DNA of 64,000 bases. Source: Sediminivirga luteola. GTDB lineage: Bacteria > Actinomycetota > Actinomycetes > Actinomycetales > Brevibacteriaceae. Positions 1 through 64,000 of this stretch are shown here, in pieces. Made by a program: the position numbers and the translations under genes. The notes under the pieces are model-generated. The model made no database searches, had not been told where the DNA came from, and was given only the letters and a program-made list of their open reading frames with translations. Positions within the stretch are counted from its first letter, which is position 1, and every line of letters begins with the position of its first letter. Location of the stretch: contig NZ_BMFY01000011.1 of NCBI RefSeq assembly GCF_014639315.1, positions 1 to 64,000 on the forward strand, written 5' to 3'.

Positions 1-118
1 GTCACACCAGTCTTCCTCCCGCTAAGGGCGGGCGCTAGTGCAACTCACATAACTACTGGACCGAATCTAGGGGGTCACTCCAACCACACCCAGGCAACTT
101 CTCTACTACGAGATCGAC

Positions 119-841
119 ATGGCCTTACAGGCCCGTCTCGGACGGCCAACCAATGTGACGGCGCCTCGCGTCTTCGGGCGTGGCATCGCTCACCTGACCG
201 CTGGCGGCGTCCGCAACTCAACGAGACCGACCGATGAGCGGGCCGCCTCCGAGGACAAGACCAGCGACATCCGAGCCCCGATCGACCGCCAGTTCGAAGA
301 GCTACTGCTGCGCGCAGGTCCAAGCACTCACGCGCGCGTGGGCCTCCCGCTCGACCTAATCAATTGGGGTGACTTGTTCGTACAGCACGAAGCCAGCGTC
401 GCTGAAGACATCGCGCGCCGGAAGATTCCGCGTGCTGAGTTGCTTCCGGCGGTCATCCACTCGGACTTCAACGACATCGCCCCGACCATCCGTGATCGAG
501 TCACGGCTGCAAGCATCAGCGCCACGGAAGTGGCCGAGTCCTTGGGCGGAGTTGGTCTTCTCCAGATCGTTGAGTCTCTCCCAACCCGACAGGTGACGAA
601 CGCGCTGCGGGTGAGCAAGCACCTCCATCCGCGTCCACATCAGAAGTGGAAGGCGAACGACTTCATCGATGTCGTCCAACTACCCGTTCCCGCTGTCTAC
701 TGCGACGTGGTGTTCACCGAGCAACAGTGGGTGCGTGCCCTGACCCGCAATAAGGACGACAAGCTCGATGAGCGTTTCGATACCAAGCTGATCTTCGAAC
801 CTGAGCAGTTGGTCGAGGTGCTGGTCGCCGCGAGCCTGTGA
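119..841 (+). CDS. Hypothetical protein, possible PIN-like nuclease C-terminus, perhaps 5'-truncated
   Basis: I do not recognise a named family with certainty. The last third reads NDFIDVVQLPVPAVYCDVVF and is followed by TEQQW, a pattern seen in uncharacterised PIN-like proteins where the acidic residues would bind metal; this is inference. The reading frame stays open upstream of the ATG at 119 back to a stop at 68-70, and the extra codons (including LLYYEID) look protein-like although they offer no good start, so the gene may have lost its 5' end. Codon use is less GC-biased at third positions than in the core genes further right, which suits an accessory gene. No upstream partner is visible because the window begins here. 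Confidence 0.5.
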   Translation: MALQARLGRPTNVTAPRVFGRGIAHLTAGGVRNSTRPTDERAASEDKTSDIRAPIDRQFEELLLRAGPSTHARVGLPLDLINWGDLFVQHEASVAEDIARRKIPRAELLPAVIHSDFNDIAPTIRDRVTAASISATEVAESLGGVGLLQIVESLPTRQVTNALRVSKHLHPRPHQKWKANDFIDVVQLPVPAVYCDVVFTEQQWVRALTRNKDDKLDERFDTKLIFEPEQLVEVLVAASL

Positions 842-911
842 CTGCGAAGGCGACGGCCCGGCCCGTCGATGGGTGCGACGAGTGATTACGACACCGAGCA
901 CGAGGGCTGGT

Positions 912-1250
912 TCATACGGATTGGCGGCGCCCGCTGGGGCGAATCTCGACGCCCTCCACGGCCAGCGCGCGTCGGACTGCCTGCTGGCTGACCCCGAACC
1001 GCAGTCCAACCTCCATCAGGCTCAGCCCTCCGGCATACAGCTCGACCGCTTCGGCGAGGTGGGACTCATCGAGACCGCGCCTGCGGATCCGGACCGAGCG
1101 GCGGACCAGATGTGCAGCAGCCGTTCGGCGGTGCACGCCGAACCGCTCACCCAGCTCCACCAGCGTCGCACCCGCCTCGTAGAGGGCCACTAGCTCGTCC
1201 ACCTGCGCCGGGCTCAGGAAGGTTTGAGTCATCCCAACTGCGCGCACCAT
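912..1250 (-). CDS. Tandem helix-turn-helix protein, recombinase-type DNA-binding domain
   Basis: The product (about 112 residues from the ATG at 1250, alternative ATG at 1232) contains two consecutive HTH units: LSPAQVDELVALYEAGATL through the RRSVRIRRRG region, then ESHLAEAVELYAGGLSLMEV through GVSQQAVRRAL. This double HTH is the kind found at the C-terminus of serine recombinases and in stand-alone proteins derived from them. No catalytic recombinase domain is present. The frame is open further upstream to a GTG at 1379, but that stretch is Arg/Pro-rich without domain character. It could be a small regulator or the orphaned DNA-binding end of a lost recombinase; the relic-rich neighbourhood makes the second idea reasonable. 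Confidence 0.6.
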   Translation of the reverse strand: MVRAVGMTQTFLSPAQVDELVALYEAGATLVELGERFGVHRRTAAAHLVRRSVRIRRRGLDESHLAEAVELYAGGLSLMEVGLRFGVSQQAVRRALAVEGVEIRPSGRRQSV

Positions 1251-1399
1251 CCGCCCCCGCGAGTCCACCACAGACGGCTCCAGAGGCCTCCGATCCCGCC
1301 GGTAGACCCCCCGCGACCTGCGAGAAGCCACTGTTTTCAAGGCTGGGCAAGGGTTCTCGAACTCTCTACGGAGGTCCACAATTTCAGACCTACTAGAAC

Positions 1400-1430
1400 A
1401 CCTGGCACCGGTCGAATCCGGTGCTGGTGC
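1400..1430. repeat. Imperfect hairpin in a gene-free stretch (1251-1630)
   Basis: Between the HTH gene and the exonuclease gene there are about 380 bases with no convincing gene. The only clear structure is a hairpin with a perfect 7-bp core (GCACCGG, 6-base loop TCGAAT, CCGGTGC) that extends with a small bulge. It lies downstream of the exonuclease gene (which runs leftward), so it could be its terminator, but no T-run follows. The core also resembles a tRNA T-arm lacking one T. Confidence 0.3.
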
Positions 1431-1630
1431 GAGGGCGACGAAGGGCTCAGTGAGTCGGATCGTCGCTCTTTCGTCTTCGCTGTGAGGTTACCGGGCACAG
1501 CGACTGACCCGCACCTGCGCACCAGATAGAAATGGCCAAGGCTTTCACCAGGCGGCGATCTTCTGCTTTAGGCCCCCTCAGAGGTCAGCGCCCGAGGATG
1601 ACCGCTTTCCCAACATCCACTGAGCGGAGA

Positions 1631-2887
1631 TCACCGGCGCCCGTACATCTCCTCATATGACGGAGCTGCTGGGCGCTGGATATTTGCTTGATCCCACGCT
1701 CGTTTGGCCGCGCGCTTGAGGGAGGACGCACAGCGGTCTCCACAGATGTGGCGCTCGTAGAGAAGCCAGTAGAGCCTGTCTGCCAGTGCACCGCCGCACC
1801 GAATACAAGGATCTCCTGGTGCTGCCCTGCCGCCGGGGTGCCGCAGCGCGGCCCTTATCCACGCGTTGTACCCCACATATCGGGCTGCTGCTTCCCGGGC
1901 CTGGTCCAGCACGTAGGCAGGAAGCCAGTGCGATGCCCGAGGGACTCTCTGTTCACGGGTGGCCTCTTCCAGGGCTTCGCGGGTGACCTCGATCCGGTCG
2001 AGAAAGTCCTGCTCGGTGAGAATCTCAAGGGGCTGCCCGGCCTCAGCGAGAAGTCGAGCCTTCTGAAGCTTGCGGGAGATCTCTGCACCTGGTCGTAGTG
2101 CTCGCGGGTCGAAGTCTCCGCTGACCACCAAAGTAGTGGTTTTCGTGACCCCGCTTTGGCTCTTCGCGCCCAAGGACTGCACCAGAGCCTGCGCTTCTGC
2201 TCGCTTCAAGGTCTGGAGGGTCCCGGTGAAGACGACCTGTTCGCCGGCCAAAGGCTCAACAGTCGATAATCCGCTGAAGTCACCGGGGGCTCTCCTCCCG
2301 GACATGCTCTTTGCAGCCTGTGCAGCACCCGCTCTGAAAAGCTCTTCCAGTGTGCTGCTGCCAGTCCTGCGAGCAAGGGCTGTGATGATGCGGGCGCACT
2401 GGAGCGCGTCTTCTTCAGCGGTGTGGTGCTCGAAATTCGGTAGCTCCAGGAAGTTTGAGACCGCTGGGAGGCGATATGAGGCCAGCGTGAGCAGGTTGCG
2501 GGAGATGATCTCCGAGTCGTACCAGGGGTTTTCCACCGGCTCGAGGTCGTAGATCATAGTGGCTTGCCCAATTGCTGAGGCGTCGAACCCGCTGTGGGCG
2601 ACAAGAGCGTCTTCCCCGGCGAAGGCCAATAGCTCGGCATAGACCTGGTCCCATTCGGGTGCTTCAGCCACGTCTGCCGGACGAATCTGATGCACACCCA
2701 TATTCCGCTCGTGGAACTCTGCCAGCTCCGCATGCGGGCGCACCAGCGACGACCAGATTTCGACTACCTCACCGTCTCGGACCCGGGCTGCACCGACCGA
2801 GCAGATGGAGGCACGCTGGGAATTGGCTGTCTCAACATCAACAGCGGTGAAGTTCAGCCCCCCGATCCTTGGCGACAACGTCTGCAT
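1631..2887 (-). CDS. DEDDh 3'-5' exonuclease (DNA polymerase III epsilon-like) with BRCT domain
   Basis: The 418-residue protein combines a DnaQ-like exonuclease and a BRCT domain. Exo motif I is FTAVDVET (Asp17, Glu19), motif II is AHSGFD (97-102), and motif III is HTAEEDA (His155, Asp160), so the catalytic DEDDh set is complete. A BRCT-like segment (about 213-300, beginning QVVFTGTLQTLKRAEAQALV) resembles the BRCT of DNA ligases. A C-terminal part of about 100 residues carries C361-x2-C364 and C382-x3-C386, which could bind zinc. I chose the ATG at 2887 because it precedes the domain closely and overlaps the upstream relic's stop by 4 bases (ATGA); the frame is open further upstream only in Arg/His/Pro-rich sequence. 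A DNA repair or processing role is likely; the exact substrate is unknown. Confidence 0.85.
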   Translation of the reverse strand: MQTLSPRIGGLNFTAVDVETANSQRASICSVGAARVRDGEVVEIWSSLVRPHAELAEFHERNMGVHQIRPADVAEAPEWDQVYAELLAFAGEDALVAHSGFDASAIGQATMIYDLEPVENPWYDSEIISRNLLTLASYRLPAVSNFLELPNFEHHTAEEDALQCARIITALARRTGSSTLEELFRAGAAQAAKSMSGRRAPGDFSGLSTVEPLAGEQVVFTGTLQTLKRAEAQALVQSLGAKSQSGVTKTTTLVVSGDFDPRALRPGAEISRKLQKARLLAEAGQPLEILTEQDFLDRIEVTREALEEATREQRVPRASHWLPAYVLDQAREAAARYVGYNAWIRAALRHPGGRAAPGDPCIRCGGALADRLYWLLYERHICGDRCASSLKRAAKRAWDQANIQRPAAPSYEEMYGRR

Positions 2888-3150
2888 CACTGCCCTTCCA
2901 GGTTCAGCTCCGGCAGGGAGCGGGTGAGGTGGAGTTCGTGGATCATGGTGAAGATCTGCGCGGCTTTGGTGCCAGCACCGTTGACGAAGATCCGCCAAAG
3001 CCGGGTTCGACGATGCCAGCCGGCAACCCGCTCATCGAGGCGAGGAGCGCGACGTTCGACGGTTTCGTCGTCCCACCCAGCACGTTCGACTGCCCAGTGC
3101 AGCAGATCGGGGGCAACCTCAACGCGCACGGCCACCCCGATCACCTCCAC
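2887..3150 (-). pseudogene. ImmA/IrrE-family metallopeptidase relic with internal deletion
   Basis: The first part (VRVEVAPDLLHWAVERAGWD, then RRAPRLDERVAGWHRRT) is the N-terminal segment typical of the ImmA/IrrE toxin-antitoxin and phage regulators. It then jumps directly to FVNGAGTKAAQIFTMIHEL, which in intact members lies over 100 residues later and holds the zinc-binding HExxH. Here the motif reads HELHLTRS, so the second zinc histidine is out of place and the rest of the domain is replaced by a short tail. I read this as a gene with a large in-frame internal deletion plus a frameshifted 3' end. The 87-codon frame still ends in an ATGA overlap with the exonuclease gene. Activity is very unlikely. 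Confidence 0.75.
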
Positions 3151-3345
3151 TCAGTCGCCAGTTGACACGCTGCCTTCACTGAGATTCTACGGCGCGGGAC
3201 CGACACAGCAGCCGGCGACGAGCCGCACAGCGTGGGGATGGAGCGCCAGTAGCCGGCACTCCAGAGCCCCTTGCGCCGGCTACATGTCTCAGCAGTGCTG
3301 GCAGAGCGGGCACCCGTACACTGCGAGGCCGGGGTAAGCAGCTAC

Positions 3346-3560
3346 GGCCGTCACCGGGTTCCAGGGCTGCGCCGCGTCGCGGGGAACTCGCGCAACTGGC
3401 CGGGGTCTCGAAGACCTATCTGACCCGGCTGGAACAGGGCCAGTCACAAAACGCCTCTGATGCTGTGATCGTTGCCCTCGCCCGCCCTCTTCAGCTCGCG
3501 CCACTGAACAGGCGCACCTGTTCACGCTCGCTCACGCCGTACCGGCAAAGCGCTGCCGCG
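3346..3560 (+). pseudogene. MmyB-like XRE-family regulator relic, two frameshifts
   Basis: Three pieces of one HTH protein can be read in successive frames: GRHRVPGLRR (from 3346), then RGELAQLAGVSKTYLTRLEQ and GQSQNASDAVIVALARPLQL (from about 3378), then QAHLFTLAHAVPAK (about 3510-3555). Together they match the XRE domain at the N-terminus of MmyB-like regulators (LRREELAxLAGVS, RLEQGxxxNAS, ALARALxL). At least two frame changes break it and the ligand-binding domain that should follow is missing. It cannot make a working regulator. Confidence 0.75.
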
Positions 3561-3606
3561 CCAGGTGCCGGCAGCCGTTTTTCCCGACAAGGCGATGACA
3601 AACTCG

Positions 3607-3969
3607 CTACGGGATCGGCGTCTGCTGGTAGGACGCCAGCCTCCACTCGTCCCCGGCCTTCACATAGACACTGGACATCCACGCCTCGAACGCAGGCTCG
3701 GCGTCACCCCGCCAGGCCTTTCCACGGTAGACGAGGACGGCAGCGTCGTCGCTGCTATGGACGAGACGCTCCTCGGAAATCTCGTACGAGCTCCACGGCG
3801 GCGCATCGTTCAACGAAGCGACGACCTGATCACGGTCGAGCACGAAGCCATGGGCCAGGGTCATGACGCCTTCGTCGGTCATCATCTTCCCGTAGAAATC
3901 TGCTCCTGCGCTGTTGCACAGGGACTTCCACCCTTGATGCTCCAGCTCCAGCAGTTCGGTGAGGTCCAT
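3607..3969 (-). CDS. NTF2-like / DUF4440 family protein
   Basis: The 120-residue protein has the pattern of a SnoaL/NTF2-like fold: N-terminal helix MDLTELLELEHQGWKSLC, a conserved-looking FYGKMMTDEGVMTLAHGFVL, and a C-terminal strand SVYVKAGDEWRLASYQQTPI typical of DUF4440 proteins. Such proteins bind small molecules or act as minor enzymes; no specific substrate can be read here. It stands alone between a regulator relic and the AraC-type regulator gene on the same strand, with about 117 bases in between. Full length for the family. Confidence 0.8.
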   Translation of the reverse strand: MDLTELLELEHQGWKSLCNSAGADFYGKMMTDEGVMTLAHGFVLDRDQVVASLNDAPPWSSYEISEERLVHSSDDAAVLVYRGKAWRGDAEPAFEAWMSSVYVKAGDEWRLASYQQTPIP

Positions 3970-4086
3970 AACGCCACCCTAGACGCAATGCGGTAGCCCG
4001 CCCAGGGTTCTTTCGGCGCCAGGTGCCGACGGCCGTGTGTGCCGCCGGGACTCATGCCCCCCCGGCGGCGCGCGACCGTCACAGAA

Positions 4087-4953
4087 TCAGCCGTCCTTCT
4101 CCACGGGCATCCAGAGTTCACAGCTCGCCTCAGCCCCGGTGAAGCTCAGGTAGCGCAGCAGAGTCGGGCCGGGACGCAACCGCCAGGGGTTGGAGGGGAA
4201 CCAGTCGGTGGCCGTCGCCGCCCATAGCTTCTGCAACGCCTCCGGATGCGGGCCCTGCGAGGAGAATACCGCCCAGTCACCTGACTCCACGGTGATCGAG
4301 TCCAGCCCGGCAGGGACCTCAGTGCCTTCGGAAAGCGCGACGCCGTGCATATAGGTCAGCAGGGACCCCTCCGCGGCGTCGGGATCCGAGCCGTAGGTGA
4401 CCGCCAGGATGCCGGCGGGTTCGCCGTCGTTGAGCTGCTTGAGCCGAAGGTTCTGCTCGTCCGTGATGGACGCGACGTGCTTCTGGATGTGAGGGTTCAC
4501 ACCCTCGTAAATCAGCGGAACCTCGACGGCGTGGCCTGCGAGGACGAGTTCGGGTTTCGCGGTGATGGTGACGTCCATCGGGACATTCCCTTCTACGCTC
4601 AGGCGGAACCTGAGCGTGGATTGCGTACGGAGAGGACCGCCGTCGCGCCGCACCGTGGCCGGGCTGGCGCCGTGCACTGAATGGAATGCCCGCCCGAAAG
4701 CCTCGGCGGAGCCGTAACCGTACTTCATGGCGACATCGAGCAGTCGGTCTCCCCCGTGGGTGAGATCGGCTGCGGCCAGTGTCATCCGGCGGCGGCGCAC
4801 GTACTCCGAGAGCGGCATCCCGGCCAGTGCTGAGAACATCCGGCGCAGGTGGTACTCGGTGGTCGCATGCCGCCGGGCGAAACCGGCCCAGTCGATCTCC
4901 TCGGTGAGTTCCTCCTCCACGGCGGCGACCAGGGCGTTGAGTGTGCGGATCAT
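4087..4953 (-). CDS. AraC-family transcriptional regulator with GyrI-like effector domain
   Basis: The N-terminal part (about residues 20-110) is an AraC-type double HTH: EYHLRRMFSALAGMPLSEYV, then RLLDVAMKYGYGSAEAFGRA and FHSVHGASPATVRR. The rest (about 120-288) reads as a GyrI-like small-molecule-binding domain, beginning PMDVTITAKPELVLAGHAV and ending with the SFTGAEASCELWMPVEKDG segment. I chose the ATG at 4953 because the six preceding codons from 4971 overlap a likely ribosome-binding stretch (AAGGAGGACCGC). Members of this architecture usually answer to hydrophobic or antibiotic-like ligands. The target genes are not evident from the neighbours. Confidence 0.88.
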   Translation of the reverse strand: MIRTLNALVAAVEEELTEEIDWAGFARRHATTEYHLRRMFSALAGMPLSEYVRRRRMTLAAADLTHGGDRLLDVAMKYGYGSAEAFGRAFHSVHGASPATVRRDGGPLRTQSTLRFRLSVEGNVPMDVTITAKPELVLAGHAVEVPLIYEGVNPHIQKHVASITDEQNLRLKQLNDGEPAGILAVTYGSDPDAAEGSLLTYMHGVALSEGTEVPAGLDSITVESGDWAVFSSQGPHPEALQKLWAATATDWFPSNPWRLRPGPTLLRYLSFTGAEASCELWMPVEKDG

Positions 4954-5046
4954 GCGGTCCTCCTTACGCATCCCATCCTCGGCGCCGGAGGGACCCTCCG
5001 GCCCGACAATCCAGGACGCCTTCGATCAGCCTGGCTCCGGCCCGCT

Positions 5047-5380
5047 CAGGTGTCCCGTAGTCATTCGGCCTACTTCGGGCCCGGTGCCTCGCAGATGCTC
5101 TTCTGCTACGAGATCCTGGGCCATGATTTCACCGATGCCATAGCCGGTCACCACGGGTTCCACTCGGACCCGCAGCCCGCCGATGGCATCCGGGACCTCT
5201 CCCTGCGCCCCCGGCTGGTCTCCTGCATCGCCTGGCCGATGATGCCCTGGTCGGTGACGCCGGCAGCGACGGGGCAGCCAGCCTCGCCGATCTCTTCGGC
5301 CGCCGCCTGGCCACCTTCTCGCTTGGAAGGACTCCCTCAGCGCCTGACACGAGGATCCGCGGTCCGACTCTCGCCCGCTG
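5047..5380 (+). pseudogene. Unassigned coding debris in a 470-base gap
   Basis: From 4954 to 5421 there is no intact gene. On the plus strand two neighbouring frames each carry a stretch with strong G/C preference at third positions: ASQMLFCYEILGHDFTDAIA onward (about 5090-5230), then RLADDALVGDAGSDG followed by ASLADLFGRRLATFSLG (about 5230-5330). This looks like one gene broken by a frameshift and missing its ends. I cannot name the family. The minus strand also has readable frames but with weaker third-position bias. Confidence 0.25.
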
Positions 5381-5421
5381 CCTTAGAGTGGACAGCGGAC
5401 GCCGACGATTCACGGGGACGT

Positions 5422-5967
5422 ATGCTGACGGATTTTGTGCGGGACCATGCCTTCACGATCGCCTGGTTCGGGCTGATGGCGTTCGTCTGGTTCGGCTGGG
5501 GTCAAGAGGATCCGCCTCGCAGCTGGCGCTGGAAACTGGGCCTGGGCTCGGCCGCCGGGGCAGCATTGGCGGGGGGCTTCGGGTTCTCCGTCGCCCGGCA
5601 CTGGGACAGCGGCTCCGCCCTGGAGGGCCGGTACGAATGGTTCGGCCTCCTCGTGCTGGCCGAGGTGCTCGCCGCTGCGGCGGGGGCGGTATATCTCATC
5701 AGGAAGAAGCGCTCTCGCTGGATCGCGTGGTGGGTGGGCCTCGTCGTCGCGCTTCACTTCGTCCCCCTGGCGCTCCTGCTGGCGGACCTCTCGCTGGTAC
5801 TGCTCGGGGCCATCCAGACGGCCGGCCTGCTCCTGCTCGTGCGTCCGCTGCGGCATCAGAAACAGGCGACCAGCCGCCTGGTGGGGCCGCTCATGGGCCT
5901 CACGCTCCTGGCGTTCGGACTGGTGTCCGCCATGCTCTTCATCGCTGGCGAAGGAAGTCCTTGGTAG
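5422..5967 (+). CDS. Membrane protein, about five or six transmembrane segments
   Basis: The 181-residue product starts at the ATG at 5422 (MLTDFVRDHAFTIAWFGLMA). Hydrophobic segments are visible at FTIAWFGLMAFVWFGW, LGLGSAAGAALAGGFGFSVA, EWFGLLVLAEVLAAAAGAVY, WIAWWVGLVVALHFVPLALL and the two following stretches near the C-terminus. The frame is open upstream of the ATG through the debris described before it, which I do not regard as part of the gene. No known family motif is evident. It is followed 46 bases later by another membrane-protein gene on the same strand, so the two may be co-transcribed. Confidence 0.7.
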   Translation: MLTDFVRDHAFTIAWFGLMAFVWFGWGQEDPPRSWRWKLGLGSAAGAALAGGFGFSVARHWDSGSALEGRYEWFGLLVLAEVLAAAAGAVYLIRKKRSRWIAWWVGLVVALHFVPLALLLADLSLVLLGAIQTAGLLLLVRPLRHQKQATSRLVGPLMGLTLLAFGLVSAMLFIAGEGSPW

Positions 5968-6013
5968 CTAAAGACCGGTTCTGCTGCACAGGCCAGCCCG
6001 GTACGCTGACGAT

Positions 6014-6601
6014 ATGAGCACCCCTCCCCCATGGGAACCCCCGCACAGCTCTGATCGCGGAGCAATGCCGCTCCCGCCGCCCCCGCCCGGGTATCCGGCG
6101 AAGCCCTCCCCCGCTCACCCCAATGCCGCGGTTCCGGGTAACAATCCACGCCGGCCGCCCTTCCCCGCCAGCATCTCCCAGGACGGGAGACTGCCATGGG
6201 TGTTCGGGCTGCTCTCGTTCATCGGCCTCCCGTTCCTGTCCCTGCTGGCCCCGGGCATCACCATGATCGTCCTGGGACTCCGTCAGCGGCGGAAGAACCC
6301 TGTCGCGGCGCATCTCGGACGCAGGGCGGCGATCTTCGGGGCCGTCAACACCGGGATCGTCGTGCTCTATCTCCTGGTGCTGTTCGTCGCCAGCTCCATC
6401 TACGACGGCGGTGTCCGCTTCGAGGACAACCCCGTGCTGATCGCGGGATTCGCCATCCCCGTGGCCATCTACATCGTCGCCGTCGGACCGTTGCTGAACC
6501 TGGTCCTGGCGATCATCGCGCTGGCGCGGCCGGTGAGCCAGGAGAAGGCCGACAAGATCCTGAACCGGGCACACCCCGGGCCAGCCACGATGACCGGATG
6601 A
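6014..6601 (+). CDS. DUF4190/DUF4870-like small membrane protein with proline-rich N-terminus
   Basis: Residues 1-60 are cytoplasmic-looking and rich in Pro, Ser and His (PLPPPPPGYPAKPSPAHP). They are followed by hydrophobic segments, including WVFGLLSFIGLPFLSLLAPG, AAIFGAVNTGIVVLYLLVLF, AGFAIPVAIYIVAVGPLLNL and a final one running into LVLAIIALARP. The Pro-rich head followed by a short helical bundle is common in actinobacterial DUF4190-like proteins, often near cell-envelope functions, but the family assignment here is by overall look only. Function unknown. Confidence 0.7.
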   Translation: MSTPPPWEPPHSSDRGAMPLPPPPPGYPAKPSPAHPNAAVPGNNPRRPPFPASISQDGRLPWVFGLLSFIGLPFLSLLAPGITMIVLGLRQRRKNPVAAHLGRRAAIFGAVNTGIVVLYLLVLFVASSIYDGGVRFEDNPVLIAGFAIPVAIYIVAVGPLLNLVLAIIALARPVSQEKADKILNRAHPGPATMTG

Positions 6602-6683
6602 CGACCCCGCCGGAACCAGCTTCCGCCGGGCATCCCGCCGGGCCGGGTGCACCCGTCCGCTAGAGGGCAGGTACCCTTGGCGG

Positions 6684-8108
6684 GTGAATTCCCGCACTCG
6701 CACCGCTTCCGCAGAGCGTTCCGCCGGCACGCTGGAACGCGCCCTCACCCCCGGCCAGATGGCGATGATCGCCATGGGCTCGGCCCTCGGCACCGGTCTG
6801 TTCCTCGGCGCCGGCGCGGCGATCGGAGTCGCCGGACCCGGCGTCATCGTCACCTTCGCGATCGGCTCCCTCATCGCCGCGTGCATCGCCGCATGCATGG
6901 GCGAGATGGCCTCCCGCCATCCGGTGCGCGGCGGCTTCGGGACCCTCGCCTCACATTTCCTCCACCCGTTCTGGGGCTACCTCGCCCGCTGGTGCTACTG
7001 GTTCGTCACCGTCGCCGTGACCGGCTCCGAACTCGTCGCAGTGGCGACCTACCTGACCTTCTGGTGGCCGCAGTTCCCGCTGTGGCTCGGCATCGCCCTC
7101 TTCGCCGCGCTCATCCTCACCCTCAATCTCATCAGCGTGAAGAGCTTCGGCATCGTCGAGTTCGCGCTCTCGTCCATCAAGGTCATCGCCGTGGCCGCGT
7201 TCATCGTCATCGGCTTCCTGCTCATCTTCTTCGGACTGCCCGGCCAGAGCCCGGCGGGGGTGGGCAACCTCGTCGCGGACGGCGGTTTCCTGCCCGGTGG
7301 TGCCACCGCGGTATGGATCGCCCTGTCGATCGTGATGTTCTCCTTCGGCGGTATCGAGCTCATCTCCGTGGCCGCCGCGGAGGCCAGGAACCCGGGCCCC
7401 TCGGTACGCACCGCGGCGAAGACGATCATGATCAGGCTCGCGTTCTTCTACGTCGTCGCGGTGGCGATCATCGTCTGCCTGGTGCCATGGCGGACCGCGG
7501 CAGGTGGCGAGGACGTCACCCACAGCCCCTTCGTCATGGTCTTCGACCTCATCGGCATCCCCGCCGCCGGCGTGACGAACTTCATCGTGCTCATCGCCGC
7601 CCTCTCCGCGGCCAACGCGAACCTCTACGCCGGCGGCCGCCTGCTGCATGCCCTCTCGGCCGAACGGATGGCTCCGGCACCGCTCGCCCGCACCAGTCGC
7701 GGCCAGGTGCCGGTGGCGGCGACGCTCGCCTCGACCGGAGGCATCGCGGCCGCCGCCGCCATGGCGGCCAGCGGGGTCGGCAATGTCTTCCTCATCATGA
7801 TCTCCATCGTGACCTTCGTGGTCCTGGTGGTGTGGGGCCTGATCCTGGTGACCTACATCGCGTACTGGCGCAGGCGGGAACAGGCCGCCCCCTTCACCGT
7901 CCCCGGCGGGCCCGTCGTCGCGGCGACCGGACTCGTCGGCATCGCCGCGGTCTTCGCCACCGTCGCCGTCGTACCGGACATGCAGCTCGCAGCAGCGGTC
8001 GGCCTGCCGTTCATCGCCGTCCTCTCACTGGCGTACTGGCTGGGCGTCCGGCACCGCATCGACCCTGCTGAGACCGCCCGCGCCCTCGCGGAAGCCGAAC
8101 AGGCCTGA
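6684..8108 (+). CDS. APC-superfamily amino-acid permease (AAT type)
   Basis: The 474-residue protein begins at a GTG and has about twelve hydrophobic segments. The first carries the signature MIAMGSALGTGLFLGAGAAI, and MGEMASRHPVRGGFGTLASH follows the second or third, as in the GABA/proline/aromatic amino-acid permeases of the AAT group. FSFGGIELISVAAAEARNPG matches the conserved TM6 region (FGGxExxxxxxxExxxP). It should import an amino acid with protons across the cytoplasmic membrane; the substrate cannot be told. It seems to be a single-gene unit, 82 bases after the preceding gene. Length is normal. Confidence 0.9.
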   Translation: MNSRTRTASAERSAGTLERALTPGQMAMIAMGSALGTGLFLGAGAAIGVAGPGVIVTFAIGSLIAACIAACMGEMASRHPVRGGFGTLASHFLHPFWGYLARWCYWFVTVAVTGSELVAVATYLTFWWPQFPLWLGIALFAALILTLNLISVKSFGIVEFALSSIKVIAVAAFIVIGFLLIFFGLPGQSPAGVGNLVADGGFLPGGATAVWIALSIVMFSFGGIELISVAAAEARNPGPSVRTAAKTIMIRLAFFYVVAVAIIVCLVPWRTAAGGEDVTHSPFVMVFDLIGIPAAGVTNFIVLIAALSAANANLYAGGRLLHALSAERMAPAPLARTSRGQVPVAATLASTGGIAAAAAMAASGVGNVFLIMISIVTFVVLVVWGLILVTYIAYWRRREQAAPFTVPGGPVVAATGLVGIAAVFATVAVVPDMQLAAAVGLPFIAVLSLAYWLGVRHRIDPAETARALAEAEQA

Positions 8109-8208
8109 TCCGTTACAGCTCAGCTGAGAGAGTTTGCCTTTCGCGCAAGACGATTGCCTTTCCACCCTCCCAGCAGACAGGATCGAGGGGACCAGGAGGA
8201 GGCACCCC

Positions 8209-8925
8209 ATGAGCGCCGACGGCGACCACCAGCACCATGCCGGGCACCCGGAGACCGACAGCCAGCCGGAAGCCGGCGGGCATGACTTCGACCGGGAGTA
8301 CTGGCGCCGGCAATGGCGGCCAGACTCCCCCGGCGCCGCCATGGCCGTCGCTCCTCCCCATCCGTGCGTACAGACCGAAACGGCCGGGCTCACACCCGGC
8401 ACGGCCCTGGACGCCGGCTGCGGCGCCGGCGCGGAGTCCATCCTGCTGGCCGAGAACGGCTGGCGCGTCACCGGCGTGGACATCTCTGCCGAAGCGCTGG
8501 CCCATGCCCGCCGCCGCGCGGAGGCCGCCGGGACCGGCGAGAGCGTCGACTGGGTGGAAGCGGACCTGACCTCCTGGGAGCCTCAGGACCACTACGATCT
8601 GGTGCTCAGCTGCTACGCCCACCCGGCGATGCCGCAACTCGACTTCTACGCCCGGCTCAGCGGCTGGGTCCGGGCAGGCGGCACCCTGCTCATCGTCGGG
8701 CACCTGACCGGCTCGGGGCACGGCGAGACACACGAAGACCACGACGGACCCGGCCATGCGCAACCGCCCCGGGAAGCGACCACCCTGGCGGCGGACATCG
8801 CCGGTCTCCTGGACGAGCGGTGGAGCATCGTCACCGCCGCGCACCGCCCGCGCACCCTGACCCTCCCCGGCGATCGCATTGCCCGGCTGGAGGACGTCAT
8901 CGTGCGCGCCACCCGCATCGCCTAA
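8209..8925 (+). CDS. Class I SAM-dependent methyltransferase
   Basis: The start at 8209 is supported by AGGAGGA eight bases upstream; the frame extends further 5' without domain content. The product (238 residues) has a His-rich N-terminus, then motif I ALDAGCGAGAESILLAENGW, the acidic end of strand 2 (VTGVDIS), a WVEADLT motif and DLVLSCYAHPAM, all standard for a Rossmann-fold SAM methyltransferase of the methyltransf_25/TehB-like kind. A second His/Glu/Asp-rich loop (GHGETHEDHDGPGHAQ) is unusual and might bind metal. The acceptor substrate is unknown. Confidence 0.85.
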   Translation: MSADGDHQHHAGHPETDSQPEAGGHDFDREYWRRQWRPDSPGAAMAVAPPHPCVQTETAGLTPGTALDAGCGAGAESILLAENGWRVTGVDISAEALAHARRRAEAAGTGESVDWVEADLTSWEPQDHYDLVLSCYAHPAMPQLDFYARLSGWVRAGGTLLIVGHLTGSGHGETHEDHDGPGHAQPPREATTLAADIAGLLDERWSIVTAAHRPRTLTLPGDRIARLEDVIVRATRIA

Positions 8926-8959
8926 GCGCCGGGCGCCGTCAACGCCTAAGCGCCGTCAA
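8919..8959. repeat. Short imperfect tandem repeat over the methyltransferase stop codon
   Basis: Two copies of CGCCTAAGCGCC lie 24 bases apart (8919-8930 and 8943-8954), and both units end in GCCGTCAA. The second unit lacks seven bases. The first contains the stop codon. It looks like a small duplication at the gene end rather than a functional site. Confidence 0.6.
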
Positions 8960-9067
8960 TGCCTCGCCAGGGTGAACGTCAACGGTGGCACGCCAGCGGG
9001 ACATGTCCGTCCCTCCGGCTAGGTTGAGCCACAGCAGTAGATTCCGACCTGAGCGAAGGTGACTTCC

Positions 9068-10113
9068 ATGGCTGACCAGACACCGTCACTGACTCCGCCG
9101 CCGGAAGGCTACGCCTACTGGCTGGCTGACCTGAAGAGTGAGATCTACGCGGCCCAGCAGCGGGCAGCGTTCGCCGTGAACCAAGAACTGGTGCACCTGT
9201 ACTGGCAGATCGGCCATCGGTTGCACGAACAACTCCAGAAGCAGGGTGGGGCACCAAGGTAGTGAAAAAGCTGGCCCACGATCTCCGCACGACGTTCCCC
9301 GATATGAAAGGCTTCTCCTACACGAATCTGAACTACATGCTCGCCTTCGCTCGTGCATGGCCGGACTCCAATTATCCAACCGTCGTTGGAAAATTGCCCT
9401 GGAGCCACAACCTGGTCCTGCTCACCAAGCTCAAGGACACCGAGACGCGGCTCTGGTATGCCGCCAAAGCGATTGAGAACGGCTGGTCGCGCAACGTCCT
9501 CGCGATGCAGATCGACACCGCCGCCCACACACGCCTGGGTGCTGCCACCACCAACTTCTCCGATGTGCTGCCGAAACCGGATTCCGATCTGGCCGTCCAG
9601 TCACTGAAAGACCCCTACAAACTCGATTTCCTGGGCCTCGGCGACGCCGCGCACGAGCGGGAAATCGAGCGCGCGCTGGTGGAGCACGTCGAAGAGTTCC
9701 TGCTGGAGCTCGGGGCCGGATTCGCCTTCGTCGGACGCGAGGTCCACATGCAGGTGGGCGGGGACGACTTCTTCATCGATCTGCTGTTCTATCACGTGAG
9801 GCTGCACCGCTATGTGGTCATCGAAGTGAAGAAAGGCAAGTTCAAGCCAGAACACCTAGGTCAGCTACGGTTCTATCTGGCTGCCATCGACGGTGAGATG
9901 GCAACGGAAGGCGACGCGCCCACCATCGGGCTGCTGCTGTGCCAGACCAAGAACGAGGTGGTCGCCGAATACGCCCTGCGGGATGAGAACAAACCCCTCG
10001 GCGTGGCCGAGTATCAGCTCACCGAATCGCTGCCGGAGAACCTGAAGACCAACCTCCCGACCATCGAGCAGATCGAGCGTGAGTTCGAGAACCCCGGCCG
10101 GTCCGGCGACTAG
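9068..10113 (+). pseudogene. DUF1016 (YhcG-like) PDDEXK nuclease gene broken by one missing base
   Basis: The first frame (ATG at 9068, alternative GTG at 9059) encodes the DUF1016 N-terminal domain (LADLKSEIYAAQQRAAFAVN, LVHLYWQIGHRLHEQLQ) and stops at 9260-9262. The second frame, readable from about 9247, continues WGTKVVKKLAHDLRTTFPDM and the rest of the protein, including LPWSHNLVLLTKLKD, the PDDEXK-type nuclease core (FFIDLLFYHVRLHRYVVIEV, followed by KKGKF), LLLCQTKN and the C-terminal EYQLTESLPENLKT. In intact homologues these parts are one chain of about 345 residues. Adding one base at 9246/9247 would restore it. Homologues often sit near restriction or mobile genes and their role is unclear. 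It is either a pseudogene or a sequencing error. Confidence 0.9.
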
Positions 10114-10183
10114 CGCCTGCTCCGAAGTGCCCGGCAGTCCGAAGGCCGGAACACCGCCCCGGCCCGATAGTCTTGGACTCATC

Positions 10184-11119
10184 ATGAGTGCAGTTCCCGG
10201 CGCCTCCCGCGAGGACATCGACGCGCGCATCGGCGGCCACGAGCTGCGCATCGCACTGTGGCGGCATCCGGCCCGGCGCCGCTCCTCCCCCGGCGCCCCG
10301 GCGCCCGCAGCGCTCCTGGTCCACGGCTTCCGCGGCGACCACCACGGCATGGACGCCATCGCGCGAGCCACCTACCGCACCGAACTGATCGTCCCCGATC
10401 TGCCGGGCTTCGGCGCCACGCCGGCGCTGCCGGTGCCGCACACCCTGGACAGTTACGTGGACGCCATCCGCGCCGTACTCGCCGTCCTGCCTGCCAGTCG
10501 TCCCATCCTCCTGGTCGGCCACTCCTTCGGCTCCATCGTCGCCGCGCACCTGGCCGCCGCGGACCTGGCCTCCCCAGCCGGCCGCGGCGGCCCCGCGCTG
10601 GGATCACTGCTGCTCATCAACCCTATCTCCACGCCGGCCCTGGCCGGCCCGAACCGCCTCATGACCGGGCTGACCCGGCTCTACTACCGGGCCGGGAGCA
10701 CCCTGCCCGAAGCCGCCGCCACGCGGCTGCTGACCCACCCGGCGATCGTGCGGGCCATGAGCATCGTCATGGCCACCACGAAGGACCGGGGCCTCCGCCG
10801 CTACATCCACGACCAGCACGCCCGCCACTTCTCCTCGTTCACCGGACGACAGGCCCTCCAGCAGGCGTTTGAGGTGTCGACCCGGCACACCGTCAGCGAG
10901 GTCGCCGCGGCCCTGCGGCTGCCCACCACCGTGCTCGCCGGGGACCGGGACGCCATCGCACCCCTGGAAGGCCAGCGCGCCCTGTGCCAGCTGCTCCCCG
11001 CCGGTGCCCTGCGGATCGCTCCCGGCGTGGGACACCTGATCCACTACGAGGCGCCGGCGCTGACGGGGAGAGTCATCGACGAACTCGCCGCGGCGCTGCC
11101 TGAGGACGTGAGTCCATGA
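10184..11119 (+). CDS. Alpha/beta hydrolase
   Basis: The product of 311 residues from the ATG at 10184 has the oxyanion segment LLVHGFRGDHHGMD (44-57), the nucleophile elbow GHSFGS with Ser114, an acid candidate in VLAGDRDAIAP and the catalytic His in APGVGHLIHYEAP near the C-terminus. This is a complete alpha/beta-hydrolase triad. The substrate is unknown. Its stop overlaps the start of the glycosyltransferase gene (ATGA), so the two are made together and may serve a common envelope or lipid-related pathway, which is inference. The frame is open upstream of the chosen start but without domain content. Confidence 0.85.
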   Translation: MSAVPGASREDIDARIGGHELRIALWRHPARRRSSPGAPAPAALLVHGFRGDHHGMDAIARATYRTELIVPDLPGFGATPALPVPHTLDSYVDAIRAVLAVLPASRPILLVGHSFGSIVAAHLAAADLASPAGRGGPALGSLLLINPISTPALAGPNRLMTGLTRLYYRAGSTLPEAAATRLLTHPAIVRAMSIVMATTKDRGLRRYIHDQHARHFSSFTGRQALQQAFEVSTRHTVSEVAAALRLPTTVLAGDRDAIAPLEGQRALCQLLPAGALRIAPGVGHLIHYEAPALTGRVIDELAAALPEDVSP

Positions 11120-12225
11120 GGCTGATCTACGACGCCAGGTTCACCCGGACGCAGTTCCACGACGGGATCTCCCGTTACGGCTCCTATCTGCTGGGGTCGG
11201 CGCTGCAGCAGGCGCCGGCCCGCGGCATCGAGCTGACCGCAGTGATCTCCGATCCGGCGCAACTGCGCCTGCTCCCGCCGGATCTGCCGCATCTGAAGCT
11301 TTCCTCCCCCGTCTCGGTGCGGGAGCCGCTCATCGTGGCGGAACTGAACCGCCTGGGCGCCGATGTCGTCTTCTCGCCCATGCAGGTCCTGGGCGTGGGC
11401 TCCCCTCTGCGCCGCCGCTACCGGCTCATCCTGACCCTGCATGATCTGATCTACTACGACCACCCCGAACCGCCGCACGACCTCCCCCAGGCGCTGCGGC
11501 TGGCCTGGCGCGCCTATCACAGCGCCTACTGGCCCCAGCGCGTCCTGCTGGACCGGGCCGATGCCGTGGCCGCGGTCAGCCACACCACGGCGGATCTGAT
11601 CGCCCGGCACCGGCTGACCCGCCGCCCGGTCCACGTCATTCCCAACGCCGCCACGCCTCCTGCCGAGCCGCCTGGCCGAACGCCGGGCCATGCCGCCCGG
11701 AGTCTGGTCTACATGGGTGCCTTCCTGCCCTACAAGAACGTGGAGACGCTGGTGCGGGCCCTGCAGCAGCTGCCCGGATACACGCTCCACATCCTCTCCC
11801 GCATCGCCCCCGAACGTGAGGCGCAGCTGGCCGCCCTGGCGCCCGCCCAGGCCCAGGTGGTGTTCCATCGCGGAGTCAGCGACGAGGAGTATCACCGGCT
11901 GATCGACGGGGCGACGGCGCTCGTGACCGCCTCCCGCGCCGAAGGGTTCGGCCTGCCGGTGGTCGAGGCCATGGCTCGCGGCTGCCCGGTGGCGGTCAGC
12001 GATCTGCCGATCTTCCGCGAACTCGCCGGCGACGCCGCGCAGTACTTCGACCCGGATTCCCCCGCAGACGTGGCCAGGGCGATCCGGCGGCTGGAGGATG
12101 CCACCTCCTGGGCCCGGGCCGCCGCGCGCGGGCGCGAGGAAGCGCTCACCTATTCCTGGGACAGCTCGGCTGCGGCGCTGCTCGACCTCGCCGAGCAGTT
12201 GCACCGGGACCGGCTTCAGTTCTAG
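11116..12225 (+). CDS. Glycosyltransferase family 4 protein
   Basis: The 369-residue protein starts MRLIYDARFTRTQFHDGISR, with a typical GT-B N-terminal domain. The C-terminal domain has LVYMGAFLPYKNVETLVRAL (the conserved YKN region of GT4) and the nucleotide-sugar motif AEGFGLPVVEAMARGCPVAV (E-x7-E type, retaining mechanism), followed by AVSDLPIFRELAGDAAQYFD. It should transfer a sugar from a nucleotide-sugar to a lipid, glycan or small molecule at the inner face of the membrane. It overlaps the preceding hydrolase gene by 4 bases and converges on the histidine-phosphatase gene, only 12 bases away. Confidence 0.9.
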   Translation: MRLIYDARFTRTQFHDGISRYGSYLLGSALQQAPARGIELTAVISDPAQLRLLPPDLPHLKLSSPVSVREPLIVAELNRLGADVVFSPMQVLGVGSPLRRRYRLILTLHDLIYYDHPEPPHDLPQALRLAWRAYHSAYWPQRVLLDRADAVAAVSHTTADLIARHRLTRRPVHVIPNAATPPAEPPGRTPGHAARSLVYMGAFLPYKNVETLVRALQQLPGYTLHILSRIAPEREAQLAALAPAQAQVVFHRGVSDEEYHRLIDGATALVTASRAEGFGLPVVEAMARGCPVAVSDLPIFRELAGDAAQYFDPDSPADVARAIRRLEDATSWARAAARGREEALTYSWDSSAAALLDLAEQLHRDRLQF

Positions 12226-12237
12226 CGCAGAACGAGG

Positions 12238-12885
12238 TCAGGCCCGGCAGTTCCAGGACCGCAGCATCCAGGCGCCATCGCTGCGCCGTTCCTCCAACGC
12301 ACCCCATGCGGCGTTCCCCAGCACGCCGAGTCGCGCGGGATCCGGCAACTCCAGCAGCTCTGCCGCCGCCGCGCGCAGCACCCCGGCGTGGGCGACCACG
12401 ACGAGCGCTCCGGTGCCCTCATCGCGGGCCTGCCGGGCGTGCCGCCGGATCGCGGCGGCCACGCGCCTGCCGGAGGCCTCCCGGCTCTCCCCGCCGTGGC
12501 TGGCGTCGTCGTCTCCCGCCTCCCAGGCGGCGAAGTCCTCGGGCCAGCGGCGTGCCACGTCGGCCCGGGTGAGCCCCTCCCAATCGCCGTAGGAGAGCTC
12601 CCGGAGGTCGGCATCGGCCTCCACGTCCACGCCCAGCAGGCCGGCGAGGGCAGCGGCGGTGTCCCTGGCGCGAACCAGATCGGAGGAGGCGATGCGGGCA
12701 TGCTCCAGTCTCAGCTGGGCGCGGATCGCCGCCGCCGCGGCAGCGGCCTGCGCCTGGCCGGTGGCCGTCAGAACGCTGTCGGACTGCCCCTGGAACCGGC
12801 CGGAGACGTTGTAATCGGTCTGCCCGTGACGCCACAGGACGAGCCGCAGCGGTCCTAAGGAGGGCACGATGGGTTCCTCAGTCAC
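12238..12885 (-). CDS. Histidine phosphatase family protein (phosphoglycerate mutase-like)
   Basis: The protein has the RHGQT motif (residues 19-23, phospho-His20), LRELSYGDWEGLT, and the second catalytic His in VVVAHAGVLRAA. I chose the GTG at 12885 because it overlaps the rsfS stop in GTGACTGA and places RHG near the usual distance from the start; another GTG lies at 12867. In Actinobacteria a phosphatase of this group regularly follows rsfS, sometimes annotated as a glucosyl-3-phosphoglycerate phosphatase; the substrate cannot be decided here. Probably the last gene of the nadD-rsfS operon. Confidence 0.88.
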   Translation of the reverse strand: MTEEPIVPSLGPLRLVLWRHGQTDYNVSGRFQGQSDSVLTATGQAQAAAAAAAIRAQLRLEHARIASSDLVRARDTAAALAGLLGVDVEADADLRELSYGDWEGLTRADVARRWPEDFAAWEAGDDDASHGGESREASGRRVAAAIRRHARQARDEGTGALVVVAHAGVLRAAAAELLELPDPARLGVLGNAAWGALEERRSDGAWMLRSWNCRA

Positions 12886-13303
12886 CCGCGCCACCGGGGC
12901 GCTCCGGCCCGGTGTCGCCCGACTCGCCTGAGCCCTCGGCGACCGCCTGGGAGACGTCCACCGTCGGGCTGTCGTTCCACAACCGCTCGATACCGTAGAA
13001 CTCACGGTCCTCGGCGTGGAACACGTGGACCACGATGGCGTTGAAATCCAGCAGCACCCATCGGGAGGCGCCCTGTCCCTCACGGCGGATCCGCTTGACG
13101 CCGTGTTCCTTCAGCAGCGCTTCCTCCACGGCGTCCACGATCGCCCCGACCTGCCGTTCATTGGATGCGGACACCAGCAGGAAGATGTCCGTCAGCGCCA
13201 GCTGCCTGCTGACGTCGAGGGCGACGATGTTCTCGCCCAGCTTCTCCGCCGCGGCTTTCGCCGCCGTGCGGGCCAGGACGATGGAGGTGTCGATCTCGGT
13301 CAC
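12878..13303 (-). CDS. rsfS: Ribosomal silencing factor RsfS
   Basis: RsfS binds ribosomal protein L14 (uL14) and blocks joining of the subunits under nutrient shortage. The 141-residue product begins at a GTG and has the family pattern AAEKLGENIVALDVSRQLAL, TDIFLLVSASNERQVGAIVD, a basic KRIRREGQGASRWVLLDFNA and IVVHVFHAEDREFYGIERLW. The C-terminal 20 residues are an acidic Gly/Glu tail beyond the domain. It lies between the proline-rich protein gene (52 bases upstream) and the phosphatase gene (8-base overlap), the usual actinobacterial order nadD - (LytR or hypothetical) - rsfS - phosphatase. Confidence 0.97.
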   Translation of the reverse strand: MTEIDTSIVLARTAAKAAAEKLGENIVALDVSRQLALTDIFLLVSASNERQVGAIVDAVEEALLKEHGVKRIRREGQGASRWVLLDFNAIVVHVFHAEDREFYGIERLWNDSPTVDVSQAVAEGSGESGDTGPERPGGAGD

Positions 13304-13355
13304 GCGGGCTGTTTCCTTATCTGTGGGGATATCTGCGAGGGCGATGGAGCGGTCG

Positions 13356-14954
13356 TCAGAGCATGAACAGTGCGGCGATGCCGAAGCCGATGGCGATCAG
13401 CACGAAGGCGCCCAGCGCGTACACCGGGACGCGCGAGCCGGTGCGGCCCACGGCCAGGGTCTCGTCCAGCGGCTCCGCACGGCGCGCGGCCACCGGCGGG
13501 GCCGGCGGGTTGCGCAGTTCGCTGGCATCGTGCTCGGAATCGTCGTGCACGCGCAGGGAGCCGGTGGACGCCTGCATCTCGCCGATGTCGATGGCACCGG
13601 AGACCACGCCGATGCCGGCCGTGGACGGCGGCGTCACGACGGGCGCCTTGCGGCGGGAGCGGCGGCTCGGCGGCGCATCTGGCTTCGGCGCGCCGGGTTC
13701 AGGAGATTCCGGCCTGGACCCCGTGTCCAGCGCGGTTCCCTTCAAGCTGAAGGACTCCGGCGCCGGCGACTGATGCCGGGCCAGCGCGTCCTGCACGGCG
13801 GAAGCGCCGATGAGGCCCTCAAGGGAGCTCTCACCGTCCTTGCGGCGCCGTTCCGCCTCTCGCCGGGCGCGCCGGCTCAGGGTCGCGGCAGAGGCCTCCT
13901 GCGTGCCGCTCTCCCGCCGGCGGCGCAGCACATCCCGCTGGGCCGCCCGTTCCAGCGGGGAGACATCCTCCGCCGCAGACTCAGATCCAGCTGCGGCTGC
14001 GGGATCCCCGCCAGGCTCGGCAGGTGATGCGACATCCAGGGCACCCGCCGGCGCCGTCACGGAACCGGGCCGGTCATGCTGCGCGGGCGAGTGCTCCGCC
14101 GCGGCCTTCCCGGGCTCCCCCGGCCGGCGTTCCGGAGCGCTGCCGGGACCGAGGCCGCCATCCCCCGGCACGGGCGCTGGAGGATGCCCGGGCGAGTTCG
14201 TGGGCGTGGGCGGGACCGCTGGCGGAGCCGGGGCGAGTGCAGCATCGGGTGCATGCGGTGGCTGGGAAGACCGCGCGTGTTCCTGGTCCTGATCGGCATC
14301 GGCCTGCTGCGCTTGTTCGGCTTGGCGGGCGCGCAGCCAGGCGCGGCGCTCGGCCCTGGTCGCGAAGACCGGCATCGCCTCGGCCGGGTCGCCGGAGCCG
14401 GCCGCAGGGGCGACCTCGGGCGCGGCCTGCGCCCCGGGGACATCGCCTGCAGCCGGGACGGTCCGCACGGGTGCAGTCTCCGTCGGCGTTTCCCCGGATA
14501 CGGGCGCCTCCCGCGGTGCGGGTGCACCGGGCAGTTCCGGTTCTTCCCGCGGCGCAGGCACGTGCTGCTGCGCGTCCCGGGCTGCCGGAGCTGTGCTCAC
14601 CGGCGTTTCCAGACCAGGGCTCACGGACCTCTCCGTAGCCGGTGTGACGGCAGCCGGCGGCGATGCGGGCTTCTGCGGCACGGGGCGAGCCTCGCTGACG
14701 GAGTCCGTCACCGGGGCGTCCGGCTCCGTCGCCGGCCGGGAAGGCCGCGACGGGGCCTGCTGGGCAGCCGGCGCGGCCGGGCGCGTGGGAGCCGCGGCAG
14801 GCGGCGGAGGCGTCTCAGGGGAGGAGGAAGGCACGGGCGGCGCGGTCTCGGGCGCGGAGCGGGCGCGGGATCGCTGTTCCCAGTTCTGTTCCTGAAGGCG
14901 CAGCTCGGCTTCCCGGCGTTGCCGCCGGGTGGCGAACCTTCCTTCCTCAGCCAT
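13356..14954 (-). CDS. Proline/alanine-rich, tail-anchored hypothetical protein
   Basis: The 532-residue protein has no recognisable enzyme domain. A basic start ([20 protein letters not shown]) is followed by some 230 residues dominated by Pro, Ala, Glu and Thr, a more charged middle with two similar basic blocks ([17 protein letters not shown] and [16 protein letters not shown]), and one membrane segment at the very end ([20 protein letters not shown] then LFML). It is therefore likely a cytoplasmic, disordered protein anchored by its tail. Its ATG overlaps the nadD stop by 8 bases. Related genus-level genes between nadD and rsfS are known in Micrococcales but vary strongly; the function is unknown. 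Confidence 0.75.
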
Positions 14955-15558
14955 CCTCACTCCTATACAACTCGTGCTTGGCGATGTGCTGCACGACCCC
15001 GTCGGGGACGAGGTACCAGACCGGCAGTCCCTCCTGCACCCGCCGGCGGCAGTCCGTCGACGAGATCGCCAGCGCCGGCACCTCCAGCAGGCTGACCTTC
15101 CCGGTGGGAAGCCCGGTCGAGCTGAGCTCGTGCCCGGGACGGGTCACCCCCACGAAGTGCGCCAGGGAGAACATCTCGTCGACATTCTTCCACGTGAGGA
15201 TCTGCGAGAGGGCGTCTGCGCCGGTGATGAAGAACAGCTCGACCCCGTCGCCGTACTCGGCGCGCAGATCGCGGAGCGTGTCGATCGTGTACGTCGCGCC
15301 CGGCCGGTCCACATCCACCCTGCTGACGAAGAACCTCGGATTCGACGCGGTCGCGATGACCGTCATCAGATAACGGTTCTCCGCGCTCGTGACCATCCGG
15401 TGGGATTTCTGCCAGGGCTGGCCGGTGGGGACGAACACCACGCTGTCGAGATCGAAGCGCGCCGCCACTTCACTGGCCGCGACCAGGTGCCCGTTGTGGA
15501 TCGGGTCGAAAGTGCCGCCCATCACTCCGATGCGGCGTCTGGGGGTGTCCGGCTCCAC
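14947..15558 (-). CDS. nadD: Nicotinate-nucleotide adenylyltransferase
   Basis: NadD joins nicotinate mononucleotide and ATP to give deamido-NAD in NAD synthesis. The nucleotidyltransferase signature [15 protein letters not shown] (with HxGH) is near the N-terminus, and [20 protein letters not shown] (the ISST/S-R motif) is near the C-terminus, followed by [16 protein letters not shown] placed the start at the GTG at 15558, twelve codons before MGGTFDP, because the frame upstream overlaps the small membrane-protein gene and is low in domain content. About 203 residues, normal for actinobacteria. It precedes the proline-rich gene with an 8-base overlap. Confidence 0.95.
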
Positions 15559-15575
15559 GCTGGTGAAGACGTGCT

Positions 15576-15737
15576 TCAGTGGCGGTGCGCGATGCCGTTG
15601 AACGCCAGGGTGAAGAAGAGCATCGCCATCAGGGAGACGAAGGCGATGACACCGATCCACACCGGGTCGATCGGCAGCTCGTTGACGATGTGGTGCTCCT
15701 CCGCGGCGACGGCGGCCAGCAGGATGGACGACTTCAT
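15576..15737 (-). CDS. Small single-pass membrane protein
   Basis: A 53-residue product starting [20 protein letters not shown] with one clear membrane segment ([20 protein letters not shown]) and a short His-rich tail. The ATG at 15737 has GGAAAGGAAA upstream. A small protein of this type, with the same acidic/His patch before the helix, commonly precedes nadD in Micrococcales as I recall it; no function is assigned. It probably starts the nadD-rsfS transcript, since a terminator closes proA immediately upstream. Confidence 0.75.
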
Positions 15738-15860
15738 GCGTTTCCTTTCCTCATGCGCGGGCGCCGTCGGCACTCGCGCGTGGCACGGGCGTGCCCCCTC
15801 GGCATGCAGGGGGCGATCCTCTCAAGTATCGCAGATCCGGCAGGCGTGATGTGGCACGAC

Positions 15861-15892
15861 GCCGGCACCGTGCGATGCCGCACGGCGCCGGC
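15861..15892 (-). terminator. Terminator hairpin after proA
   Basis: GCCGGCACCGTGCG and CGCACGGCGCCGGC pair over 14 positions with one mismatch and a 4-base loop. It begins 6 bases after the proA stop, on the side expected for a transcript running leftward. Confidence 0.7.
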
Positions 15893-15897
15893 CCGCC

Positions 15898-17205
15898 TCA
15901 GGAGCGGATCTGCCCCTCCCCGATCATGATCCATTTGGTCGTGGTCAGATCGCGCAAGCCCATCGGGCCGCGGGAATGCAGCTTCTGCGTGGAGATCCCC
16001 ACCTCGGCGCCGAGGCCGAACTGGCCTCCGTCCGTGAACCGGGTGGACACGTTCACGCCGACCGCCGCGGCGTCGACCGCCTGGATGAAGGTCTCGGCGC
16101 TGGTGAGGTCGTTGGTGACGATCACCTCGGTGTGGCCGCTGGAGTAGGCGCCGATGTGCTCGATGGCCTCCTCCAGGTCCCCGACGACGGCGACCGCGAT
16201 TTCCAGCCCCAGGTATTCCTTGGCCCAGTCGCGGCGGGTGACCCGCCGCACCTTGACGCCGGCCGGGGCGAGTTCGCTGACGGTCTGGTCGCCGTGGATG
16301 ACGACGTCCGCGGCGGCGAGGGCCTCGAGCACCTTCGGCAGCACCCGCCGCGCTGCCTTCTCGTGCACCAGCAGGGTCTCCAGCGCATTGCAGACGCTGG
16401 GCCGCTGGGTCTTGGAGTTGAGCACGAGATCCACGGACTGGGAGACCTTGGCGGAGGCGTCCAGGAACATGTGGACGTTCCCGACGCCGGTCTCGATCAC
16501 CGGGACCAGGGAGTTCTGCACGACATGCGCGATCAGATCGGCGCCGCCACGCGGGATGAGCAGGTCGACGTAGTCGCGGGCCTGCATCAGGACGTCGGCG
16601 CCGTCCCGGCCGTACTGGTCGATGCCCTGCACCACGTCCGCGGGGAAGCCCTGGGCCTCCAGGGTGCGCTGCATGATCTCCAGGGTCACGGTGTTCGTCT
16701 CGCGGGCGGCGGAACCGCCGCGCAGGATCACCGCGTTGCCGCTCTTGAGCGCCAGCGCCGCGATGTCCACCGTGACATTCGGGCGGGCCTCGTAGATCGC
16801 GCCGATCACGCCCATCGGCACCCGCTTGCGGGTCAGCCGGATGCCGTTGGGAAGCATGTTCCCGGAGACGATCTCCCCGACCGGGTCCGGCAGCGCGATG
16901 ATCTCGCGTACCCCCGCCGCGATGCCTTCGATCCGCTCCGGGGTCAGTCGCAGCCGGTCCAGCAGGGAGGCCTGCATGCCGCCGGCTTCCTCCCGTTCGA
17001 CGTCCTTGGCGTTGGCCGACAGGATGCTGTCCTGCTGCGCGAGGAGGGCATCGGCGATGCCCGCCAGCGCCGCGTCCTTGCTGGCCGTGTCCGCGGCGGC
17101 GAGAGGCCGGGCGGCCTCCGCGGCCTGACGGGCGATGCGGTTGACGCCCCGGACGATCTTGGGGTCGATGTCTCCGGTATCGGGCGTGAGCACTGCGGGT
17201 GTCAT
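15898..17205 (-). CDS. proA: Gamma-glutamyl phosphate reductase (glutamate-5-semialdehyde dehydrogenase)
   Basis: ProA reduces glutamyl-5-phosphate to the semialdehyde with NADPH in proline synthesis. The 435-residue product has the family core GVIGAIYEARPNVTVDIAAL, LKSGNAVILRGGSAARETN, LIPRGGADLI, the catalytic-Cys segment TQRPSVCNALETLLVHEKAA and GLGAEVGISTQKLHSRGPMG near the end. Length is usual. It follows proB with 32 bases between and is closed by a hairpin. The two genes act in sequence, and Obg is translated just ahead of them. Confidence 0.98.
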   Translation of the reverse strand: MTPAVLTPDTGDIDPKIVRGVNRIARQAAEAARPLAAADTASKDAALAGIADALLAQQDSILSANAKDVEREEAGGMQASLLDRLRLTPERIEGIAAGVREIIALPDPVGEIVSGNMLPNGIRLTRKRVPMGVIGAIYEARPNVTVDIAALALKSGNAVILRGGSAARETNTVTLEIMQRTLEAQGFPADVVQGIDQYGRDGADVLMQARDYVDLLIPRGGADLIAHVVQNSLVPVIETGVGNVHMFLDASAKVSQSVDLVLNSKTQRPSVCNALETLLVHEKAARRVLPKVLEALAAADVVIHGDQTVSELAPAGVKVRRVTRRDWAKEYLGLEIAVAVVGDLEEAIEHIGAYSSGHTEVIVTNDLTSAETFIQAVDAAAVGVNVSTRFTDGGQFGLGAEVGISTQKLHSRGPMGLRDLTTTKWIMIGEGQIRS

Positions 17206-17237
17206 AGCTCTCCAGGATAGCGGTTCGGGGCTTGGCT

Positions 17238-18371
17238 CTAGACCGGCTGAGCCTTCATATGCTGGTCGATGACGATCAGGTCGTTGCGGTGCACCACTTC
17301 ACGGGCGTACGAGCCGCCGAGACGGTCGCCGATCTCGCCCGTGGAGCGGCCGAGCATCGCCGGGAGCTCCGCGGAGGAGTAGCGCACCAGGCCGCGGGCG
17401 ATGGGCCGGCCGTCGGGGGCCTGGATGTCCACCGGGTCGCCGGCGTCGAACTCGCCCTCCAGGCGGGTCACGCCGACGGCCAGCAGGGACTTCCCGCGCC
17501 GGATGAGCGCTTCGGCGGCGCCGGCGTCGACGCGCAGCGCGCCCTCCGGTTCGGCCAGATGCGCCAGCCACAGCAGCCGGGTGGACCGCCGCCGGTGAGT
17601 CACCGTGAACACGGTGCCCACGTCCTCACCGGAGAGCACGCGGCCGATGTTCGACAGCGAGGTCACCACGGCGGGGATGCCGGAGTCGGCGGCGATGGAG
17701 GCCGCGTGCACCTTGGTCGCCATGCCTCCGGTGCCGACGCCCGAGCCGACGCCGCCGACCCGGACCTCGTCGAGGTCGGAGGGAGCCCCGACCAGGTCGA
17801 TCCGCTCGGCGCCGGGCTCCCCGGGGGGAGCCGTGTACAGGGCGTCCACATCGGAGAGCAGCACCAGGGCGTCGGCATGGGAGAGGTGCGCTACGAGAGC
17901 GGCGAGCCGGTCGTTGTCCCCGAAGCGGATCTCCTGCGTGGCGACAGTGTCGTTCTCGTTGACGATCGGGAACATCCCCAGCGCGAGCAACCGCTCGATG
18001 GCCTGCTGCGCATTGCGGTAGTGCGTCCGCCGGGCCAGGTCGTCGGCGCTGAGCAGCACCTGCGCCGGGGTGATGCCGTGGCGGGCGAGGATCTGCGCGT
18101 AGGCGGCCATCAGCAGGCTCTGCCCGACGCTGGCGGCCGCCTGCTGGGTGGGCAGATCGCGCGGTCTGGCAGGGATGCCCATCGGGCCCAGACCGGCTGC
18201 GATCGCACCGGAGGAGACGAGGATGACCTCGCGTCCGGCGGCGCGGTGGGCGGCGAGGGCGTCGACGAGGGCCGTGAGCGGCGCCGGGTCGATGCCACCG
18301 GCCGGGGAGGTGATCGAGGAGGACCCGACCTTCACCACGAGCCGGCGAGCACCGGGCACGAAACCGCTCAT
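17238..18371 (-). CDS. proB: Glutamate 5-kinase
   Basis: ProB phosphorylates glutamate, the first and feedback-controlled step of proline synthesis. The amino-acid-kinase domain starts with [11 protein letters not shown] and has [37 protein letters not shown] and a [14 protein letters not shown] segment. Residues from about 285 to 377 form a C-terminal PUA domain ([20 protein letters not shown]). The start overlaps the obgE stop (ATGA), so proB is translationally coupled to obgE. Normal length. Confidence 0.98.
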
Positions 18372-19945
18372 GACCGGTCCTCCTGGCCTGCCCGCCCGGC
18401 ACCGCGGCCGCCTGCGGCCTCCCTCGCGCGGCGCTCCGCCAGCCGCTCTTGCTCGAATTCCTCGCGGGTGGCGGCCTTGGCGTCCATCCGCTCGTGGAAC
18501 GCTTCCTTGCGCTCCTTGCGGGTGGGCCGGTGGCCCTCCTCCAGGCGGAGGTCGGAGCCGCGGCCGCCGAGCAGCTCGGCGCCGCCGACCATGGTCGGAT
18601 CCCAGTCGAACACGACGCCGTCGCCGGGACCGATGACCACCGCGGAACCGGGCACGGCACCGGCGTTGAACAGTGCCTCCTCGACTCCCAGGCGCTCCAG
18701 CCGGTCGGCCAGATAGCCGACCGCCTCGTCGTTGCTGAAATCCGTCTGCCGGACCCAGCGCTCCGGCTTCTCCCCCAGGATCCGGAAGACCTCGCCCTCG
18801 CCGGTCAGCTCCTTGACCACGCGGAAGCCGGTGTCGTCCACGGCGACCGGGCGCAGGACGACGCGAGGCTTGTTGGCCTCGGCCTGCGCGCGGCGGTCGC
18901 GTTCGGCCTGGACGAGCTCGGCCATCGCGAAGGACAGCGGGCGCAGACCTTCCCGGGAGGCGGCGGAGACCTCGAAGACGCGGTAGCCCTTGGCCTCGAG
19001 GTCCGGGCGGACGATCTCCGCCAGGTCCTTGCCGTCGGGCACGTCCACCTTGTTCAGGGCGACGAGCGTGGGCCGCTGGTCCAGCGGAAGGAGATCGGAG
19101 GTCCCCGCGGTGCCGTCACGGCCGATCTCCACCGCGTAGGCCGCCAGTTCCGCTTCGATCGTCTCCAAGTCCCCGACCGGGTCGCGGCCCGGTTCGTAGG
19201 TGGCGCAGTCGATCACGTGCACCAGCGCAGCGCAGCGCTCGACGTGGCGCAGGAATTCCAGGCCCAGGCCCTTGCCCTCGCTGGCGCCGGGAATGAGCCC
19301 GGGCACGTCGGCGACCGTGTAGCGCACGTCTCCGGCCTGGACCACCCCGAGGTTCGGCACGAGCGTGGTGAAGGGATAGTCGGCGATCTTGGGACGCGCC
19401 GCGGAGAGCGCGGCGATGAGGCTGGACTTCCCGGCGGAGGGGAAGCCGATGAGCGCCACATCGGCGACGGTCTTGATCTCCAGGACCAGGTCCCGTGCCT
19501 CGCCCGGCTCGCCGAGCAGCGCGAAGCCCGGGGCTTTGCGCTTGGGCGTGGCCAGCGCAGCGTTGCCGAGGCCGCCCCGGCCGCCGCGGGCGGCGACGAA
19601 ACGGGTGCCCTCGCCGATCAGATCGGCCAGGACCTCCCCGTCCGGCGTTTTCACGACGGTGCCGTCGGGCACCGGGAGGATGAGGTCCTCACCATCGGCG
19701 CCGTGACGCAGGTCGCCCTTGCCGATGCCGCCGTTCTGCGCCCGCCGATGCGGCCCGTGGTGGTATTCCAGCAGCGTCGTGGTCTGCGCCGAGACCTCCA
19801 GGATGATGCTGCCGCCGTGCCCGCCGTTGGCGCCGTCGGGCCCGCCGAGCGGCTTGAACTTCTCCCGCCGCACGGAAGCACAGCCATTGCCGCCAGCGCC
19901 TGCGGCGATGTGCAGGGTGACGCGATCGACGAACTGGGTGGCCAC
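18368..19945 (-). CDS. obgE: GTPase ObgE/CgtA
   Basis: A ribosome-associated GTPase for 50S assembly and stress control. The Gly-rich Obg fold (residues 1-159) includes [17 protein letters not shown] and the [14 protein letters not shown]-type repeats; the G domain has P-loop [16 protein letters not shown], switch regions [10 protein letters not shown] and [10 protein letters not shown], and NKVD. A C-terminal OCT domain (about 350-430) is followed by an actinobacterial charged extension. The GTG at 19945 ([20 protein letters not shown]) follows AGGAGCC; the frame upstream is not part of the family. About 525 residues. It is separated from rpmA by a terminator, so it has its own promoter or depends on read-through. 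Confidence 0.97.
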
Positions 19946-20056
19946 GGATGGCTCCTCACGGATTGCTGGGGGCGAAGACCATTCTATGGTCACGAAGGTC
20001 GCGGTGTACCCGGTCCATGTATGCACGAACCGGCCCGCGGATTCACGCGGCGGTAC

Positions 20057-20102
20057 GAGAAAAGGGGCGCCGCCGGCCTGAAGCCGGCTCGCCCCTTCTC
20101 TC
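20057..20102 (-). terminator. Terminator hairpin after rpmA
   Basis: GAGAAAAGGGGCG pairs with CGCCCCTTCTCTC, enclosing a second stem GCCGGC-CTGAA-GCCGGC. Read on the minus strand it lies 23 bases after the rpmA stop and upstream of obgE. It ends the rplU-rpmA transcript at least partly. Confidence 0.75.
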
Positions 20103-20124
20103 GTGCCACCGTGCGGCTGGGTGA

Positions 20125-20376
20125 TCAGCCGGCGACGATGTTGACGACCTTCCGGCCGCGCTTGGCCCCGAACTCCACCGTCCCGGCGGAGAGGGCGAAG
20201 AGGGTGTCGTCCCCGCCGCGGCCGACGTTGTCGCCCGGGTGGAAGTGCGTACCGCGCTGGCGGACGATGATCTCGCCGGCGCTGACGACCTGACCGCCGA
20301 AGCGCTTCACGCCGAGGCGCTTGGCATTGGAGTCGCGGCCGTTCCGGGTGGAGCTTGCGCCCTTCTTATGTGCCAT
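20125..20376 (-). CDS. rpmA: 50S ribosomal protein L27
   Basis: A full-length 83-residue bL27. It starts [20 protein letters not shown], the N-terminal arm that reaches the peptidyl-transferase centre, followed by [20 protein letters not shown] and [20 protein letters not shown]. No N-terminal cleavage extension of the Firmicutes kind is present. It lies 39 bases after rplU. Confidence 0.99.
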
Positions 20377-20415
20377 GAGAGCTACCTGCCTTCGTTAATC
20401 CTGGTTACTGATCGC

Positions 20416-20724
20416 TTAGTTGATCTCAGTGATCTTCAGCCGGGTGAGCTCCTGGCGGTGCCCCTGGCGCTTCTTGTAACCGGTCTTGTTCTTGTACTTC
20501 TGGATCACGATCTTGGGTCCGCGGAGGTCGCCCAGGACCTCGGCCGACACCTTGACCTTGGAAAGCTTCTCGGCGTCAGTGGTGACGCTGTCACCGTCGA
20601 CCAGGAGGACGGCAGCGAGATCGACGCTGTCACCGGCCTCGGCCTTGACTCGATTCACAGTGATGATGTCGCCGACCGAGACCTTTTCCTGACGGCCTCC
20701 GGCGCGAACGATGGCATAGACCAC
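20416..20724 (-). CDS. rplU: 50S ribosomal protein L21
   Basis: The 102-residue bL21 begins at the GTG at 20724 with [20 protein letters not shown]; the nine codons further upstream in frame are not part of the family. Conserved parts include VLLVDGDSV, the basic [20 protein letters not shown] (23S rRNA contact) and the terminal KITEIN. It opens the rplU-rpmA pair. A strong hairpin about 170 bases upstream separates it from chorismate mutase, so its own promoter should lie in the 20725-20896 leader; I could not pick a convincing one. Confidence 0.98.
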
Positions 20725-20896
20725 GCGCGAACTCACTCTCGTCATGCGCACTGCCGGGTGCAGGGCGACTTAGCTCATTTCTTCTCGGGGCGCGGACCGC
20801 CGCCCTTGACGCCTGGCGTCCATTGGAAGGCCGGTGGTGCCGCGGGCGCCTGCGACCCGTGTTCAGGGCGCAGGCACCGACTCTCTAGATTAATGA

Positions 20897-20932
20897 CCGT
20901 GACCGGGCCGAGTCAATTCGGCCCGGTCACGG
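20897..20932 (-). terminator. Terminator: perfect 15-bp stem after chorismate mutase
   Basis: CCGTGACCGGGCCGA and TCGGCCCGGTCACGG are perfect inverted repeats with a 6-base loop (GTCAAT). On the minus strand the stem begins 12 bases after the chorismate mutase stop and is followed by the AT-richer TCATTAATCT. It ends the rne transcript before rplU. Confidence 0.85.
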
Positions 20933-20943
20933 CCCGGGGTCAG

Positions 20944-21294
20944 CTAAGCGTCGCCGTTCTGGCGCTCTTCCGCGATCCGCTCGTGGTGATGAATCACCTC
21001 GGCGATGATGAAGTTGAGGAACTTCTCGGCGAAGGTGGGATCCAGCCGGGCGGACTCGGCCAGAGCGCGCAGTCGCTCGATCTGCTTCGCCTCCCGCTGC
21101 GGATCGGCCGGCGGGAGGGCGTGTTCCGCCTTCAGCCGGCCGACCGCGGTGGTCAGCGCGAACCGCTCGGCCAGGATGTGCACGAGCGCGGCATCAATGT
21201 TGTCGATGCTGCGTCGCAGCTGCGCGAGCGTCTCCAGAGGGTCCTGGTCGGCGCCGTGGGGCATACGGGCGTGCGGGTCGGCCGGCGCGCCCAT
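20944..21294 (-). CDS. Chorismate mutase, AroQ class
   Basis: The 116-residue protein has the all-helical AroQ pattern: LETLAQLRRSIDNIDAALVH (first helix with the conserved Arg), ILAERFALTTAVGRLKAEHA (conserved Lys), and ERLRALAESARLDPTFAEKF followed by LNFIIAEVIHHHERIA. It converts chorismate to prephenate, the first step to Phe and Tyr, in the cytoplasm. The ATG at 21294 shares one base with the rne stop; a second ATG follows ten codons later. The rne-chorismate mutase order occurs in several Micrococcales as far as I recall. No N-terminal signal peptide is seen. Confidence 0.92.
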   Translation of the reverse strand: MGAPADPHARMPHGADQDPLETLAQLRRSIDNIDAALVHILAERFALTTAVGRLKAEHALPPADPQREAKQIERLRALAESARLDPTFAEKFLNFIIAEVIHHHERIAEERQNGDA

Positions 21295-24263
21295 CAGGTG
21301 TCCTGATCGCCCATGCCGAGCAGCAGCACCGGCGGGGCCGGAGTGGTCTCCTCCGCGGTCTTCTCCTCCGCTGGACGCTCCTGCGGCCGGTCCTTCTTGG
21401 CGGCCCTGGTGGCTCGGCGCGCCGGCTTCCGCGCCGGCGCCTCCTGGATCCGGGTGGTGGCGTCCATGCCGATCATGAGCGGTGCATCGGCGGCGGGTTC
21501 CTCCACCGGCGCGACCGGCGCCGCGGGAGCCTGCTGCGAGGTGGCGTCCCGGGCGTCGCCGGCGGCCTTGTCCTCGTCCTTCTCATCGGACTTGATGGTG
21601 GCCTTGGCAATGGCGGCGACCGCCTGGCGGGAGGCCTCGACTGTGGGCTTCTTCTCGTCCTGCGGCTGCTCTTCCGCCTTCTGGCTCTTGTCCTTGCCGT
21701 TCCGGTCGTTGTTCCGGTCCTTGCGGCGCTCCTTGCGGCTCTTGAACTGCTTGCCGCCGCCCTCGTTCTCCGTTCCCGGCAGCAGCAGGCCGCGGCCACT
21801 GAGGTCCTCGCCGGCTGCGGCGAAGGACTCTGCCAGGCCGGTGCCGATCCGCTTGCGGGTCATCTGGACCAGGCCAAGCGAGGTGACCTCCGCGACCTGA
21901 TGCCGGGTCCGGTCGCGGCCTAGGCATTCCACCAGGCGCCGGACGACCAGGTCACGGTTGGATTCGAGCACCATGTCGATGAAATCGATCACGATGATGC
22001 CGCCGATGTCCCGGAGCCGCAGCTGCCGGATGACTTCCTCGGCCGCCTCCAGATTGTTCCTGGTGACGGTCTCCTCCAGGTTGCCCCCGGAGCCGGTGAA
22101 CTTGCCGGTGTTGACGTCGATGACGGTCATGGCCTCGGTGCGGTCGATCACCAGGGAGCCGCCGGAGGGCAGATTCACCTTGCGGTTCATCGCCCGGGCG
22201 ATCATCTCGTTCACGCGGTAGCGCTCGAAGACATCCTCGTCCTCGTCGTAGCGGCTCATGCGCTCGACCAGATCGGGGGCGACCGACTCCACGTACTCGG
22301 AGATCTCCTTCCACGCCTTGTCGCCCTGGACGACGAGCGCGGAGAAGTCCTCGTTGAACACATCGCGGATGATGCGCAGCGTCATATCGGGCTCGCCGTA
22401 CAGCAGCTGAGGGGCGAGCACCTTCGGGGAGTCGGCCTTCTTCTGGATGCTCTCCCAGCGCTTCGTCAGCCGCTCCACGTCCTGGCGCAGATCTTCCTCG
22501 GAGGCGCCCTCGGCGGCAGTGCGCACGATCACGCCGGAGCCGGAGGGCACGACGGCCTTGAGGATCTTCTTCAGCCGGGCCCGCTCATTGTCCGGGAGCT
22601 TCCGGGAGATGCCGGTCATGGAACTGCCGGGCACGAACACCAGGAAGCGGCCCGGCAGGGAGATCTGGCTGGTGAGGCGCGCTCCCTTGTGCCCCACCGG
22701 ATCCTTCGTCACCTGCACCAGCACGGGATCGCCGGAGGAGAGCGCGAGCTCGATCCGCCGCGGTTCGCCCTTGGTTCCCAGCACGTCCCAGTTGACCTCG
22801 CCGGCGTAGAGCACCGCGTTACGGCCCTTGCCGATGTCCACGAACGCCGCTTCCATGCTCGGGAGCACGTTCTGGACCTTGCCGAGGTAGACATTGCCGA
22901 TGAGCGAGGCCTGCTGGCTGCTCTCGGACATGTAGTGCTCCACGCACACGTCGTCCTCGAGCACCGCGATCTGCGTGCGGCTGCCCTCCTGGCGGACGAT
23001 CATCTGCCGGTCCACGGACTCGCGCCGGGCCAGGAACTCCGCTTCGGTGATGGTCTGCTTGCGCCGGCCGGCCTCGCGGCCCTCACGGCGCCGCTGGCGC
23101 TTGGCCTCCAGACGGGTGGAGCCTTTGACCAGCTGTACCTCGTCAGTGCCGGTGGCCTCACGGCGGCGGCGCCGGCGACGACGGGACCCGCCCTGTTCGT
23201 CGTCGTTCTCCCCCTGGGAGGACTCGGCGTCGGCCGTGGCGGCCTCGGCCGTCTCGGTGCGGCCCGCCGGATCGGGCTTGCCGGCAGACGCTTTGCGCCG
23301 GCTCTCCTCCTGGCGGTCGCCGGCGGGCTCGGCCTCCGGCTCAGCGTCCTGACGCTCCTCGGCCGCATGCGGCTCGCCATCGCGCTCGTCGCGGCTGCGC
23401 CGGCGACGGCCGCGACCGCCCCGACGGCGACGGCGGCGGCTCTGGTCACCGAGATCGTCGTTGTCGTCGTCCTGATCGTCACCGGCGTCGCCGGTGCCTT
23501 CCTGATCCTCCTCGGGGGCGTCCTGCTCATCGCCCTCGTCGTCGTAATCGTCGTAGTCGTCGTCCTCGGGGACGATCGCCTGCTCGGGATCGGGAGCCTG
23601 GAACAGCAGACCCACGGCGGGCTGCACCGGCGGTACCGGCGGCCGTGCCGGGATACCGTCCTCGACGTCCTCGTTCTCCTCCGTGGCCTCGCTGCCGGCG
23701 GCGCTGAAGAGGCCCGGCACCTGGAAGGGCTGCCCGGGTGCGACCGGAGCCGCTGGCGTCTGCGGGGCGTGATGCTCGGGAGCGGAGAACGGCGAGAAGG
23801 GGCTCAGCACGGGAGCCGCAGCGGCCGGGCTGTCCCCGGCAGCGGCTCCGCTGCCCTGAGAGCCGCCCTGCCGGCTGCCCCCGGTGCTGGCCTGGCGTTC
23901 TTCGCGGGCCTGGCGTTCTTCGCGGGCCTGGCGATCTTTCGGGGCGTGAGCGCTGCCGGCCGCGCCCTCATCGTCCTCCGGGCTGTCCTCACCGTCGAGC
24001 GACTCTCGCAGGAAGCCTTCGAATTCGGTACCGCGGTTGGCCTGGGCCTGCGCGGCCGGGACGCGCTCGTCCCCGGTGCGCAGCGATTCCGCCGCCGAGG
24101 CGATGTCGTCGAGTTTCGCGCGGATCTCATCGTCGAGGGCCTTCTGCGCGGCCTCCTGACGCTGCCGTTCCATCCGCTCCTTGCGAAGCTGTTCCAGGTC
24201 CAGACTCAGATCGAGTTCGTTCGCCGGTTCCTGCTTGTCCGGATTGCTCGTGCTATCGGTCAA
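21294..24263 (-). CDS. rne: Ribonuclease E/G family endoribonuclease
   Basis: A 989-residue actinobacterial RNase E/G. Residues 1 to about 400 are an acidic and then strongly basic, disordered extension (runs of Asp/Glu, [20 protein letters not shown]-like blocks). The catalytic core follows: S1 part VYLGKVQNVLPSMEAAFVDI, the DNase-I-like part with LVIDRTEAMTVIDVNTGKFT and GGIIVIDFIDM. A second disordered tail (from about 820) is rich in Lys/Glu/Ala and Pro. The start is TTG at 24263, preceded by GGAGACTTTAA. It matures and degrades RNA, with the disordered arms as likely docking sites. Overlaps chorismate mutase by one base. The leader is long (see the gap to 24609), which could allow self-control as in E. 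coli, but this is inference. Confidence 0.95.
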   Translation of the reverse strand: MTDSTSNPDKQEPANELDLSLDLEQLRKERMERQRQEAAQKALDDEIRAKLDDIASAAESLRTGDERVPAAQAQANRGTEFEGFLRESLDGEDSPEDDEGAAGSAHAPKDRQAREERQAREERQASTGGSRQGGSQGSGAAAGDSPAAAAPVLSPFSPFSAPEHHAPQTPAAPVAPGQPFQVPGLFSAAGSEATEENEDVEDGIPARPPVPPVQPAVGLLFQAPDPEQAIVPEDDDYDDYDDEGDEQDAPEEDQEGTGDAGDDQDDDNDDLGDQSRRRRRRGGRGRRRRSRDERDGEPHAAEERQDAEPEAEPAGDRQEESRRKASAGKPDPAGRTETAEAATADAESSQGENDDEQGGSRRRRRRRREATGTDEVQLVKGSTRLEAKRQRRREGREAGRRKQTITEAEFLARRESVDRQMIVRQEGSRTQIAVLEDDVCVEHYMSESSQQASLIGNVYLGKVQNVLPSMEAAFVDIGKGRNAVLYAGEVNWDVLGTKGEPRRIELALSSGDPVLVQVTKDPVGHKGARLTSQISLPGRFLVFVPGSSMTGISRKLPDNERARLKKILKAVVPSGSGVIVRTAAEGASEEDLRQDVERLTKRWESIQKKADSPKVLAPQLLYGEPDMTLRIIRDVFNEDFSALVVQGDKAWKEISEYVESVAPDLVERMSRYDEDEDVFERYRVNEMIARAMNRKVNLPSGGSLVIDRTEAMTVIDVNTGKFTGSGGNLEETVTRNNLEAAEEVIRQLRLRDIGGIIVIDFIDMVLESNRDLVVRRLVECLGRDRTRHQVAEVTSLGLVQMTRKRIGTGLAESFAAAGEDLSGRGLLLPGTENEGGGKQFKSRKERRKDRNNDRNGKDKSQKAEEQPQDEKKPTVEASRQAVAAIAKATIKSDEKDEDKAAGDARDATSQQAPAAPVAPVEEPAADAPLMIGMDATTRIQEAPARKPARRATRAAKKDRPQERPAEEKTAEETTPAPPVLLLGMGDQDT

Positions 24264-24608
24264 TTAAAGTCTCCAGTCCCTCCGCCGGAGCCCGCCCACA
24301 CCGCGTCGTACGCATACGGGCCCCTTAGGAGGCCATCAGTGCCGGGCGTCGTCCCCCGGCTGAAAACCGTTACCGCATCCGCCTCGCTCGCGCTCACGTC
24401 GTCGGCGCGTTAAGCGTCTTATGCCGCGGATGCCGGAAGGCGCCAGTGCCTCGACGGGCCGGCTGCACCTCCGGGTTGGCCTGCGGGTGTGGAGAGCAGA
24501 CCAGCCGAGACCAGTATGGCACAGCGCACCTGGGTAACCGCTGCGAAGCGCTTCGCCCGCGCGCCTTCGGCATGGTCGCGCGGGAGGGCGGCGGCTAGGA
24601 TGGCGTCC
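24264..24608. other. Divergent leader between rne and the VKOR-like gene
   Basis: The 345 bases hold no gene. A GCCGGG/CCCGGC stem with an 8-base loop is at 24341-24360. The region must contain the rne promoter (leftward) and the promoter of the VKOR-like gene (rightward); no clean -35/-10 pair stands out to me. Confidence 0.5.
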
Positions 24609-25286
24609 GTGACCATCACCGAGAACAGCACCGCGGACGACGCCGCAGGCGGCGCTTCCGACCGGCATCAGGACGACTTGCCGAAGATCCTCCGGCCTCG
24701 GCCCCTGGGCGTGTTCCTGATCGTGGCCAGCGCCATCGGCCTGCTGGCGTCCTTCGAACTCTCGGTCGACAAGATCCGGCTGCTCCGGGATCCGGGTGCG
24801 GTGCTCAGCTGCGATTTCAACCCGCTGTTCTCCTGCAGCTCGGTGATGGGGTACCCGCAGTCGGAGCTCTTCGGGTTCCCGAACCAGTTCATCGGCCTGG
24901 TGGCCTTCGTCTTCCCGCTGCTGCTGGGCGTCCTGCTGGTCGCCGGGACGCAGGTGCCGCGCTGGGTGATGCTCGGCTTGAACATCGGGTTGCTCGGCGG
25001 CGTCGCCTTCGTGACCTTCCTGCAGTACACCTCGCTGTTCGTGATCGGCATCGGCTGCCCCTGGTGCATGGTGGTCTGGGCGGTCACCATCCCGCTGTTC
25101 GTGCTCGTCACGGCGCACAACGCGCTCGCCGGCGGCTTCGGCGCCGGCGTCCAGGGCAACGTGGTCGCCCGGGCGGTGGCGGGAATGCCGCTGAGCATCG
25201 CCGGCCTGTGGCTGTTCGGCGTGGCGATCGCCGTCGTGCTGGCGTTCTGGTCCTACTTCTCCGGCCTTCTGCTCCGCGCCTTCTGA
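24609..25286 (+). CDS. Vitamin K epoxide reductase (VKOR) family membrane protein
   Basis: A membrane quinone-dependent thiol oxidase that should recharge DsbA-like oxidants outside the cytoplasm. Motifs: LSCDFNPLFSCSSVMGYPQS with the loop cysteines, followed by LFGFPNQFIGLVAFVF, and the redox pair CPWC in GIGCPWCMVVWAVTIPLFVL. Four to five membrane segments are visible. I prefer the GTG at 24609, eight bases after AGGA; an ATG at 24600 is also possible. About 225 residues. Divergent from rne. Confidence 0.9.
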   Translation: MTITENSTADDAAGGASDRHQDDLPKILRPRPLGVFLIVASAIGLLASFELSVDKIRLLRDPGAVLSCDFNPLFSCSSVMGYPQSELFGFPNQFIGLVAFVFPLLLGVLLVAGTQVPRWVMLGLNIGLLGGVAFVTFLQYTSLFVIGIGCPWCMVVWAVTIPLFVLVTAHNALAGGFGAGVQGNVVARAVAGMPLSIAGLWLFGVAIAVVLAFWSYFSGLLLRAF

Positions 25287-25326
25287 GCCTTCTGAACCTT
25301 CCGAGCTTTCTGGGTGCTACCGGAAG

Positions 25327-25544
25327 TCAGTCCTCAGGTGAGACGATCCGCCGGACCGCCTCCACCACGTGATCGCGCCGCTCCCGCCGGGACAACCGCC
25401 CCTTGAGTTCGTGGAATTCGGGCGTCGCGGTGGTCCGCACCCGTGCGGTGTGCAGCACCAGGCCCAGGAGCACGTCCGCCGGGAACGCGGCTGTCAGGAC
25501 TCCGTTCCGCTGCGCCTGCCGGATGGCGCGCGCCTTCTTCGCGC
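25327..25544 (-). pseudogene. TetR-family regulator, C-terminal fragment only
   Basis: Read on the minus strand, 25544 to 25327 gives KKARAIRQAQRNGVLTAAFP, ADVLLGLVLHTARVRTTATP, EFHELKGRLSRRERRDHVVE and AVRRIVSPED, then TGA. This is the last third of a TetR ligand-binding domain. The N-terminal HTH and about 120 residues are missing, and the frame runs directly into the SDR fragment that points the other way. There is no start codon for it. Non-functional. Confidence 0.7.
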
Positions 25545-26015
25545 ATGCGCGAACGGCAGACGGGGACGATCGTGAACGTCACCTCGATCGGCGGGAAGTT
25601 CGCCGGACCCTTCGGCGGCTGGTACCACGCCACGAAGTTCGCGGTAGAAGGACTCAGTGACTCCCTGCGTCAGGAGGTCGCGGAATTCGGCGTCCGCGTC
25701 GTGATCGTGGAACCGGGCGCCATCAAGACCGAATGGGGCGATATCGCACTCGACTCCGCCCAGGCCGCCTCCGGACAGGGACCTTACGGAGACAGGGTAC
25801 GGAGAATGTCGGCTGCGATGCGTCAGGACGGCGGCACGATGACCCGCGGCTCGGAACCCGACCTCGTGGCCAGCGTGATCATGAACGCCATACAGGCTCC
25901 GCGCCCGCGGACCAGGTATGTGGTCGGCCATCTTGCCCGGCCCGCGGTCGTCGCACGATGGCTGCTGAGCGACCGGATGATGGATCGCATGTCGGCCCGG
26001 ATGATGGGCGACTGA
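25545..26015 (+). pseudogene. Short-chain dehydrogenase, N-terminally truncated
   Basis: The frame from the ATG at 25545 reads MRERQTGTIVNVTSIGGKFA, then the catalytic YHATK in GGWYHATKFAVEGLSDSLRQ, and VVIVEPGAIKTEWG. The whole Rossmann half with the TGxxxGxG nucleotide-binding motif is missing (about 120 residues). Without it the remaining 156 residues should not bind NAD(P)H. The ATG is an internal codon of the former gene. It abuts the truncated TetR gene at 25544/25545. Confidence 0.75.
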
Positions 26016-26061
26016 GCACAGCGACCCGGCACGCGCGCGATGCGCGGCCGGGTCGCTGCTC
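26014..26061. terminator. Bidirectional terminator between the SDR relic and the phosphatase gene
   Basis: GCGACCCGGC (26021-26030) pairs with GCCGGGTCGC (26046-26055), flanked by GAGCA/TGCTC and topped by CGCGC-GAT-GCGCG. It lies between two convergent reading frames and can serve both. Confidence 0.75.
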
Positions 26062-26088
26062 TTCACGAAGACGGCAGGCGTGTGGCGA

Positions 26089-29000
26089 TCAGCCGGTAGC
26101 GCTGCTCCTGCGGCGCGCCGTCATGAGCGCCGCGACCCCCGCTGCCAGCAGCGCCGCCGCGATCGCGGCCAGGCCGGCCAGCTCGGTGCCGGTACGCGGC
26201 AGCGGCTTCCCGTCACCGCCGGGGCCAGCCTGCTCGTCCTCGCCCGGAGCGCCTGGCCCGCCGTCACCAGCATCGTCACCGGGACTTCCGGGACCCTGCG
26301 TCTCGGTGGGTTCCGGGGTCGCCCCGCCAGTCGGCTCCTCGCCGGGTTCGGTCGGCCCCGGCTCGGTGGGCGCCGGCTCGCTCGGCCCGGGCTCCGTCGG
26401 TCCCGGCTCGGTCGGCTCGCCCGGTTCCGTGGGGGTGGGCGCCGGTTCGCTCGGCTCGGGATCGGGCTGTTCGGCTGCCGCGCGGATGTGCTCCTGCAGC
26501 ACCCGGCCGATGTCCGTGTTGTCCAGGTACGCCCCGCGCACCGGGTCGGTTCCCGTGGCGGCGGCCTCCAGCGCAGCGGCCGCCGGGCCCTGCGCGTAGA
26601 GCGGCACCAGCTGCAGGGTGTGGTAATGCGGGGTGCTGTCGCCGGGCTCGCCGTCGGTGTAGTCGATGAACTCGGCGTCCGGCAGCGTGCCCTGCTCCCC
26701 CGTGATCGGCTCGAAGTCGCCGGACTCCAGCGCGCCGGCGCCCCACAGGTTCCCGGTCTCGTGATCAGAGGTGACGATGACCGTGGTCTCATCCCAGCTG
26801 GACTCCGCCTCGACCCAGTCCACGACCGTCTCGATCGTATCGTGGAAGGCGACCATCTCCTCGATGGTGCGGCCGAGTTCCCCGGCGTGACCGGCGTGGT
26901 CGACCGTCGCAGCCTCCGACATCAGGAAGAAGCCGTCCTCCGAGGCGTTGTTCAGCACGCTGATCGCGGCGGCGGTCATCTCGGACAGCCGCGGGACGTT
27001 GTCCGCCATCGGCGCCGCGAACGGCTCCTCCCGATCCCCGGGGCGATCGTGGAACAGGGTCCCGTCGGTCTGCGCCACTCCCAGGACCCGCTCGGGCGTC
27101 CCGGCCGCGAGCGCCTCGAACTCCCCGGCTGCGAGCGCCTGGAACCCGGCACGCTCGTCCACCAGGGTCCAGTCCGGCAGGCCAGCCGAAGCCGGGTCCC
27201 CGGCGCGCAGGGCGTCCCAGTCGGCCTCGTCGATGTACCGGCTCCAGAACCCGCCGTCCTTGGGCGTGCCGTCGTTGCTGTACTCGGGATGGCCCGTGCC
27301 CATCAGGACGTCCAGGTCCTCGTGGTACAGGAGCTGATCGACGACGCCCTGCGTGTCACGGTCGGTCGTCTGCACCGCGAAGCCGGCGTTGGTGTCGGTC
27401 CAGAACTGCGCCGAGGAGACCAGCCCGGTGGCCAGGCCCGCTTCCGTGGCGACATCCACCATGCCGACAAGCGGCTGCTCGTCAGCGTCGATGCCCAGAT
27501 GGCGGCTGCGGGTCTTCACGCCGGTCGACATCGCGGTCGCGGCGGCCGATGAGTCGGTCACCGTCATCCGGCCTTCAGGATGATCGCGGGTGACGTTCGC
27601 CGGCGAATCCCAGGCGTCGATCTCGGCGTAGTCCCGGCTGCGGATCTCGCCGGTCTCCACCGATACCTGGACTTCGAACTCCTGATACGTCTGGCTGGCC
27701 TCGCTGTCCGAGCCGTGCCCGGTCAGATGGACATTGCCGTCGGCGTCCTGATACGCCGCGACACCGTGCTCCCACAGGCTGGCGACGTCCACGTGGTTGT
27801 ACCCCATCCCGTCGGCGACCAGCAGGATGACGTTGGTGCGGCCCTCCCCGGGAACCGGGACGGTCGGCTCGGGTTCGCCCGGCTCCTGTGCTGCGGCGCG
27901 GATGTGCGCGTGAACGACCTCCGCGATGTCGGTGTTGTTCACATAGGCCCCACGCACTTCGTCCTCCCCGCGCGCGGCGTCCGCGAGGGCCTGCGCCGCC
28001 GCGCCGTGGGCGTAGAGCGGCACCAGCTGATGCGTGTGATAGTGCGGGATCTCCGGGTTGCGGGCCGCATCGGTGAAGTCCGTGAACTCCGCTTCGGGAA
28101 GCTCACCGCGCACGCCGGTGATCGGCTCGAACTCGCCCGAGTCGAAGGTGCCGGTACCCCACAGGTTCCCGGTCTCATGGTCCGAGGTGACGATGACCGT
28201 GGTCTCGTCCCAGCTGGACTCCGCCTCGACCCAGTCCACCACGCTCTCGATCATGCGGTTGAACTCGACCATCTCCTCGATGGTGCGGCCCAGCTCGCCG
28301 CGGTGGCCGGCGTGGTCCACGGTGGCGGCCTCCGACATCAGGAAGAATCCTTCCTCGGAGGCGTTGTCCAGCACGTTCAGGGCGGCCGCCGTCATCTCGG
28401 ACAGCCGCGGGACGTTGTCCGCCATCGGCGCCGCGAACGGCTCGTCCCGCTCCCCCGGGCGGTCGAAGAACAGCGTTCCCGAGGACGGCGCCAGGCCGAA
28501 GACCTTCTCAGGGGTCTCCCCGCTGGCAAGCGCCTGGAACTCGCTGCGATCCTCGACCAGGGTCCAGTCCGCGACCCCCTCGGCCTCGGCTTCGCCGCGC
28601 AGCGCTGCCAGGACCTCCTCGGAGACGTAGCTGTAGCTCGGTGCCGCATTGGGCGTGCCGTCGTTGTGATACTCGGGGTGGCCGGATCCCATGACCACGT
28701 TCAGGTCCTCGTGCTCCAGCAGCTGGGAGATGATCCCCTCGGTGTCCCCGTCGTCGGTGTGCACGGCGAATCCGGCGGAGGTGTCGGTCCAGAAACGTGC
28801 CGAGCTGACCACGCCGGTGGCCATACCGGCCTCGGTCGCCACGTCGACCATGTCCTCCAGGGGCTCGCCGTTGCGATCGATCCCGAGGTAGCCGCCGCGG
28901 GTGCGCACCCCGGTTGACATCGCGGTGGCCGCCGCGGCCGAGTCCGTCACCAGCGTCTCGTGGTCGGGGTTCTCGCGGGTGATGTGCCGCGGGCTGGCCC

Positions 29001-29370
29001 AGGGGTCCACCTCGGAGTGCGGGGCGCTCCAGATGTAGCCGGTGTCCTGCCCCAGCTGGACCTCGAAGTCCTGGTACACCTGGCTGGCCTCGCTGTCCGA
29101 GCCGTGCCCGGTCAGATGGATGTTGTCGTCCGCGTCCTGGTAGGCGGCGACGCCGTGTTCCCACAGGCTGGCGACGTCGACGTGGTTGTACCCCATCCCG
29201 TCGGCGATCAGCAGGATGACGTTCGTCTTACCGTCCGCCGCGGCCTGCGCGGCCGCCGGGCCCGAGAGGCCGGGCAGTCCTGAGGCGGCGACGAGCCCCG
29301 CGGCCGCGGCGATGCCGGCCAGGCGAACGGATGGACGGGTGGGTGGACGCGTGGAAGCGCGTGCTGACAC
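26089..29370 (-). CDS. Cell-wall-anchored protein with two tandem alkaline phosphatase domains
   Basis: A 1093-residue secreted phosphomonoesterase. A signal peptide (SVRLAGIAAAAGLVAASGLP, ending near AAAQAAADG) is followed by two complete alkaline phosphatase domains, residues 49 to about 494 and 512 to about 965. Each has VILLxADGMGYNHVDVASLW (metal Asp), VTDS(A/S)AAATAMSTG with the nucleophile Ser144 or Ser607, SEAATVDHAGHxGELG, TSDHETGNLWG and PHYHTxQLVPLYA. A Pro/Glu/Thr-rich stalk then leads to the sortase signal LPRTG (1057-1061), a membrane helix and Arg-rich tail. The start is GTG at 29370 after AAGGGGA. The family normally carries one domain. It should free phosphate from organic esters at the wall. 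A single GTTCACC site upstream hints at PhoP control. Confidence 0.93.
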   Translation of the reverse strand: MSARASTRPPTRPSVRLAGIAAAAGLVAASGLPGLSGPAAAQAAADGKTNVILLIADGMGYNHVDVASLWEHGVAAYQDADDNIHLTGHGSDSEASQVYQDFEVQLGQDTGYIWSAPHSEVDPWASPRHITRENPDHETLVTDSAAAATAMSTGVRTRGGYLGIDRNGEPLEDMVDVATEAGMATGVVSSARFWTDTSAGFAVHTDDGDTEGIISQLLEHEDLNVVMGSGHPEYHNDGTPNAAPSYSYVSEEVLAALRGEAEAEGVADWTLVEDRSEFQALASGETPEKVFGLAPSSGTLFFDRPGERDEPFAAPMADNVPRLSEMTAAALNVLDNASEEGFFLMSEAATVDHAGHRGELGRTIEEMVEFNRMIESVVDWVEAESSWDETTVIVTSDHETGNLWGTGTFDSGEFEPITGVRGELPEAEFTDFTDAARNPEIPHYHTHQLVPLYAHGAAAQALADAARGEDEVRGAYVNNTDIAEVVHAHIRAAAQEPGEPEPTVPVPGEGRTNVILLVADGMGYNHVDVASLWEHGVAAYQDADGNVHLTGHGSDSEASQTYQEFEVQVSVETGEIRSRDYAEIDAWDSPANVTRDHPEGRMTVTDSSAAATAMSTGVKTRSRHLGIDADEQPLVGMVDVATEAGLATGLVSSAQFWTDTNAGFAVQTTDRDTQGVVDQLLYHEDLDVLMGTGHPEYSNDGTPKDGGFWSRYIDEADWDALRAGDPASAGLPDWTLVDERAGFQALAAGEFEALAAGTPERVLGVAQTDGTLFHDRPGDREEPFAAPMADNVPRLSEMTAAAISVLNNASEDGFFLMSEAATVDHAGHAGELGRTIEEMVAFHDTIETVVDWVEAESSWDETTVIVTSDHETGNLWGAGALESGDFEPITGEQGTLPDAEFIDYTDGEPGDSTPHYHTLQLVPLYAQGPAAAALEAAATGTDPVRGAYLDNTDIGRVLQEHIRAAAEQPDPEPSEPAPTPTEPGEPTEPGPTEPGPSEPAPTEPGPTEPGEEPTGGATPEPTETQGPGSPGDDAGDGGPGAPGEDEQAGPGGDGKPLPRTGTELAGLAAIAAALLAAGVAALMTARRRSSATG
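26473..29226 (-). repeat. Internal duplication of the alkaline phosphatase unit
   Basis: Two diverged direct copies of roughly 1.35 kb lie head to tail within one gene: about 27889-29226 (first domain) and about 26473-27837 (second). The offset is 1389 bases at the domain start and 1416 near its end, so copy two has gained 27 bases, visible as a repeated GEFEALAAGT-type stretch. Long runs such as GYNHVDVASLWEHGVAAYQD and PFAAPMADNVPRLSEMTAAA are identical between copies. Confidence 0.9.
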
Positions 29371-29426
29371 GGGGATTCCCCTTACGGGCTCGACTGCGAT
29401 GACCGCAGTTCACTAGACCAGCGGCC

Positions 29427-29433
29427 GGTGAAC
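29427..29433 (-). promoter_or_regulatory. Possible PhoP half-site upstream of the phosphatase gene
   Basis: On the minus strand GTTCACC lies 57 bases upstream of the GTG. Actinobacterial PHO boxes consist of 11-base direct repeats starting GTTCACC; a second repeat unit is not seen, so this is weak. The rest of 29371-29584 shows no gene. Confidence 0.25.
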
Positions 29434-29584
29434 CCGCTGTGAGGCGGACGCGAACGCAAGGCAACCCCGGGATGACAGCAAGGTGTCTCGTATCACATTC
29501 CGAGACCAGAGCGCGTCTCACAGGCGGCCGCTCGTCCCCCGTGTGGCCTGGCGACCGTCCTGGCCGGCCGCTGGGCGCACGCGC

Positions 29585-29642
29585 GAAGGCCCGCGGCCAC
29601 CGGCGCCCTGGAACGGGGATCTTCCGGCGGTCGCGGGCCTTC
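29585..29642 (-). terminator. Terminator hairpin after ndk
   Basis: GAAGGCCCGCG (29585-29595) pairs perfectly with CGCGGGCCTTC (29632-29642), and the inner GCCACCG/CGGCGGT stretch adds further pairs. Located about 40 bases after the ndk stop in the direction of transcription. Confidence 0.7.
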
Positions 29643-29680
29643 ACGGAGCGCGGGTCTTCAAGAGAAGAGCCCGTGCAGTA

Positions 29681-30100
29681 TCAGGCGGCGGGGAACCAGA
29701 TGCCGATCTCACGGTCGGCGGACTCAGGCGAATCCGAGCCGTGGACGAGGTTCTTCTGCACCTTCTCCCCCCAGTCGCGGCCCAGATCGCCGCGGATGGT
29801 TCCCGGCGCCGCCGTGGTGGGGTCGGTGGTGCCGGCCAGGGAGCGGAATCCCGCGATGACCCCGTTCCCGGAGGCGACGAGCGCCACGAGAGGGCCCTCC
29901 TCCATGAACGACACGAGCGGCTCGTAGAACGGCTTGCCCTCGTGCTCGGCGTAGTGCGCGGCCAGCTCCTCGCGCGTGGCACGGCGCAGCTCCAGCCGCT
30001 CGATGACGTAGCCCTTGGCTTCGATCCGGCCGATGATCTCCCCGACCAGGCCCCGGGCCACGCCGTCCGGCTTGATCAGGATGAGGGTCTTCTCGCTCAC
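29681..30100 (-). CDS. ndk: Nucleoside diphosphate kinase
   Basis: Ndk moves the terminal phosphate from ATP to other nucleoside diphosphates through a phospho-histidine. The 139-residue product begins SEKTLILIKPDGVARGLVGE and has the active site NLVHGSDSPESADREIGIWF with the catalytic His. Normal length and complete. It lies 125 bases after the DUF4233 gene; a GTGCGGCAGCCGCGCAC hairpin sits in that gap. Part of the ileS-folC-DUF4233-ndk group conserved in Actinobacteria. Confidence 0.98.
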   Translation of the reverse strand: MSEKTLILIKPDGVARGLVGEIIGRIEAKGYVIERLELRRATREELAAHYAEHEGKPFYEPLVSFMEEGPLVALVASGNGVIAGFRSLAGTTDPTTAAPGTIRGDLGRDWGEKVQKNLVHGSDSPESADREIGIWFPAA

Positions 30101-30225
30101 TGCGGTGTCCGCCTTTCTCTCGTGTCTGTCCTGCTGTGCGTCATGCCTGTGGGTCGTGCGTAGCGCGTGGTGCGGCAGCCGCGCACGGCTGCGCTGGTCT
30201 CTGCCGCCCGGTGCGGTCGTTCTGC

Positions 30226-30624
30226 CTAGGCCTCGGGAGAACCCCCGGCTTCCCAGGCGGCGCGTTCACGGTCGATGCGGGTGCCCCAGTACATGCCCAC
30301 GCCCCAGATCAGCGCGAAGACCGCACCCACCAGGAACATGCCCGGCGCGATGAAGCCCGCGGCGATGGTGAGCGCCTGCGCCGCCCAGCCGAGCAGGTAT
30401 CCGCTTCCTCCGGGCCGTGCCACGATCAGGACCATCGCCAGGAGGCACAGCAAACCCAGTCCGCCGCCGAGCACGAGCACCATGAGCGGTTCGAGCAGCC
30501 GCAGCCCGAAGATGGTCAGCATGGCGAAGAGCACCACGAAGAGGTGCATCGCCAGCAGCGCGGCGCCGAGCATCCGCTTGGCCGAACGCGGCCGGCCACC
30601 GCCCTGCCGCGCCGCGCCGCTCAT
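30226..30624 (-). CDS. DUF4233 membrane protein
   Basis: The 132-residue protein has four hydrophobic segments: MLGAALLAMHLFVVLFAMLT, PLMVLVLGGGLGLLCLLAMV, GYLLGWAAQALTIAAGFIAP and MFLVGAVFALIWGVGMYWGT. DUF4233 genes lie directly after folC in most Actinobacteria, and the role is not known. Its ATG overlaps the folC stop (ATGA). Confidence 0.92.
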   Translation of the reverse strand: MSGAARQGGGRPRSAKRMLGAALLAMHLFVVLFAMLTIFGLRLLEPLMVLVLGGGLGLLCLLAMVLIVARPGGSGYLLGWAAQALTIAAGFIAPGMFLVGAVFALIWGVGMYWGTRIDRERAAWEAGGSPEA

Positions 30625-31976
30625 ACCTCTCCCTTCAGCAGCGCCCGCGCCTCGGCCACGGTGCTCACCGAGCCGGTCACGACGATGCCCGCGCCGGCCT
30701 CGTCCCCCGTTGCCTGTGCCTCATGGACCGCCCGGACGAGGGCCGCCTCCATATCCGGTTCCGCGATCACGTTCTCATCGTCCCACCACTGCAGCGCCAG
30801 CTCTTCCAGCTCCGCCGGCTGCAGCGCTCGCGGTGAGAGACTCCGGGTGACGATCACCCGGTCGAAGGCCTCGACCAGAGAGCTGAGCAGGCCGTGGACG
30901 TCCTTGTCCCGGAAGACCGCCAGGACGCCGATGGTGGTGCTGAAGTGGAAGGCGTCTCCCAGGGCGGCGGCGAGCCCGGCGGCGCCGGAGGGGTTGTGCG
31001 CCGCATCGAGCACGACGGTAGGGGCCCGGCGCACCACTTCCAGGCGGCCAGGCGTGGTGACCGCGGCAAGCCCGTCGCCGACGAGTTCGCGGTCGAGCGC
31101 GCGTTCGCCACCGGTCAGGAAGAGCTCGACCGCGGCGATGGCGAGCGCCGCGTTGCCGGCCTGATGCAGGCCGTGCACCGGCAGCAGGAGGTCCTCGTAA
31201 CGGCCGGCAGCGGTCTGCACGCTGATCAGCTGCCCGTCGACGGCGCGCTCACGTGCCAGCAGCCCGAAGCCGGTGCCGGCGTAGACGGCGGTCAGCCCCG
31301 CCGACTCGATCCGCTCGGCGAGGGCAGCCAGCGCCTCCTCCGGCTGTTCGCCGACCGCGACCAGCGGCGCGGGTCCCTCCGCGATGTGCCGGTCGAGGAT
31401 GCCCGCCTTGGTCCGGGCGATCTGGGCCGGGCTGTCCCCCAGCAGCGCCGCATGGTCCACGGAGATGGGAGTGAAGACGCACACCTGGCCGTCGGCCACA
31501 TTGGTGGCGTCCCACTCGCCGCCGAGTCCTGCCTCCAGGACCACGACGTCGACCGGCGCATCGGCGAACACCGCGAAGGCAAGCACCGTGAGGGCCTCGA
31601 AGAAGGTCAGCCGGGCACGGCCCTCGCGGGCGAGTTCGGCATCGACCATCTGCAGATACGGTTCGATCTCCCGGTAGATGCGCACGAAGTCCTGCTCCGG
31701 GACCGGCTCGGAATCCACGCTGATCCGCTCGGTCACCGACGCCAGATGAGGGCTGGTGAAGCGGCCGACGCGCAGATCGTGGGCGGTCAGCAGGGAATCG
31801 ATCATGCGCGCGGTGGAACTCTTGCCGTTGGTACCGGCGATGTGGATCACGGGCGCCGCGGTGTGCACATTGCCCAGCAGCTCGGCGGCACGCCGGGTGG
31901 CGTCCAGGCGCACCTCGACCTGGTTCTCCGGCTGCCGGGCCAGCAGCTCGGCGTAGACCTCGCGCAGATCGCTCAT
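30621..31976 (-). CDS. folC: Folylpolyglutamate synthase / dihydrofolate synthase
   Basis: FolC adds glutamate to dihydropteroate and to folates with ATP. The 451-residue Mur-ligase-like protein has the P-loop [51 protein letters not shown] and [15 protein letters not shown]. It overlaps ileS upstream and DUF4233 downstream by 4 bases each, so it depends on the ileS transcript and probably on its T-box control. Confidence 0.96.
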
Positions 31977-34900
31977 GCCCGCACCACGCGGAGGGAGATC
32001 CCCAGCCCCTCGCCCACCTCGGCGCCCTGCACATCGTCTCCCAGCAGCGACTCTGCCGGACGCAGCGTGAGCGCCAGGGTCTCCGTCTTGACCAGCCCGG
32101 CGTGCGCCTCGGCAGCGGCCAGCGCCTCCGGCGCGCCGGCGATCTCCACCTCGATCCGGTCCGAGACGTCCAGGTCCAGCGCCTTGCGCACGCTCTGGAT
32201 GGCCCGCACGGTGTCACGGGCCAGGCCCTCGGCCTCCAGCTCCGGGGTCACCGTGGTGTCCAGCGCCAGGAAGCCGCCGCCGGGCAGGACGGTAAGCTCC
32301 ATGCCCTCCTGAGCGGCCTCCGCGACCGTTTCCAAGGCGTACTCGCCTTCCTGAAGTTCGATCCCGCCGGCGGTCACGACGCCGTCCTGGACGCTCCAGT
32401 CACCCGTTTTGGCGCCCTTGATGGCCTGCTGGACCTGCTTGCCCAGCCGCGGCCCCGCAGCGCGGGCGTTGACCGCCAGCCGCTGCCCGATCCCCCAGCC
32501 GGCCGGATCGACGCCGGCCGCCTCCAGCAGCTCGACCTCTTTGAGGTTGAGCTCGTCGGCGATGATCTGCTGGTAGGTTCCCCGCAGCGCCTCCGCTCCG
32601 GGCACCACGGCGGTCATCCGCCGCAGCGGCAGACGCACCCGGCGGCCTGCCTGCTTGCGCAGCGCCGAGCCGGCGGAGGCGATGGTCCGGGTCAGCTCCA
32701 TGAGCTCTACCGCGCGCTCATCCTTCAGATAGTCGTCCGGTTCGGGCCAGTCGGCCAGGTGCACCGAGCGCCCGCCCGTCAGGCCCCGCCAGATCTCCTC
32801 CGAGATCAGCGGCAGCAGCGGGGCGGCGACGCGGGTGAAGGTCTCCAGCGCCGTGTAGAGCACGTCGTAGGCGGCGGTGTCCTCGTCGTAGAACCGCTGG
32901 CGCGAGCGGCGGATGTACCAGTTGGTGAGCGTCTCGGAATAGGCGCGCAGGGCCTCGCAGGCGCTGGAGACGTCATAGGCGTCCAGCGCGGCCGTCGCCT
33001 CGCGGACGAGGTCGCCGGTGGCGGCCAGGATGTACCGGTCCAGCGGGTTATCGACGTCCTGACCCCGCACGGGCTTGGCCTGGTATCCCTGGCCGCCGCG
33101 GGCGGTGTTGGCGTAGAGCGCGAAGAAGTGCCAGGCGTTCCACATCGGCAGCAGGACCTGGCGGACGCCCTCCCGGATGCCTTCCTCCGTGACGACCAGG
33201 TTGCCGCCGCGCAGGATGGGGCTTGCCATGAGGAACCAGCGCATGGCGTCGGAGCCGTCCCGGTCGAGCACCTCGGTCACGTCCGGGTAGTTGCGCAGCG
33301 ATTTGGACATCTTCTGCCCGTCCGAGCCGAGCACGATTCCGTGGCTGATCACGTTCGTGAACGCGGGACGGTCGAACAGCGCGGTCGCCAGGATGTGCAT
33401 GGTGTAGAACCAGCCGCGGGTCTGCCCGATGTACTCCACGATGAAGTCCGCCGGGTGGTGGGAGTCGAACCAGTCCTTGTTCTCGAAGGGGTAGTGCACC
33501 TGCGCGAACTGCATGGAGCCGGAGTCGAACCACACGTCGAGCACGTCCTCCACGCGGCGCATGGTGGACCTGCCCGTCGGATCGTCCGGATTGGGCCGGG
33601 TGAGCCGATCGATCCACGGCCGGTGCAGATCGGGCTCGCCGTCGGCGTTGCGCGGGTAGTCGCCGAAAGCTTCCTTGAGCTCCTCCAGCGATCCGTAGAC
33701 CTCGGTGCGCGGATAGGCCGGATCGTCGGAGACCCACACCGGGATGGGGCTGCCCCAATAGCGGTTGCGGGAGATCGACCAGTCCCGCGCGCCCTCCAGC
33801 CACTTGCCGAACTGGCCGTGCTTGACGTTGCCGGGGATCCAGTTGATCTGCTCGTTGATCTCGAGCATCCGGTCCTTGAACTGCGTCACCGCGACGTACC
33901 AGCTGGTCACGGCCTTGTAGATGAGCGGGGTGCGGCAGCGCCAGCAGTGCGGGTAAGAGTGCACATAGGACTGCTCGCGGACCAGCCGACCATCGGCCTT
34001 GAGCCGGTTGATGATGTCGCGGTTCGCCTCGAACACCTGCTTGCCTGCGATATCGGCCAGCGGCGCGGTGCCGTCGCCGAGCGGCTCGGCGAACATCGGC
34101 AGGAACCGGGCGCCCTCGTCGACGGAGAGGATGACCGGGATGCCGGCCTCCTCGCTGGACCGCTGGTCCTCCTCACCATAGGCGCTGGCCTGATGCACCA
34201 GGCCGGTGCCGTCCGTGGTGGTCACATAGTCCTCGACCAGAACCCGGAAGGCGTTCTGGGTGCCCCAGCGGGAAACATCGGCGTAGTAGCCCCACAGCGG
34301 CTGGTACTCCAGGCCAGCCAGCTCGGTACCCCGGTAACGGGCGACGACGGCGGCCTCGGCGTCCTCGGCCGCGGCGAAGCCCAGATCCTTGGCGTAGGCG
34401 CCCAGCAGATCCGCCGCCAGCAGATGCTTGCCAGGCAGCGGCCCGTCCTTCGGCGCCTCCACCACGACGTACTCGATCTCCGGGCCGACCGCCACGGAGA
34501 AGTTCGTCGGCAGCGTCCACGGCGTCGTGGTCCAGGCCAGCAGGTTCACCCCGGCCAGCTCCCGGCCCACGCGAGCGTCGGCGCCGCCCCCGGTGATCGG
34601 GAAGGCCACCGTCACGGAGGGATCCTGCCGGTCCTTGTAGACGTCGTCGTCCATCCGCAGTTCGTGGTTGGACAGCGGCGTCTCGTCCTTCCAGCAGTAC
34701 GGCAGCACGCGGAAGCCCTGATAGGTCAGGCCTTTCTCATGCAGCTGCTTGAAGGCCCAGATGACCGACTCCATGTACTCGACATTGAGCGTCTTGTAGT
34801 CGTTCTCGAAGTCCACCCAGCGGGCCTGGCGGGTGACGTACTCCTCCCACTCCCGGGTGTACTTCAGCACCGAGGCGCGGCAGGCGTCGTTGAACTTGTC

Positions 34901-35287
34901 GATGCCCATCGCCTCGATCTCGGCCTTGTCCGTCATGCCGAGCTGCTTCATCGCCTCCAGCTCGGCGGGCAGGCCGTGGGTGTCCCAGCCGAAGCGGCGT
35001 TCCACCCGGCGGCCGCGCTGGGTCTGATAGCGCGCGACCAGGTCCTTGACGTAGCCGGTCAGAAGGTGGCCGTAGTGCGGCAGGCCGTTGGCGAACGGGG
35101 GCCCGTCGTAGAAGACGTACTCGCTCTCCCCCGCCGGACGGCTCTCTATCGAGGCCTGGAAGGTGCCGTCCTCGGCCCAGTATCCGAGCACCTCGTCCTC
35201 GATGCGCGGGAAACGCGGGGAGGCAGGGATCCGGCGCTCGTCGGCGGTGCCGCGGCGCGGGTAAACGGGCGAGGGGTTCTCGGTCAT
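31973..35287 (-). CDS. ileS: Isoleucine-tRNA ligase
   Basis: A 1104-residue class I synthetase. The HIGH element is [20 protein letters not shown] and the KMSKS loop [20 protein letters not shown]; the editing domain includes [20 protein letters not shown]. The overall type is the large eukaryote-like IleS usual in Actinobacteria, the group that includes mupirocin-insensitive enzymes; resistance is not claimed. No C-terminal zinc cluster of the E. coli type is evident. Translation should be governed by the T-box leader directly upstream. First gene of ileS-folC-DUF4233. Confidence 0.98.
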
Positions 35288-35294
35288 AGAGGTC

Positions 35295-35535
35295 CGTCCT
35301 GGAAGTGCACTCGGTCGACGTGTTCACAACCGCAAGGACGCCGTGTGACGCGGTACCACCTTGCTTGCCCGTGCCTCTCCCGGCGGACCGGTGAGGGCCC
35401 GGACCCCTCGATGACTGCTGTGACGGGCTTACCCGTCCGGTTCTACTGAGGCGCTTGCCTGCACGCGTGCGGTGCGATGGCAGATAAGCGCCCGTTCTTC
35501 CGGAAGCTCGCCGGTGATGGCCGGGTCGTCGCTGT
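35295..35535 (-). promoter_or_regulatory. T-box leader for isoleucine, translational type
   Basis: Read on the minus strand, the leader has a short first stem with ATC (35518-35516) followed by ACCGGCGAGCTTCCGGAAGA, a Stem III-like AGTAGAACCGGACGGGT, and the T-box AAGGTGGTACCGCG (35362-35349). ATC is an Ile codon, so it is the specifier. GCAAGG just before the T-box can pair with CCTTGC (35337-35332) as the antisequestrator. The same strand segment CGTCCT (35340-35335) can instead pair with the ileS Shine-Dalgarno AGGACG (35300-35295). Uncharged tRNA-Ile should free the Shine-Dalgarno. This matches the known actinobacterial ileS T-boxes with an ultrashort Stem I. Confidence 0.9.
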
Positions 35536-35541
35536 GCCACC

Positions 35542-35547
35542 AGTGTA
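35542..35547 (-). promoter_or_regulatory. Candidate -10 element of the ileS transcript
   Basis: TACACT on the minus strand lies about 25 bases upstream of the specifier stem, at a fitting distance for the T-box transcript. No good -35 is seen; it would fall within the end of the SDR gene. Confidence 0.4.
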
Positions 35548-35563
35548 CGCGATCCTCTGCCCG

Positions 35564-36322
35564 CTACAGGCCCCGGTTCCTGGCCACCTTGTGCTGCGCC
35601 GCCTGCGCGATGGGCCGCAGCACCAGAAGATCGACGTTGACGTGGTGTGGACGGGTGAGCGTCCACACGATGGAATCGGCGATGTCCTCCGCGGTGAGCG
35701 GCCGCTCGACACCCTCGTACACCTTCGCGGCGGCCGCGGCGTCGTTGCCCAGCCGCTTGAGGCTGAACTCCTCGGTGGCGACCATTCCCGGGGCGATCTC
35801 GATCACCCGCACCGGTTCGCCGGCCAGTTCCAGGCGCAGGGTGCCGGCGATGGCGTGAGCGCCGTGCTTGGCGGCGACGTAGCCGCCTCCGCCCTCGTAG
35901 ACGATGTGCCCGGCGGTGGACGAGAGGATCACGATGTCGCCGCGGCCGCTGTCCTTCAGCGCCGGCAGGAACGCCTTGACGGTGCGCAGCACTCCCAGCA
36001 CGTTGACGTCGAACATGGCCTGCCAGTCCTCGGGCTTCGACTCGGCCACGGGATCCACGCCGACGGCGCCGCCGGCGTTCGCGACCAGGGCGTGCACGGG
36101 ACCGTCTGCGGTGGCGGCCTCCAGCAGGGCCTGGACGTCCTCGTCCCGGGTGACATCGGCGACCACGTAGGCGGCGCCGGTCTCCTCCGCGAGCGCCCGC
36201 AGCTTCTCCTCGCGACGGGCCGCGGCGACCACCTGCCAGCCGGCGGCGGTCAGCTGCCGGACCGTGGCGGCGCCGATGCCCGAGCTTGCGCCGGTGACCA
36301 CGGCGCGCAGGACTTCCGTCAT
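35564..36322 (-). CDS. SDR-family NAD(P)-dependent oxidoreductase
   Basis: A complete 252-residue short-chain dehydrogenase. The N-terminal cofactor motif is VVTGASSGIGAATVRQL, NAGG follows at VHALVANAGG, and the catalytic Ser and YxxxK are in ILSSTAGHIVYEGGGGYVAAK. RVIEIAPGMVATEEF is the usual post-catalytic PG motif. The ATG at 36322 overlaps the acyltransferase stop (ATGA) and is preceded by GGAGGG. The substrate is unknown; the best-known relatives are broad YdfG-like dehydrogenases. It ends just upstream of the ileS promoter. Confidence 0.9.
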   Translation of the reverse strand: MTEVLRAVVTGASSGIGAATVRQLTAAGWQVVAAARREEKLRALAEETGAAYVVADVTRDEDVQALLEAATADGPVHALVANAGGAVGVDPVAESKPEDWQAMFDVNVLGVLRTVKAFLPALKDSGRGDIVILSSTAGHIVYEGGGGYVAAKHGAHAIAGTLRLELAGEPVRVIEIAPGMVATEEFSLKRLGNDAAAAAKVYEGVERPLTAEDIADSIVWTLTRPHHVNVDLLVLRPIAQAAQHKVARNRGL

Positions 36323-37410
36323 ATGCCCTCCTTCATGCGTCGCCGCTGCAAGGGCCGGGCCTGGCCGAAGGCCCCGCGCAGCAGCGGGATCCTGATCGCT
36401 GCCCACGTTATCAGCGCGCATATCACCGTGTAGAGCAGCGTCAGGCCCACGCCGTGGCCGAGCACCGAGAGCCACGTGTCCGGTACGCCGATCCAGCGGC
36501 GCAGCCCGAACACCAGAAGCGAATGCAGCAGGAACACGCCGAATGAGAGCGGGTAGAGCCATTCAAGGAACGGCAGCCTGCGTCTTAAGTGCGCGTGCAG
36601 CAGCAGGTAGGCGCACACGGACATGAGCACCACGGACGGTGAGAGGTAGTCGAAGATCGCCTTCCACGGGGTCTCCCCCGGCCCGTACCCGGCCCAGAGC
36701 GCGGTGAGCGCGACTGAGCCGAGGAAGCCCGCCCAGACCAGGAGCAGGCGCCGGCCGGAGACGATCACGTCCCGCAGCACCCAGCCGAGCACGTAGTAGC
36801 CCATCATGGGCACGAAGCGGGTGGCGGCGTTGGGCTCGCCGACGGCGACGGTGAAGGAGATCAGGAAGTCCAGGACGCCGATGCCGATCAGGATCGTCGC
36901 GGTGCCGATCTGCAGCCGCCGGCTGCCGAAGGCCGGCAGCAGCCGCATGAAGGGGGTCAGCAGGATCAGCCCGGCCAGGACGTAGAGGAAGTACAGCTGG
37001 ACGAATGGAGCCCCGCGCAGCACCGCCACGACCGGGTCCCAGCCGTTCTCGCGGCCGGAGAGCACGTAGAGCCGGAACCAGATGTAGATGCCGGTCCAGA
37101 CGATGAGCGGGATGCCGATCCGGTAGAACCGCTTGATCAGGAACTCCCGCGGCTGGACGCCCCGGGCCGGATCCAGGGCGAGGGCGCCGGAGATCATGAT
37201 GAACACGGGCACCGCCCAGCGGGCCGCCGAATCGATCGCCACCGCGAGCCACCAGGCGGCGCTGCCCTGCTCGGCGAACCGGGTCTCCACGGTGTCGGAG
37301 ATGTTGTGGATCGCGACCACCGCGACGATGGCCAGCGCCCGGGCCGCATCCATCCAGCGGGTGGAGGTGGGGCGGGGATTGCGGTTCTCGATCCGGTCCA
37401 GGAGAGCCAT
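36319..37410 (-). CDS. Acyltransferase 3 family membrane protein
   Basis: About ten hydrophobic segments, with the N-terminal signature RWMDAARALAIVAVVAIHNI containing the family's conserved His, as in WecH/OafA-type acyltransferases. LIVWTGIYIWFRLYVL and LYFLYVLAGLILLTPFMRLL follow. Such proteins acylate sugars or glycans at the membrane. I chose the ATG at 37410 because TGGAGCGC precedes it; another ATG lies at 37422. It reads divergently from valS with only 23 bases between start codons and overlaps the SDR gene by 4 bases. Confidence 0.88.
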   Translation of the reverse strand: MALLDRIENRNPRPTSTRWMDAARALAIVAVVAIHNISDTVETRFAEQGSAAWWLAVAIDSAARWAVPVFIMISGALALDPARGVQPREFLIKRFYRIGIPLIVWTGIYIWFRLYVLSGRENGWDPVVAVLRGAPFVQLYFLYVLAGLILLTPFMRLLPAFGSRRLQIGTATILIGIGVLDFLISFTVAVGEPNAATRFVPMMGYYVLGWVLRDVIVSGRRLLLVWAGFLGSVALTALWAGYGPGETPWKAIFDYLSPSVVLMSVCAYLLLHAHLRRRLPFLEWLYPLSFGVFLLHSLLVFGLRRWIGVPDTWLSVLGHGVGLTLLYTVICALITWAAIRIPLLRGAFGQARPLQRRRMKEGI

Positions 37411-37433
37411 GCGCTCCAGCATAGGATAGGCCC

Positions 37434-40139
37434 ATGAGCAATCCTGGGGAGCCGGCAGAACAGGCGGAGCAGAAGGCACAGCAGGCAACGACGGCACCGG
37501 GGCAGGCGGTGGCCCATCCGAGCGTCACCCTCCCGGCCAAGGCCGGCGTCGAGGGGCTGAAGGACAAGTGGGACAGGCACTGGGAGGACGAGCGCACCTA
37601 CGCCTTCGAGGAACCCGCCGGCGTCCCGGCCGAGGAGGCGCGGGCGCAGATCTACTCGATCGACACGCCGCCGCCGACCGCCTCCGGCTCGCTGCACGTC
37701 GGGCACGTCTTCAGCTACACCCAGACGGACGTCATCGCCCGCTACCAGCGGATGCGGGGCAAGAAGGTGTTCTACCCGCTGGGCTGGGACGACAATGGCC
37801 TGCCCACGGAGCGTAGGGTGCAGAACTACTTCGGGGTGCGCTGCGATCCGTCCGTCCCCTACGATCCGGACTTCACGCCCCCGGAGAAGGCGCCCAAGAA
37901 CGACCGCGACTTCATCCCGGTGTCCCGGCAGAATTTCATCGAGCTATGCGAGCAGCTGGCGGTGGAGGACGAGAAGGTCTTCGAGGACCTGTTCCGGTCG
38001 CTCGGCCTGTCCGTCGACTGGTCCTACACCTACCGGACCGTCGACGACACCTCCCGCGCGGTGAGCCAGCGGGCGTTCCTGGCGGACCTCGCCGCCGGGC
38101 ACGCCTACTCCGCCGATGCACCGACCATGTGGGACGTGACCTACCGCACCGCGGTCGCCCAGGCGGAGCTGGAGGACCGGGAGCGGCCCGGCGCCTACCA
38201 CCGGGTGGCCTTCCATCCGGCCGACGGCGCGGCGCCGATCGAGATCGAGACCACCCGGCCGGAGCTGATCCCGGCGGTGGCCGCACTCGTCGCCCACCCG
38301 GACGATGAGCGCTACCAGCCGTACTTCGGCACCACCGTCCGCTCCCCGCTGTTCGGCGTCGAGGTTGAGGTGCGCGCCCACGAGCTGGCCAAGCCGGACA
38401 AGGGCACCGGCATCGCCATGGTCTGCACCTTCGGCGATCTGACCGACGTCACCTGGTGGCGGGAGCTGGACCTGCCCACCCGCGCCATCGTCGGCCGAGA
38501 CGGGCGGCTCTCCCGCGAGACGCCGGAGTGGATCGCTCAGGGCGCGGATCCGAAGGCGGTGGAGCACTACGCCGAGCTGGCCGGTAAGACCACGTTCTCC
38601 GCCCGCACCGCGATCGTGGAGCTGCTGCGCGCCTCGGGCGATCTGCTCGGCGAGCCGCGCGAGATCAGCCATCCGGTCCCGTTCTACGAGAAGGGCGACA
38701 AGCCGCTGGAGGTCGTCACCTCCCGGCAGTGGTACATCCGCAACGGCGGCCGCGACGCCGAGCTGCGGCAGAAGCTGATCGAACGGGGCCGTGAGCTCCA
38801 GTGGCACCCGGAGTTCATGCGCGCCCGCTACGAGAACTGGGTCGAGGGACTCAACGGCGACTGGCTGGTGTCCCGGCAGCGGTACTTCGGCGTGCCCATC
38901 CCGCTCTGGTACCGGCTCGATGAGCGGGGCGAACCTGATTACGACTCGCCCCTGGTACCGGATGAGGCGCAGCTGCCGGTCGATCCGGCCGCCGATGTCC
39001 CGGCCGGCTACACGGCGGAGCAGCGCGGCGAGCCCGGCGGGTTCATCGGCGATCCGGATGTGCTGGACACCTGGGCGACGTCGAGCCTGACTCCCCTGCT
39101 GCTGGGACGCTGGGGCCGCGACGAGGACTTCCTGGGGAAGGTCTACCCCTTCGACCTGCGGCCCCAGGGTCACGACATCATCCGCACCTGGCTGTTCGCG
39201 ACCGTCGTGCGCGCGAACTCCCTGACCGATGCCGCGCCGTGGCGGCATGCGGCGCTCTCGGGCTGGATCCTGGACCCGGACCGGAAGAAGATGTCCAAGT
39301 CCAAGGGCAATGTCGTGGTGCCCTCCGAGATCCTAGCGGAGAACAAGCCCGGCTACGGCCCCGATGCCGTGCGCTACTGGGCCTCCTCGGCCAAGCTGGG
39401 CGCTGACACCGCCTATGACGTCACCCAGATGCAGATCGGCCGTCGGCTGGCGATGAAGATCCTCAACGCCTCCAAGTTCGCCCTCGGCCTGGGCACCCAC
39501 GCCGAGCAGGTCGGCCGCCTGGACCTGGTCACCGAGGCGCTGGACCGGGCCCTGCTGTCCCGGCTGAACGCCACCGTGGAAGAGGCGACCCGGCACTTCG
39601 AGGCCTATGCCTACGCGCAGGCGCTGCAGGTGACGGAGTCCTTCTTCTGGAGCTTCACCGACGACTACGTGGAGCTGGTGAAGGCCCGTGCCTACGGTGG
39701 CGCCGGCGAGGAGGCGATGGTCTCGGCGCAGGTGACGCTGGCGACGGCACTCGATGCGCTGCTGCGGCTCTTCGCGCCCGTGCTGCCCTTCGCCACCGAG
39801 GAGACCTGGTCCTGGTGGCGCTCCGGCTCGGTGCACCGCCAGCCGTGGCCGGAACCGGTCGCCGGCCTCTCCGGGCAGGACGCCGATGCGGGGCTGCTGG
39901 ACGCCGTCGCGACCGCGCTGAGCGAGGTGCGGCGCCACAAGACGGAGGCCAAGGTGTCCCAGCGCAGCGAGGTCGCCCGGCTGGAGCTGAGCGGCCCGGC
40001 CCCGCTGCTGGAGCTGGTCCGCGCCGCCGAGGGCGATCTGCTCTCAGCCGGCCGGGTCGCGGAAGTCTCGTACTCCCCCGCAGACGCCGAGGCTCTCACG
40101 GTGACGGCGCTGGATCTGGCCGAGCAGCCGGCGGGCTGA
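37434..40139 (+). CDS. valS: Valine-tRNA ligase, archaeal-like type
   Basis: A class I synthetase of 901 residues. HIGH appears as PPTASGSLHVGHVFSYTQTD, KMSKS as DRKKMSKSKGNVVVPSEILA. The segment DDNGLPTERRVQNYFGVRCD is characteristic of the archaeal-type ValS that some Actinobacteria and Rickettsia carry in place of the usual bacterial form; this subtype call rests on memory of the family. The first 30 residues are a Glu/Ala/Gln-rich extension, and a GTG at 37509 is an alternative start that would leave more room for a promoter. It ends far from clpX, with two hairpins between. Confidence 0.96.
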   Translation: MSNPGEPAEQAEQKAQQATTAPGQAVAHPSVTLPAKAGVEGLKDKWDRHWEDERTYAFEEPAGVPAEEARAQIYSIDTPPPTASGSLHVGHVFSYTQTDVIARYQRMRGKKVFYPLGWDDNGLPTERRVQNYFGVRCDPSVPYDPDFTPPEKAPKNDRDFIPVSRQNFIELCEQLAVEDEKVFEDLFRSLGLSVDWSYTYRTVDDTSRAVSQRAFLADLAAGHAYSADAPTMWDVTYRTAVAQAELEDRERPGAYHRVAFHPADGAAPIEIETTRPELIPAVAALVAHPDDERYQPYFGTTVRSPLFGVEVEVRAHELAKPDKGTGIAMVCTFGDLTDVTWWRELDLPTRAIVGRDGRLSRETPEWIAQGADPKAVEHYAELAGKTTFSARTAIVELLRASGDLLGEPREISHPVPFYEKGDKPLEVVTSRQWYIRNGGRDAELRQKLIERGRELQWHPEFMRARYENWVEGLNGDWLVSRQRYFGVPIPLWYRLDERGEPDYDSPLVPDEAQLPVDPAADVPAGYTAEQRGEPGGFIGDPDVLDTWATSSLTPLLLGRWGRDEDFLGKVYPFDLRPQGHDIIRTWLFATVVRANSLTDAAPWRHAALSGWILDPDRKKMSKSKGNVVVPSEILAENKPGYGPDAVRYWASSAKLGADTAYDVTQMQIGRRLAMKILNASKFALGLGTHAEQVGRLDLVTEALDRALLSRLNATVEEATRHFEAYAYAQALQVTESFFWSFTDDYVELVKARAYGGAGEEAMVSAQVTLATALDALLRLFAPVLPFATEETWSWWRSGSVHRQPWPEPVAGLSGQDADAGLLDAVATALSEVRRHKTEAKVSQRSEVARLELSGPAPLLELVRAAEGDLLSAGRVAEVSYSPADAEALTVTALDLAEQPAG

Positions 40140-40250
40140 CCTGAGCCCGCGGCCGCCCCCTGCGCCAGCGCTGCCAGCGGCGCTCCCCAGCCTGCGCCGC
40201 TCGTTCTCGTCCGCATGCCGCGGCTCCGGCACAGGATGGCTCTAGGGTGC

Positions 40251-40288
40251 TGCGCTGTGTCCCGATAGACTCACCGGGACACAGCGCA
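40251..40288. repeat. Perfect 14-bp inverted repeat downstream of valS
   Basis: TGCGCTGTGTCCCG and CGGGACACAGCGCA flank a 10-base loop. No T-run follows on either side. It is probably part of the valS terminator; a protein-binding site is possible. The rest of 40140-40346 shows no gene. Confidence 0.6.
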
Positions 40289-40346
40289 CAACCGTGAAAC
40301 CACGCGCGGCTGGGAGCGCTCACTGCACGCGTCGAAGGCCGGCGGG

Positions 40347-40401
40347 CACGCGAAAGGCCCGCACAGCCCTGAACTGCAGGGTGTGCGGGCCTTTTCGCGT
40401 G
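40347..40401. terminator. Strong terminator after clpX
   Basis: CACGCGAAAGGCCCGCACA pairs with TGTGCGGGCCTTTTCGCGTG around an inner CCCTG-AACTG-CAGGG stem. On the minus strand it follows the clpX stop by about 20 bases; it can also stop read-through from valS. Confidence 0.85.
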
Positions 40402-40422
40402 TGAGGCTGGCGGGCCGGGCGG

Positions 40423-41712
40423 TCAGGCGCTCTTCTTGCGGCCCTGCTGCTTCTTGGGCGCGCGGGGCACCAGGGTGGGCGCCACATTGTCCAGGACCAC
40501 ATCCCGGGTCACGACGACCCGGGCGACATCGGTGCGGCTGGGCACATCGAACATGACCGGCTGGAGGACCTCCTCCATGATGGAGCGCAGGCCGCGCGCG
40601 CCGGTCCCGCGCAGTAGCGCCTGGTCCGCGATGGCGTCCAGCGCGTCGTCGGTGAACTCCAGTTCGACGTTGTCGTACTCGAACATCCGCTGGTACTGCT
40701 TCACCAGGGCGTTCTTGGGTTCCTTGAGGATCTGGATGAGCGCCGCCCGGTCCAGGTTCGTCACGGTGGTCAGCACCGGCAGACGCCCGATGAACTCGGG
40801 GATCAGGCCGAACTTCAGCAGGTCCTCCGGCAGCACCTCGGAGAACACGTCTTCCTCGTCCTGCTTGGACTGGAGCACCGCGCCGAACCCGATGCCGTGC
40901 TTGCCCTTCCGCGAGGCGATGATCTCCTCCAGGCCCGCGAAGGCCCCGGCGACGATGAACAGCACGTTCGTCGTGTCGATCTGGATGAACTCCTGCTGCG
41001 GATGCTTCCGCCCGCCCTGGGGCGGCACGGAGGCCTGGGTGCCCTCGAGGATCTTCAGCAGCGCCTGCTGCACGCCCTCGCCGGAGACGTCCCGCGTGAT
41101 CGAGGGGTTCTCCGATTTCCGGGCGATCTTGTCGATCTCGTCGATGTAGATGATGCCCTTCTGAGCCCGCTCGATGTCGAAGTCCGCGGCCTGGATCAGC
41201 TTGAGCAGGATGTTCTCGACGTCCTCGCCCACATAGCCGGCCTCGGTCAGCGCCGTGGCATCGGCGACCGCGAAGGGCACGTTCAGCCGGCGGGCGAGGG
41301 TCTGCGCCAGATAGGTCTTGCCAGAGCCGGTGGGACCGACCAGGAGGATGTTCGACTTGGCGATCTCCACCGGCTCCTCTTCGGAACCGGCCAGCTTCTG
41401 CTCCGGGCCGGCGCCGATGCGCTTGTAGTGGTTGTAGACCGCAACCGAGAGGGCGATCTTCGCCTGCTCCTGGCCGACGACGTACTCCTGCAGGAACTCG
41501 AAGATCTCCCGGGGCTTGGGCAACTCCATCGGGCCGGCGTCGCTGGCCTCCTGGAGCTCCTCCTCGATGATCTCGTTGCACAGCTCGATGCACTCGTCGC
41601 AGATGTACACGCCCGGACCCGCGATGAGCTTGCGGACCTGCTTCTGGCTCTTACCGCAGAAGGAGCACTTCAGCAGATCAGCCTCTTCCGCACTGCGTGC
41701 CACTCGATCCAA
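40423..41712 (-). CDS. clpX: ATP-dependent Clp protease ATP-binding subunit ClpX
   Basis: The 429-residue unfoldase has the N-terminal zinc-binding domain ([20 protein letters not shown] then [10 protein letters not shown]), Walker A in [20 protein letters not shown], Walker B at [20 protein letters not shown], and the ClpP-docking loop in the FGFGAVLQS-equivalent [18 protein letters not shown] Lys/Arg/Gln-rich C-terminal tail ends the protein. With ClpP1P2 it degrades tagged proteins. It lies about 120 bases downstream of clpP2, facing the same way. Confidence 0.98.
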
Positions 41713-41830
41713 CCCTTCTCCACGCCGATTCCGGCTTCAGCCCCGGTCTCCTGAAGGAACGTCCAGCTCCTTCAGATTCCCACTATAGGCGTGCCTCGCC
41801 GCCGACCGCGCACGGGGCACGCGGATGCCG

Positions 41831-42511
41831 TCACACCGCCTTGCGCGAGCTGAGCACCTGGTCGACGAGTCCGTATTCCTTCGCCTGCTCCGCGGTCAGG
41901 AACAGATCGCGCTCGATGTCGGTGGAGATCTGCGAGGCCTCCTTGTTGGAGTGCTTCGCGAGGGTCTCCTCCAGCCAGGTGCGCATGCGCAGCACTTCGG
42001 CGGCCTGGATCTCGATGTCCGAGGCCTGACCCTGGCCCTGGCCCTGCATCGCCGGCTGATGGATGAGCACGCGGGCATTGGGCAGCGCGAGCCGCTTGCC
42101 CGGCGTGCCGGCGGCCAGCAGCACGGCCGCGGCCGAGGCGGCCTGACCCAGGCACACCGTCTGGATCTGCGGCTTGATGTACTGCATGGTGTCGTAGATC
42201 GCCGTCAGCGCGGTGAAGGAGCCGCCGGGCGAGTTGATGTAGAGGGTGATGTCCCGGTCCGGGTCCTGGCTTTCCAGGACCAGCAGCTGGGCCATCACGT
42301 CATCGGCGCTGGTGTCGTCCACCTGCACGCCGAGGAAGATCACCCGGTCCTCGAACAGCTTGGTGTACGGGTCCTGGCGCTTGAAGCCGTAGGGCGTGCG
42401 CTCCTCGAACTGCGGCATGACGTAGCGGGACTGGGGCATCAGGTCCGGGCGGGCCATCATCGAACCGCCGGCGGAGTACGCGGCCTGGGGGCCGTACGGG
42501 GTGTAGGTCAT
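41831..42511 (-). CDS. clpP2: ATP-dependent Clp protease proteolytic subunit ClpP2
   Basis: Actinobacteria encode two ClpP proteins that assemble as mixed rings. This one matches ClpP2: [20 protein letters not shown], the nucleophile in [20 protein letters not shown], His in [12 protein letters not shown], and the [20 protein letters not shown] end. The 35-residue N-terminal extension before [20 protein letters not shown] is longer than in Mycobacterium ClpP2; internal ATG codons offer alternative starts. It follows clpP1 by 57 bases. Confidence 0.96.
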
Positions 42512-42568
42512 CTGCGTGCGCTCTTTCTGCTTGTGAACCGTGCGGGAGTGGGAGCGTTGAAGGACCGG

Positions 42569-43183
42569 TCAGCTGGAGCTGCGGTCGACGTCCGCCTCGC
42601 GGCTGACCACCTTGTCGATGAAGCCGTACTCCAGCGCCTCGGAGGCCGTGAACCAGTGATCGCGGTCGTTGTCCTTGAGGATCTGCTCCAGGGACTTGCC
42701 GGTCTGCTCCGCCGTCAGCTCCGCCATCTGCCGCTTCATGTGCAGGATGAGCTCGGCCTGGATCTTGATATCGGTCGCGGTGCCGCCGATGCCGCCCAGC
42801 GGCTGGTGCATCAGGATCCGCGCGTGCGGGGTGGCGTAGCGCTTGCCCTTGGCGCCCGAGGAGAGCAGGAACTGGCCCATCGAGGCGGCCATGCCCATGG
42901 CCACGGTCCCGACGTCGGGTTTGATGAACTGCATCGTGTCGTAGATCGCCATGCCGGCCGTGACCGAACCGCCCGGCGAGTTGATGTAGAGCCAGATGTC
43001 GCGATCGGGGTCTTCCGCCGCCAGCAGCATCAGCTGCGCGCAGATGGCGTTGGCATTGTCGTCGCGCACTTCGGAGCCGAGCCAGATGATGCGCTCACGC
43101 AGCAGCCGGCTGTAGATCTGATCGTCCAGGCCAAGCGCCCGCTGGGATTCGCGCGCCTGGGGGCTGATCGCGGTATCGGTCAC
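42569..43183 (-). CDS. clpP1: ATP-dependent Clp protease proteolytic subunit ClpP1
   Basis: The 204-residue protein matches ClpP1: [40 protein letters not shown], the nucleophile in [20 protein letters not shown], His in [14 protein letters not shown] and the [20 protein letters not shown] end. The GTG at 43183 follows GGAG by 8 bases; the longer frame upstream does not belong to the family. First gene of clpP1-clpP2(-clpX). Confidence 0.97.
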
Positions 43184-43261
43184 GTTCTCACTCCTGTGTC
43201 GTCTTGACTTTCCTTGGACCTTAACGTGCGCCTCGCCCGGTTTACTCCGCGGCACGGCCGT

Positions 43262-43275
43262 TTTCGCCCTGAGCG
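43262..43275. promoter_or_regulatory. Candidate ClgR-binding site upstream of clpP1
   Basis: TTCGC-CCTGA-GCG on the plus strand fits the half-conserved ClgR operator (GTTCGC-N5-GCG) except for its first base. ClgR activates clpP1P2 in several Actinobacteria. It lies about 80 bases before the clpP1 start. Confidence 0.4.
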
Positions 43276-43403
43276 TGATGCCGGCCGGACCGTCGGCGGA
43301 ATCCGCGGGCGCGGCCCCGGCCGGGCATCCGCCGGCGTGCACAGGGGCCGGGTTCCCAGCCGGCTGCCGGGGCGGTGACGCCGGAACGGGTTGCCCGCAT
43401 ACG

Positions 43404-43445
43404 CGACAGGGACGCTCCGGCGGATTCGCCGGGGCGCCCCTGTCG
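43404..43445 (-). terminator. Terminator hairpin after tig
   Basis: CGACAGGGACGCTCCGGCG and CGCCGGGGCGCCCCTGTCG pair over 19 positions with two mismatches and a 4-base loop. It begins about 40 bases after the tig stop. No clear T-run follows. Confidence 0.7.
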
Positions 43446-43486
43446 TTCGTGACCCGTGTGCGACTGGCGTCGCCGGCCGGTCTGTC

Positions 43487-44923
43487 TCAGGCCTTGTCGT
43501 CCGCCGTTTCCTCGGTCTCGCCGCTGACCTCGTCACCGGCTTCGTCACTGGCGGCCTGCACGGCGGCATCGGCCTCGTCCTCGGCGAGGACCTCATCGTC
43601 GGCGGCCGCAGCGGCTCCGGCGGAGTCCTCCACGGCCTCGTCCTCGTTGCCCTTGAGGAACTCCGAGAGGTCCACCGCCTCGCCGGTGGTGTCCACGACC
43701 TTCGCCTCGGCCAGCACCGCGGCGAGCGCCTTGTTGCGGCCGACTTCGCCGACGAGCGCCGGCACCTGGCCCTGGCTGTCCAGGGCCTGGGCGAACTCGT
43801 TCGGGTTCATGCCGTACTGCTGCGCCGCGGAGATGAGGTACTCGATGAGCTCAGGCTGCTCCACCGTGATCTCCCGCTCCTCCACGACGGCGTCGAGCAG
43901 GAACTGGGTACGGATCTGCTTCTCCGTGCTGCCGGTGATCTCCTCGCGGTGCTCCTGGTCGTCCGAGCGGCCTTCGTTGTCGAGGTGGCGCTGGACTTCC
44001 TCTTCCACGAGGCGCTCCGGCACCGGGATCTCGACGACCTCCAGGAGCGAGTCGACGAGCTTGTCCCGGGCCTCGGCGAACTGGCTGAACAGCTTCTGCC
44101 GGGAGGCCTGCTCGCGCAGATCCGCCTTGAGCTCCTCGATCGTGTCGAACTCGCTGGCGAGCTCGGCGAAATCGTCGTCGGCCTCGGGCAGCTCGCGCTC
44201 CTTCACGGCCTCGACCTTGACGGTGACCTGGGCCTGCTCACCGGCGTGCTCGCCGCCAGCCAGCGTGGTCTCGAAGGTGGTCTCCTCACCGGCGCTCAGG
44301 CCCTCCAGAGCCTCGTCCAGGCCTTCGAGGGAGTTGCCGGAGCCCACCTGGAAGGACAGTCCCTGCGCCGAGTCGACCTCTTCGCCGTCGATGGAGGCGG
44401 TCAGGTCGATGGTGACGAAGTCGTCCTTCTTGGCCGGACGATCCACCTCGGTCAGGGTGCCGAAGCGCGAGCGGAGCTGGTCGAGCTCCTTCTGCACGTC
44501 CTCGTCGGTGACCTCGGCGGCCTCGACCTCGACGGTGATATCGGCGAAAGAGGGCAGCTCGAAGCTGGGACGCACATCGACCTCGACCGTGAAGGTCAGC
44601 GAGCCGTCCTCGCTGCCGTCCAGGCCCGGGATCTCCTCGACCTCGACCTCGGGGGTGCCCAGAGGCTTGAGCTCGTGCTCGGAGACCGCCTCGCGGTAGA
44701 AGCCGTCAAGGCTGTTGTTGACGGCTTCCTGCATCACCGCGGGCCGGCCGACGCGCTGATCGATGACCCGTGCGGGCACCTTGCCACGGCGGAAGCCGGG
44801 CACCTGGACCTGGCCGGAGATGGTCTTGTACGCCTGGTCGATGCTCGGCTTCAGCTCGGCGTAGGGAGCCTCGATGGAGAGCTTCACCCGCGTCGGGTTG
44901 ATCGTCTCGACGGCACTTTTCAC
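43487..44923 (-). CDS. tig: Trigger factor
   Basis: A ribosome-bound chaperone and prolyl isomerase of 478 residues. The ribosome-binding signature is GFRRGKVP (43-50); the FKBP-like domain starts near residue 160 (DFVTIDLTASIDGEEVDSAQ) and the helical C-terminal domain runs to about 420. An acidic tail of about 50 residues (Ala/Asp/Glu) follows, typical for Actinobacteria. The start is GTG at 44923. It sits between the tRNA-Pro gene and clpP1. Confidence 0.97.
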   Translation of the reverse strand: MKSAVETINPTRVKLSIEAPYAELKPSIDQAYKTISGQVQVPGFRRGKVPARVIDQRVGRPAVMQEAVNNSLDGFYREAVSEHELKPLGTPEVEVEEIPGLDGSEDGSLTFTVEVDVRPSFELPSFADITVEVEAAEVTDEDVQKELDQLRSRFGTLTEVDRPAKKDDFVTIDLTASIDGEEVDSAQGLSFQVGSGNSLEGLDEALEGLSAGEETTFETTLAGGEHAGEQAQVTVKVEAVKERELPEADDDFAELASEFDTIEELKADLREQASRQKLFSQFAEARDKLVDSLLEVVEIPVPERLVEEEVQRHLDNEGRSDDQEHREEITGSTEKQIRTQFLLDAVVEEREITVEQPELIEYLISAAQQYGMNPNEFAQALDSQGQVPALVGEVGRNKALAAVLAEAKVVDTTGEAVDLSEFLKGNEDEAVEDSAGAAAAADDEVLAEDEADAAVQAASDEAGDEVSGETEETADDKA

Positions 44924-45079
44924 TTAGTGGACCTCGCAGTCATGGTCTGGTTCTTGTCGCCGCATCCGAAGTTGCGCAGGCGGCCATTGTCGTCGGCGTG
45001 CCGACTGTGCTGCCCGCGCGCGCCGTGTTCGGCGTGCCAGCGTGAGGGCGCTGGCACGCCGGCGCGCGCGGGCTCGCGG

Positions 45080-45153
45080 TCGGGATGACAGGATTTGAAC
45101 CTGCGACCCTCTGCTCCCAAAGCAGATGCGCTACCAAGCTGCGCCACATCCCG
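45080..45153 (-). tRNA. tRNA-Pro (anticodon TGG)
   Basis: The minus strand folds into a full cloverleaf: acceptor CGGGATG/CATCCCG, D-arm GCGCAGCTTGGTAGCGC, anticodon stem TCTGC/GCAGA around the loop TTTGGGA (anticodon TGG), and T-arm with GGTTCAAATCC. The discriminator base is A. CCA is not encoded. Confidence 0.96.
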
Positions 45154-45348
45154 CGGCACGAAAGCCCATTCTATGCACGAACGAAGGGCTTTGGCATCTT
45201 ATCCCGGCCGCCGACGGCGGTCGTCATCCACCGTGGCGCCGCTGGCAGCCAGGCCTCCCATATGCCTGATTCCACCTCGCGCGGGCAGATGCGCTATGGT
45301 GAACCGGTGGCCCCGAACGCCCGCGTGCACGCATGCGGCAGGTGCCGC

Positions 45349-45422
45349 GGGGATGTAGCTCAATGGTAGAGCCCCAGTCTTCCAAACTGGTGGTGCGGGT
45401 TCGATTCCCGTCATCCCCTCCA
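45349..45422 (+). tRNA. tRNA-Gly (anticodon TCC), CCA encoded
   Basis: Acceptor GGGGATG/CATCCCC, D-arm AGCTCAATGGTAGAGC, anticodon stem CCAGT/ACTGG around CTTCCAA (anticodon TCC), T-arm GCGGGTTCGATTCCCGT. The discriminator T is followed by CCA at 45420-45422. Confidence 0.95.
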
Positions 45423-45430
45423 TATGTGAA

Positions 45431-45464
45431 GTGCCAGGACATCGTTCCCTCGGTGTCCTGGCAC
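45431..45464 (+). terminator. Terminator after tRNA-Gly
   Basis: GTGCCAGGACA and TGTCCTGGCAC form a perfect 11-bp stem with a 12-base loop, followed by TTTCC. It starts 9 bases after the tRNA. Confidence 0.8.
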
Positions 45465-45488
45465 TTTCCTTCTGCCTGGCGCACGGCT

Positions 45489-45508
45489 GTGCCGGGACAT
45501 CGTTCCCT
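45489..45508 (+). repeat. Second copy of a 20-base sequence from the tRNA-Gly terminator
   Basis: GTGCCGGGACATCGTTCCCT differs by one base from 45431-45450. It lacks the pairing arm. From here to 45800 there is no gene that I can support. Confidence 0.6.
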
Positions 45509-45800
45509 GCCGCTCGCCTGTCAGGACCGTGTGCCACGCTGCGCGGAGAACCGTCCGCGATCTGCCGTGGGAATCCGGAGCAACCGCTGGCCTTCAGGCC
45601 ACCGGACGCCTTGACCGGCTCGTACCGTCACCCTTGCCGCTCGCCGGCTGATGGCACAACAGGTGTGCCTGTCAGCGGCGTGTCCCGCACTGATCAGCGT
45701 CCCGCTTGCTCTCGTTCCGCGCACGCCCTCTCCCACGTGCCGCTAGCGTCTCACGATGTGTCACGGCTCTCACCGTCTGCCGGGCGATACGCTATCGTCA

Positions 45801-45826
45801 CTGCCTAACTAATAGTTGTTAGGCAG
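45801..45826. promoter_or_regulatory. TetR-type operator
   Basis: CTGCCTAAC and GTTAGGCAG form a perfect 9-bp inverted repeat around TAATAGTT. It lies 7 bases before the ATG of the TetR gene and covers its ribosome-binding stretch (GGCAGG). The spacing and symmetry are those of TetR operators, so the regulator most likely represses its own operon here. Confidence 0.8.
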
Positions 45827-45833
45827 GTATCGC

Positions 45834-46427
45834 ATGAGCAAGACCCGCATCATCGAGGCCGCAGTCGACCTCTTCGGCGAACGCGGTTACGCCGCGACCA
45901 CGCTCCGGGATATCGCCGCGCGCTGCGATATGCGCGCACCGTCGATCTATGCGCACTTCCCCAACAAGGAGGCACTGCTGACGGCCGCCCGCGAGGCGGT
46001 CGCCCGAGAGCATCGCGAGCACTTCGAGGCCATCGCCGAACGGGTAGCAGGACTGCCGCCGCTGGAACGGCTGCGCTCCCTGCTCACCGCGGTGCTCGAC
46101 TACTACTCAGACCGCCCCACCCTGGTGCGCTTCCACCTGCGCACCACGGCTCTCATGGCAGAACGGGGCTTCGCGGAGCTGGAGGAGGACTTCCGCGCCG
46201 AGGAGGACCTGCTCGAGGAGACCATCCGGCACGCCTACGAACAAGGCGTCGCCGACGGCAGCATGCGCGCCGGCCGGGCCGAGGCCCTCGCCGCCCTCGT
46301 GCTGTGCCTCATGGACGGGCTGTTCCTGCAGCTCGCCTACTACGAGCCAGCAGAGCATCGCCGGCGCTTCGAGCTCGTCTGGACCCAAGTGGAGACGGCC
46401 CTGGCCGTGAACGGAGAACCCCGATGA
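45834..46427 (+). CDS. TetR/AcrR-family transcriptional regulator
   Basis: The 197-residue protein has the N-terminal TetR HTH (IIEAAVDLFGERGYAATTLR, DIAARCDMRAPSIYAHFPNK, EALLTAAREA) and an all-helical ligand-binding domain with AALVLCLMDGLFLQLAYYEP near the end. It begins at the ATG at 45834 rather than the TTG further upstream, which lies in the operator. It is the first gene of a four-gene unit; the next gene overlaps its stop (ATGA). It should sense the imported compound or a breakdown product. Confidence 0.92.
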   Translation: MSKTRIIEAAVDLFGERGYAATTLRDIAARCDMRAPSIYAHFPNKEALLTAAREAVAREHREHFEAIAERVAGLPPLERLRSLLTAVLDYYSDRPTLVRFHLRTTALMAERGFAELEEDFRAEEDLLEETIRHAYEQGVADGSMRAGRAEALAALVLCLMDGLFLQLAYYEPAEHRRRFELVWTQVETALAVNGEPR

Positions 46428-47758
46428 CACCCCCGGAGAACACCACCGACGCCGTGAAGGCGATCACGACGAACACCGACTTCGAACTCGGCAGCGTCCC
46501 GCCTCAGGAACGGCGCGGCTGGCTGGCCATCACGATGATCTGGGTGACGATCGGCATCGACGTCTCCGGCACCATGCTCGGACTGGAACTGGCCTCCGGC
46601 ATGAACCTGGGACCGGCTCTGGCCGCGACCGTCCTGGGCTCGGTCCTGCTGGGGCTCCTGGCCATCGGATGCAGTTACATCGGCGCCCGGACGGGCCTGA
46701 CCACCTCGATGATCTCGCGGGCGGTGTTCGGCACCATCGGCGGCCGGCTGATCGCGGCGATGATCGTCATCTCGTCCCTTGGCTGGTTCGCCGTGCAGAC
46801 CGGGTTCTTCGCCTCGTACGCGCAGCACACCCTCCAGGACGCGCTCGGCTGGAACGTCCCCGCGTGGGTGCTGGCGGCCCTGGGCGGCACGCTCATGCTG
46901 CTCACCGCGGTGCTCGGCTACCGCGCCATCCAGAAGCTCAGCCTGTGGGCTGTTCCCCTGCTGCTGGCGCTGCTGGGCCTGGGCACCGTGCTCGCCCTGA
47001 GCCGGTACGGCACCTCCGGCCTGAGCCAGGAGGTCGAGGCGACGCTCGGTTTCGGCACGGCCGTCTCCCTCGTGATGAGCATCTTCATCCTGGGCGTCGT
47101 GCTGACCCCGGATATGGCGCGCTGGGCCAAGACCCCCGGGCACGCGATGGCTTCCGGGTTCGTCGGATTCTTCCTGGGCAACTCCATCATCGTCGTGGTG
47201 GCCATCCTGTTCACCAAGCTGACCGGCTCGGACCAGATCCTGTCGATCTTCATCGTCAGCGGGCTCGGCGTGGTGGCCCTCGCGGTCCTGACCATCGCGC
47301 AGTGGTCCACCAACACCACGAACGCGTACTCGGCTTCGCTCAGCCTGACCGCGATCCTGCCGCGCGTGCCCCGCCGGGTGCATGCGCTGGCAGGCGGCGG
47401 CATCGCCATCGTCGCGGCCTGCTTCGGGTTCGTGGACTGGTTCATCCCGTTCATCTCGCTGATGGGCACGCTGCTGGCGCCCTACGGCGGTGTCTACGTG
47501 GCTTCGCTCTTCTTCCGGATGCGCGCCGGCGGCGATGTCATGGCCGGCGAGCGGCAGCAGGTCCGCTGGCCGTCTCTACTGGCATGGGCTGCTGCCTGCC
47601 TCGTCGCACTGGCGACCACCGATCCCTCGGCCGGCTTGGGCTTCGGCTGGTTCACCCTCACCACCATTCCGACGCTCGACGGTCTCCTGGCCGGTCTGCT
47701 GTTCCAGAGTGCCCTCAGCCTGGCCACTGCCCGGCGTCACCGTGAGGCGCTCGCATGA
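46424..47758 (+). CDS. NCS1-family permease (cytosine/purine/hydantoin type)
   Basis: The 444-residue membrane protein has about twelve hydrophobic segments. An N-terminal VPPQERRGWLAITMIWVTIG is the typical entry into TM1 of the CodB-like group, followed by GLELASGMNLGPALAATVLG, LTTSMISRAVFGTIGGRLIA and ISSLGWFAVQTGFFASYAQH. NTTNAYSASLSLTAILPRVP matches the conserved TM8 region. NCS1 carriers bring in cytosine, purines, allantoin or hydantoins with cations. Its neighbours argue for a cyclic amide. Overlaps on both sides by 4 bases. Confidence 0.9.
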   Translation: MTPPENTTDAVKAITTNTDFELGSVPPQERRGWLAITMIWVTIGIDVSGTMLGLELASGMNLGPALAATVLGSVLLGLLAIGCSYIGARTGLTTSMISRAVFGTIGGRLIAAMIVISSLGWFAVQTGFFASYAQHTLQDALGWNVPAWVLAALGGTLMLLTAVLGYRAIQKLSLWAVPLLLALLGLGTVLALSRYGTSGLSQEVEATLGFGTAVSLVMSIFILGVVLTPDMARWAKTPGHAMASGFVGFFLGNSIIVVVAILFTKLTGSDQILSIFIVSGLGVVALAVLTIAQWSTNTTNAYSASLSLTAILPRVPRRVHALAGGGIAIVAACFGFVDWFIPFISLMGTLLAPYGGVYVASLFFRMRAGGDVMAGERQQVRWPSLLAWAAACLVALATTDPSAGLGFGWFTLTTIPTLDGLLAGLLFQSALSLATARRHREALA

Positions 47759-48876
47759 GCGGCCTCCAGCGGATCGGCACCGCGGACATCGAGCCCATCG
47801 CGCTGGGCGCCACGCTCCTGGGCACCGGTGGCGGCGGGGACCCGCATGTGGGCGCCCTGACCGCACGGCGGCTGATCCGTGAGCGCGGGGAGGTCCCCGT
47901 GCGTCCGGCGGAGAGCCTCACGGCGGAGGACTTCGTCGTGCCGATCGGGATGATCGGCGCGCCGTCCGTGGCGAACGAGAGCATCGCCTCCCTGGACGAG
48001 TTCACCGGTGTGCTCGACGCACTACGGGAGGCGACCGGGCGGGTGCCGACGGCGCTCATGCCGATCGAGATCGGCGGCGGGAACTCGCTCGTCCCCATCG
48101 CCGCCGCAGCGGCGGCCGGCCTCCCGGTGGTGGACGCCGACGCGATGGGACGGGCCTTCCCCGAGGCACAGATGGTCACCTTCCACCTGGCCGGATACGG
48201 TCCCGGCACCGCCGCGATGGTCGACCATCTGGGCAACCGCGTCGTCCTCGACGCCGTGTCGGGCCCGTGGTCGGAACGGCTCGCCCGCGCGGTGACCGTG
48301 GAGATGGGCGGGACCGCGACGATGTGCGACTACGCCTACCCCGGCGACGTCACCCGCGAGTGCGCGATCCCGGGCACCCTCAGCCTGGCGCATTCTCTCG
48401 GGAAGGCGCTGACGGACAACGATGTGCGCGGCGGCGAGCGCCTGCAGGGGCTGTTGCGCCGGCTGGACGGGCATCTGCTCTTCGAGGGCAAGATCGTCCA
48501 TCTGGACCGCCGCTTCTCCGCAGGTTTCACCCGCGGCGAGGCCCAGCTGGAGGGACTGGGCGACCACCGGGGACAGGAACTGACGATCCGGTTCCAGAAC
48601 GAGTTCCTCATCGCCCACCGAGACGGCGCCCTCGCTGCCGTCACCCCCGATCTGATCGCCGTGCTGGACCAGGTCACCTCGGCACCGGTGACCACCGAGA
48701 ACCTCGCCTACGGCGCCCGGGTGCACGTCATCGCCATGCCGTGCGACGAGCGCTGGCGCACCCCGCGCGGCATCGCGGAGGCCGGGCCGGCGCACTTCGG
48801 CTATCAGGAGGAGTACCGGCCCGTAGAGGAACTCGCAGGGACGGCGGCCATGAGCACGCGGCAGGAGGCACGATGA
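47755..48876 (+). CDS. DUF917 family protein (S-methyl thiohydantoin desulfurase-like)
   Basis: The 373-residue protein starts with the family motif DIEPIALGATLLGTGGGGDP and has MPIEIGGGNSLVPIAAAAAA, LPVVDADAMGRAFPEAQMVT and a C-terminal domain from about residue 185 to the end. Pfam names the two halves S-Me-THD N and C after a thiohydantoin-processing activity. DUF917 proteins are usually encoded next to a hydantoinase/oxoprolinase-family protein and probably act with it. The true substrate here is unknown. Overlaps with the neighbours by 4 bases. Confidence 0.9.
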   Translation: MSGLQRIGTADIEPIALGATLLGTGGGGDPHVGALTARRLIRERGEVPVRPAESLTAEDFVVPIGMIGAPSVANESIASLDEFTGVLDALREATGRVPTALMPIEIGGGNSLVPIAAAAAAGLPVVDADAMGRAFPEAQMVTFHLAGYGPGTAAMVDHLGNRVVLDAVSGPWSERLARAVTVEMGGTATMCDYAYPGDVTRECAIPGTLSLAHSLGKALTDNDVRGGERLQGLLRRLDGHLLFEGKIVHLDRRFSAGFTRGEAQLEGLGDHRGQELTIRFQNEFLIAHRDGALAAVTPDLIAVLDQVTSAPVTTENLAYGARVHVIAMPCDERWRTPRGIAEAGPAHFGYQEEYRPVEELAGTAAMSTRQEAR

Positions 48877-50420
48877 GCACAGGAGGGTACCGCCTCGGCA
48901 TCGACGTCGGCGGCACGAACACCGATGCGGCGCTGCTGGACGAGGATCTCCGGGTCGTCGGCTCGGTCAAGACGCCCACCACGGCCGACACCGGCGAAGG
49001 GGTCGAACGTGCCATCGACCTGCTGCTCGAGCGCACCGGATGCCCGCCGGAGGCGATCGCGCACGCCATGCTCGGGACCACGCACTGCACCAACGCGATC
49101 GTGCAGCGGCGGGGGCTCGGCCGGGTCGGCGTGATCCGCTTGGGCGCCCCTGCCACGACGTCCGTGCCTCCGCTGGAGGGCTGGCCCGGCGAACTGCGCA
49201 CCGCCGTCGAAGGCGGCAGTGCGATGCTCCCCGGAGGCCACGAGATCGACGGCCGGCCGATCACCGAGTTCGATCCCGCGGCGCTGGCGCGCACCTGCGA
49301 GCGGCTGCGCGGCGAGGTGGACGCCGTCGCGATCACCGGAGTGTTCTCCCCCGTGGTGCCGGAGCAGGAACGGCAGGCGGCCCGAATCGCCGCCGAGCTG
49401 CTGGGCGTTCCGGTGTCCGTCTCCGCCGAGATCGGCGCGGTCGGCCTCCTGGAGCGGGAGAACGCGACCATCCTCAACGCGGCGTTGCGCAGCACCCTGG
49501 ATTCCATGTCCCGCGGGTTCTCACGGGCGCTGCAGGCGCGAGGCGTCACCGCGCAGATCTGGTTCGGGCAGAACGACGGCACGCTCATGAGCCTGGACTA
49601 CGCCAGGCGCTTCCCGGTGCTGACCATCGGCTGCGGCCCCACCAACTCGATCCGCGGTGCCGCCCACCTGAGCCGGATGACAGACGGCCTGGTGATGGAC
49701 ATCGGCGGGACCACGACGGACATCGGCGTGCTCACCGGCGGGTTCCCCCGGCAGTCCGCCCAGGCGGTGGACATCGGCGGGATCCGCACCAACTTCCGCA
49801 TGCCCGATGTGCTCGCCACCGGCCTCGGCGGCGGCTCGGTGGTGCACGGCTCCGGCCGGGACCTCCAGGTCGGACCAGGCAGCGTCGGCTACCGGATCAC
49901 CTCCGCCGCGCTCGCCTTCGGCGGCGAGACCCTCACCGCGACGGATGTCGCTCTGGCCTCCGGCTGGGCTCAGATCCCCGGCACCCGGCCGGTCACCCTG
50001 GACGCCGCCACGCTGGAGGCCGCCAGAGAACGCATCCGTGCCGGGTTGGAGGACGCGGTGGACCGGATGAAGCCGGACGCCGCGCCCATCGACGTGGTCC
50101 TGGTGGGCGGCGGCGCTCTGATCGCCCCGCCCGAGCTCGACGGGGTCGCCCGGCTGGTCCGGCCCGAGCACGCCGGTGCCGCCAATGCGATCGGCGCCGC
50201 GCTGGGCGACATCGCGGGCCAGGCGGAGCAGACCTTCCAGCTGACGGAGACGCCTCACCGCGAGGCCGTGGCCCGGGCCGGGGCCGTGGCCACGGAGCGC
50301 GCCGTCGCCGCCGGCGCCCGGCCCGGCACCGTGCGCATCGCGGCGATCGAGGAGGTGCCGCTGGCGTACTCGGCGGGTGGGGCGGTGACGATCAGGGCAC
50401 GCGCCGTCGGGTCGCTCTGA
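48873..50420 (+). CDS. Hydantoinase/oxoprolinase family protein (HyuA-like, short form)
   Basis: The 515-residue protein carries the ASKHA nucleotide-binding motifs YRLGIDVGGTNTDAALLDED (phosphate 1) and GLVMDIGGTTTDIGVLTGGF (phosphate 2), with NATILNAALRSTLDSMSRGF between and VVLVGGGALIAPPELDGVAR near the end. It is about 170 residues shorter than the classical HyuA subunits, as is usual for the DUF917-linked subgroup, and there is no HyuB gene. It should use ATP to activate and open a cyclic amide. Last gene of the operon; it converges on rpiB. Confidence 0.92.
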   Translation: MSTGGYRLGIDVGGTNTDAALLDEDLRVVGSVKTPTTADTGEGVERAIDLLLERTGCPPEAIAHAMLGTTHCTNAIVQRRGLGRVGVIRLGAPATTSVPPLEGWPGELRTAVEGGSAMLPGGHEIDGRPITEFDPAALARTCERLRGEVDAVAITGVFSPVVPEQERQAARIAAELLGVPVSVSAEIGAVGLLERENATILNAALRSTLDSMSRGFSRALQARGVTAQIWFGQNDGTLMSLDYARRFPVLTIGCGPTNSIRGAAHLSRMTDGLVMDIGGTTTDIGVLTGGFPRQSAQAVDIGGIRTNFRMPDVLATGLGGGSVVHGSGRDLQVGPGSVGYRITSAALAFGGETLTATDVALASGWAQIPGTRPVTLDAATLEAARERIRAGLEDAVDRMKPDAAPIDVVLVGGGALIAPPELDGVARLVRPEHAGAANAIGAALGDIAGQAEQTFQLTETPHREAVARAGAVATERAVAAGARPGTVRIAAIEEVPLAYSAGGAVTIRARAVGSL

Positions 50421-50438
50421 CCCTGATCCGGCGCGGCC

Positions 50439-50897
50439 TCAGCGGCTCTCGTAGTCCGAGATCTGGCCGATCCGCCGGACGTGGCGCTCCCCGCCGGTGA
50501 ACGGCTCGGCGAGGTAGGCGTCCACGATCGCGATCGCCTCGCCCTGGGAGTGCTGGCGGGCGCCGATGGAGACCAGGTTCGCGTCGTTGTGCTGGCGGGC
50601 CAGCTTGGCGGTGTCGACGTTCCAGGCGAGAGCCGCGCGTGCCCCGCGCACCTTGTTCGCGGCGATCTGCTCGCCATTGCCGGAACCGCCGATGACCACG
50701 CCGAGCGCGTCGATCCCGCCGGCCCGGTCCTGCACCACGCCCTCGGCGGCCGCGATGCAGAACGCCGGGTAGTCGTCATCGGCGTCATAATCGTGAGCAC
50801 CGTGATCCACCACATCGTGGCCGGACTGGGCCAGGTGGTTCTTCAGGATCTCCTTGAACTCGAAACCGGCATGGTCGGTTCCCAGGTGTACGCGCAT
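50439..50897 (-). CDS. rpiB: Ribose-5-phosphate isomerase B
   Basis: The 152-residue protein interconverts ribose-5-phosphate and ribulose-5-phosphate in the pentose phosphate pathway. It has MRVHLGTDHAGFEFKEILKN, VVDHGAHDYDADDDYPAFCI, and the anion-hole region IGGSGNGEQIAANKVRGARA. Its Glu (rather than Cys) in that region fits the actinobacterial/mycobacterial RpiB type. It lies 56 bases downstream of the DsbA-like gene. Confidence 0.96.
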   Translation of the reverse strand: MRVHLGTDHAGFEFKEILKNHLAQSGHDVVDHGAHDYDADDDYPAFCIAAAEGVVQDRAGGIDALGVVIGGSGNGEQIAANKVRGARAALAWNVDTAKLARQHNDANLVSIGARQHSQGEAIAIVDAYLAEPFTGGERHVRRIGQISDYESR

Positions 50898-50953
50898 GGT
50901 TCTCCTCGCCGTCTCAATACTCGCTCGCCGCCCGGCTTCTCGCCGGGGAGCGC

Positions 50954-51556
50954 CTAGTCGAAGATCGGATCCTGATCGCGGGTCCGCTTGAGCTCGTAGA
51001 AACCGGGGGTCTGCGCTACCGCGAGCACACCGTCCCAGAGCTTGCCGGCAGCCTCACCCTTCGGGGCAGGGGTGACGACGGGACCGAAGAAGGCTGTTCC
51101 GGCCACCGCGATGACCGGGGTGCCAACGTCCTCGCCCACCTTGCTGATCCCCTCGGCGTGGCTAGCCCGCAACCTCTCGTCATAAGCGTCGGAATCCGCT
51201 GCCTGCAAAAGCTCTGCCGGCAGGCCGGCGGCGTCGAGCGCCTCGGCGAGCACTTCGCGGTAGTCCTTACGGCCGCCGGGGTGGATCCGGGTGCCGATCT
51301 GCGTGTACAGCGTGCCGAGGACCTCCTCGCCGTGCTCGGCGGCCGCCGCCGTGACCACCCGCGCGGGCGCCCAGGCCTTGGCCATCAGCTCCTGGTACTT
51401 CTCCGGTAGATCGCGGCCCTCGTTCAGAACCGACAGGCTCATCGCGTGGAAGTGCACGTCCAGATCGCGCACCTTCGCCGCCTCCAGCACCCACCGGGAC
51501 GTCATCCACGCCCAGGGGCAGATGGAGTCGAACCAGAAGTCAACTTTCTCGGCCAT
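50954..51556 (-). CDS. DsbA-like thioredoxin-fold protein, mycothiol-dependent nitroreductase homologue
   Basis: The 200-residue protein closely follows the M. tuberculosis Rv2466c pattern: VDFWFDSICPWAWMTSRWVL, HFHAMSLSVLNEGRD, EVLGTLYTQIGTRIH, and GTPVIAVAGTAFFGPVVTPA with the cis-Pro. The active site reads Cys13-Pro-Trp-Ala16, so the second Cys of CxxC is missing and a single-Cys mechanism with mycothiol is implied. The ATG at 51556 follows GAGGAGGACG. It is divergent from pepN. No signal peptide, so it is cytoplasmic. Confidence 0.88.
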   Translation of the reverse strand: MAEKVDFWFDSICPWAWMTSRWVLEAAKVRDLDVHFHAMSLSVLNEGRDLPEKYQELMAKAWAPARVVTAAAAEHGEEVLGTLYTQIGTRIHPGGRKDYREVLAEALDAAGLPAELLQAADSDAYDERLRASHAEGISKVGEDVGTPVIAVAGTAFFGPVVTPAPKGEAAGKLWDGVLAVAQTPGFYELKRTRDQDPIFD

Positions 51557-51749
51557 CGCAGCGTCCTCCTCGATCGTGGCTACCGCACCAGGACCGGCAC
51601 CGCTGGGCACCGGTCTTACGACCCAACACTATCCCGTGACCGGCCGCCGGAGAATTCCCGCCCGAACGTGGGAGAATCGATCCACGATCAGCGTGGGGCC
51701 GCCATTCGGCGGCACCGGGACGTCAACGGACGTGAAGGAGCTCCCATCC

Positions 51750-54305
51750 GTGCCACAGCACAATCTCACCCGTGAGGAAGCCCGTCTCAGGGCAGCCACG
51801 GTCGCCGTGGACGCTTATGCCGTCGAGCTGAGGCTCGGAGACGACGACCGTGACTTCACCAGTCGCACCACGGTCACCTTCACGGCGGAGCCAGGGGCCG
51901 AGACGTTCATCGACGCCATCGCCGAGGAGATTCACGAGGTAGTGCTCAACGGCAACTCGCTGCCTCTCGACGAGGTCGTCACTCCCGGGCGCATTCGCCT
52001 TCCCGGGCTAGCGGAACGGAACGACCTCGTGGTCTCCGGCCGGTTCCAATACTCCCGCACGGGCGAAGGGCTGCACCGCTTCGTGGACCCGGTGGACCGG
52101 GAGGTCTACCTCTACTCGCAGTTCGAGGTCGCCGATGCCCGCCGGGTCTTCGCCGTCTTCGACCAGCCCGACCTGAAGGCCTCGTTCGCATTCTCCGTCA
52201 CTGCGCCGAAGGACTGGACGGTGGTGTCCAACTCCCCCACCCCGGCGCCCCAGGCACCCGCCGGGGACGCATCGGACGAGCTGGCGGTATGGCATTTCGC
52301 GCCGACCCCGCGGATCTCCAGTTACATCACCGCCATCGTCGCCGGCCCCTACCGCAGCGCCCACTCCTCGTTGACCTCCTCCAACGGGGACCGCATCCCG
52401 CTGGGCGTCTACGCCCGTGCTTCCCTGTTCGAGCACGTGGACGCCCAGGAGATCTTCGCCATCACTCAGGCCGGATTCGAGTTCTTCGAGGACGCCTTCG
52501 ACCATCCGTACCCGTTCGAGAAGTACGACCAGCTGTTCGTCCCCGAGTTCAACGCCGGGGCAATGGAGAATGCCGGCTGCGTGACCTTCGTCGAGGACTA
52601 CGTCTTCCGCTCCCGCCCCACCGAGGCGGTCGTGGAACGCCGCACCGTGACCATCCTGCATGAGCTTGCTCACATGTGGTTCGGCGATCTGGTCACCATG
52701 CGCTGGTGGGACGATCTATGGCTCAATGAGTCCTTCGCGGAATTCGCCTCCACCCTCGCTGCCGCTGAGGCGACCCGCTGGACCGGCGCCTGGGCCACCT
52801 TCGCTTCGATGGAGAAGAGCTGGGCGTACAAGCAGGACCAGCTGCCTTCCACCCATCCGGTGGTTGCGGACATCCGCGATCTGCAGGACGTCGAGGTGAA
52901 CTTCGACGGCATCACCTACGCCAAAGGCGCCTCCGTGCTTCGCCAGCTGGTTGCCTGGGTGGGTCTGGAGAACTTCCTAGCCGGCGTGCGGCGCTATTTC
53001 GCCCGGCACGCCTGGGGCAATACCGAGCTGCGTGATCTGCTCGCCGAGCTGGAGGCCGCCAGCGGACGGGATCTGGGTGACTGGCCCGCACGCTGGCTGC
53101 AGACGGCAGGGGTCAACACCCTCCGACTGGACTACACGGTGGATGAGGCGGGCCGGATCCGGAACGCGCGCGTCCTGCAGAGCGCACCAGAATCGCATCC
53201 GACGCTGCGGCAGCACCGCATCGGGATCGGCTGCTACGTCGAGGACGACGGGGCGCTCGTCCTCTCCCACCGCACCGAGCTGGACATCGACGGCGCCCAG
53301 ACGCCGGTACCTGGGCTGGAGGGCGTGCCCGCGGCGGCTCTGGTGCTCCTCAATGACGGGGACTTAGCCTATGCCAAGATCCGGTTGGATCCGGAGTCGC
53401 TACGCGCGTGCGAGGACGGGCTCGGCCGCCTGCACGATCCCCTGGCCCAGGCGCTCGTGCGCGGTGCGCTCTGGGACATGGCCCGCGATGCGGAGCTGCC
53501 TGCCTCCCGCTTCTTAGACCTCGCCCTGGCGGGACTGCCGTCGATCCCCGACTCCACCGGGCTGCTGGTGCAGATCAGGCAGCTCGTGCTCGTCGCCGAG
53601 GAGTACACCGCCCCGCACCGTCGGCCCCAGGTCCTGGCCGGCATCGGCGACCGCCTCGTCACCCTGGCGGAGACGGCACCGGCGGGGTCCGACCACCAGC
53701 TGCAGTACGTCCGTGCCCTCGCCCGGCTGGCCTGCACCCCGGAGCAGGCCGGCTGGCTGGACCGGCTGCGTTCGGGCGAGCTGGTGCTGGAGGGCTTCAC
53801 GGTGGATGCCGATGTCCGCTGGGACCTGATCGCCGGTCTCGCCGCGACCTCCGCGCTGCGGGAGGAGACCCTGGCGGGAGCGCTCGCGGAGGACAACACC
53901 GCCGCCGGGCAGCGACACCACCTGACCGCCACCGCAGCCGATCCCTCACCGGGCACCAAACGCCAGGTGATGGACGACCTGCTGCACGGCAACCGCAGCA
54001 ACGCCGAATCCGCGGCGCTCATCGCCGGTTTCCGCCGCAGCGGGCAGGCCGCCCGCAGCGAGCTGGCGGCCCGCTACTTCGACGACATCCGCGGCGCCTG
54101 GGACGCCCGGGCCGGCGAGATCGCCCAGCAGCTGGCGCGCGGCCTGTTCCCTCCGGCGACGCCGGAGGCCCTCGATCTGGCCCGCCGCTGGCTGGACGCC
54201 AACGCCGATGCGCCGGCCGGCCTGCTGCGCATCATGCAAGAGAACGTGGACGAGGCCGAGCGCGCCCTCCGGGCGCAGGCGGCGGATCGGCAGGAAGGGT
54301 CTTAA
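51750..54305 (+). CDS. pepN: Aminopeptidase N (M1 family)
   Basis: A zinc metallopeptidase of 851 residues that removes N-terminal residues from peptides. GAMEN appears in EFNAGAMENAGCVTFVEDYV, and the zinc site is HELAHMWFGDLVTMRWWDDL with WLNESFAEF. A C-terminal ERAP1-like helical domain completes the protein. The GTG at 51750 follows AAGGAG by 9 bases; the open frame further upstream overlaps the opposite gene and is not coding. Divergent from the DsbA-like gene, with mscS 58 bases downstream. Confidence 0.97.
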   Translation: MPQHNLTREEARLRAATVAVDAYAVELRLGDDDRDFTSRTTVTFTAEPGAETFIDAIAEEIHEVVLNGNSLPLDEVVTPGRIRLPGLAERNDLVVSGRFQYSRTGEGLHRFVDPVDREVYLYSQFEVADARRVFAVFDQPDLKASFAFSVTAPKDWTVVSNSPTPAPQAPAGDASDELAVWHFAPTPRISSYITAIVAGPYRSAHSSLTSSNGDRIPLGVYARASLFEHVDAQEIFAITQAGFEFFEDAFDHPYPFEKYDQLFVPEFNAGAMENAGCVTFVEDYVFRSRPTEAVVERRTVTILHELAHMWFGDLVTMRWWDDLWLNESFAEFASTLAAAEATRWTGAWATFASMEKSWAYKQDQLPSTHPVVADIRDLQDVEVNFDGITYAKGASVLRQLVAWVGLENFLAGVRRYFARHAWGNTELRDLLAELEAASGRDLGDWPARWLQTAGVNTLRLDYTVDEAGRIRNARVLQSAPESHPTLRQHRIGIGCYVEDDGALVLSHRTELDIDGAQTPVPGLEGVPAAALVLLNDGDLAYAKIRLDPESLRACEDGLGRLHDPLAQALVRGALWDMARDAELPASRFLDLALAGLPSIPDSTGLLVQIRQLVLVAEEYTAPHRRPQVLAGIGDRLVTLAETAPAGSDHQLQYVRALARLACTPEQAGWLDRLRSGELVLEGFTVDADVRWDLIAGLAATSALREETLAGALAEDNTAAGQRHHLTATAADPSPGTKRQVMDDLLHGNRSNAESAALIAGFRRSGQAARSELAARYFDDIRGAWDARAGEIAQQLARGLFPPATPEALDLARRWLDANADAPAGLLRIMQENVDEAERALRAQAADRQEGS

Positions 54306-54363
54306 GCCGGCGTCCAGCCCGTGTGCGGGTGCCGTCAATCCGGATGACTACAGTGGGGGCCGT

Positions 54364-55332
54364 ATGAATGAGCTGACGAAGACCCTCAAGCAACCCGTCC
54401 AGGACACCGTCGAGACCGTCGCTGAGGCCGACTGGGCGTTCTTGCTGGGCACCCCGCTGCGGATCGGGATCATCATCCTGATCGCGCTGACCCTCAACCT
54501 GCTGGTGCGGGTCTTCGTCCGCCGCTTCACCGATCACATCATTAGCGGCGGGGCGGCCCGGCGCTCCACGGTCGAGACCAGGGCCAAGCGGACCCGGCTG
54601 CGGCAGGCCACCGAGCGGATCATCGAGCAGGACTCGCCGCAGGCGCTGCAGCGGCGCAAGCAGCGCGCGCAGACCGTCGCCAGCCTGCTGCGCTCGCTTG
54701 CCTCGATCATCATCACCGTGATCACGGTGTTGATGGTGCTCTCGGAGCTGGACTTCAATCTGGGGCCGATCCTGGCCAGCGCGGGCATCGCCGGTGTCGC
54801 CATCGGCTTCGGCGCGCAGACCCTGGTCAAGGACTACCTCGCCGGACTGTTCATGGTGGTGGAGGACCAGTACGGCATCGGCGATGTGATCGACGTCGGC
54901 GAGGCCTCCGGAACGGTGGAGGAGGTCGGCCTGCGCATCACGAAGATCCGCGACGTCAATGGCACCCTGTGGTACGTCCGCAACGGCGAGATCCTGCGGG
55001 TGGGCAACAACTCACAGGGCTGGGCCCGCGCCGTGATGGACGTCCGGGTGCCCTACGACGCGGATGTGGAAACGGTTAACGAGCTGGTGCGCCAGGTGGG
55101 TGCCGAGCTGCGCGCGGACCCCGAACTGGGCGAGAAGATCCTGGAGGAGCCGGAACTGTGGGGCGTGGAGACACTCGACGGCACCGGCATGACCGTGCGC
55201 CTGGTGATTAAGACCGTGCCACTAGAGCAGTGGGCCGTGGCCCGTGCCTTCCGGGTCCGGCTCAAGGACAAGCTCGACGAGGCGGGCATCAAGATCCCGC
55301 TGCCGCCGATGCCGCTGTTCACCGGCCAGTAG
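54364..55332 (+). CDS. mscS: Small-conductance mechanosensitive channel (MscS family)
   Basis: The 322-residue protein has two or three membrane segments (LRIGIIILIALTLNLLVRVF, SIIITVITVLMVLSELDFNL), then the pore helix and beta-domain entry ILASAGIAGVAIGFGAQTLV followed by KDYLAGLFMVVEDQYGIGDV and IDVGEASGTVEEVGLRITKI. The Gly/Ala-rich pore helix and the VxDQYxxGD motif are family hallmarks. It protects against hypo-osmotic shock. It follows pepN on the same strand and precedes the globin gene. Confidence 0.93.
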   Translation: MNELTKTLKQPVQDTVETVAEADWAFLLGTPLRIGIIILIALTLNLLVRVFVRRFTDHIISGGAARRSTVETRAKRTRLRQATERIIEQDSPQALQRRKQRAQTVASLLRSLASIIITVITVLMVLSELDFNLGPILASAGIAGVAIGFGAQTLVKDYLAGLFMVVEDQYGIGDVIDVGEASGTVEEVGLRITKIRDVNGTLWYVRNGEILRVGNNSQGWARAVMDVRVPYDADVETVNELVRQVGAELRADPELGEKILEEPELWGVETLDGTGMTVRLVIKTVPLEQWAVARAFRVRLKDKLDEAGIKIPLPPMPLFTGQ

Positions 55333-55430
55333 CCGGCACCGGCGGCTACCCTCCGGCGCCGGCACCGCCGGTAGAATCGACTGTGGCGCCCGGCAGCGCC
55401 ACCACTCGTGATGTCCCAAGGAGCGCCCCG

Positions 55431-55901
55431 ATGTCCTTCTCCCCCGTCCCCGACGGCTTCTACCAGGAGGTCGGCGGGCACGAGACCTTCCGCCGGCTGG
55501 TAGACCGGTTCTACGAGGGCGTCGCGGAAGATTCCCTACTGATCGCCATGTACCCGGAGGGCACGGAACTGGAGGGCGCCAAGCACCGCCTGCGGACATT
55601 CCTGGAACAGTACTTCGGCGGGCCCAAGACCTACGGCCAGGAGCGCGGCCACCCTCGGCTGCGGATGCGCCACGCCCCCTTCCCGGTGACTCCGGCCGCA
55701 AGGGACGCGTGGCTGCGGCACATGGAAGCGGCGCTGGACTCACTGGACCTGCCTCCCCTGCACCGGCAGATCATGGGCGATTACTTTGAGCGCGCCGCCA
55801 CCGCCATGGTGAACAGCTTCGATGAGGCCACGCCTGCCCCGGCTGCTGAGCCCGAGCCGGGTCCCATCGGCCCCGATCCCGGACGGCGCCGGCTGCTCTG
55901 A
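55431..55901 (+). CDS. glbO: Truncated haemoglobin, group II (trHbO type)
   Basis: The 156-residue globin reads YQEVGGHETFRRLVDRFYEG, RLRTFLEQYFGGPKTYGQER and GHPRLRMRHAPFPVTPAARD, with the proximal His in RMRHAPF and conserved Trp in AWLRHMEAAL. It should bind haem and O2. The AAGGAG upstream of the ATG at 55431 is well placed. A Pro/Glu-rich tail of about 25 residues is added. In Actinobacteria trHbO often lies near pepN and mscS, as here. Confidence 0.94.
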   Translation: MSFSPVPDGFYQEVGGHETFRRLVDRFYEGVAEDSLLIAMYPEGTELEGAKHRLRTFLEQYFGGPKTYGQERGHPRLRMRHAPFPVTPAARDAWLRHMEAALDSLDLPPLHRQIMGDYFERAATAMVNSFDEATPAPAAEPEPGPIGPDPGRRRLL

Positions 55902-55979
55902 AACGGGCAGACCATTCCGTGCGGGTCCACAAGAGCCCGCCGCTGGTCGACGGCGCCGGGTCCGGTCCGTGAGGCCGGC

Positions 55980-56651
55980 TCAGACCGTCTCGGCGCGGCT
56001 CAGCACATGGCCCGTGCGACTGCTCAGCCGCAGCCACATACCGTTGCGCAGCACCTTCACACTCTCCGCCGGCTGCGGGAGGAAGCCCAGTCCGCTCATG
56101 GCGAAGGCGGCCCCGACCGGCAGGCCGTACTCCACGCGCCGGCCCCACACGTCACTGCGGATTCTGTCGGCCAGTGCCTGGCCCAGCGAGTCCCCGGCCG
56201 TTTCCCTGACGGCCCGGACGCCCTCCTCCGCATAGGCCTGCAGGACCTGCGCCTCCAGCTCCCCGGCCGGCTCCCAGCCCGAACGCGGCGGACTCATCCC
56301 CGCCCACACCACGAAGGAACGTTGTGGCGGGATCTCCACCCAGTCATCACCCGTGCGGCTCAACCGCGCCAGCCGGTCGGTCATGCCGCTCAGCGGCACC
56401 GTGACGTCCCCATCGCCGGGGCGCACCCCGAGCAGGCGCACCATGCGCATCCCCAGCGCCAGCGGCATGGGATCTGAGAGCCCCTTCGGATGCAGGACCG
56501 CAACCGTGGCCACGAGCACATCGCCGGAGACGGCCAGCCGCACGGCGCCATCCGGGTCCAGGCGCCTGGCCCGGCCCAGATAGGTGCCCAGATCTGTCCG
56601 GGCCGTGGCGTCCAGGCGGAAGCCCTCGAGCGCGCCGGCAGCGGGCATCAT
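55980..56651 (-). CDS. Conserved hypothetical protein next to a thioesterase
   Basis: The 223-residue protein has no motif I can name. It shows a mixed alpha/beta pattern with VRLAVSGDVLVATVAVLHPK, GMRMVRLLGVRPGDGDVTVP and an ERSF-like PPQRSFVVWAGMSPPRSGWE, and no membrane segment. Its ATG overlaps the thioesterase stop (ATGA), so they are a translation-coupled pair. A similar protein is often found beside the 4-hydroxybenzoyl-CoA-type thioesterase in Micrococcales, from memory. Confidence 0.7.
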   Translation of the reverse strand: MMPAAGALEGFRLDATARTDLGTYLGRARRLDPDGAVRLAVSGDVLVATVAVLHPKGLSDPMPLALGMRMVRLLGVRPGDGDVTVPLSGMTDRLARLSRTGDDWVEIPPQRSFVVWAGMSPPRSGWEPAGELEAQVLQAYAEEGVRAVRETAGDSLGQALADRIRSDVWGRRVEYGLPVGAAFAMSGLGFLPQPAESVKVLRNGMWLRLSSRTGHVLSRAETV

Positions 56652-57199
56652 CGGCGCCTGAGCTGGACCGGGCCGGAGAGCAAGGGCTCCAGCTGCCGCC
56701 GCTCTTCGTCCTCTAAGCGCCGCGGGCGCCCCGTCGCGGCGTCCACGAAGACGATCTCGGTTTCGGCGACCACGGCGATCTCACCGCTTCCGGGAGCGCC
56801 GAGCGCATAGCCGACGACGATGCTCGCCGCGCCGATGCGTGAGAGCACCAGGACGATACCGACCGGCCCGGGACGATAGGCCAGCGCCCGCCGGTATTCG
56901 ATCCGGTGCGAGGCCACGAGGTACTGCGTGTCGTGCGCCCGGGCGGAGAAGATCCGCCACGCCGGGTCTGCGTGCTCGTCCCAGCCGTCGGCGGGCGGTC
57001 GCCCGCTGGCGTCCACCGCATCGGTATGGGCTGTGGGCGAGCCCAGGATCCGTACCCGCGCCTCCTCCAGGAGCCGCGCGACGGCCACGTTGTTGACGTG
57101 CCCGTAGGCGTCCAGGTCTCCCCAGCGCAGGTCCACCAGCACGCGGGCGCGGGGGCCTGGGGGCAGCACGGCGTCGAAGGGCGAGGGGGCGGGTGTCAT
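56648..57199 (-). CDS. Acyl-CoA thioesterase, 4HBT hotdog family
   Basis: The 183-residue hotdog-fold protein has the signature VLVDLRWGDLDAYGHVNNVA (Asp and the HVNN loop), TQYLVASHRIEYRRALAYRP and AETEIVFVDAATGRPRRLED. It should hydrolyse an acyl-CoA in the cytoplasm. It starts at the ATG at 57199, divergent from the TesB-type thioesterase gene 95 bases away. Confidence 0.9.
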   Translation of the reverse strand: MTPAPSPFDAVLPPGPRARVLVDLRWGDLDAYGHVNNVAVARLLEEARVRILGSPTAHTDAVDASGRPPADGWDEHADPAWRIFSARAHDTQYLVASHRIEYRRALAYRPGPVGIVLVLSRIGAASIVVGYALGAPGSGEIAVVAETEIVFVDAATGRPRRLEDEERRQLEPLLSGPVQLRRR

Positions 57200-57294
57200 A
57201 TGCTCGATTCTGCCACCTTCACCCGTGCCGCCGGTCCGCCGGGCGCCACGGCGGAAGCTGGCGAGGCCCGCCTGTTCGATGCGAAGGACTCCAC

Positions 57295-58173
57295 GTGAAC
57301 GACGAGAACACCCGCGATCTGCTGCGGACCCTGGATCTGCACCCGGTCAGCGAGAGCGCCGGACCCGAGGCCGAGCGCTTCTCCGGTCCCAGCCAGTACA
57401 AGCCCGACGGCCGGGTCTTCGGCGGCCAGGTGCTGGCGCAGTGCATCGTCGCGGCCACCCGCACCGTGGACCCCGGCCGGTTCATCCACTCGATGCACGG
57501 CTACTTCCTGCGCGCCGGGGACGTGGCGGAGTCGATCGATTTCGGCGTGGACCGGCTGCGCGACGGCGGCTCCTTCTCGGCGCGGCGAGTGCAGGCCTAC
57601 CAGAAGGGCAAGCCGATCATGTCGATGATCGCCTCGTTCCAGCTCGATCAGCCCGGATACGAGCACGCCGCCCCCATGCCGGATGACGTGCCGGATCCGG
57701 AGGACCTTCCCGATATCGCCGAACTGCTCGGCCGGGTGAACCTGCCGCATGTGACCGACTGGGTGCTTAAGCGGCCGTTCGACTACCGCCCGGTCGAGGC
57801 GCCGCTGTACGGCCGGCCGGCGCCGGAGCGCAGCTCGCTCCAGCGGATCTGGTTCCGGGGCCAGGGACAGCTGCCGGGCGACCGCGGGCTGCACGCGGCG
57901 ATCCTGGCGTACGCGAGCGATTTCAGCCTGCTGGAGCCCACCCTGCGCAAGGCCGGGCTGACCTGGCTGACACCCGGTTTGCGGATGGCCAGCATCGACC
58001 ACGCCATGTGGTTCCACCGGCCGGTCCGCGCCGACGAGTGGATGCTGTACGTGCAGGAGTCGCCCTCAGCGGAGAACGGCCGCGGCCTCGGACTGGGGCG
58101 CATCTACCAGCGCGACGGCGCCCTGCTGGCCACGGTCGGCCAGCAGGGCGTCGTGCGGATCCCGGAGGTCTGA
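57295..58173 (+). CDS. tesB: Acyl-CoA thioesterase II (TesB)
   Basis: The 292-residue double-hotdog protein follows TesB: GRVFGGQVLAQCIVAATRTV, HSMHGYFLRAGDVAESIDFG, VQAYQKGKPIMSMIASFQLD and the second-half active-site segment ASIDHAMWFHRPVRADEWML (Asp). The GTG at 57295 follows AAGGA. It ends in a terminator that overlaps its stop and faces ettA. Confidence 0.95.
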   Translation: MNDENTRDLLRTLDLHPVSESAGPEAERFSGPSQYKPDGRVFGGQVLAQCIVAATRTVDPGRFIHSMHGYFLRAGDVAESIDFGVDRLRDGGSFSARRVQAYQKGKPIMSMIASFQLDQPGYEHAAPMPDDVPDPEDLPDIAELLGRVNLPHVTDWVLKRPFDYRPVEAPLYGRPAPERSSLQRIWFRGQGQLPGDRGLHAAILAYASDFSLLEPTLRKAGLTWLTPGLRMASIDHAMWFHRPVRADEWMLYVQESPSAENGRGLGLGRIYQRDGALLATVGQQGVVRIPEV

Positions 58174-58195
58174 GGCGGCGCCGGCGCGCCGCCTC
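58172..58195. terminator. Terminator between tesB and ettA
   Basis: GAGGCGGCGC and GCGCCGCCTC form a perfect 10-bp stem with a CGGC loop. It includes part of the tesB stop and lies 6 bases before the ettA stop, so it can act in both directions. Confidence 0.75.
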
Positions 58196-58201
58196 CGTGC
58201 C

Positions 58202-59884
58202 TCAGTCGCGGGTGAGGCGCCGGTGCGTGACCCGGTGCGGACGCGCCGCATCGGGCCCGAGCCGTTCGACCTTGTTCGCCTCGTAGGCCTCGAAGTTCCC
58301 CTCGAACCAGTACCAGCTGGCCGGGTTCTCCTCCGTGCCCTCCCAGGCGAGGATGTGCGTGGCGACGCGGTCGAGGAACCACCGGTCGTGCGAGACGACC
58401 ACGGCGCAGCCGGGGAACTCCAGCAGGGCGTTCTCCAGGCTGCCGAGGGTCTCCACGTCCAGGTCGTTGGTCGGCTCGTCGAGCAGCAGCAGGTTGCCGC
58501 CCTGCTTGAGCGTCAGCGCCAGGTTCAGCCGGTTGCGCTCACCGCCGGACAGGACGCCGGCCTTCTTCTGCTGGTCCGGTCCTTTGAACCCGAAGGCGGA
58601 CACGTACGCCCGCGAGGGCATCTCGACATTGCCGACCTGGATGAAGTCGAGCCCGTCGGAGACGACCTCCCACAGCGACTTCTCCGGGTCGATGCCGCCG
58701 CGTGACTGGTCCACATAGGAGATCTTGACCGTCTCGCCGACCTTGAGCTCTCCGCCGTCGAGATCCTCCAGGCCCACGATGGTCTTGAACAGGGTCGACT
58801 TGCCGACGCCGTTCGGGCCGATCACGCCGACGATGCCGTTACGCGGCAGTGAGAAGCTCAGGTCCTCGATCAGGACACGATCCCCGAAGCCCTTCCTCAG
58901 ATCCGTGGCCTCGATGACGATATCGCCCAGGCGCGGGCCCGGCGGGATCTGGATCTCCTCGAAGTCCAGCTTCCTGGTCTTCTCCGCTTCCGCGGCCATC
59001 TCCTCGTAACGGGCCAGACGGGCCTTCGACTTGGTCTGCCGTGCCTTGGCGTTGGAGCGGACCCACTCCAGCTCCTCCTTGAGACGCTTCTGCAGCTTCG
59101 CGTCCTTCTTGCCCTGCACCTGAAGACGTTCCTGCTTCTTCTGCAGGTAGGTCGAGTAGTTGCCCTCGTAGGGGTAGAGGTGGCCGCGGTCGACCTCGGC
59201 GATCCATTCGGCGACGTGATCCAGGAAGTACCTGTCGTGCGTGATGGCGATGACGGCGCCGGCGTAGCTCTGCAGGAACTGCTCCAGCCAGAGCACGGAC
59301 TCGGCGTCCAGGTGGTTCGTGGGCTCGTCCAGCAGCAGCAGATCGGGCTTCTCCAGCAGCAGCTTGCACAGCGCCACGCGCCGGCGCTCACCGCCGGAGA
59401 GCACGGAGACATCGGCGTCGGGCGGCGGGCAGCGCAGCGCGTCCATGGCCTGTTCCAGCTGGGAGTCCAGATCCCAGGCGTCGGCGGCGTCGATGGCCTC
59501 CTGCAGTTTGCCCATCTCTTCCATCAGCGCGTCGAAGTCCGCGTCCGGATCGGCCATCTGCTCGGAGATCTCGTTGTACCGGTCGAGCTTCGCCTTGATC
59601 TCGCCGACGCCCTCCTCGACATTGCCCAGGACCGTCTTCTCCTCGTTCAGCGGCGGCTCCTGGAGCAGGATGCCCACCGTGTACCCGGGGCTCAGGCGTG
59701 CCTCGCCGTTGGAGGGCTGCTCGAGGCCGGCCATGATCTTCAGGATGGTCGACTTACCGGCTCCGTTGGGACCGACCATGCCGATCTTGGCGCCGGGGTA
59801 GAAGGACATGGAGACGTCGTCGAGGATGACCTTGTCGCCGTGCGCCTTGCGCGCCTTGTGCATTGTGTAGATGAACTCCGCCAT
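58202..59884 (-). CDS. ettA: Energy-dependent translational throttle protein EttA (ABC-F)
   Basis: The 560-residue ABC-F ATPase has two nucleotide-binding domains: GMVGPNGAGKSTILKIMAGL, LSGGERRRVALCKLLLEKPD with LLLDEPTNHLD, and in the second GVIGPNGVGKSTLFKTIVGL, LSGGERNRLNLALTLKQGGN with LLLDEPTNDLD. The linker carries the charged P-site tRNA interaction motif region (ERLQVQGKKDAKLQKRLKEE). It binds the ribosomal E-site and gates translation with the ADP/ATP ratio. ATG at 59884. Confidence 0.96.
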   Translation of the reverse strand: MAEFIYTMHKARKAHGDKVILDDVSMSFYPGAKIGMVGPNGAGKSTILKIMAGLEQPSNGEARLSPGYTVGILLQEPPLNEEKTVLGNVEEGVGEIKAKLDRYNEISEQMADPDADFDALMEEMGKLQEAIDAADAWDLDSQLEQAMDALRCPPPDADVSVLSGGERRRVALCKLLLEKPDLLLLDEPTNHLDAESVLWLEQFLQSYAGAVIAITHDRYFLDHVAEWIAEVDRGHLYPYEGNYSTYLQKKQERLQVQGKKDAKLQKRLKEELEWVRSNAKARQTKSKARLARYEEMAAEAEKTRKLDFEEIQIPPGPRLGDIVIEATDLRKGFGDRVLIEDLSFSLPRNGIVGVIGPNGVGKSTLFKTIVGLEDLDGGELKVGETVKISYVDQSRGGIDPEKSLWEVVSDGLDFIQVGNVEMPSRAYVSAFGFKGPDQQKKAGVLSGGERNRLNLALTLKQGGNLLLLDEPTNDLDVETLGSLENALLEFPGCAVVVSHDRWFLDRVATHILAWEGTEENPASWYWFEGNFEAYEANKVERLGPDAARPHRVTHRRLTRD

Positions 59885-59999
59885 GCCCTCAAGGCTACTG
59901 CCTCCCGCTGCCACAGGGACAATCACGGCAGGCGGGCGAGGACGGGCCGGGAGCGTCCCTGCGTCGGACGGGCCGCGGGGGTGGCGCCTCCTGCCGGGA

Positions 60000-60557
60000 T
60001 CAGTTGCCGCCCAGGCCTCCGCCGCCGTCCTCGCCGGGCGGGGGCTCCTCCGAGGTCTCGATGCTCTCGTCCGGCAGGTGCCCGGCGCCGCCGTCCTCGC
60101 CGTCGGTGCGCGGATCGCCCTCCGGCGCTTCCACGCCCTCGGGACGGTCGACGTCCCCGAACAGGCACACCTCGACGCTCTCCACCGAGCGCTGCATCAG
60201 CAGGGTCAGATCGCCGGCACGGATCTCCCCGACGATGCAGCCCTGGTCCGTGCGCACCGCGAAGACCTTGGAGGGCACTTCGTTCTCCAGGGGGGACGCG
60301 TCGATGGTCGCCTCAAGCTGGTCCGGATCGTAGCCGGCTTCTTCGAGGGTGGAGAAGATCTCGTCGCTGGAGGGGTGGGATTCGCCCTCCAGCAATGAGG
60401 AAACCGCCTCACGGACCTGCTCGACCTCGGGAGGCTGTTCCTCCGGGACCGCGGGAGCCGGCATATCGTCACGCGCGCCGCCGAGTCCCAGCAGCTCGCA
60501 GGACGACAGTGCGATCGCGCAGAGCGGGATCGCCGCCACGGTCAGCAGACGTCTCAC
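60000..60557 (-). CDS. Lipoprotein, DUF6993-like hypothetical
   Basis: The 185-residue protein starts at a GTG at 60557 after AAGGAG. Residues 1-20 are a lipoprotein signal (RRLLTVAAIPLCAIALSSCE) with the lipobox LSSC. The exported part has one recognisable block (VREAVSSLLEGESHPSSDEI through VFAVRTDQGCIVGEIRAGDL) and a long Glu/Gly/Pro tail. The family name is a guess by resemblance to small actinobacterial lipoproteins near ettA. Function unknown. Confidence 0.75.
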   Translation of the reverse strand: MRRLLTVAAIPLCAIALSSCELLGLGGARDDMPAPAVPEEQPPEVEQVREAVSSLLEGESHPSSDEIFSTLEEAGYDPDQLEATIDASPLENEVPSKVFAVRTDQGCIVGEIRAGDLTLLMQRSVESVEVCLFGDVDRPEGVEAPEGDPRTDGEDGGAGHLPDESIETSEEPPPGEDGGGGLGGN

Positions 60558-60705
60558 ATGTGCTCCTTCACGGCCGAGAATCCAAGGCCCAAGCTTACCG
60601 CCTCCGCACCGGAACGGCGGCCGGCGGCAGGGCCTGCTCAAAGTCTGATGAGGCAGGCGGCGTGCGCCAGCCCGTGAGCGCCAGGGCGCGCGGCGGCTGC
60701 CCACC

Positions 60706-61275
60706 CTAGAAGGGTGCCGTGCCCGCGCCGGCCTCCGCCGTCTGCCGCCCGGAGACATCCTCGGGCGAGGCGCCCGGTCCGAGGGCGGTCCCGGATCCGT
60801 CCTGCTCGTCCGGCATGCCCGGCTCCCCCTCGTCGCCGGCGGCGCCCGGCTCCGGCCTGGGGCTCCCGAGCCCGTCCCAGCCACCGGAGGACGCTCCGGA
60901 CGACGCGGAGCGTCCTGACTGCCCGCTACGGGCGAAGTTCACGGTGCCGAAGCGCAGATTGGGTCCGGCCGCATGGGCGATCACCTCGACGGCGATGCCG
61001 CTGCGCGTGCCGTTCTCCCACGGACGCACGATCAGCTCGCCGTGCACCACGAGAGGATCGCCCTTCTTCACGCTCGTTCCCAGGTGCGTGGCGAGCGTGC
61101 CGTAGGCACGGACGTCGTACCAGCTGGCGTCCCCGTCGACCCAGGCGTCCTGGGCGCGATCGTAATAGCTGGGATTCACCGCCAGCCTCAGATTGGCGAA
61201 GGCGCGGCCGTCGGGAAGCGTCCCCTGTTCCGGATCTCCGCCGACGCTGCCGACGAGTGTGGTGATGGTCTTCAT
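60706..61275 (-). CDS. ssb: Single-stranded DNA-binding protein (second, SsbB-like)
   Basis: The 189-residue protein has the OB-fold of SSB: TITTLVGSVGGDPEQGTLPD, FANLRLAVNPSYYDRAQDAW, SWYDVRAYGTLATHLGTSVK, KGDPLVVHGELIVRPWENGT. The C-terminal tail is Gly/Ser/Glu-rich and ends GAGTAPF without the usual DDDIPF, so it may not recruit partner proteins as the main SSB does. The ATG at 61275 follows AGGAGGTCACCGGA. It lies between the GTPase pair and a lipoprotein gene on the same strand. Confidence 0.92.
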   Translation of the reverse strand: MKTITTLVGSVGGDPEQGTLPDGRAFANLRLAVNPSYYDRAQDAWVDGDASWYDVRAYGTLATHLGTSVKKGDPLVVHGELIVRPWENGTRSGIAVEVIAHAAGPNLRFGTVNFARSGQSGRSASSGASSGGWDGLGSPRPEPGAAGDEGEPGMPDEQDGSGTALGPGASPEDVSGRQTAEAGAGTAPF

Positions 61276-61381
61276 TCCGGTGACCTCCTGATGAGAGAAC
61301 CGCACGGCGGGCGCCGCACAGGATTCAGCTCAGCAGGAGTCCCGCGGAAGATCGAGCGCCGGGCTCTGCTTGTGGAAGGCT

Positions 61382-63076
61382 TCAGCGTCCGGCTGCCACC
61401 TGTGACCTCGCGTCTGCCGGCTGCTCAGCCGGGCTGGCCGGCTCGGGACGCAGCCGCTCCACCAGCCGGCGGTGCCTCTCCACGACGGAGGTCAGCGGTG
61501 AGAGGTACGCGTGATCGGCCACCTCCGCGATGACGCCGCGCAGCCGTTCGTCCACCTCCGCCGCGGCCCGGTCGGCGCCGCGCCTGCGGGCCCCCGATGC
61601 CAGCAGCGAGGTGATCGCCGATCCTGCGGCCCCTGCCACCAGCAGGCCGCCCGGCAGCACCCACCACAGGACGGAACCGGCGAAGGGCGGCACCCCGAGC
61701 GATCCCAGCACGATCTGCACCAGCAGCCACAGGGCGCCCGCCACGGTCAGCGCCAGGAACAGCAGCTGAAGTGCCCGCACCGCACCCCACCAGGCCGGAC
61801 GTCGCGGAGTGATGTCCACCCGCCCCAGCGCCTCGTCCAGGGTCTCGCCGATCTGCCGCGTACTGGTCCGCGCGGCTTCTGCGATCTCGGTCTGCCAGCT
61901 CGGCGGCAGGTCCTCGGCGAGCCCGGCGGCGACCTTCTGGGCGGCGACGCCCACCCGCGCACGATGGCTGCGATTGGTGGACGGAAGGGCCTCACGGCGC
62001 AGTTCGGCACGCATCGACTGCTCGTGCCGGCTGCCCAGCGGATCCGGGCCGCTGCGGCTGCGCCAGGCTGTCAGCGGGTAGGCCGTGGCCCGGTGGCTGC
62101 GCCGCAGATAGTCCGCGTGCACGGTCGAGGCGATGGCGGGAACTCCGGCCGCCTCGGTCATGGCCTCCACGAGCTGTCCCCGCTCCGCGGGCGAGCCCGC
62201 CGCACCGGACGGTACAGGCGCGCCGAGTTCGTCCCGGATCCGCTCAGCCACCGAGCGGGCATCGGCCAGCAGGCGTTCCTGCGCGGCCTGACGGGTCTGC
62301 AGCGTCGCAGCGAGCAGTTCGCGCAGCTCACCCACGCCCTCCCGGGTGATCGCGGAGGCACTGCGCAGCTGGGAGGCGGCCAGGCCGTCCTCGTCCAGGA
62401 GCGTGCGCAGATGAGCCAGGCATGCGTCCCGCTCGGTCTCGTCCAGGGTGTCGATCTGGTTGAGCACCACCACCATGACCTCGGCGTGACCGGCGAGCGG
62501 ACGCAGGTACCGCGCGTGCAGGGCGTGGTCGGCGTACTTCTGCGGGTCGACGACCCAGATGAGGACGTCGACGAGTTCGATCATCCGGTCCGACTCGATC
62601 TTGTGCTCCACCTCGGTGGAGTCGTGATCGGGAAGATCGAGCAGGATCAGGCCGTGCAGCGCCCGCTGGTCGTCGGCGTCCAGCGCCGACTCCCGCCAGG
62701 TGCGGTGCCGCTGTGGCACCTTAAGCCAGTCGAGGATCTCCTCCCCGCCGGAACCCCAGATGCAGGCGGTCGGCAGGGATGTGGTGGGACGTTTGGCTCC
62801 GACCCGCGCGATCTCCAGTCCAGCCACGGCGTTGAACAGGGACGACTTGCCGGACCCGGTCGAGCCGGCGAAGGCCACGACGGTGTGGGACTCGCTGATG
62901 CGACGGCGCGCGGACGCCTTGGCGAGCACGGCTTCTGCTTCGGCGCGTACCGGTGCCGAGAGCTTGTCCTCCCCGAGCCCGAGCGCTTCGCCGATGCCGT
63001 CCATGAGCCGGTCGAGCTCTCCGGCCCCCGTCTGCTGGGCGGCGGCGGTCTCGCGGTTGCTCTCCGCAGTGCTCAC
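61382..63076 (-). CDS. Dynamin-like GTPase with C-terminal membrane segments
   Basis: The 564-residue protein has the P-loop VVAFAGSTGSGKSSLFNAVA, G2/G3 region LILLDLPDHDSTEVEHKIES, the specificity motif NQID in VMVVVLNQIDTLDETERDAC, and two adjacent membrane segments at LQLLFLALTVAGALWLLVQI and SVLWWVLPGGLLVAGAAGSA. Such YfjP/dynamin-like GTPases come in pairs in Actinobacteria and probably act on membranes. The GTG at 63076 overlaps the upstream GTPase stop (GTGA), so they are coupled. Confidence 0.88.
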   Translation of the reverse strand: MSTAESNRETAAAQQTGAGELDRLMDGIGEALGLGEDKLSAPVRAEAEAVLAKASARRRISESHTVVAFAGSTGSGKSSLFNAVAGLEIARVGAKRPTTSLPTACIWGSGGEEILDWLKVPQRHRTWRESALDADDQRALHGLILLDLPDHDSTEVEHKIESDRMIELVDVLIWVVDPQKYADHALHARYLRPLAGHAEVMVVVLNQIDTLDETERDACLAHLRTLLDEDGLAASQLRSASAITREGVGELRELLAATLQTRQAAQERLLADARSVAERIRDELGAPVPSGAAGSPAERGQLVEAMTEAAGVPAIASTVHADYLRRSHRATAYPLTAWRSRSGPDPLGSRHEQSMRAELRREALPSTNRSHRARVGVAAQKVAAGLAEDLPPSWQTEIAEAARTSTRQIGETLDEALGRVDITPRRPAWWGAVRALQLLFLALTVAGALWLLVQIVLGSLGVPPFAGSVLWWVLPGGLLVAGAAGSAITSLLASGARRRGADRAAAEVDERLRGVIAEVADHAYLSPLTSVVERHRRLVERLRPEPASPAEQPADARSQVAAGR

Positions 63077-64000
63077 AGTGTCTCCCTCACTCGCGTGGCG
63101 CTCCGCCGCAACTCGTGCGCGACCCCCTCGTTCGGGGCGATGTCCTCCAAGAGCGCGTGCAACGGGGTCAGGCTCGCCCTGACCGCCTGTCCCGCGACAC
63201 TGCGCAGGCGGTCCCGCAGCGCGCCGGCCAGCTCGGCACGCACCTGTCCGCCGAACAGCGAATCCAGGAGGCTCTCCGTCAGCGCGGCGGTACCGGCGAC
63301 GGGGCGAGCGGCGTCACCGCCGGCGGTCTCTCGAGCCGTACCGCTGAGGACTGCCAGCTGCAGCACCGCGGCCACGCCTTTGACGCCGAAGCTCATCACC
63401 CGCGTCTTGGCCCTCTGCTCCGCCTCCGTGACGAGGGTCTCCGCTGCCAGCGACCACTGCCGTGCCGCGGCTTCGGCCTCCTCGGTGGTGCTTTCGGGAA
63501 GCCTCGCGGCCCCCGGATGCTCGGTGAGCGCCGCCAGGCCGGCACCCCGGCGCTGCAGCGCGCCCAGGGCCTCGGCGTGCAGTTCCAAGACGGTCTCCTG
63601 GATCAGCACGGCGAGGTTCCGCCGGATGGCGCCGAGCAGCTGCTCGGCCGCATCGGAGTGACCCCTCGTCCGGGCCAGGCTCGGGGAGATCCCGCGGAAG
63701 AACTGTCCCGAGCCGATGAAGTCCTGCCAGCGGGCGAGCACTTCACCGTGCAGCACCCGCCCGTCCACGAGGGCCTGATCGAGGTCACGCTGCGCGCGGC
63801 CGCGGCTCGCGTCCACGGCGTCCTTCAAGTCCCGGTGCGCGGTCTCCTGCGCCGAGACGGCCGCGGAGAGTTCCTCCAGCCGTGCCGGCAGCGCGCTCAG
63901 CACGGACTGCAACGTCTTCCCGGCGATGCGCTCGCGCGCGTCCGGGCGGGCTCCGAGGCCGAAGAGCCAGGACCGCACCGGCTGTGCCAGCCCCTCCGGG
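63073..64000 (-). CDS. Dynamin-like GTPase, partner protein (C-terminal part; runs off the window)
   Basis: About 309 codons of the C-terminal half are visible and the frame is open to the window's end. It is rich in helices (SVLSALPARLEELSAAVSAQ, RHLDQALVDGRVLHGEVLAR-like segment, ATRVRETL end) with one Gly/Val/Ala hydrophobic stretch (FGVKGVAAVLQLAVLSGTAR). The GTP-binding domain should lie to the right. The paired arrangement with the following gene is the main support for the name. The GTG near 63978 is internal, not the start. Confidence 0.75.
   Translation of the reverse strand, partial: PEGLAQPVRSWLFGLGARPDARERIAGKTLQSVLSALPARLEELSAAVSAQETAHRDLKDAVDASRGRAQRDLDQALVDGRVLHGEVLARWQDFIGSGQFFRGISPSLARTRGHSDAAEQLLGAIRRNLAVLIQETVLELHAEALGALQRRGAGLAALTEHPGAARLPESTTEEAEAAARQWSLAAETLVTEAEQRAKTRVMSFGVKGVAAVLQLAVLSGTARETAGGDAARPVAGTAALTESLLDSLFGGQVRAELAGALRDRLRSVAGQAVRASLTPLHALLEDIAPNEGVAHELRRSATRVRETL

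Follow-up and report, generated by a model that had tools for sequence, protein, structure and literature searches.

Among bacterial regulator–target pairs, deletion pseudogenes are known in which a single event strips away the promoter together with both gene starts and leaves behind tails that end in their native stop codons. The locus described here lies in a 64,000-nucleotide stretch of Sediminivirga luteola DNA, analyzed as a whole (the window), and carries a relic that is the same in kind as these pseudogenes; its joint can be mapped to approximately four bases and is palindromic. The titles and abstract openings retrieved from the literature held nothing bearing on this case, which is not a claim that it is absent from print. 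Its closest intact counterparts are divergent pairs of a TetR gene and an SDR gene in Nakamurella aerolata (locus L032), an uncultured Nocardioides (L035), Knoellia koreensis (L037), a Hamadaea sp. (L087), and a Cryobacterium sp. (L107). These pairs have in common with the window the C-terminal family of the TetR, the subfamily of the SDR, and the head-to-head order of the genes, and differ from it in retaining the shared upstream region, which in the window has very probably been deleted. An intact pair would constitute a local switch composed of a TetR_C_21 repressor and a PRK06182-like SDR, transcribed apart from a shared promoter region, and by analogy with TetR regulators in general, the repressor would act on the divergent enzyme gene and on its own gene. 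We consider it very likely that the window preserves the scar of one deletion of ~800–870 bp in such a pair. The features of the locus, in window coordinates, are as follows.

24636–25286, plus strand: VKOR-family gene, the left neighbor, native to the locus (PF07884, E 2.3e-37)
25287–29680: lineage-specific stretch of 4,394 bp between VKOR and ndk, containing the relic and an alkaline phosphatase gene
25327–25543, minus strand: TetR C-terminal remnant (TetR_C_21, PF17926), from the Pfam profile and tblastn to intact TetRs (L032, L035, L037, and L019–L022)
25443–26015, plus strand: 190-aa ORF apparently created by the joint, from the ORF list
25538–25553: perfect 16-bp palindrome centered on the joint, with its left arm on the TetR side and its right arm on the SDR side
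25542–25545: probable deletion joint, with ~800–870 bp missing, from codon spacing relative to intact pairs
25545–26015, plus strand: SDR C-terminal remnant of a PRK06182-like classical SDR, with the Ser and YxxxK region and the native stop, from Pfam, NCBIfam, and alignment

The original prediction, made from the letters of the DNA alone, was that TetR and SDR C-terminal fragments meet head to head, each lacking its first 120 or so residues. On the minus strand, the TetR remnant lies in a frame of 83 codons (25578–25330) followed by its native stop codon at 25329–25327. PF17926 covers remnant residues 5–77, equivalent to profile positions 38–111 of 111 (E 5.3e-11), and this match, although partial, scores 43.2 bits and so exceeds the curated cut-off (26.2). 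No Pfam match to TetR_N (HTH) was detected in the remnant at E ≤ 1; both the HTH domain and the initial third of the ligand domain are missing, a loss of at least 114 N-terminal residues, judged by eye from the L032 protein. The frame is open as far as 25578, with unconvincing homology past ~25543, and its earliest start-like codon is codon 36, none being present among the first 35. Neither a stop codon nor a frameshift interrupts the tail, and a search of solved structures with the remnant returned a single weak match (2d6y, E 0.012). What remains is a piece of a TetR_C_21 family member and not a working regulator of that family.

The codons of the SDR remnant on the plus strand run from 25545 to 26012 and are followed by a stop codon ending at 26015. 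The adh_short profile matches the tail only from profile position 120–123 (E 1.9e-17 or 4.2e-17, depending on which of two frame versions is used), and NCBIfam PRK06182 aligns with it over positions 121–273 of 274 (E 1.8e-57), with a score of 194.7 bits that is below the full-length cut-off of 305. Alignment to the SDRs of L032, L035, and L037 indicates that 118–120 N-terminal residues are missing. The Pfam and NCBIfam matches thus bear out the two predicted fragments, whose predicted meeting point was correct to approximately three bases, and the estimated losses agree with the ~120 residues proposed for each. It had further been proposed that the SDR relic keeps the YxxxK site but no cofactor fold, and this also holds: the catalytic Ser and YxxxK are present (VTSIGG from 25578 and YHATK at 25623–25637), and the N-terminal Rossmann half is gone, with neither the TGxxxGIG cofactor motif nor NNAG present in the remnant. 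Among 78 relatives, 44 N-terminal alignment columns with at least 90% conservation, including those of TGASSGIG and NNAG, are absent from the relic, and 43 of the 43 columns conserved to the same degree in the tail are retained. Solved-structure searches with the SDR tail gave general SDR matches and nothing more specific.

As in the TetR tail, neither a stop codon nor a frameshift is found in the SDR tail, and the undecayed state of the two tails, together with the full retention of conserved SDR columns, suggests that the relic was formed recently. The SDR tail scores 225.9 bits compared with a median of 236.3 for the relatives, and because 12 of the 78 relatives score lower still, conservation alone is no proof of recent loss. 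Third-position GC is 0.81 in the SDR tail, 0.89 in the TetR tail, and 0.88–0.95 in three neighboring genes; the lower value of the SDR tail weakly supports a foreign origin, for the SDR alone.

The joint places the SDR tail in a frame that opens at 25407 and offers candidate starts at 25443 (GTG), 25545 (ATG), and 25572. From the first of these, the 190-aa ORF passes through 34 codons antisense to the TetR remnant before entering the SDR tail, and it is probably a product of the joint rather than a real gene. By eye, no Shine–Dalgarno-like sequence precedes 25443, 25545, or 25572, and no evident ribosome-binding site lies before the candidate starts of either tail. Automatic annotation may name this ORF a dehydrogenase despite its absent cofactor-binding half.

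The original prediction hinged on the existence of relatives with an intact divergent pair of these families, and such relatives were found. Scanned against 84,980 species genomes, the SDR tail yielded 80 loci that were kept and named, and five of these encode a PF17926-type TetR divergent from a close SDR, the SDRs being 49–59% identical to the window SDR over the tail. By tblastn, the window TetR fragment matches the SDR's divergent neighbor in L035 (51%), L037 (45%), and L032 (43%), and weakly in L087 (46% over 37 aa, E 9e-5). The L107 pair was added by a TetR profile, and its TetR shares 44% identity with the L032 TetR, a protein that contains TetR_N plus TetR_C_21. Because six proteins, those of L032, L035, L037, L087, and L020 among them, went into the profile, its scores for these loci are not independent, and those for L107 and L021 are; tblastn with the window TetR provides the independent test for L032, L035, L037, L087, L020, and L021. 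Over 96 loci, the profile gave seven strong scores (at least 196 bits) and 17 weak ones (below 30 bits), the latter being other types of TetR, several of them not divergent.

A search from the TetR side detected 11 loci beyond the window that match the fragment at E ≤ 1e-3 (L019–L022 and L145–L151), and in eight of them a divergent SDR-type gene adjoins the TetR (L020, L021, L145–L147, and L149–L151). The SDRs of these eight loci are more distant from the window SDR: those of L020 and L021 are 31–34% identical to it, and the others are 32–42% identical to the L032 SDR, the match in L151 being partial (E 5e-8). No SDR match was found beside the TetR in L022 and L148. In L019/L166, an SDR that is 54% identical to the L032 SDR is located ~1.6 kb from the TetR with two other ORFs between; at positions 1517–3106 of L166 (genome G257), the ORFs that separate the divergent SDR from the TetR_C_21 gene appear by eye to be one alpha/beta-hydrolase-like and one SnoaL-type-like. 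At 14 further SDR loci (L152–L165, flanks of up to 1.5 kb), no match to the L032 TetR was found, a null result that counts against a general pairing of this type of SDR with this type of TetR. Searches at class and order level for a closer pair reached TetR identities of at most 49% and SDR identities of at most 58%. A pair encoded in a genome of the same family (G019, locus L005, 2447–3130 and 1489–2325) resembles that of the window in its divergent TetR/SDR layout and its related SDR (49% identity, the highest in the family), and differs from it in that the TetR belongs to the C-terminal family TetR_C_34 (PF17929); we rejected it as the intact parent for that reason, and it represents an analogous pair with another regulator.

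In the SDR tree, which, like the SDR profile, included 78 of the 80 named loci (SDR length 260–300 aa) and which carries no information on the history of the TetR, the window SDR is found in a clade of eight rows (100/99) together with L030, L031, L032, L033, L035, L037, and L038. Its sisters are two Nesterenkonia sequences, L030 and L031 (100/98). A window-type TetR is absent from the 1.3 kb upstream of the SDR in L030, L031, L033, and L038, so the TetR/SDR pair is not universal even inside this clade. The ORFs upstream of the Nesterenkonia SDRs include an apparent inorganic pyrophosphatase, identified by eye.

The joint was mapped using two reference points, the TetR motif ANxAK, followed by the stretch that the window retains, and the internal Met (MRxQ) at which the SDR tail starts. 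The distance from the conserved TetR Lys codon (25534–25536) to the SDR Met codon (25545–25547) is 8 bases in the window compared with 810 in L087, 818 in L035, 864 in L032, and 876 in L037, the four intact pairs of this measurement, with L107 outside it. A single deletion of ~800–870 bp accounts for this difference and for both truncations, in support of the original proposal of one deletion across a divergent promoter; unrelated insertions had been named as the contrary case, and neither fragment contains a separate insertion between the parts. In plus-strand reading, the conserved Asn codon of the TetR motif is GTT in each of the four intact pairs and GCA at 25543–25545 in the window, and the base preceding the SDR ATG is C in the window, as it is in L032 and L087. 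We place the joint within 25542–25545, with an overlap of at most 1–2 bases; since the intact pairs are only ~43–59% identical, this placement, good to about four bases, relies on homologous codons rather than on identity of the DNA. Such a deletion would have taken everything between the two genes along with the half of the TetR that binds DNA and the half of the SDR that binds the cofactor, and would have left two presumably nonfunctional tails with native stop codons. With the promoter region and both gene halves hit at once, regulator and enzyme would have been lost in one step.

The palindrome TTCGCGCATGCGCGAA at 25538–25553 has six bases on the TetR side of the joint and the remainder on the SDR side. 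Three perfect palindromes with arms of at least eight bases are present in the 64-kb window compared with 2.85 expected (mean of 20 Markov shuffles), so palindromes of this size are not rare. What is rare is for one to fall on the joint: density-based arithmetic on this post hoc observation gives a chance of ~3 in 10,000 for a palindrome center within three bases of the joint. The SDR tails of L035 and L037 open with ATGCGCGAG or ATGCGCGCG, and much of the right arm is accordingly native coding sequence. The palindrome might be the footprint of the mechanism: during replication, a short arm in the TetR gene (TTCGCG) would have paired across the intervening divergent region with an inverted one in the SDR gene (CGCGAA), and with the loop of ~0.8 kb lost, the two would have been fused. 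We regard this as very improbable. If it were true, and such arms were common in divergent pairs, losing the whole control region would be a favored route to the joint loss of regulator and target.

The genomic site adds a point that goes beyond the original prediction, which had missed both the palindrome and the foreign character of the 4.4-kb stretch. In all 24 of the same-family genomes searched, ndk comes directly after VKOR, arranged in the same way, with a gap of 30–416 bp (median ~113), whereas the gap in the window is 4,394 bp, an insertion relative to the family. The TetR/SDR pair thus came in with a lineage-specific stretch or entered one, and it is not native to the site. No match to the TetR fragment was found in 36 same-family genomes, so an intact parent could not be located nearby. 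A search of 25200–29750 for inverted repeats of at least 14 bases, the one type of repeat searched, revealed no obvious marking of the ends of the inserted stretch. On the reading that we favor, the pair came with a stretch that this lineage gained between VKOR and ndk, the deletion then being probably later than the insertion, and recent.

The same stretch encodes an alkaline phosphatase (26089–29370, minus strand; 1,093 aa) with two tandem phosphatase domains, recognized by Pfam as two Alk_phosphatase stretches and sharing 69% identity in the genome search. Read by eye, its C-terminus consists of LPRTG followed by hydrophobic and basic segments, which we take to be a sortase-signal-like sequence. 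A single-match homolog is found in two of the 24 other same-family genomes (G006 and G007), and contig C6 of the present genome carries a third phosphatase copy.

Neither an intact copy of the pair nor its missing halves were recognized elsewhere in the genome, which is represented by one draft assembly of 45 contigs, estimated to be 99.17% complete with 0.39% contamination. The N-terminal half of the SDR gave 35 matches (best 43%) and that of the TetR eight (best 48% over 52 aa), and the matches listed are all in open frames of at least 198 codons without stops, as expected of paralogs. These results bear on whether the pair is in fact intact in the organism, ~0.8 kb having been dropped in sequencing or assembly, e.g., at the palindrome. 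Tails that lack stops and frameshifts and keep every conserved SDR residue are what an intact gene would show, and the palindrome does mark the joint. Assembly collapse, however, normally requires a repeat longer than this one, the joint is deep inside a 135-kb contig, the missing halves are on no other contig, and the completeness, low contamination, and contig number of the assembly also speak against such an artifact, which we consider very unlikely. Still harder to credit is a junction of the tails of two unrelated genes by two separate rearrangements. The SDRs nearest in the tree do lack a window-type TetR, as this would predict, but the same families occur in the same divergent order at five of the 80 named loci, eight of the 11 TetR-derived loci are also divergent, with more distant SDRs, and two events would need to recreate both the pairing of the families and their head-to-head arrangement.

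Acceptance of a single deletion leaves the question of when it happened. The stretch could have been acquired already broken, after a deletion in the donor that preceded the VKOR–ndk insertion; the whole 4.4 kb is foreign to the site, and with the TetR not found in the 36 same-family genomes, nothing points to an intact pair in the family. Against this, the searches made brought no other broken copy to light and the tails show little decay, and although the two orders of events look alike with one genome, we judge acquisition in the broken state to be unlikely. The in-frame ATG at the joint and the retention of all 43 conserved columns could also be read as signs that the SDR tail is still produced, from ATG 25545 or GTG 25443 for example, with a function of its own. 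Such a product would be devoid of the cofactor-binding half, its original promoter would be lost, and its possible starts have no Shine–Dalgarno-like sequence by eye, and we attach almost no probability to it.

A single deletion in a divergent TetR/SDR pair, the reading that we favor, would make this locus a clean, mapped case of a regulator and its likely target lost in one step, within a lineage-specific insertion. As the deletion relic of a known gene pair, it would be biologically ordinary and would leave what is known of TetR regulators and SDR enzymes unchanged.
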